From: a virus
DNA length: 21,768 nt
Reading direction: 5' to 3' (one strand)
IMG/VR virus record: IMGVR_UViG_3300025592_000080
Coordinates: 1-21,768 of that record
Shown: positions 1-21,768 of the stretch, in pieces
Numbering within the stretch: the first letter of the stretch is position 1
Layout of the letters: every line of letters starts with the position of its first letter
Notes under the pieces: generated by a model
The model's database searches: none
What the model saw: only the letters and a program-made list of their open reading frames with translations
What the model was told of the DNA's origin: nothing
Made by a program: the position numbers and the translations under genes

Positions 1-83
1 TAGCAATGGATGCTGTAGAACGTGGTTATAATGTATCTGCTAGGGTACATTGTTATCTATTTGGTAATCAGATAGGTACATAA
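1..83 (+). CDS. queE: QueE (7-carboxy-7-deazaguanine synthase), C-terminal fragment
   Basis: Only the last 26 codons are present, read in frame from position 3 and ending at TAA 81-83. The tail contains RVHCYLFGNQIGT, which resembles the end of Bacillus-type QueE (about RVLPQLHTLIWGNKRGV). QueE is a radical SAM enzyme that contracts the 6-carboxytetrahydropterin ring to 7-carboxy-7-deazaguanine, the step between QueD and QueC. Its radical SAM cysteine motif lies upstream of the window and cannot be checked. The presence of folE, queD and queC downstream makes the assignment much more likely, since these four make preQ0. The match is short, so certainty rests on tail similarity plus context. 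Confidence 0.7.
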   Translation, partial: AMDAVERGYNVSARVHCYLFGNQIGT

Positions 84-99
84 TAAATGAAAATAAACC

Positions 100-128
100 T
101 TGACATTAAGGTTACATTCATGTATAAT
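100..128 (+). promoter_or_regulatory. Sigma-70-type promoter P1
   Basis: TTGACA at 100-105 and TATAAT at 123-128 with a 17-bp spacer. The downstream leader has the AAGTTAATTAATTGAGAAGG form shared with the promoters at 11564 and 11992. It drives the gene at 167. Confidence 0.85.
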
Positions 129-166
129 ATGGGGTATAAGTTAATTAATTGAGAAGGAGATGTGTC

Positions 167-466
167 ATGCAAACTGTTAAACCGATTAGTCCTAGAAATC
201 AAGAATACTGTGAAAAACAAAGAAAGCGTATGGAGAGGTTATCTGATCCCAGAAAACCATTCGAATATTATAAAGATCAGCAAGAGTTCGAGATAAGCCT
301 TATACTAGATACCGCATTAGATAAGGCAATAGAAGAGAACGATATTCAATATATCATAAAACATAAGGAGCGAGAAGCTGCTGAAAAACAAGCAGAGAGC
401 TTAGAGTTTCTGGCAGCTTCGTTATATGATATTAGTCTTAATTATGAACGTAGTAATTCTGAATAA
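167..466 (+). CDS. Small charged coiled-coil-like protein of unknown function
   Basis: A 99-residue protein. ATG 167 is chosen because GAAGGAGA (153-160) sits 6 bases upstream. An in-frame TTG at 149 would place the ribosome site inside the gene. The protein is highly charged, with long Lys/Glu-rich helical stretches (about residues 15-30 and 60-85), so a helical or coiled-coil protein is likely. No cysteine motif, signal peptide or membrane segment is evident. It is the first gene after promoter P1, between queE and the nuclease-like gene, which suggests an early accessory protein. I do not recognise the family. Confidence 0.75.
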   Translation: MQTVKPISPRNQEYCEKQRKRMERLSDPRKPFEYYKDQQEFEISLILDTALDKAIEENDIQYIIKHKEREAAEKQAESLEFLAASLYDISLNYERSNSE

Positions 467-503
467 TTGTAATATATTTAAATAATTAACTAAGGAGGCT
501 AAA

Positions 504-1151
504 ATGGCCACGACGGACGAGTATGTAAAATATGACATTCGATTCTTTGAAGAGTATATACACCGCTTAGACTTTAACAAAGCAGACATGAACGGCTTGC
601 GTAAAGCAGTTGAAATGGGATTGATACAACGAGATAGACTTGTTGAGCTTGCTATTAGTAAAATTGGTAAAATTTCTATGGATAGCACTGATGGTCAAGA
701 TTTAGCAGATACTACAGATGTAAAATCAGTTGTAAGTAATATACGAAACAATGATACATATCGAGGCTGTTGGACACACAGTTTTCTAGTACGCAAAATT
801 GCAAATAAAAACGGCCCTTTGCGAGTAGTTGCATATAACACAATATTAGACAAATTCCACTATTTCTTTATTCCTAAAGAAGCATATAGTCATTGTAAGG
901 TAGTAGAAATTGTTGTAGAAAATTTTCGTGGTATATACGACTACGAGCCAACATTCACTGGTAATCCTAAAAAACATCTTAAGTGGTGGCAGTACGAAGT
1001 ACACTCTTTTGAAGAAATGTGTTCTACTCAACCAGGTCAAGTTGGTATACGCTGTAATAACCCACAATTAATTGAATTAACGGAAACTAAAGTGGATACA
1101 CCTTACATAAAAGCTAAGACAGTATCAGCATCAGCAGTAACATTCGAGTAA
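504..1151 (+). CDS. Possible PD-(D/E)XK restriction-like nuclease
   Basis: A 215-residue protein with a good ribosome site (AAGGAGG, about 492-498) before ATG 504. Residues 60-76 contain an acidic cluster ending in D72-V-K74, preceded by D60, D63, D66 and D70. This fits the D...(D/E)-x-K active site of PD-(D/E)XK endonucleases. It is followed by alternating beta-like segments (LRVVAYN, FHYFFIPKEAY), as is common in type II restriction enzymes of this fold. A second conserved-looking part is KWWQYEVHSFEEMC near residues 160-173. The fold call is inference from a short motif. It sits inside a 7-deazaguanine DNA-modification region, directly before a ParB-like gene, so a nuclease acting on unmodified DNA is plausible. 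It could equally be an unrelated phage protein. Confidence 0.45.
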   Translation: MATTDEYVKYDIRFFEEYIHRLDFNKADMNGLRKAVEMGLIQRDRLVELAISKIGKISMDSTDGQDLADTTDVKSVVSNIRNNDTYRGCWTHSFLVRKIANKNGPLRVVAYNTILDKFHYFFIPKEAYSHCKVVEIVVENFRGIYDYEPTFTGNPKKHLKWWQYEVHSFEEMCSTQPGQVGIRCNNPQLIELTETKVDTPYIKAKTVSASAVTFE

Positions 1152-1158
1152 TAACCAC

Positions 1159-1187
1159 TTGACAAAGTAGTATAATTAGTGTATAAT
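1159..1187 (+). promoter_or_regulatory. Sigma-70-type promoter P2
   Basis: TTGACA 1159-1164, 17-bp spacer, TATAAT 1182-1187. Nearly identical to P3 (2533-2561): both read ACTTGACAAAGTAGTATAA and continue to GTGTATAATACATAGTATA. It drives the ParB-like gene through an unusually long leader. Confidence 0.85.
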
Positions 1188-1323
1188 ACATAGTATAGAA
1201 AGTTAGAAATGTCTACCCCTGAAGAGATCGTAAAGTTGTCTTAAAGGAAAACGCTGTTAGTTACCCCCGCGGCCTGCAGTGAGCATAGAAACATCAGTGG
1301 GCTTATTATATATCGAGAAAAAT
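1188..1323 (+). other. Long, GC-richer leader with a short ORF before the ParB-like gene
   Basis: About 130 transcribed bases lie between P2 and the chosen start at 1324. They contain an 11-codon ORF at 1209-1244 (MSTPEEIVKLS, stop TAA). Its sequence continues sensibly in the -1 frame as LKENAVSYPRGLQ before a stop. The stretch 1251-1300 is clearly GC-richer than its surroundings, with CCCCGCGG and CTGCAG. I cannot match it to a riboswitch. It may be a gene remnant, a leader peptide or a structured 5' region. Confidence 0.35.
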
Positions 1324-2520
1324 ATGTCATTAAATAACTTATCAATTGATAAAAAGAAAATTCAAGCACGTCCAGTTCCTAAATACCTACAAGAACTGTC
1401 TAAGAGTACTGTAACAGTTAAACTGATCCCACTCAATAAGATCTATCATATGGGGAATCCTGATATTTCCCCTGAAAGAGTTCAAGGTGAAGAGTTCAAA
1501 CGCGTAAGACAATTTCGTGATCCTTGTTATGTAGATAAAAATTCAAAAGTATTATATGAGTCTTTATCGCTTGGTTGGGATTATGATCAGGATCCACTAA
1601 TTTCAGTGGATCACCCAAACCTCTCTGATTCTGCTATAATTGGATGTGGTGCCAATAGAATTAAACAAATTAGCAATCTAATCGATGCAGGTATGTGGTA
1701 TGAGCATGCCTTAATACCTGTCTGGGTTATAGATCCAATCGATGAATTAGCTTATGATAAGATAGGCACATATGAACGCGCGATCGGAGAATCCTTAATG
1801 ACTCCAGCGGATGCGATAAAAATGGCACGTGAAGCCTTAGCATCTGGTTACCTTGAAAAGACTGAAGCAGAAGTAGTAAAGTATCTTGGTGAAATCCGAA
1901 AAGGTAAGCACAAGGTAACTTACGTTAGATGGGCTAAACGTGTTTTGTTTGATGTTACAAAGCAGCAAACAGGATGGAGAACTTGGATAGAGGATACTAA
2001 AGCTTGCCACGCAAAGAAGGGTGGGAATTTAAGTGTCAATTCTAATATCCATTTGTTAAATGCAGCAAATATTCGTCATCAGTTTACGAGTGGTATTACG
2101 TCTGGTAATCTTCATATGAATCAAGGTAATATCGATTTTGCAAAAGGACTGGGAGCTGCGTATAAAATAATTTGTGATCATATGGATAATACAGGAGATT
2201 TTACGTTAAAAATGTACCTAACGTCATTTGTCCCAAAACCACTTACTAATCCTCAAGAGTTTTATGATCAACGAAAACTCATATCTTTAAATTATGAAAT
2301 ACACATAGCTGCATTTATACGAAGACTGTCATTACTTGATGTCGGATTATACGGCGTTACATTAGAAGAAGCTATAAGACGCAGAACAGAATCTTTCCCT
2401 ATAGTGTTTCACGGCTTTATTCCTCAAGTGGTTGAAACAGCTGTAACGGGTACTAGATCACCTAAAGGGAAAAAATACTTTGTCGATGCCATGGGTAATA
2501 AACTTGATACTTCATTTTAA
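1324..2520 (+). CDS. ParB/sulfiredoxin-fold-like protein, possible partner of DpdA
   Basis: A 398-residue protein. ATG 1324 has a weak GAG-containing ribosome site. A GTG at 1279 would add 15 residues but has no ribosome site. The N-terminal third has the layout of a ParB N-terminal domain: VTVKLIPLNKIY (about 30-41), then a segment ending in the IIGCGANRIKQI box (106-117), which resembles the G-x-(H/N)-R box, then IPVWVID (131-137). A central region (about 165-205) could be helix-turn-helix-like. The C-terminal half is unassigned. Its own promoter P2 precedes it, and promoter P3 with folE and dpdA follow. In bacterial dpd islands a ParB/DndB-like protein, DpdB, works with DpdA, so a similar accessory role is an inference worth testing. 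A regulator is also possible. Confidence 0.5.
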   Translation: MSLNNLSIDKKKIQARPVPKYLQELSKSTVTVKLIPLNKIYHMGNPDISPERVQGEEFKRVRQFRDPCYVDKNSKVLYESLSLGWDYDQDPLISVDHPNLSDSAIIGCGANRIKQISNLIDAGMWYEHALIPVWVIDPIDELAYDKIGTYERAIGESLMTPADAIKMAREALASGYLEKTEAEVVKYLGEIRKGKHKVTYVRWAKRVLFDVTKQQTGWRTWIEDTKACHAKKGGNLSVNSNIHLLNAANIRHQFTSGITSGNLHMNQGNIDFAKGLGAAYKIICDHMDNTGDFTLKMYLTSFVPKPLTNPQEFYDQRKLISLNYEIHIAAFIRRLSLLDVGLYGVTLEEAIRRRTESFPIVFHGFIPQVVETAVTGTRSPKGKKYFVDAMGNKLDTSF

Positions 2521-2532
2521 GAGAATAATCAC

Positions 2533-2561
2533 TTGACAAAGTAGTATAAGTAGTGTATAAT
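2533..2561 (+). promoter_or_regulatory. Sigma-70-type promoter P3
   Basis: TTGACA 2533-2538, 17-bp spacer, TATAAT 2556-2561. Same family as P2, P4 and P14. It drives folE, dpdA and the phosphoribosyltransferase gene. Confidence 0.85.
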
Positions 2562-2590
2562 ACATAGTATATAACATCAACGAGGTGGCT

Positions 2591-2617
2591 ATGTGTTATA
2601 CCTACACCTATATATAA
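2591..2617 (+). CDS. Possible 8-residue leader peptide before folE
   Basis: ATG 2591 opens MCYTYTYI followed by TAA, with a strong ribosome site GAGGTGG (2582-2588) just upstream. It lies in the untranslated leader between P3 and folE. The peptide is tyrosine-rich, and its first codons resemble the start of dpdA (MSYTYIM). It may be a regulatory leader peptide, a small duplication or chance. Confidence 0.3.
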   Translation: MCYTYTYI

Positions 2618-2638
2618 TCTCAAGTAAAGGAGAGAACA

Positions 2639-3319
2639 ATGAGTTTTAATAAAGTCAAAACGGATCCAGATCTGGGTCTTCAAATACATCAACACTTACT
2701 AGAAGTAGGAGTTGAAACACCAACAATAGAACAAGCATTATCAGTATCACCTAAGACCAAGATAAAGATTATCGAAGAGCATTTCGAGCATATCTGGAAA
2801 ACATTAGGTATGGATCTATCAGATGATTCATTAGCAGAAACACCAAAGAGAATGGCTAAGATGTGGGTTAATGAAACCATGTGGGGTCTTGAACCAGAGA
2901 ACTTTCCTAAATGTACAGCTGTACAGAATAAGATGCATTATGATGCAATGGTTATCGAAAAGGATGTTACTGTAATGTCACAATGTGAACATCATGGAGT
3001 AGTTATTGATGGTGTAGCACATATAGCATATATACCTAATAAGAAGGTATTAGGACTGTCTAAGTTAAATCGTGTAACAGAGTACTTCTCTAAGCGCCCA
3101 CAGATACAAGAACGTTTAACAGTACAGATTGCGGAAGCACTCAAGTTTATCTTAGAAACAGACGATGTAGCTGTTATAGTAGATGCTAGGCATTATTGTG
3201 TTAAATCACGTGGTGTTGAGGATATGCTGTCATCTACTACAACATCACACATGGGCGGGGCATTTAGAGATTTCTCTGAACCTAGAGCGGAGTTTCTTCA
3301 GTTAATTAATAAGAGGTAG
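2639..3319 (+). CDS. folE: GTP cyclohydrolase I
   Basis: FolE converts GTP to 7,8-dihydroneopterin triphosphate, the entry step to both folate and 7-deazaguanine synthesis. The 226-residue length fits E. coli FolE (222). The zinc ligands are visible: C116 and H119 in MSQCEHHG and C187 in ARHYCVKSRG. Other conserved stretches are AETPKRMAKMW (66-76), YIPNKKVLGLSKLNR (131-145), RPQIQERLT (153-161), and a C-terminal STTTSHMGGAF (199-209) followed by EFL. The start has AAAGGAGAG seven bases upstream. The stop is two bases from the dpdA start, so the two are translationally linked. In this context its product feeds QueD. Nothing suggests degradation. Confidence 0.95.
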   Translation: MSFNKVKTDPDLGLQIHQHLLEVGVETPTIEQALSVSPKTKIKIIEEHFEHIWKTLGMDLSDDSLAETPKRMAKMWVNETMWGLEPENFPKCTAVQNKMHYDAMVIEKDVTVMSQCEHHGVVIDGVAHIAYIPNKKVLGLSKLNRVTEYFSKRPQIQERLTVQIAEALKFILETDDVAVIVDARHYCVKSRGVEDMLSSTTTSHMGGAFRDFSEPRAEFLQLINKR

Positions 3320-3321
3320 GA

Positions 3322-4806
3322 ATGAGCTATACATACATAATGTCAGGTATCTCTATGGTTCTAAAGAATGGGGATCCTAAACTTAGAGATAATGTTAAAT
3401 ATTCTAAAATGATAGCTGATACTATTAAGAACTCTAAGGAGTTTCTTAAGTTTGAAATGATGTTTAATGCATACCATGAAGCTGGTTTAATGGGTAAGTA
3501 TCTTTCAAAATATGATTACTTTGGTGGAACATGGCATGCAGATTCTGGTGGTCTGCAAATGGTTACACAGAACAAAACTATTACAGATGAGTGGAAAGAC
3601 AAGATATATAATGTCCAATCTAAACACTCATCATATGCTATGTGTTTTGATGAGATGCCTATTTATGTTGCAGAAACAGCAGGTAATATGTCCAGACTAG
3701 ATTTATCAGGTAGACGATATATCAGGGAATGGACTAGAGATAAAGCTATACAAACAGGTAAGAATGTAAAACGTCAAATAGAGATCATTAGAAAGAACAA
3801 CTCTGATACTAAGGTGTTTATCATTTGTCAGGGTAATGAAACACAAGATTTTGTAAATTATTTTGATGATGTAGTGGACCAGTTACCACCAGATTATTAT
3901 ACATCTATAGCAGGTGTTGCATTATCAGCTGCGTGTACAGGTCTTGGAATGTTAGAATCAATTAAAATGGCCGCATCGTATAGAAAAATGAGTATACCTA
4001 AAGGAATAGGTAAAAAACTACATTTTCTAGGATATGGGTCTATTAACAGACTGCGGCCTATGATGTATCTAGAAGCATCAGGTTATCTAAATGCTGATAT
4101 TACTTTTGATTCATCAACACATGCTATGGGATGTCTTCTAGGAGAGATTAGAATAGCAGATTCTGAAGTTATTAGATCTCAAAAGTCTGCGAAATATGCG
4201 TTTGGTAATAGAAATGGTAGATCTGCTAAAACAGATTCGTTATATAAACATCTTTATGTAAAGTACAGGTCAGTATTTTCTAAATATTATCCTAATCTAA
4301 CTGAAGACGCTTATCTAGCTGTTGTAGGAATTGATCATACTACATCTAAAAGATATCGTAAACGTAGAATGGCTAAAGATACTATTAAAAAGTATAATAT
4401 TTCTATAAGGGATTCTATAGTTATTCAATTATATACCAGATTTCTAGTTGCTTTTGATTCCTATACTACATTCTCTAAAGATATGGATAAGAGATACCAT
4501 AATATTAATTCTGGTACTATCGATGATTCGACAGCACTTGCTGAACTAGTTAATTCTGGTAATATCGATGATTCGACAGCACTTGCACTCCTAGCAAAGG
4601 TTAAAACAACTGAAGAATATGATACATGGGAGAAGAAATATGAACGGTATGTCGAATCTAACCGTATTAAAGATTATGCAACATTGGATGATGCTAAAGC
4701 TGACAAACCGATTACTTTAAATAATGAGAAAACAGAAACTCCTACAACATCTCCAGCTAGAGATAAAAAGGCATATCAACCAAGCCCAGCAGTAACATTA
4801 GGATAA
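3322..4806 (+). CDS. dpdA: TGT-fold DNA transglycosylase (DpdA-type), 7-deazaguanine insertion
   Basis: A homologue of tRNA-guanine transglycosylase that in phages exchanges guanine in DNA for a 7-deazaguanine base. Visible landmarks in order: HADSGGLQ (72-79, TGT has DSGGFQ, with D74 as predicted general base), CFDEMPIY (108-115, matching FDEC..Y), AGVALSAACTGLG (197-209, matching the GG.A.GE loop), LHFLGYGS (233-240), and ITFDSSTHAMG (260-270), with D263 as predicted nucleophile. The C-terminal CxCxxC...H zinc site of tRNA-type TGT is absent, supporting a DNA-directed enzyme. The protein is 494 residues against about 375 for bacterial TGT. The extra ~110 C-terminal residues include a 15-residue tandem repeat and a Thr/Pro-rich tail. 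It sits directly after folE and before the phosphoribosyltransferase gene. Confidence 0.88.
   Translation: MSYTYIMSGISMVLKNGDPKLRDNVKYSKMIADTIKNSKEFLKFEMMFNAYHEAGLMGKYLSKYDYFGGTWHADSGGLQMVTQNKTITDEWKDKIYNVQSKHSSYAMCFDEMPIYVAETAGNMSRLDLSGRRYIREWTRDKAIQTGKNVKRQIEIIRKNNSDTKVFIICQGNETQDFVNYFDDVVDQLPPDYYTSIAGVALSAACTGLGMLESIKMAASYRKMSIPKGIGKKLHFLGYGSINRLRPMMYLEASGYLNADITFDSSTHAMGCLLGEIRIADSEVIRSQKSAKYAFGNRNGRSAKTDSLYKHLYVKYRSVFSKYYPNLTEDAYLAVVGIDHTTSKRYRKRRMAKDTIKKYNISIRDSIVIQLYTRFLVAFDSYTTFSKDMDKRYHNINSGTIDDSTALAELVNSGNIDDSTALALLAKVKTTEEYDTWEKKYERYVESNRIKDYATLDDAKADKPITLNNEKTETPTTSPARDKKAYQPSPAVTLG
4507..4586 (+). repeat. In-frame tandem repeat in the dpdA C-terminal region
   Basis: Two copies at 45-bp offset (4507-4541 and 4552-4586). 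The 21-bp cores at 4521-4541 and 4566-4586 are identical and read CGATGATTCG followed by ACAGCACTTGC. They encode NSG(T/N)IDDSTALA twice (residues 396-407 and 411-422). The sequence identity indicates a recent duplication. Confidence 0.9.
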
Positions 4807-4814
4807 GGAATATT

Positions 4815-5249
4815 ATGACAGATAAATTATATTATACTTGGGAAGAATACAATACTGATATCAAACGTATTGTAAAAGATTATAAATTTGATTCAGTAGT
4901 GGCTCTCTATAGAGGGTCATTACCAATCGCTACTCACCTTACTAATATCACAGATGCTACTATGTCTGTGATTAAGTATCAATCATACGGTAAAGATAAG
5001 AAACAATCACTTGATAATAAGACACCCCAATGGTTAGTACAAGGAATGATTAGACCTAAGAAGGTACTGATTATTGATGATATCTATGATACAGGGTCTA
5101 CTATTAGGAACTGTAAAGACTTTATAGGAGATGTAAGTTGGGATATTACCTATCTTACCCTCTTTGGTAAGAAGAATGATGACTCAGTTGAGTATCTAAG
5201 AGAGAATGAAGGAAGATGGGTTGTCTTTCCTTGGGAAACTATTACTTGA
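4815..5249 (+). CDS. Gpt-like guanine/xanthine phosphoribosyltransferase
   Basis: Type I phosphoribosyltransferases join a purine base to PRPP. The 144-residue protein has the PRPP loop VLIIDDIYDTGST (84-96) and the upstream LYRGSLP loop (31-37). Its layout resembles E. coli Gpt (152 residues): an N-terminal YTWEEY (Gpt VTWDML), KYQSYGKDK (Gpt SSYDHDN), and a C-terminal RWVVFPWE (134-141). This last corresponds to TWIEQPWD in Gpt, whose Trp-Ile packs on the guanine ring. It follows dpdA by eight bases, in the same transcript. Since DpdA releases free guanine, a guanine salvage role is likely but inferred. The promoter for queD begins inside its stop codon. Confidence 0.75.
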   Translation: MTDKLYYTWEEYNTDIKRIVKDYKFDSVVALYRGSLPIATHLTNITDATMSVIKYQSYGKDKKQSLDNKTPQWLVQGMIRPKKVLIIDDIYDTGSTIRNCKDFIGDVSWDITYLTLFGKKNDDSVEYLRENEGRWVVFPWETIT

Positions 5250-5274
5250 CATTCTCTCGTAAGTAGTGTATAAT
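5246..5274 (+). promoter_or_regulatory. Sigma-70-type promoter P4
   Basis: TTGACA 5246-5251 overlaps the stop codon (TGA 5247-5249) of the phosphoribosyltransferase gene. A 17-bp spacer is followed by TATAAT 5269-5274. It drives queD and queC. Confidence 0.85.
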
Positions 5275-5306
5275 ACATGGTATATAATTAATAAGAGGTA
5301 AGTAAG

Positions 5307-5873
5307 ATGGGTAAGTGGGTAATTGATAAAACTATTGAGTTCTGTTACGGACATAGGGTTTGGACACAGGTTCTTAATGGTGAGTATTCGGATGATTTAC
5401 AATGTGCGTGCAGGCATCTACATGGTCATGAAGGTAAGATACAGGTACACCTAACAGGTGATGGACTAGACCCAACTGGTATGGTCACTGACTTTAGACA
5501 CTTAGAATGGCTTAAGAAGTGGATTAATACTAATGTAGATCATCAATTTATATTAGATATTAACGATCCACTATATGATCAGTTATTAACTTCTAATCTA
5601 GGTCATTTAGGTATTCATTCACTTTATGAAGTATTTGTACCAGGAACTGAGCATTTAACTGGATGGAAAATTAATCTTAAAGATACTAAGCCAGGTACAC
5701 CTGAATATGAGTACAAAGAGGGATTCTTTATTGTTGATTTTGTACCAACATCAGAGAATTTATCTAAATGGATAGCTGAGTTAGTACAAGTTAAAATGAA
5801 ACCTCTTAATGTAACAGTAGATTCCATTGAATGGTGGGAAACACCTAAATCACGGAGTATCTACTATGTCTAA
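5307..5873 (+). CDS. queD: 6-carboxy-5,6,7,8-tetrahydropterin synthase
   Basis: QueD turns dihydroneopterin triphosphate into 6-carboxytetrahydropterin. The zinc histidines are H16 (FCYGHRVW, 12-19), H39 and H41 (CRHLHGHEG, 35-43). C35 matches the catalytic cysteine of the CxxxHxH motif. D78-H79 (VDHQFIL, 77-83) matches the catalytic Asp/His pair, and PTSENLSKWI (147-156) carries the pterin-anchoring Glu E150. The length of 188 residues exceeds E. coli QueD (121) because of an insertion around residues 95-140, as seen in several longer family members. The ribosome site is AGAGG. The gene overlaps queC by eight bases, which fits coupled translation of successive pathway steps. Confidence 0.93.
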   Translation: MGKWVIDKTIEFCYGHRVWTQVLNGEYSDDLQCACRHLHGHEGKIQVHLTGDGLDPTGMVTDFRHLEWLKKWINTNVDHQFILDINDPLYDQLLTSNLGHLGIHSLYEVFVPGTEHLTGWKINLKDTKPGTPEYEYKEGFFIVDFVPTSENLSKWIAELVQVKMKPLNVTVDSIEWWETPKSRSIYYV

Positions 5874-6648
5874 TATCATTACCAAATCTAAAGAAACTGT
5901 AAAAGGTAAATCTGTATTACTATTTTCTGGTGGAATGGATTCAATAATGTTTGATAAGCTATTAAATCCTGATGTATTATTATATATCCCATCAGGTTCA
6001 GCTTATGAAGAAATAGAAACAGAAAAAGTTCATGAGTTAGCTAACTCAGGTTGGATTGATTGGAACAAGTTAGTGATATTAGATGAAGTTTTAAATCTAA
6101 AAGCTTTCGAAAGAGATGATATGATTGTACCTAATAGAAATGCTTATCTTGTACTGTTAGCATCTCATTATGGTGAAAAGATTTATCTTGGATCTGTATA
6201 TGGAGATAGATCATTTGATAAAGATAGAACTTTTTATGGATTTATGGAGAATTTACTTAATCATATATGGCAAGCACAACATTGGACAGAAACACGTCGA
6301 TTTACTGTAGAATCCCCCTATAAAGATGTTACTAAGACTGAGTTAGTTGATGAATATATTAAAGCAGGAGGCTATGTAGAAGCACTAATGGATTCATATT
6401 CGTGCTATTCTGGTGACCCACAACCTTGTGGTATATGCAAACCTTGTTTCAGAAAAGCTGTATCTTTAATCAATAATAAGATCTACATTCCTGAAGATTA
6501 TTATAGAGCTAATCCGTTTACAGCAGAATGGTTAGTAGATGTACTACCAGAAATGAAAAAAGGTACATACAGAGGTAAAGAGGATAAAGAGACCTTAGAT
6601 GCTATTAATGAGCAACAATGGCTCTCTGTATGTGATGCATTAGATTGA
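5866..6648 (+). CDS. queC: 7-cyano-7-deazaguanine (preQ0) synthase
   Basis: QueC is an ATP-dependent PP-loop ligase converting 7-carboxy-7-deazaguanine to preQ0. The ATP-binding loop LLFSGGMDS is at residues 18-26. The C-terminal zinc knuckle has C180, C188, C191 and C194 (SCYSGDPQPCGICKPC). Conserved VPNRNAYLVLLA (88-99) matches the V.NRN...L..A stretch of the family. ATG 5866 is chosen because it gives a normal distance to the PP-loop and an 8-base overlap with queD. The upstream ATG at 5827 would add 13 atypical residues. At 260 residues it is slightly longer than E. coli QueC (231). There is no fused amidotransferase domain, unlike Gat-QueC of phage 9g. Confidence 0.94.
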   Translation: MSNIITKSKETVKGKSVLLFSGGMDSIMFDKLLNPDVLLYIPSGSAYEEIETEKVHELANSGWIDWNKLVILDEVLNLKAFERDDMIVPNRNAYLVLLASHYGEKIYLGSVYGDRSFDKDRTFYGFMENLLNHIWQAQHWTETRRFTVESPYKDVTKTELVDEYIKAGGYVEALMDSYSCYSGDPQPCGICKPCFRKAVSLINNKIYIPEDYYRANPFTAEWLVDVLPEMKKGTYRGKEDKETLDAINEQQWLSVCDALD

Positions 6649-6667
6649 AAATAAATGAAATGAGTTC

Positions 6668-6696
6668 TTGACATTTAGGTTAGAATTTGTTATAAT
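6668..6696 (+). promoter_or_regulatory. Sigma-70-type promoter P5
   Basis: TTGACA 6668-6673, 17-bp spacer, TATAAT 6691-6696. It is preceded by the recurrent AAAATAAATGAAATGAGTT and followed by the recurrent GTATATGAAAGTTAGTTAG. Confidence 0.85.
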
Positions 6697-6727
6697 GTAT
6701 ATGAAAGTTAGTTAGTTAGGCCTCAAA

Positions 6728-6994
6728 ATGATCGCGGAATATGCAACACTTCAACCACAAACTCATCGCTCCAACCCTGTAAAATGGGAAATACGATGGG
6801 ATAAAACAAAGTCAGATGCAGATGGTTATACTATCCTCTGTATAGAATTTACACATAAACCTACCAGAATTAAAAGATATCAAACACTATCAATGCAGTT
6901 TATACATGATTCTAGAGAGCTAGAACAGCGATTAGAAGATTTATGTGACAAGCATTATTATGAAATAACAAAGGAATTAAAGAAAAATGGATAA
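6728..6994 (+). CDS. Small protein of unknown function
   Basis: An 88-residue protein, rich in charged and aromatic residues, with a beta-like first half (KWEIRWDK, YTILCIEFTH) and a charged helical end (RELEQRLEDLCDKHYYEITKEL). Only a weak AGG lies seven bases before ATG 6728. It overlaps the HAD gene by eight bases and shares promoter P5 with it. The overlap and promoter support a real gene. I do not recognise the family. Confidence 0.7.
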   Translation: MIAEYATLQPQTHRSNPVKWEIRWDKTKSDADGYTILCIEFTHKPTRIKRYQTLSMQFIHDSRELEQRLEDLCDKHYYEITKELKKNG

Positions 6995-7688
6995 GGATAA
7001 AGTAATACTAGTCGATGCCGATGGTGTCTTATTAGATTGGGAAAGACCGTTTACACAATGGATGATTGATCATGGTTATAAAGCGGCTGAAAATCACATA
7101 GAACTCTATAAAGTGCATGAAAAGTTTAATCTACCTAAGTCAGAGTCTAATGTAATGGCTCGATACTTTAATGAGTCAGCATCTATAGCACATATGCCAC
7201 CTCTTAGAGATGCTATTAAATATGTTAAGAAACTACATGAAGAACATGGTTTTGTGTTTCATCTCATAACATCACTCTCTTCTGATACAAATGCACAAGA
7301 ACTTAGAACTAAAAACATTAGAACTTTATTTGGTTCAAGTGCATTTGAGAAGTTTATATATCTAGATACAGGTCAAGATAAAGATGAGGTTTTAAAGGCA
7401 TATAAAGATTCAGATATGTTCTGGGTTGAAGACAAGCCAGCTAACGCGGATGTTGGTATTGAGCTCGGTTTAAGATCAATATTAATGTCACATACACACA
7501 ACCTAAGCTATAAAGGTAAGGCTGAGCGGGTATATAACTGGAAAGATATTTATCATATAATTGACTCTCGTATACGTTTAAAAGACCTAGACAATCTTTG
7601 GACAGGTGATGATTCTTTGGAATTGGACCCATGGAAAGACATTCTAGAAGACGTTAGAGATGAAAGAATTGCCAATGAAGCCAAATGA
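6987..7688 (+). CDS. HAD-superfamily phosphatase, 5'-deoxyribonucleotidase-like
   Basis: A 233-residue cytosolic hydrolase. Motif I is D10-A-D12-G-V (ILVDADGVLLDW), with D10 as predicted nucleophile. Motif II is LITSLSSD (93-100), with T95/S96. Motif IV is WVEDKPANADVG (146-157), with E148/D149 for Mg2+ binding. The cap region inserted after motif I (about 20-80) resembles the small helical cap of NT5C-type nucleotidases, which dephosphorylate (deoxy)nucleoside monophosphates. The substrate cannot be read from the sequence. It could act on nucleotide pools or on a modified nucleotide. The start overlaps the preceding gene by eight bases. A short inverted repeat follows the stop. Confidence 0.75.
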   Translation: MDKDKVILVDADGVLLDWERPFTQWMIDHGYKAAENHIELYKVHEKFNLPKSESNVMARYFNESASIAHMPPLRDAIKYVKKLHEEHGFVFHLITSLSSDTNAQELRTKNIRTLFGSSAFEKFIYLDTGQDKDEVLKAYKDSDMFWVEDKPANADVGIELGLRSILMSHTHNLSYKGKAERVYNWKDIYHIIDSRIRLKDLDNLWTGDDSLELDPWKDILEDVRDERIANEAK

Positions 7689-7689
7689 A

Positions 7690-7704
7690 TTGCCAAAAAG
7701 GCAA
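7690..7704 (+). other. Short inverted repeat after the HAD gene
   Basis: TTGCC-AAAAA-GGCAA lies two bases after the stop codon and nine bases before the -35 of P6. A 5-bp stem without a T-tract is weak as a terminator. Stem-loops immediately upstream of early promoters are known from mobile promoter cassettes of T4-type phages (PeSLs). Confidence 0.35.
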
Positions 7705-7712
7705 ATGAGTTC

Positions 7713-7741
7713 TTGACATTAAGGTCAAGATTTGTTATACT
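7713..7741 (+). promoter_or_regulatory. Sigma-70-type promoter P6
   Basis: TTGACA 7713-7718, 17-bp spacer, TATACT 7736-7741. The -35 is overlapped by the dyad TGACAT-TA-AGGTCA (7714-7727). The promoter and leader are nearly the same as P7. Confidence 0.8.
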
Positions 7742-7793
7742 GTAATTGTAGTCGGGGGTATTGAGTTTTTTCGTTTTAAATTATGAGGTTCCT

Positions 7794-7958
7794 ATGTTGA
7801 TAATGTCCTGTTTGTTCCTTCTTTCCTTCCTCTTGTTACTCTTCAAAGTGTATAAATCTTATACAATTGTTATCACCGTTTCTAAAATTAACGTTCAATC
7901 TGATGATGATATCGCAGATGAACTTGTTCTTGTCCATTCTACTCCTTGGGAGATATAA
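7794..7958 (+). CDS. Small single-pass membrane protein
   Basis: A 54-residue protein. ATG 7794 has GAGG (7785-7788) at the right distance. Residues about 1-19 form a very hydrophobic segment (MLIMSCLFLLSFLLLLF) followed by K-V-Y-K. This suggests an N-terminal membrane anchor with a short, acidic C-terminal part. It is the first gene after P6 and is followed four bases later by another tiny gene. Small early membrane proteins often modify the host envelope or block superinfection, but no function can be assigned here. Confidence 0.6.
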   Translation: MLIMSCLFLLSFLLLLFKVYKSYTIVITVSKINVQSDDDIADELVLVHSTPWEI

Positions 7959-7962
7959 TATA

Positions 7963-8118
7963 ATGACTAATGTAGTTAAGTTGTCACCTGTAAAAAGTCC
8001 TGTAAAGAGCACCACAGAGCCTGTAAAGCCTACTGTAAAACGTAGATTAAATGATGTTTCACCGTCTGAGTGGGATCGCGTTTCATGCAAATATGTTACT
8101 ATTATTGAAAAAAAATGA
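7963..8118 (+). CDS. Tiny Lys/Pro-rich protein
   Basis: A 51-residue protein from ATG 7963, with GGGAG 10 bases upstream. The first half repeats a K-x-P-V-K pattern (SPVKSPVKSTTEPVKPTVKR), probably unstructured and basic. The second half (PSEWDRVSCKYVTII) is more globular-looking. It shares promoter P6 with the membrane protein before it. Family unknown. Confidence 0.5.
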   Translation: MTNVVKLSPVKSPVKSTTEPVKPTVKRRLNDVSPSEWDRVSCKYVTIIEKK

Positions 8119-8137
8119 AAAAAAAGTAAATGAGTTC

Positions 8138-8166
8138 TTGACATTACGGTAGGGATTTGTTATACT
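8138..8166 (+). promoter_or_regulatory. Sigma-70-type promoter P7
   Basis: TTGACA 8138-8143, 17-bp spacer, TATACT 8161-8166. It is a near copy of P6, including the leader GTAATTGT(A/G)GTCGGGG and ATTGAG. Confidence 0.8.
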
Positions 8167-8227
8167 GTAATTGTGGTCGGGGATATTGAGACCACACCAA
8201 TCAAATCAATTATATTATGGAGTTATT

Positions 8228-8761
8228 ATGGATATGTTAGCGAAGCAAGCACATGATGCAGCAGTTGCAAAATGGATGAAAAGTAATGATGTTACTGTAG
8301 TTCGTGCTCAAAAATCACCAAAGATATATCAAAAGTATAATAAGGATTATAGAATAGTTGCTAATTTTAATGCAGCGTTTACTAGAGAAGTTTATGATCA
8401 TCAGTATTTTAAATTAGTTAATGCACCGTTAAAAGATAGTAATGTTAATTCGACATACATAGTTTCGGTAAAGGATAAAGAAAGTGCTGATTTTACCACA
8501 TATTACCGTACTGCGTATAGATCAGTTAAGACAGTTTCATGGACTATTTTGTTACAACAAAAAGTAGATAGATTTTTAAAAAATGATAAAAAAGTTAATG
8601 CTCGTGAGAAGTACTTAGTTGTTAAACATTCAGACAGTGCTTTGTTTAAGGATCGTTTTAAAGATTCAGTTTCTAATGTTTATGAGATACAATGGGACAG
8701 TAAGATTAAAGCGAAATCGAAATCAGATATGTTGATATCATTTGACCCTTTCACGAAATAA
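8228..8761 (+). CDS. Basic protein of unknown function, 177 residues
   Basis: ATG 8228 is chosen for the GGAG (8219-8222) just upstream. A longer in-frame reading from 8171 would start within a few bases of the P7 transcript start. The protein is lysine-rich with many Ser/Thr and few cysteines, and has no membrane segment. A helical N-terminus (MLAKQAHDAAVAKWMKSNDV) is followed by mixed alpha/beta sequence. It is a single-gene unit between promoters P7 and P8. Family not recognised. Confidence 0.7.
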   Translation: MDMLAKQAHDAAVAKWMKSNDVTVVRAQKSPKIYQKYNKDYRIVANFNAAFTREVYDHQYFKLVNAPLKDSNVNSTYIVSVKDKESADFTTYYRTAYRSVKTVSWTILLQQKVDRFLKNDKKVNAREKYLVVKHSDSALFKDRFKDSVSNVYEIQWDSKIKAKSKSDMLISFDPFTK

Positions 8762-8764
8762 GTG

Positions 8765-8793
8765 TTGACAAAGATACTGAAATTTGTTATAAT
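8765..8793 (+). promoter_or_regulatory. Sigma-70-type promoter P8
   Basis: TTGACA 8765-8770, 17-bp spacer, TATAAT 8788-8793. It is followed by a strong AAAAGGAGG ribosome site for the 699-residue VWA protein. Confidence 0.85.
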
Positions 8794-8827
8794 TAGTTAT
8801 AGTTAATTAAAAGGAGGTATATATCGT

Positions 8828-10927
8828 ATGATGAATAAAGCATTACTTTCCAAGCTAATGGCACGAGAGGATTTAGAGGTGATTGAAGGGAACTTCAAGA
8901 CAGCCTCTTTTGATCCTAAAAATCGTATCGTTAGACTTCCTCTATTAAAAGAAGAGTTTAATGAAGCAGCTACTCTGTTCATTGGACATGAGATTGGACA
9001 TGCTCTGTACACACCAGACTTCTTCTCTCATGAAGAAAAGAAAGCTGAGTTAGCAGATATTCCTTTTGATATTATTAACATTGTAGAAGATGTTCGTATT
9101 GAACGTAAGGTCCGTGAGTTCTATCCTGGTCTAGTTAATGACTTTCTTAAAGGTTATAAGAGATTAATGGATGACAACTTCTTCGGAGTTAAAGATAAAG
9201 AACCAAATGATTTAAAATTCCTAGATAGACTTAATTTAAAAGCTAAACTAAATGCTCTTATTGATGTTGACTTTTCTTTTAAAGAAACATTAATGATTGA
9301 GAAAGTTAATTCAGTAGAAACATGGGACGATACTGTTGCTGTTTCACGTGCTTTAATGGAGTTTATTAAAGAGCAGCATCAAGAAGAAGAAGAACAACAA
9401 CAAGAGGTTTTAGAAGAATCAAAAGGTCCGTCTTCTGAAGAAAGCACAAATGAGGAAGAAGAAGATTCAGAGTCAAATGAAGAGCAAACTTCAATATCGG
9501 CTGAAGAAGAAGAAGATTCATCTGAAGAAACTCAAGTAACTGGGGTTAAAGGAACTTCAGGTGAAGTAACTGAAGATGAAGATGAACCTGATTATACTTC
9601 TGATACAGATCGTTCAATGCGCCAAAATGAATCTAAGATGGTTCATTCCGGTGATGATACAACATATATTAGAGTTACTAAAAATCAAATAGCTGATGAG
9701 TTCATTCATACTGAAGAAGATTTAGTACTTTCTAATAAAGCGTTTGAAGAAAGATATGGTCAATGGGATGAATTTTGGCAGCATAAAGAGGCTATGAAGG
9801 AAGAGTATTCATCCTTTATTAAAGAGATTAAACCTGCTGTTAATGCTATGGTTCAGCAGTTTGAACTTCGCAAGTCAGCAATGGAGTCTAGAAAGATTAG
9901 AGAGTCTACTTCAGGTTCAATTGATGTTAATAAATTATGGCAATACAAGCTAGATGATCATATCTTCAAGACTGTTATGTCAATGCCTGATGCCAAGAAT
10001 CATGGTTTGTTAATGTATATTGACTATTCAAGTTCAATGACTCGTAGAATTTATGAAACATTGAAACAGGCTGTAATCCTTTCTATGTTCGCCAAGCGTG
10101 TAGGTATTCCGTTCGAATTATACGGTTTTACTACTGATGCAACTAAGTATAGAGAAGCACGTGCTAAGGATCTTGAGAACCTCAGAGATGGTGCAGAGAG
10201 TAAGTATGATTATAAGTCATGGGCATTAAAATTAGTTAAGATTGCTGATTCTAAATGGTCTAAAATTAAAATGCATACAATGTTTGAAAGAGCTATGTTT
10301 TCGGCATGGCCATATTCTGGTCGTACTCCTTTTACAGAACCTGCTTTCCAGTTAGGTGGAACACCATTAAATGAGACTATTTCAATAGCTCATATTATGA
10401 CAGATGATTTTGTTAAAAGAAATCATATAGAGAAGATGAATGTTGTGTTCTTAACCGATGGTGATGCTCAGGATATGAGATTGCGAGAACATCTTAACCA
10501 ATGGACGGATACAATCGTTTGGGATATTGAAGGTCATGGTAAGATTGAGTTAGCTGATAAATATAATAATTATGTTCCTTCTGAATCAAGACGACAACAA
10601 GCTAAGAAAACGCTGCTTGGATCCCTCTCAAAGAAATACAATGTAATTGGTTTCTTTTTAACTGATCGTAGAAGTCAGGTAGGATCAAATGGTTACCATA
10701 TCTATAATAATTATGGTGGTTATGATTCATTTATTACAGTTCATGACAAAAGACTTCAGGCAGTTGATGATGAATTTGTTCCTAAAGCTGACTCGGATGC
10801 CAACATTTCTACCGAGGCTACTGATCGTAAAAGAATGAATTCGATCAAACGTGACTTTAAGAAGTTTCAAAAGAACAAGAAAATGAATAAGTTGATTGCT
10901 CAAGAGTTTGCTAGATTGGTGGCTTAA
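8828..10927 (+). CDS. CobT-like VWA protein with zincin-type metallopeptidase motif
   Basis: A 699-residue protein in three parts. The N-terminal ~180 residues carry HEIGH (54-58) and, downstream, NIVEDVRIE (84-92), with E87 as candidate third zinc ligand. This HExxH-plus-Glu layout is that of gluzincins. Residues about 183-270 are an extremely acidic, probably disordered linker. The C-terminal part is a von Willebrand A domain with MIDAS residues D399-Y-S401-S-S403, T512 (GGTPLNE) and D544 (LTDGDA). Such proteins are usually annotated CobT-like because the VWA part resembles the cobaltochelatase subunit. They pair with MoxR/CobS-type AAA+ ATPases, and one is encoded at 12370. No cobalamin gene is visible, so a chaperone/protease-like complex is at least as likely as metal chelation. 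ATG 8828 and 8831 are both usable. Confidence 0.75.
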   Translation: MMNKALLSKLMAREDLEVIEGNFKTASFDPKNRIVRLPLLKEEFNEAATLFIGHEIGHALYTPDFFSHEEKKAELADIPFDIINIVEDVRIERKVREFYPGLVNDFLKGYKRLMDDNFFGVKDKEPNDLKFLDRLNLKAKLNALIDVDFSFKETLMIEKVNSVETWDDTVAVSRALMEFIKEQHQEEEEQQQEVLEESKGPSSEESTNEEEEDSESNEEQTSISAEEEEDSSEETQVTGVKGTSGEVTEDEDEPDYTSDTDRSMRQNESKMVHSGDDTTYIRVTKNQIADEFIHTEEDLVLSNKAFEERYGQWDEFWQHKEAMKEEYSSFIKEIKPAVNAMVQQFELRKSAMESRKIRESTSGSIDVNKLWQYKLDDHIFKTVMSMPDAKNHGLLMYIDYSSSMTRRIYETLKQAVILSMFAKRVGIPFELYGFTTDATKYREARAKDLENLRDGAESKYDYKSWALKLVKIADSKWSKIKMHTMFERAMFSAWPYSGRTPFTEPAFQLGGTPLNETISIAHIMTDDFVKRNHIEKMNVVFLTDGDAQDMRLREHLNQWTDTIVWDIEGHGKIELADKYNNYVPSESRRQQAKKTLLGSLSKKYNVIGFFLTDRRSQVGSNGYHIYNNYGGYDSFITVHDKRLQAVDDEFVPKADSDANISTEATDRKRMNSIKRDFKKFQKNKKMNKLIAQEFARLVA

Positions 10928-10929
10928 TT

Positions 10930-11151
10930 ATGAAAGGTCTGAAATGGTTATCTACATTTCTTTTAGTGGGGGGTGGTATTGTAATAGCACTCCATATCAA
11001 TGAGTCTAAATGGGGATTTGTTGCTTTTATGATTGGTCATATAACTTTAATATGGATCTTTGTAAAGGAACACGAAACAGCTCTTTGGGTGCAAGCCTTA
11101 GGGTTTCTATTAATAGATTTTTTAAGTATTTACCATTGGTTTAAATTATGA
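10930..11151 (+). CDS. Small polytopic membrane protein
   Basis: A 73-residue, strongly hydrophobic protein. Probable membrane segments are residues about 4-22 (GLKWLSTFLLVGGGIVIAL), 28-45 (WGFVAFMIGHITLIWIFV) and 51-68 (ALWVQALGFLLIDFLSIY). The start is two bases after the VWA gene stop, and the end overlaps the next gene by four bases (ATGA). It is translationally coupled on both sides. No family recognised. Confidence 0.65.
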   Translation: MKGLKWLSTFLLVGGGIVIALHINESKWGFVAFMIGHITLIWIFVKEHETALWVQALGFLLIDFLSIYHWFKL

Positions 11152-11366
11152 AAAAGAAGATTCATGTTAATCAACATACAATTAAGCGTAATGCAAAGAC
11201 CGGCGAACGTGAGCCAGTCATTACTGTTAAAACATATAAATCGAACGACTATGCGCACGAGGTTGAGATATTAGGGCCTTCTAGAGTAGTTTATAGACCT
11301 GATAAACCGTTATCCTGTGGTGCTAAAGTGTGGATTGAAACAGATGCAGAGGTGAAAATAAAATGA
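11148..11366 (+). CDS. Small basic beta-rich protein of unknown function
   Basis: A 72-residue protein with ATGA overlap on both sides, typical of a tightly coupled operon. The basic N-terminus (MKKKIHVNQHTIKRNAKTGE) and the alternating hydrophobic pattern (EPVITVKTYK, HEVEILGPSRVVYRP, KVWIETDAEVKI) suggest a small beta-barrel or sheet. Family not recognised. Confidence 0.65.
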   Translation: MKKKIHVNQHTIKRNAKTGEREPVITVKTYKSNDYAHEVEILGPSRVVYRPDKPLSCGAKVWIETDAEVKIK

Positions 11367-11554
11367 TTACAGAATCAGGTATGATATCTATACCATTAAG
11401 AGATGAAAACGATAAGTTAACAGGTAAGATCAAGTGTATGTCATGGAACGATTATAAGAAATGTGGATATCAATGGGATGACAAATACACCTTTATACAA
11501 GACAATACTGTTAAAGTTGTTAAGGGTAAGACTAATTTAGTTGAAAATAAATGA
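11363..11554 (+). CDS. Small protein of unknown function, 63 residues
   Basis: Starts in an ATGA overlap with the preceding gene and ends just before promoter P9. The sequence is polar with beta-like segments and two cysteines (C28, C35) in KCMSWNDYKKCGY. It belongs to the 8828-11554 operon. Function cannot be inferred. Confidence 0.6.
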   Translation: MITESGMISIPLRDENDKLTGKIKCMSWNDYKKCGYQWDDKYTFIQDNTVKVVKGKTNLVENK

Positions 11555-11563
11555 AATGAGTTG

Positions 11564-11592
11564 TTGACATTACAATAAAGATTTGTTATAAT
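11564..11592 (+). promoter_or_regulatory. Sigma-70-type promoter P9
   Basis: TTGACA 11564-11569, 17-bp spacer, TATAAT 11587-11592. The leader GTATGTGTAAGTTAGTTAAT is nearly identical to that of P10. It drives the sigma-4-like gene. Confidence 0.85.
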
Positions 11593-11630
11593 GTATGTGT
11601 AAGTTAGTTAATTGAGAAGGAAAATACATT

Positions 11631-11972
11631 ATGAGAAAGAATTCAAAAGATTGGAACAAAGTATTAAAGAACTTAGATAGAGAGTTTCCAGAACCAGTTA
11701 TAAATGAAGTGATTGAGATGCCGTATGATCCTGATGTTAGTTTAACCGATATTGAGGTTGCTGAAAATGAGATAGATGTCACCATCTTGTTGAACACCAT
11801 CGTCAGTACTAGACCTGTCCTCACTAATAGATTTAAAAAGGTTTTGGTTGATAGATATTTGAACAGTCACACACTAGAAGAGGTTGCCGCATATCAAGAT
11901 GTTTCAGCACCAAGAGTTCGTCAATTAGAACGTAAAGCACTTTCCAAGATTCGGAAATCTATATTTAATTGA
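11631..11972 (+). CDS. Sigma-70 region 4-only DNA-binding protein
   Basis: A 113-residue protein. Residues 67-110 read as sigma-70 region 4: RFKKVLVDRYLN, then TLEEVAAYQDVSAPRVRQLE, then RKALSKIRKS. This matches the housekeeping pattern of a TLEEVG turn followed by R-x-R-Q-(I/L)-E recognition helix and KALxKLR. In sigma factors this domain binds the -35 element and the beta flap. No region 2 or 3 is present, so it is not a complete sigma. The N-terminal 60 residues are acidic and unassigned. It may retarget host RNA polymerase, compete with host region 4, or act as a plain helix-turn-helix regulator. It has its own promoter (P9), and ATG 11631 has GAGAAGG upstream. Confidence 0.8.
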   Translation: MRKNSKDWNKVLKNLDREFPEPVINEVIEMPYDPDVSLTDIEVAENEIDVTILLNTIVSTRPVLTNRFKKVLVDRYLNSHTLEEVAAYQDVSAPRVRQLERKALSKIRKSIFN

Positions 11973-11991
11973 AAATAAATGAAAATAAGTG

Positions 11992-12020
11992 TTGACATCT
12001 ATGTTGTAATGTTATATAAT
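11992..12020 (+). promoter_or_regulatory. Sigma-70-type promoter P10
   Basis: TTGACA 11992-11997, 17-bp spacer, TATAAT 12015-12020. It is preceded by GAAAATAAATGAAAATAAGTG and followed by GTATGTGTAAGTTAATTAAT. Confidence 0.85.
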
Positions 12021-12058
12021 GTATGTGTAAGTTAATTAATTGAGAAGGAAAATATAAT

Positions 12059-12295
12059 ATGTATATGAAAAAAGAGCTTATTCTACTAGTTATTAAACGT
12101 AACAGAGCACGTAAATTGAAATTCCCTATTCCTGCTTCTGAGTTATCAGCTGCGTATGACGCTGTTGTTGAACAAAGATTATATCAGAGACGACCTGATG
12201 CATTCTGTCTTGCTGTTGAAGCATGCGCACTTGAAGTAATTGCATTAGAGGCTGCATATCGTTCTGAAGCAGAAGAGATTTATAATTTAGTGTAA
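12059..12295 (+). CDS. Small alanine-rich helical protein of unknown function
   Basis: A 78-residue protein. GAGAAGG precedes ATG 12059 by about 10 bases, and ATG 12065 is a possible alternative start. The first third is basic (IKRNRARKLKF). The rest is Ala/Glu-rich and probably alpha-helical (AAYDAVVEQ, AVEACALEVIALEAAYRSEAEE). It is a single-gene unit between P10 and P11. Family not recognised. Confidence 0.65.
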   Translation: MYMKKELILLVIKRNRARKLKFPIPASELSAAYDAVVEQRLYQRRPDAFCLAVEACALEVIALEAAYRSEAEEIYNLV

Positions 12296-12302
12296 ATAAA
12301 CC

Positions 12303-12331
12303 TTGACATGGATGTCATAATTTGTTATAAT
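12303..12331 (+). promoter_or_regulatory. Sigma-70-type promoter P11 with perfect dyad
   Basis: TTGACA 12303-12308, 17-bp spacer, TATAAT 12326-12331. The perfect inverted repeat TGACAT-GG-ATGTCA (12304-12317) covers most of the -35 and is shared with P12. Confidence 0.85.
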
Positions 12332-12369
12332 GTATGTGAAAGTTAGTTAATTGAAGAGGTATATATAAT

Positions 12370-13509
12370 ATGAGAAAGATTGAGAAAGTTGTTGATTATC
12401 TAATGTCAACCAATCCGGAGAAAAAGGTGTATTCTCGGAAAGAGTTAAATGCAGCGTCTGAGACTGTCACAGGAACTGGATTAGCCGGAGCTATGTTTAA
12501 GATGTTAAATGCTGTTGATCGTGGTACATATGACATTACAGGTGTCATAGTTCCTCTTCGAGCACCTAAAGTACAAGAAGAGGTACCGTCTGTCGAAAAG
12601 ACCATTGTCCGTGAAGTAAGAAAGACTGTTCTTGTTGATGCCTTTGTTCCGTCATATATACCACAAGTTGATCCCAATTTTGTTAAGTGGGGAGCTTATA
12701 AAGATGTATTAAAGATCATTAAATCAGAGTTCTTTTACCCTATCTTTGTTACTGGTCTTTCAGGTAACGGTAAGACGATGATGGTGGAACAAGCAGCAGC
12801 TAATGCTAAACGTGAATTCATTCGTGTTCAGATTTCACCAGAAACAGATCAAGATGATTTAATTGGTGGTTTCCGTCTTGTTGAAGGTGAGACTGTTTTT
12901 GAGAAAGGTCCTGTTGTTAAAGCGATGGAACTTGGTGCAATTTTGTTAATTGATGAGATTGACCGCGGTTCTAATAAGATTATGGCACTTCAGGGTGTTC
13001 TAGAAGGTAAGCCAATTGTTATTAAAAAGACAGGTGAGTTGATTGAACCTAAGCCTGGTTTTAACGTTATTGCTACTGCCAATACAAAAGGTCAGGGTTC
13101 AGAGTCAGGTAAGTTTTCAGCCGCTACAATCATTGATGAAGCGTTCTTAGAGAGGTTTACTATCACTATTGAACAACCATTTGCCCCTGTTGTTACAGAA
13201 GAAAAGATCTTAATGAACCACATGAAAGCATATGGTAAAGTTGATTCAGAGTTTGCTAAATTGTTAGTGTCATGGGCGGACGGTATCCGTAAAACGTTTT
13301 ATGATGATGGTGTTGATGATGTTATTTCGACTCGCCGTTTAGGTCATATTGTTCAGACATATGCTATCTTTGAAGATCGTATGAAGTCAATTGATTTAGC
13401 TATTTCACGTTTCGATGAGGATACTAAGAATACGTTTAAAGAGTTATATACCAAGTTCGATGCTAATGTTAATGCAGAGCAAAATGAAGAAATTGATCAT
13501 ACTATTTAA
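12370..13509 (+). CDS. MoxR/CobS-type AAA+ ATPase
   Basis: A 379-residue ATPase. Walker A is GLSGNGKT (129-136), Walker B ILLIDEID (191-198), sensor 1 lies in NVIATANT (232-239), and R262 in LERF is a candidate arginine finger. The segment QDDLIGGFRL (161-170) with FEKGPVVKAMELGAIL is typical of the MoxR/CobS clade. The first ~90 residues are a separate region with helix-turn-helix-like sequence (about 20-55) and a charged linker. MoxR/CobS ATPases act with VWA-domain partners, and the CobT-like protein at 8828 is the obvious one. In aerobic cobaltochelatase the third subunit would be CobN, which is not seen here. GAAGAGG lies nine bases before ATG. Confidence 0.85.
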   Translation: MRKIEKVVDYLMSTNPEKKVYSRKELNAASETVTGTGLAGAMFKMLNAVDRGTYDITGVIVPLRAPKVQEEVPSVEKTIVREVRKTVLVDAFVPSYIPQVDPNFVKWGAYKDVLKIIKSEFFYPIFVTGLSGNGKTMMVEQAAANAKREFIRVQISPETDQDDLIGGFRLVEGETVFEKGPVVKAMELGAILLIDEIDRGSNKIMALQGVLEGKPIVIKKTGELIEPKPGFNVIATANTKGQGSESGKFSAATIIDEAFLERFTITIEQPFAPVVTEEKILMNHMKAYGKVDSEFAKLLVSWADGIRKTFYDDGVDDVISTRRLGHIVQTYAIFEDRMKSIDLAISRFDEDTKNTFKELYTKFDANVNAEQNEEIDHTI

Positions 13510-13528
13510 AAATAAATGAAATGAGTTC

Positions 13529-13557
13529 TTGACATGGATGTCATCATTTGTTATAAT
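13529..13557 (+). promoter_or_regulatory. Sigma-70-type promoter P12 with perfect dyad
   Basis: TTGACA 13529-13534, 17-bp spacer, TATAAT 13552-13557. The dyad TGACAT-GG-ATGTCA lies at 13530-13543, as in P11. It drives the four-gene operon 13592-14758. Confidence 0.85.
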
Positions 13558-13591
13558 GTATATGAAAGTTAGTTAATTGTAAAGGAGAAAA

Positions 13592-13993
13592 ATGAATATG
13601 CAAAATCTTCCGTGGATAATTTATATGATACTTTATTCAATTAGAGTACCTATTAGATTTGTTGCTAGATTTTTTGGTTATAATATACAATTCGATATCA
13701 TACCGGATGAGGATTATGATGAATGGAAAATGTATGAAGAAAGAGGACAAGAGGAAACAGTTGAGATTGACGGTATTGTTTATAATGTTAATGATTTACG
13801 GAGTGAAGATTCATTAGTAGGTGAACTGGTTATGGTTGATGTTAAGTCAGATCGTTACTATAAACAGTATGGTATGGTATTTGAAGATAAAGATGATTAT
13901 TTACTTAGAGTTAAATTAACAAATGGAGTTATGACCACTTATCATGTTCATAACTTGGCACTAGTAGTACCAAAAGGAGAAGAAGATGAGTAA
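13592..13993 (+). CDS. Membrane-anchored protein with SH3/KOW-like C-terminal domain
   Basis: A 133-residue protein. The N-terminal LPWIIYMILYSIRVPIRFVA (6-25) is an amphipathic or membrane segment. After an acidic stretch, residues about 85-128 (GELVMVDVK, YYKQYGMVFE, YLLRVKL, YHVHNLALV) show the strand pattern of small SH3/KOW-like barrels. AAAGGAG precedes ATG 13592, with a second possible start at 13598. The stop overlaps the next gene by eight bases. A function cannot be named. Confidence 0.6.
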   Translation: MNMQNLPWIIYMILYSIRVPIRFVARFFGYNIQFDIIPDEDYDEWKMYEERGQEETVEIDGIVYNVNDLRSEDSLVGELVMVDVKSDRYYKQYGMVFEDKDDYLLRVKLTNGVMTTYHVHNLALVVPKGEEDE

Positions 13994-14261
13994 ATTAGTA
14001 GACGAACGTTATGATATAATTAAGGAAATTGCTGAAAAGAATAATGAGAAAAAGAAGTTAAAAGAGAAAGAAGTTAAAGCTGCAGTCGCGTTAAAACAAA
14101 AGCGAAAACGACGAATGACTGATAAAGAAGTAGAAAATTTAGCGGCATTTGTAAACTTTAATTCTGATACACACATATCATTTGATGGTACAAATGATGC
14201 GAATGAGATCACTGAAGAAGTATCTATTATGGATGCATATGAGGAGAGTAGAGATGAATAA
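13986..14261 (+). CDS. Small charged, partly coiled-coil protein
   Basis: A 91-residue protein overlapping its neighbours by eight bases on each side. AAAAGGAGAAG lies upstream. The first half is very Lys/Glu-rich (about residues 15-45, EKNNEKKKLKEKEVKAAVAL) and likely a long helix or coiled coil. The second half is acidic. Family not recognised. Confidence 0.65.
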   Translation: MSKLVDERYDIIKEIAEKNNEKKKLKEKEVKAAVALKQKRKRRMTDKEVENLAAFVNFNSDTHISFDGTNDANEITEEVSIMDAYEESRDE

Positions 14262-14433
14262 AGTTCGTGAGGCGACAAAAGAAGAAGTAATGGGTCAAGA
14301 GTTTATTGATCTATCTAAAGAAGATTTTATTAAAAAGTATGGTACACTTCGGTATGATTCTATGCAGTATATGTTCTATACAGCTGCTGATGAAATGGCA
14401 GATGAGTATATAATGGGTCCTGGAGGTCACTAA
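14254..14433 (+). CDS. Small acidic protein of unknown function, 59 residues
   Basis: ATG 14254 overlaps the stop of the preceding gene by eight bases and has GAGGAGAG upstream. A longer in-frame reading from 14182 lies inside the preceding gene and is unlikely. The protein is acidic with aromatic residues (KKYGTLRYDSMQYMFYTAADEMADEY). It is part of the coupled operon from P12. Family not recognised. Confidence 0.6.
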   Translation: MNKVREATKEEVMGQEFIDLSKEDFIKKYGTLRYDSMQYMFYTAADEMADEYIMGPGGH

Positions 14434-14434
14434 A

Positions 14435-14758
14435 ATGGAAGAAGCAACAGCATTAAGAACTCACTATGATTCAATGAAGTATGAGCTGTCTCAAGGTTTA
14501 TGTGAAGTTACATTCACTAAGATTAATGGAGATGAGCGTATTATGACCTGTACTACAGACCTTGGTGCTATTCCGGAAGGTAATAGACCTAAGGGCACTG
14601 GTAAAGTGGATAAAGAGAATACTAATATATCCGTATGGGACACTAACGCAGAAGGATGGAGGAGCTTTAAAACAGAGAATGTTACTAAGTTTACAGCACT
14701 TCGGTATACAGCTGAAGAAGTAGTATGTGGTGAAATCAAACCATTACTTGACATTTGA
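14435..14758 (+). CDS. SH3-like beta-barrel phage protein
   Basis: A 107-residue protein. Residues 20-42 read as CEVTFTKINGDERIMTCTT, followed by a WDTNAEGWRSFK segment (68-79) and a final strand. This resembles the V.FTK..G..R.M.CT pattern of small phage SH3-barrel proteins. GGAGG (14422-14426) supports ATG 14435. The gene starts two bases after the preceding stop. Its last codons (CTT GAC ATT TGA) contain the -35 of P13. Function unknown. Confidence 0.6.
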   Translation: MEEATALRTHYDSMKYELSQGLCEVTFTKINGDERIMTCTTDLGAIPEGNRPKGTGKVDKENTNISVWDTNAEGWRSFKTENVTKFTALRYTAEEVVCGEIKPLLDI

Positions 14759-14776
14759 TGTAAAATATAGTATAAT
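14748..14776 (+). promoter_or_regulatory. Sigma-70-type promoter P13
   Basis: TTGACA 14748-14753 lies within the last codons of the preceding gene. A 17-bp spacer is followed by TATAAT 14771-14776. Transcription would start about a dozen bases before the tRNA. Confidence 0.85.
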
Positions 14777-14795
14777 GTATGTATAAATTAAATAA

Positions 14796-14871
14796 TCCCT
14801 GTTAGCTCAGTTGGTAGAGCAGATGACTGTTAATCATCATGTCCGTGGTTCGAGCCCACGACAGGGAGCCA
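14796..14871 (+). tRNA. tRNA-Asn (anticodon GUU)
   Basis: A complete cloverleaf: acceptor TCCCTGT/ACAGGGA (14796-14802, 14861-14867), D stem GCTC/GAGC, anticodon stem GATGA/TCATC with loop CTGTTAA (anticodon GTT at 14829-14831), T stem CGTGG/CCACG with loop TTCGAGC, discriminator G 14868 and encoded CCA 14869-14871. All stems pair perfectly. The gene lies between P13 and a protein gene, so it is probably processed out of a polycistronic transcript. GUU is one of the four GUN anticodons whose G34 is replaced by queuosine in bacteria. Confidence 0.97.
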
Positions 14872-14890
14872 TTATTAAGGAAACTATATT

Positions 14891-15922
14891 ATGAGTAAAA
14901 CAAAAGTAAGAGCTAAGTGGGCTACAGATTTAATTGAGCCTGAACTAGATAATAATTATACACAAGGGGAATTGATATCTGTATTGAATTGGTATAATGT
15001 AATGACTGATTCTAAGACCCTTGTTAAATATCTTAATACATACCTTAAAGAGATTAAATCAGATAAGGTATTAACATCTTCTGTCTCACAGCAAACCGCA
15101 GGGGCTATAGCACGTCTGATTACTAGAGGTCTTGGAGATAAAAAACTTCAAGAATGGATGGATAATTGGGTAGCCCGATTAGATACTAAAGTTGTTGTAC
15201 CTCCTACTGTTAAAAAAGTTGTCTCTATTCAAGAACGAACTGCTATTAAACTTAATGATTATATTACGGGTTTAGACAATGCTTTTGAGAACTTTATAGA
15301 GTCTGATTTTAAGATGAAGTTCAATACTGAGAAATACTTGGCAGACTCAAATGTTAAAGCATCTTATATTCGAGAGATTAATATGTGGGCATCAAATGTC
15401 CGTAACGAATATGTATTGTCTAAAACCCTCCCTATTATGAAAGAAGGTTATTCAACCTATACTACACCACAAAAGAACAAGGTTATCAAATTTTTTGATA
15501 ACATGATTGATTCATTAGAGAAGTATAAAGTAGCTGTAACACCAGTCCGCAAAAAGAAAGTAGTACCTGCTTCTAAAGCTGTTTCAAAAGTAAAGTATGC
15601 TAAAGCATTCCCTGAGCTTAAACTTAAATCTGTTGATCCTGAGAAACTAATAGGTTCTAAAGAGGTTTGGTTATATAATACAGCAACTAAGATGCTTAGT
15701 TATTATACGTCTCTTGATGGAATGACTGTTGGAGGGAGTACATTAAAGGGTTTTGATTTTTCAGAGCAAAGACGTTTAAGAACACCAGAAAAGCAGCTTA
15801 AACTCCTGACCTCTATGAGAAAGGGGCAATGGATTATCAGATTCACTACCATGGCTAAGACTGTTAGAACAAAGGGGTCAGGTAGACTAAATAACTCTAC
15901 TATCATTTTAAAGGTATTCTAA
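14891..15922 (+). CDS. Unrecognised 343-residue phage protein upstream of gp33
   Basis: AAGGAA lies nine bases before ATG 14891. The protein is basic and mostly helical in its first ~210 residues. A Lys-rich linker (VRKKKVVPASKAVSKVKYAK, about 217-236) leads to a C-terminal domain with beta-like sequence (EVWLYNTATKMLSYY, about 257-271) ending in STIILKVF. The stop overlaps the gp33 start by one base (TAATG). In T4 the gene before 33 is dsbA, which encodes a much smaller double-strand DNA-binding protein, and no similarity to it is visible. The location suggests a role in late transcription, replication or DNA binding, but that is inference. Confidence 0.7.
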   Translation: MSKTKVRAKWATDLIEPELDNNYTQGELISVLNWYNVMTDSKTLVKYLNTYLKEIKSDKVLTSSVSQQTAGAIARLITRGLGDKKLQEWMDNWVARLDTKVVVPPTVKKVVSIQERTAIKLNDYITGLDNAFENFIESDFKMKFNTEKYLADSNVKASYIREINMWASNVRNEYVLSKTLPIMKEGYSTYTTPQKNKVIKFFDNMIDSLEKYKVAVTPVRKKKVVPASKAVSKVKYAKAFPELKLKSVDPEKLIGSKEVWLYNTATKMLSYYTSLDGMTVGGSTLKGFDFSEQRRLRTPEKQLKLLTSMRKGQWIIRFTTMAKTVRTKGSGRLNNSTIILKVF

Positions 15923-16170
15923 TGGCTAATATAATCGAAGCAGCACTTCAATCAAAACAAGTAAAACAAAAGCAGTTTTCTGACTCAACAGAAAAACTAA
16001 TCATGTCTAATGGTGGGGATGTAATAGATGCGATTCTGATGACATGTGAAAAGTACTCTATTGACCCATCAGATGTATCAAAATATCTATCAAAACCCTT
16101 AAAAATTAAGTTTGAAGCATATGCAGCTAACCTTAGACTAATCCCTAAAGGAAATGAACTACCTATATGA
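15922..16170 (+). CDS. 33: gp33-like late-transcription co-activator
   Basis: T4 gp33 binds the beta flap of host RNA polymerase and connects the late sigma gp55 to the sliding clamp. This 82-residue protein resembles the short gp33 of marine T4-like phages: a helical core AVxxxCEKYSIDPSDVSKYL-like region (residues about 37-56), then LKIKFEAYAANLRLIPKGNELPI. It lies directly before gp59, as in T4 (33-59-32). It overlaps the previous gene by one base and the next by four (ATGA). It is shorter than T4 gp33 (112 residues). The assignment rests on pattern and synteny. Confidence 0.75.
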   Translation: MANIIEAALQSKQVKQKQFSDSTEKLIMSNGGDVIDAILMTCEKYSIDPSDVSKYLSKPLKIKFEAYAANLRLIPKGNELPI

Positions 16171-16829
16171 ATACTAATTTCGCATATAATAAACCTGAGC
16201 GAGCACCTTTTACAGCAAAGGCAGTGTACGAATCATTTAAGATATATCAGGCTCTCAAGTTACATTTTGATTGTGACTCTAACTATAACGCAGTTCGGTA
16301 TAACTTCAAAACTACAGTATCACCTAAGGCCTTTATTAAGCGTAAGGATAGGTTTAAATATAATTATGCTATTAAGCACCATACTAACAATATTAAAGAG
16401 TTTTACACCTATAACTTCTTAGAAGGTGTTAATTGGGTTGGAGATATGACCTCAATTAACTATGATAAACATAATAAGGTTCGTGAGTCATTACTATATA
16501 CATTCAAAGAGGATATGTTTAGATTGTCTGAGATTGATAATAGTTTAGATGTTTGGTTGAGATGTGATACAGATGATGTAGAGAATCATAGAGAATCTAA
16601 ATATGGTAAAAAGATCAGTATACCTCCTATTTTAAAGGAAACATCACCTGCACTTGAATCTATTGTTATCTTAAATAAACTTACAGGATTTGTTGAGGCG
16701 TCAGAAAAGGAATATAAGGATTATACTGTATATAAATCATTAGCTCATAGAATAAAACGATACTCAGACTTAATGAACGTTCCGGATATTGATAAATATA
16801 AAGATGTGGTTTTAAACACATTCGAGTAA
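16167..16829 (+). CDS. 59: gp59 replicative helicase loader
   Basis: T4 gp59 loads the gp41 helicase onto gp32-covered forks. The 220-residue protein matches T4 gp59 (217) in length and in its N-terminal domain. The landmarks are FTAKAVYESFKIYQALKLHF (about 15-34), YNAVRYNFKTTVS (40-52), FIKRKDRFKYNYA (56-68), YTYNFLEGVNWVGDM (about 80-94), and YTFKEDM (about 111-117). T4 counterparts include SVYKLYLMIKQHM, DVIKYNW, YQKRRDKYFFQKL and AWIGDI. Order and coupling (33-59-x-32) are as in T4, with one small gene inserted before gp32. Confidence 0.9.
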   Translation: MNTNFAYNKPERAPFTAKAVYESFKIYQALKLHFDCDSNYNAVRYNFKTTVSPKAFIKRKDRFKYNYAIKHHTNNIKEFYTYNFLEGVNWVGDMTSINYDKHNKVRESLLYTFKEDMFRLSEIDNSLDVWLRCDTDDVENHRESKYGKKISIPPILKETSPALESIVILNKLTGFVEASEKEYKDYTVYKSLAHRIKRYSDLMNVPDIDKYKDVVLNTFE

Positions 16830-16834
16830 ACGAA

Positions 16835-17101
16835 ATGAATATACCAGGAATGCGTAGTAACGATAAAGATAGAATAGCAAGAGAAAAAGAGCGTATAGAG
16901 ATATATCGAGAATTTTTCGAGAAATGGAAAGTTGGAATAGGAACTAAGGTTCATGTTAAATATGATGAGCATCAGTTTAAAACTACTGATCTAGGTATCA
17001 TTAATGATATTATATCATCTGAATTAGCTCATATCAAATTCCCAGAAAAGAAAGGTGGAGGAGGTACATTCCACATGGAAAACCTAGTACTTGACATTTA
17101 G
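16835..17101 (+). CDS. Small SH3/KOW-like protein between gp59 and gp32
   Basis: An 88-residue protein. A charged helical N-terminus (about 8-33, DKDRIAREKERIEIYREFFEK) precedes a barrel-like region: KVGIGTKVHVKY, DLGIINDI, LAHIKFPE, GGGGTFHMENLVLDI. The G-T-K-V...G-I-I pattern resembles KOW/SH3 domains. T4 has no gene at this place. Its last codons include the -35 of P14. It begins five bases after gp59 ends. Confidence 0.65.
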   Translation: MNIPGMRSNDKDRIAREKERIEIYREFFEKWKVGIGTKVHVKYDEHQFKTTDLGIINDIISSELAHIKFPEKKGGGGTFHMENLVLDI

Positions 17102-17119
17102 AGTAAAATAGTGTATAAT
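17091..17119 (+). promoter_or_regulatory. 32: Sigma-70-type promoter P14 for gp32
   Basis: TTGACA 17091-17096 overlaps the end of the SH3-like gene. A 17-bp spacer is followed by TATAAT 17114-17119. Same family as P2-P4 (GTGTATAATA-ATAGTATATA). It gives gp32 its own transcript. Confidence 0.85.
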
Positions 17120-17208
17120 ATATAGTATATAAAAATAGAAGTTCGTCTTATCTTCTTTAAAATTTGACAACATATTGTAATATAATTTAAATACGAAAGG
17201 AGAGTAAT
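17120..17208 (+). promoter_or_regulatory. AU-rich gp32 leader, possible translational operator
   Basis: The ~80-base leader is almost entirely A/T from 17155 on (TTTAAAATTTGACAACATA, TATAATTTAAATACG) and ends in AAAGGAGAG. It has one small potential stem (AGAAG 17138-17142 with CTTCT 17151-17155). T4 gp32 represses its own translation by coating an unstructured AU-rich leader next to a pseudoknot. A similar control is plausible here, but I see no clear pseudoknot. Confidence 0.35.
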
Positions 17209-18099
17209 ATGTCATTTTCAGCAATGAAAAAGAACAGAAAAGCACAGATTGATGGTTTAGTTAAAGCAGCTGAGTCAGCATCTGGTAATAAGAATAATGA
17301 TTGGGATAAGGATTCCGATAAGTACTGGAAACCTGTTGTTGATAAGTCAGGTAATGGGTATGCAGTATTTCGTTTCTTACCAGCTGCAGAAGGTCAAGAG
17401 GTTCCGTGGATTCGCTATTGGGATCATGGATTCCAAGGACCTGGTGGAATGTGGTACATCGAGCGTTCTCTTACCTCTATAGGTAAACAAGATCCATTAT
17501 CAGAGATGAATACAGTTCTATGGAACTCTGGTCTTGATTCGGATAAAGAGTTAGTTCGCCAACGTAAGCGCCGCCTTCATTATGTGTCTAATATCTACAT
17601 TGTATCGGATCCAGCAAATCCTGCTAATGAAGGTAAGACTTTCATGTATGTATATGGTAAGAAAATCTTTGACAAGTTAACTGAGGCTATGCAACCTGAG
17701 TTTCCTGATGATGTACCAGTTAACCCATTTGATTTTTGGGGTGGTGCTGATTTTAAATTGAAGATTCGTAAAGTTGAGGGTTATCGTAATTATGATCGTT
17801 CTGAGTTTGGTGATGTATCTGAATTCTTAGGTGGTGATGATGTTAAGTTAGAAGGAGTTTATAATTCTCTTTACGATCTTGAAGAATTTAACGGTGATTC
17901 ACAGTATAAAACCTATGATGAGTTGAAGACTAAATTGGCACGTGTATTAGGAACTACAGTTCCAAGAAATACAGCAGAATCAGTTGAGTTGGATGAAGTT
18001 GCAGCACCCGCTTCAACACCAGAAGAGGCATCTGCACCAGCAGCTACTTCTACGGATGATACGTTATCATACTTTGCTAAGTTAGCCCAAGAGGGTTAA
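17209..18099 (+). CDS. 32: gp32 single-stranded DNA-binding protein
   Basis: gp32 coats single-stranded DNA during replication, recombination and repair. The 296-residue length fits T4 (301). It has a basic N-terminal cooperativity segment (MKKNRKAQ, 6-13). The OB-fold core shows FRFLP (54-58), RYWDHGFQG (69-77), MWYIERSL (81-88), and NIYIVSDPANPANEGKTFMY followed by YGKKIFDK. T4 has [20 protein letters not shown] and FGKKIWDK. An Ala/Pro-rich linker leads to the acidic tail DDTLSYFAKLAQEG. The zinc ligands of T4 (H64, C77, C87, C90) are not conserved. H73 remains, but the cysteine positions hold Arg, Asp and Ser, and the whole protein has no cysteine. ATG 17209 has AAAGGAGAG upstream. Confidence 0.93.
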   Translation: MSFSAMKKNRKAQIDGLVKAAESASGNKNNDWDKDSDKYWKPVVDKSGNGYAVFRFLPAAEGQEVPWIRYWDHGFQGPGGMWYIERSLTSIGKQDPLSEMNTVLWNSGLDSDKELVRQRKRRLHYVSNIYIVSDPANPANEGKTFMYVYGKKIFDKLTEAMQPEFPDDVPVNPFDFWGGADFKLKIRKVEGYRNYDRSEFGDVSEFLGGDDVKLEGVYNSLYDLEEFNGDSQYKTYDELKTKLARVLGTTVPRNTAESVELDEVAAPASTPEEASAPAATSTDDTLSYFAKLAQEG

Positions 18100-18101
18100 T
18101 T

Positions 18102-18134
18102 ATGTAATACTAAAGTTCAACTACAGTATTACAT
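18102..18134. other. Perfect 10-bp inverted repeat after gp32
   Basis: ATGTAATACT (18102-18111) and AGTATTACAT (18125-18134) flank a 13-base loop. It begins three bases after the gp32 stop and directly precedes the terminator. It has no T-tract of its own. It may stabilise the gp32 mRNA 3' end or serve as a binding site. Confidence 0.7.
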
Positions 18135-18136
18135 AG

Positions 18137-18163
18137 AAAGGGGTCTTAATTGACCCCTTTTTT
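18137..18163. terminator. Rho-independent terminator between convergent operons
   Basis: Stem AAAGGGGTC/GACCCCTTT (18137-18145 and 18152-18160) with loop TTAATT, followed by three more T's, giving a T6 run at 18158-18163. It ends the gp32 transcript on the plus strand. On the minus strand the same stem leaves only a short T run, so termination there would be weaker. Confidence 0.9.
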
Positions 18164-18167
18164 ATGC

Positions 18168-18461
18168 CTATCGATTCATATACGCAGTGAATCCCATATA
18201 AGCACCAACAACAGATGCTTGACCCATGTAAAATAGACCAAGTAGATCACCTAGTGCATCGACACGTTCTACAGATACTAAAGGTGTAAACAGTATACCA
18301 GTGAATACAATCATGCCAAACATAGACATCCATGCCATTTTCTTTTGGGAATCAAGTTTCTCTTCTTTAAGTTCTATGTTCATTATACGTTCACGGCGAT
18401 CAACTTCTGTTTTAGTTAATTTACCGTCATTATCTATATCATACTTACTAAATATTTCCAT
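18168..18461 (-). CDS. EF-hand protein with two membrane segments
   Basis: A 97-residue protein. Residues 8-19 form a canonical EF-hand loop, D8-I-D10-N-D12-G-K-L-T-K-T-E19, with Asp/Asp/Asp at positions 1, 3 and 5 and Glu at 12. This predicts Ca2+ binding. A charged helix follows (RRERIMNIELKEEKLDSQKK), then two hydrophobic segments, about 43-63 (MAWMSMFGMIVFTGILFTPLV) and 70-92. Two membrane helices and small size allow a holin-like or virion-membrane role, but the N-terminal EF-hand is unusual for a holin. It is the last gene of the minus-strand structural cluster, 16 bases after the tape-measure-like gene. GGAG lies upstream of the start. Confidence 0.75.
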   Translation of the reverse strand: MEIFSKYDIDNDGKLTKTEVDRRERIMNIELKEEKLDSQKKMAWMSMFGMIVFTGILFTPLVSVERVDALGDLLGLFYMGQASVVGAYMGFTAYMNR

Positions 18462-18477
18462 TTATCTACTCCTTATA

Positions 18478-20040
18478 TCATAGTGTAGAGGCTGTGCGCC
18501 ATGAAAGATCATTATTATTCCGACTTTTCGCTTTTGGTTTTTCATTAACATTATATGTAAATTTCGTTGAAGAGTCTGAGATATTATTTTGATAGTTTTT
18601 AACCGCATCCGACCTAGATGCCTTGTCTTGGTTATATTCTTCTTGTAGTAATTTTTTATTTTCAGCTTGTTTCTCTGATACAGAGTTCCTTTTAATAAAT
18701 TTCGGACCTGTATGTCCTGGTGTACCCCAAAGAGGGTCAACCATAGTATCCGAATTAGTTGTTACTGTAGGTACTGACTTCTTATCTAGCTGTTGTGTAG
18801 AAGTATCCATTGATACCTCATTCCCTCCATAGAATGACATCATCTTTTTAATATCATCCGGTACAAGATAATCAAAAAATAAGTTTTTTATAAGCTTCCA
18901 TGCATCAAGAACAAAATTACTAAGGAAATTGACAATACCTCCTTTACCATCTAGTCCTATTAGAATTTGTTTAACACCGTTCATCATTTTATCAGATGCT
19001 ATACCCATCTCCTCAGGTGTTTTTGCAGAAAAGAAACCAAAAAATCCATCAATAAAAGATACAAATCCCAGAAATGTATCAGATATTGCCACAAGCCCAT
19101 TAAGCATAGTGTTACCAAGGAAATCACCTACATGAAGTGCAAACGTGTGGAGTCCACCGATAAACTCACCAAGATTTCTTGTAAAGTTGTCCCAATATTC
19201 TAGAGCCTTACCTTCTGTAAATCGTTCTTTAAGTTGTTTTATTTTTTCTCCAAATTGCCCTGCAGATAAGAGTTCAAGAAACCCAGCTATAGCTAATACT
19301 CCAGTAACACCTGCAAGTAACGCAAGAATACCTTTCCCACCCTTTATTAATCCGGCCTTAGATAATTTGGAAGTCTTTCCGGGTGTACGTCTAAGCTCAG
19401 TTGTTGCATTAGCTAAATCATCCCCCCTATTCTTTCTAAGATCATCCATTCTAATAGCAGTATTCAGTCGGTCTTCTTTAATTTCACCAGTAAAGAATTT
19501 TCTGGCCATTCTGTTAGTATCCCCTTCTTCTTGAAGGCCTTTCTCTCGAATTTTGTTGAATACTGTTATTTCATTAACATCTTGACCTGAAGCTGCTACC
19601 TCAATAAAAATGTTATCTAGTTTTCTCTCCTGTCTTTTTGTAAGATAACTCTTATAGTCTTCTTGTTTTAGATTAGTACCTGAAAAATCATTAAAGAGTT
19701 TACGAATATCTATTAGTACATCAGCAATAATGGCAAGATTTCTATCCATTTTAACTTGTCTTTTGTCATTCATCTCACCGAATTTTACTCTTGACTTCTC
19801 TGCTTTATCGTCATCATCAAACTCTTTTAGCCAACCATATGACGACACACCTAAGCTCAAAAGATCCGTACCACGTCTTTTATCTTCTAATTCAAAAAGT
19901 TCCTTAGAATTTGCTGTTTGCATTCTATCAAAGAACTCTATAGAATCAAATGAACTTGAGAGTTCTTTAGAATAACTCATTTGATTAGAATTTTGTGTCT
20001 TTAACTCGTCAAGTACACTATTAAAAGTAGCATCTGCCAT
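18478..20040 (-). CDS. Tape-measure-like / large tail protein
   Basis: A 520-residue protein. The first ~225 residues are charged and helical. Residues 237-259 are strongly hydrophobic (GILALLAGVTGVLAIAGFLELL), with a second hydrophobic stretch near 308-338 containing FLGFVSFIDGFFGFF. The last ~115 residues are polar and probably disordered. A long helical protein with internal hydrophobic segments placed right after a frameshifting chaperone-like pair is how tape-measure genes are organised in tailed phages. T4 gp29 has 590 residues. I see no specific sequence match to gp29, so a membrane-interacting baseplate or hub protein is the alternative. AGGAAG precedes ATG, and the start is four bases after the gp51-like ORF. 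Confidence 0.5.
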   Translation of the reverse strand: MADATFNSVLDELKTQNSNQMSYSKELSSSFDSIEFFDRMQTANSKELFELEDKRRGTDLLSLGVSSYGWLKEFDDDDKAEKSRVKFGEMNDKRQVKMDRNLAIIADVLIDIRKLFNDFSGTNLKQEDYKSYLTKRQERKLDNIFIEVAASGQDVNEITVFNKIREKGLQEEGDTNRMARKFFTGEIKEDRLNTAIRMDDLRKNRGDDLANATTELRRTPGKTSKLSKAGLIKGGKGILALLAGVTGVLAIAGFLELLSAGQFGEKIKQLKERFTEGKALEYWDNFTRNLGEFIGGLHTFALHVGDFLGNTMLNGLVAISDTFLGFVSFIDGFFGFFSAKTPEEMGIASDKMMNGVKQILIGLDGKGGIVNFLSNFVLDAWKLIKNLFFDYLVPDDIKKMMSFYGGNEVSMDTSTQQLDKKSVPTVTTNSDTMVDPLWGTPGHTGPKFIKRNSVSEKQAENKKLLQEEYNQDKASRSDAVKNYQNNISDSSTKFTYNVNEKPKAKSRNNNDLSWRTASTL

Positions 20041-20044
20041 ATCT

Positions 20045-20224
20045 TTACTTCCTATTTAATCTTTCGTTTTCTTCTTCTATAAAACTAATAAGCATTTGTG
20101 TATATACTTCCCTTTCCCAAGGTATCATAGACTCTAACTCGGTTAGAGAATAGTTATAATGCTGCATCATAGCAAAATTTGTAGAATAATAATGCCGAAG
20201 TGATGTATGAGAAAGGGTTATTAA
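20045..20224 (-). CDS. gp51-like ORF, probably made by -1 frameshift from gp26
   Basis: A 59-codon reading frame open in the -1 frame from the end of gp26 (first codon TTA 20224-20222) to TAA 20047-20045. It lacks a start codon with a ribosome site. The first in-frame ATG pair (residues 19-20) has none upstream. The C-terminal part YNYSLTELESMIPWEREVYT, then QMLISFIEEENER, has the look of downstream tail-chaperone frames (hydrophobic-Glu-Leu, then PWERE or PFERE, then an acidic helix). Fused to gp26 it gives a 291-residue protein. T4 gp51 is a baseplate hub assembly factor, and assignment to that family is by position and pattern only. Confidence 0.7.
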   Translation of the reverse strand, partial: LITLSHTSLRHYYSTNFAMMQHYNYSLTELESMIPWEREVYTQMLISFIEEENERLNRK

Positions 20225-20919
20225 AAAAAATTGTGGATACCTTCTAATACAACATCTTGCTTATCTTTACACTTATGACAAGTAAATGTCCTTTTTAATG
20301 TCGTTTTAGGGACATTAGCTAGAAATCCTGTAACCTTTTCAAACTGATCTGAGGAAAATGATTCAACAAATTCCGTTAATTCAGTTTCCGATGTATCGGC
20401 CGATTCATATATAATATCCCCCTCATATATGTAATCGATACAATGTGTAAGTTTAGTTATAATATCAGAGCTCTCTTCCATCTTTAAAACTTCTGTAATA
20501 TTAGGATATTTTAATTTAACACCTATAGTATCAGATAATTTAATATCTTTATTCTCCATAATATCTAGATTAGACACAGCTATATCAGTTTCAAGGTTAA
20601 ATTTTAATGGATTTGGTTCATCACATGAGCCACACTTATATGATACTTCTGATGTCTCTCCAACTGACTTTGATTTTAGTTGGCTGTAGATATATTCAAT
20701 ATCAAACATTTTTAATGTTCTAGTAGATACTACGTTATCAATAAAACATCTATCAATAACATCTGTAATAGCTAATAACATAGAATTAACATTGTCTGAT
20801 TCTAAAGCCAACATTAATATCTTTTCTTCTCCCACTAAGTATGGCCTAAATTTTACTGTAGCCCCTGTAGATGGTATAGTTAATGTATAAGTTGGTACTG
20901 CTAATTTAGGTAGTGCCAT
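20221..20919 (-). CDS. 26: gp26-like baseplate hub assembly protein
   Basis: A 232-residue protein of the T4 baseplate gp26 type. It has an N-terminal LPKLAVPTYTLTIPSTG and KFRPYLVGEEKILMLALES (1-41), which is the family signature. Two CxxC pairs, C96/C99 (KCGSCDEPN) and C214/C217 (TCHKCKDKQ), probably form a zinc ribbon. T4 gp26 (208 residues) is needed for hub assembly. Here the gene ends in a slippery T-run with a gp51-like frame in -1, so two products, 232 and 291 residues, are predicted. The arrangement mimics tail assembly chaperone pairs that precede tape-measure genes. It starts 23 bases after the tail-tube-family gene. Confidence 0.85.
   Translation of the reverse strand: MALPKLAVPTYTLTIPSTGATVKFRPYLVGEEKILMLALESDNVNSMLLAITDVIDRCFIDNVVSTRTLKMFDIEYIYSQLKSKSVGETSEVSYKCGSCDEPNPLKFNLETDIAVSNLDIMENKDIKLSDTIGVKLKYPNITEVLKMEESSDIITKLTHCIDYIYEGDIIYESADTSETELTEFVESFSSDQFEKVTGFLANVPKTTLKRTFTCHKCKDKQDVVLEGIHNFF
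20224..20230 (-). promoter_or_regulatory. Slippery heptamer for programmed -1 frameshift
   Basis: On the minus strand the gp26 codons AAT TTT TTT TAA contain T-TTT-TTT directly before the stop. This is a canonical X-XXX-XXX slip site within an 8-T run (20223-20230). An SD-like AGAAGG (20245-20240) lies nine bases upstream, the distance at which such sequences stimulate -1 frameshifting in bacterial dnaX. A 7-bp hairpin, CTCTAAC/GTTAGAG (20132-20148), occurs about 75 bases downstream and is too far to be a typical stimulator. Confidence 0.75.
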
Positions 20920-20942
20920 TCAATTCACCTTTATTTCAATAT

Positions 20943-21644
20943 TTAAATTATGTTGCCTATTAGATTTGATGCAGTTCCAATCATACCATCCATTAAGCCT
21001 TCTTCTTCCCAATTGTCAAATGTCACTGATACTGTACATCGTACTATATCATCAGATGTATTAGATAATGTTATTGTATCAATAGCGGTAGGAAAAGCGT
21101 TCATTAACTTAACAGAATATGATGGTATAAAATCACCTTCGGCCATTTGTTGTATTTGTATATCTGTTGAATATACATTCTTATAATTCACTCTAAGCTC
21201 ATCTAAATTATCAGATGGAGGTACAATTAAATCCATCCAGGATTTAAAGTATTTAAGTATGTAATAATCATTAGTTAAGAGAAATGTAAACTTAACAGTA
21301 TCATCAGTAGCTAATCCATATGGTATCTTAACAGATTTCATACCAGTTCTTCTTGTATACATATCAAAATTCCTACCTGGAATTGCACAGGATTCTGCTA
21401 GTAGATATATATCCCTAGGATCATTAAGAAATGATGTTGGTGAAAATCCTCCTCCAGTAACAACAGATTTTAAACCTGTTTTAACTACAGATCCTATAGC
21501 ATCTCCAACAGAACCAGCACCCCCTGTAAGTAGATTTTGACCCGCGGGGTTATTCATATATATAGCAAACTTATTAGCGCGCGCTAATCCTCCTCTACGA
21601 GAGATAGTTGATTTTAATGTATCTATATTAGCTGGTAATGTCAT
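20943..21644 (-). CDS. Tail-tube-family protein, gp54-like baseplate tube initiator
   Basis: A 233-residue protein with the late part of the T4 tail-tube fold family: VKFTFLLTNDYYILKYFKSW (about 117-136), then YKNVYSTDIQIQQM (153-166), then SVKLMNAFPTAIDTITLSN (about 177-195), then RCTVSVTFDNWE (about 202-213). This F..SW...Y...Y, then fP..i..i.ls, then vtF.y pattern is shared by gp19, gp48 and gp54. At 233 residues it is longer than gp19 (163) and shorter than gp54 (320). Placement among baseplate hub genes favours gp54, the tube initiator, over the main tube protein. An N-terminal Gly-rich stretch (about 30-68) looks flexible. Start and preceding stop abut (TAAATG). Confidence 0.65.
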   Translation of the reverse strand: MTLPANIDTLKSTISRRGGLARANKFAIYMNNPAGQNLLTGGAGSVGDAIGSVVKTGLKSVVTGGGFSPTSFLNDPRDIYLLAESCAIPGRNFDMYTRRTGMKSVKIPYGLATDDTVKFTFLLTNDYYILKYFKSWMDLIVPPSDNLDELRVNYKNVYSTDIQIQQMAEGDFIPSYSVKLMNAFPTAIDTITLSNTSDDIVRCTVSVTFDNWEEEGLMDGMIGTASNLIGNII

Positions 21645-21768
21645 TTATATTGACCTTCTAGATTGTCCCCATACATGGGATTTTGATTTCTTCTTAAACG
21701 ATTCTGTTTTAAGAAATATTGCTATTTCCCATTCAGGTGCTTCTACCATTGCAATATTTGAATTAACA
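21645..21768 (-). CDS. C-terminal fragment of a tail gene, possibly gp48-like
   Basis: The last 40 codons of a minus-strand gene, running off the window edge, with stop TAA 21647-21645 touching the next start. The sequence includes MVEAPEWEIAIFLK and a basic tail KKKSKSHVWGQSRRSI. In T4 the gene before 54 is 48 (tail tube cap), so gp48 is the positional guess. The fragment alone does not prove it. Confidence 0.5.
   Translation of the reverse strand, partial: VNSNIAMVEAPEWEIAIFLKTESFKKKSKSHVWGQSRRSI

Follow-up and report, generated by a model that had tools for sequence, protein, structure and literature searches.

gp26 and the frame that follows it

The window, that is, the whole stretch of 21,768 nt that was analysed, comes from an uncultivated marine phage related to T4 (IMG/VR record IMGVR_UViG_3300025592_000080). 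On its minus strand, a tail tube-like gene, gp26, a gp51-like frame and a gene for a 520-aa protein follow one another (Table 1). In profile searches, the gp26 product matched PF12322 (T4_baseplate) with E=5.5e-56 and phrog_150 with E=1.6e-57. The gene ends with the codons AAT TTT TTT TAA, and its run of eight T residues (20223..20230, minus strand) contains the heptamer T_TTT_TTT. The initial annotation had proposed a slip site directly before the gp26 stop with AGAAGG nine bases further upstream, and the coordinates bear out the phase of the heptamer, the position of the TAA and the placement of AGAAGG.

Table 1 Features of the gp26/gp51 locus in the window
Feature	Position	Strand	Remarks
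Tail tube-like protein (gp19/gp54 family), upstream neighbour	20943..21644	-	Phage_TTP_2, E=5.4e-6; phrog_45 (tail tube), E=6.3e-29
gp26, short tail assembly chaperone (TAC-N), 0 frame, 232 aa	20221..20919	-	PF12322, phrog_150
AGAAGG, Shine-Dalgarno-like, putative 5' stimulator	20240..20245	-	9 nt upstream of the heptamer
Slippery heptamer T_TTT_TTT	20224..20230	-	Codon phase right for a tandem -1 slip
TAA, 0-frame stop of gp26	20221..20223	-	Abuts the heptamer
-1 frame, gp51-type C-terminal extension (TAC-C), 59 codons and TAA	20045..20224	-	phrog_634
Stretch 3' of the slip site, weak predicted structure in the window phage	20150..20222	-	MFE -7.4 kcal/mol
520-aa protein, predicted all-helical, putative tape measure	18478..20040	-	Starts 4 nt after the stop of the -1 frame

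The -1 frame, closed by a TAA at 20047..20045 (minus strand), was said to be open for 59 codons without a usable start and to be gp51-like, and both statements hold. Its first ATG is codon 19 (position 20170), with no GTG or TTG earlier, and a profile search matched it to phrog_634, the baseplate hub assembly catalyst (gp51), with E=2.5e-23. It also gave a weak match to the C-terminal end of the phrog_150 profile, which is to be expected if some phrog_150 members are natural fusions. A run of T residues alone proves little, and the comparative test across homologues is decisive; T7 runs occur 6 times in the window against a mean of 14.7 in shuffled sequences, i.e. they are if anything rarer than by chance.

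The slip site in gp26/gp51 homologues

From scans of IMG/VR and from isolate genomes, 178 distinct gp26-type 3' ends were gathered, of which 160 are followed by a recognisable gp51. The results of the search for 3' slip sites and -1 frames, which the initial annotation had suggested as a check, were positive for 160 of the 160 distinct pairs, a figure that overstates independence since the homologues are mutually related: each has an in-phase T_TTT_TTN before the gp26 stop, and its gp51 lies in the -1 frame. The heptamer is TTTTTTC in 92 pairs, TTTTTTT in 50, TTTTTTA in 16 and TTTTTTG in 2, and the stop codon directly abuts it in 36 pairs and follows one codon later in 114. Among 687 control ORF ends taken from these loci, from which all gp26 hits had been removed, an in-phase T6 was found no more than 9 nt from the stop in 2 and no more than 48 nt from it in 6. 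The first Phe codon of the motif is TTT in all 160 pairs (background 1194/1635), and the codon preceding it, which specifies Ser (from two codon families), Asp, Asn or Ala, nevertheless always ends in T (160/160; background 3929/5168). Of 222 unrelated sites at which control genes encode [NSDA]-F-[FL], only 71 have the T+TTT combination.

The 18 ends outside the 160 pairs are all accounted for. Five of them carry the slip site and gave no gp51 match in the available sequence; these include Stenotrophomonas phage YB07 (L193), in which a short -1 frame is visible after the slip site, and one half of a broken gp26 (L189). Eleven are genes of T4-type phages, six short and five long (L033, L197-L201), and the remaining two are the other half of the L189 gp26 and that of Vibrio phage K469. 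The gp26 of L189 (1362-2095) is split in the middle by an apparent frame disruption, possibly an assembly error, and its terminal slip site is intact. In about eight marine loci (L064, L146, L149, L152, L162, L170, L178 and L185) the 0-frame stop lies 24-27 nt past the slip site, so that the short form would bear a longer tail.

The slip site recurs in phages P-SSM2 and S-PM2, Aeromonas phages PX29 and AS-zj, Vibrio phages nt-1 and D527, Sinorhizobium phage phiM12, Caulobacter phage Cr30, Rhizobium phage RHph_Y68, Stenotrophomonas phages YB07 and DLP_6, Delftia phage PhiW-14 and Nitratidesulfovibrio phage SRB7757. Homopolymers are error-prone in sequencing, and the junction might be suspected to be a sequencing or assembly error at the T run, or the trace of a decaying gene. 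The same arrangement, however, recurs in the finished genomes of isolates from many genera, and a sequencing error at the junction is ruled out by the identical junction in several contigs (L007-L010); the probability of this explanation is practically nil.

A different explanation would place the slip in transcription, RNA polymerase slipping on the run of eight T residues and ribosomes then translating the altered mRNA. Runs of comparable length are not confined to the window phage, since 21 of the 160 homologues have eight T residues and 29 have seven, but the other 110 have only six followed by a non-T base. Six T residues are too short for efficient slippage of bacterial polymerase. Moreover, the codon phase and the upstream Shine-Dalgarno-like element, which are marks of ribosomal slippage, are kept. 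Polymerase slippage may contribute in the window phage; as the explanation of the arrangement it is extremely unlikely.

Coding in the -1 frame and start codons

In 145 representatives, the -1 frame downstream of the slip site is open in every case and the 0 and +1 frames are closed in every case. Substitutions just 3' of the slip site fall on the three codon positions of the -1 frame in the proportions 0.30/0.21/0.49, and the same pattern was observed in pairs without any start codon. No start codon is found within the first 13 codons of the -1 frame in 71 of the 145 representatives.

These data bear on the simplest alternative, namely a separate gp51 gene of the usual kind, whose translation begins at a start codon of its own or through termination and reinitiation at the gp26 stop, with the T run being incidental. 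The records of P-SSM2, S-PM2 and nt-1 do annotate gp51 separately, and about half of the homologues have an early start in the -1 frame (48 ATG and 25 GTG/TTG among the 160 pairs), in several of them as a stop-overlapping TAATG or TGATG. On the other side, 87 of the 160 pairs have no start codon ahead of the conserved aromatic motif, and in the window phage the frame has no start before codon 19, where initiation would drop the conserved SLxxYYxxNF segment. A gp51 frame with a ribosome site of its own, which, combined with the absence of a slip site, the initial annotation had named as evidence that would speak against its reading, was sought among the ATG-bearing frames and found in 0 of 45. 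Furthermore, T_TTT_TTN is invariant, and the segment ahead of any start evolves as coding sequence of the -1 frame. We consider it very unlikely that gp51 is such a separate gene; reinitiation might add some free gp51 in the lineages with TAATG.

Elements flanking the slip site

Pairing with the anti-Shine-Dalgarno sequence was computed for 9-mers upstream of the heptamer. In the gp26/gp51 family as a whole, this pairing peaks where the 9-mer ends 6-9 nt 5' of the heptamer, and it beats that of synonymous recodings with z of about -11; glycine conservation alone is therefore no explanation for it. In the window, the upstream 9-mer reaches a pairing energy of -4.6 kcal/mol at best.

On the 3' side, roughly the first 50 nt past the slip site fold better than synonymous recodings in the 145 representatives (mean z -1.4, as compared with +0.23 for a control segment), with pairing that varies between lineages. 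The corresponding stretch of the window (Table 1) gave z -1.64 against dinucleotide shuffles and z -0.64 against synonymous recodings. A downstream stimulator is thus supported by sequence comparison for the gp26/gp51 family and not for the window phage. Of the elements that characterise programmed -1 sites, an in-phase X_XXY_YYZ heptamer and a Shine-Dalgarno-like element are present in the window, while a 3' structure is supported for the family and weak in the window.

Because the slip site is invariant and phased, the Shine-Dalgarno-like pairing is in excess, the substitutions in the -1 frame are those of a coding sequence and none of the ATG-bearing gp51 frames has a ribosome site of its own, we regard it as nearly certain that a programmed -1 frameshift joins gp26 and the gp51 frame in the chaperone locus of this marine phage. 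The -1 frameshift and the gene order resembling that of G/GT (short chaperone, -1 extension, putative tape measure), both put forward in the initial annotation, are supported comparatively.

Proposed mechanism

The computation shows the slip site with its phase and conservation, that the -1 frame is coding, and the homologies of the two parts; from these we infer the occurrence and efficiency of slippage and the chaperone activity of the products. Most ribosomes would stop at the TAA after T_TTT_TTT, giving gp26, the short form (TAC-N). A minority would slip by -1 on the heptamer, aided by AGAAGG, and slow termination at the abutting TAA would possibly aid the slippage as well. The slipped ribosomes would read 59 more codons and produce a gp26-gp51 fusion of 291 aa, the long form (TAC-NC), which would yield a junction peptide of the type GIHNFFLITLSH. 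By analogy with gpG/gpGT of phage lambda, the short form would coat the product of the neighbouring putative tape measure gene, the C-terminal part of the long form would recruit tail tube subunits, and frameshifting would set the ratio between the two forms.

Neighbouring genes and the probable chaperone role

The initial annotation had placed a tape-measure-like gene four bases after the -1 frame. The spacing is correct, and the identity of the gene is putative, resting on its position and helical content. Its 520-aa product has hydrophobic segments near residues 231-263 and 312-334, and an AF2 model of it is all-helical with low confidence (pLDDT 53.6). Searches with Pfam and PHROG profiles gave no family match at E<0.001 and no tape measure profile, and tblastn detected no phage relative. 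Complete ORFs at the same place in relatives encode 430-816 aa, and in Caulobacter phage Cr30 a CDS annotated as tail tape measure protein lies one small ORF beyond the gp26/gp51 pair. After the tape measure candidate, the window encodes a 97-aa protein (18168-18461, minus strand; phrog_27150) with an N-terminal EF-hand-like DxDxDG motif and two hydrophobic segments.

The AF2 model of gp26 has a mean pLDDT of 94.3. When it was compared with PDB structures by Foldseek, the top probabilities among the matches listed were those of the HK97 chaperone 2ob9 (0.69) and of 3fgx (0.66), with E values that are not significant; for 2ob9, E was 0.28 and the query-normalised TM score 0.23. This predicted fold match to the HK97 tail assembly chaperone is suggestive, and a profile search for gp26 among PDB sequences returned no significant match. 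Homology, gene order and the literature make a chaperone role of gp26/gp51 likely.

The two-gene arrangement of T4

T4 transcribes its genes for gp26 (208 aa) and gp51 (249 aa) divergently, and no slip site was found at the 3' end of T4 gp26. Like the window gp26, both T4 proteins belong to PF12322. T4 gp51 matched this family with E=3.9e-52 and, over residues 147-246, phrog_634 with E=1.2e-23; it aligns with the whole of the predicted gp26-gp51 fusion, the -1 frame of the window aligning with its C-terminus. T4 gp26 and T4 gp51 match each other at 2e-6. Judged from these alignments, T4 gp51 is a contiguous gp26-like domain with a gp51-type tail and is a paralogue of gp26, so that T4 would make its short and long forms from two paralogous genes, in contrast to the window phage. 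The earlier statement that gp26 and gp51 are separate genes in T4 is correct as to there being two genes; it falls short in that T4 gp51 is not merely the counterpart of the -1 frame and includes a gp26-like domain.

In a tree of the first domain with 33 rows, one branch (98/99) sets the frameshift-type proteins apart and another (100/100) the long T4-type genes. The tree, which is unrooted and does not place the short genes with certainty, is consistent with a single switch. Aeromonas phages PX29 and AS-zj and Vibrio phage nt-1, which are filed in Straboviridae, the family of T4, keep the frameshift signature.

The -1 overlap in Ackermannviridae

In the Ackermannviridae phages Det7 (L204), Limestonevirus Ds16CZ (L205) and Campanilevirus GR28A (L211), a gp51-like frame lies exactly -1 over the gp26 stop, as it does in the related Vibrio phages K469 and K471 (L194, L210). 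An X_XXY_YYZ heptamer was sought in these five phages and none was found, and the gp51-like frame of Det7 contains no start codon. Phage SH-Ab 15599, filed in Ackermannviridae, keeps T_TTT_TTT. We suggest, tentatively and with considerable doubt, that a cassette of three parts (a Shine-Dalgarno-like element about 10 nt upstream, T_TTT_TTN and lineage-specific 3' hairpins) might be ancestral to the gp26/gp51 phages and have been replaced once, in the T4 branch, by duplication into short and long genes, and that the Ackermannviridae might keep the -1 overlap, having lost the canonical heptamer, and reach it by another, undescribed route.

Comparison with known systems

The locus resembles lambda gpG/gpGT in having a short chaperone, a -1 extension and a (putative) tape measure gene directly downstream. 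It differs from it in that the slip site is T_TTT_TTN with a Shine-Dalgarno-like element upstream and that the first domain is longer (232 aa). The Escherichia coli dnaX cassette has a homopolymeric heptamer with a Shine-Dalgarno-like element some 10 nt 5' of it, much as in the window. In dnaX, however, the heptamer is A_AAA_AAG and is followed by a strong 3' hairpin, whereas the hairpin is weak or absent in the window phage. By their description, the chaperones of Vandenendeviridae and Andersonviridae (phage Adele, PMC12846349) are similar in their -1 frameshift at GTTTTT, at the 3' end of TAC-N and upstream of the tape measure gene; these are different phage families from that of the window phage.

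The window locus carries a PF12322 TAC-N, a gp51-like extension and a phased poly-T signature, the features of T4-like chaperone loci as far as these can be recognised in sequence. That gp26 and gp51 are the T4-lineage counterpart of tail assembly chaperones, as the initial annotation suggested, is in agreement with our comparison; it was already published in 2022 and is not new. The abstract of that study reportedly describes frameshifting as conserved in several T4-like groups and T4 itself as relying on genes 26 and 51. In it, Vladimirov, Gautam and Davidson (2022, Virology 566:9-15) identified the T4-like tail assembly chaperones; the work is cited here through PMC10885494 and PMC12846349. 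The former cites it in a passage on T4-like phages that have a short gene alongside a longer, fused one, the latter in a passage on poly-T signals for -1 frameshifting in the TAC-N genes of T4-like phages. As far as these passages describe them, those chaperones are of the same gene class and the idea is the same; the window phage represents an uncultivated marine lineage, and the tests of control frequency, Shine-Dalgarno pairing, start codons and codon positions were done anew.

According to a 2016 review, G-T frameshifting is conserved widely among phages with long tails, T4 being the exception (PMC5009743). In a 2010 review, T4 gp26 and gp51 were regarded as hub assembly chaperones, gp51 being required for assembly, absent from the final particle and essential, with a function then unknown (PMC3004832). 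On the present reading, frameshift-controlled tail assembly would reach deep into the T4-like lineage, the exception of the 2016 review, and T4 gp51 would be explained as the long form of the chaperone. In the public records fetched, gp51 is a stand-alone gene, omitted or unannotated (e.g. P-SSM2, L002; S-PM2, L003; S-CAM1, L203), and none of these records joins the gp26 and gp51 frames. The present analysis adds an uncultivated member that is well tested, statistics for the slip site and its stimulators, and a possible exception in Ackermannviridae.

Other features of the window

On the plus strand, positions 2639-6648 encode GTP cyclohydrolase I (2639-3319), a 6-pyruvoyl tetrahydropterin synthase/QueD-like protein (5307-5873) and QueC (5827-6648), a cluster whose sequence is consistent with 7-deazaguanine synthesis. 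Within it, a 494-aa ORF (3322-4806, plus strand) gave no Pfam match; by unaided reading, its sequence resembles a queuosine-type transglycosylase. The regions 8828-10927 and 12370-13509 (plus strand) contain a MoxR/CobS-like AAA ATPase (AAA_5) near an acidic protein of 699 aa. The latter had no Pfam match and may, again by unaided reading, be a CobT/VWA-like partner of the ATPase. A single tRNA gene, tRNA-Asn (GTT), is located at 14796-14871 on the plus strand.
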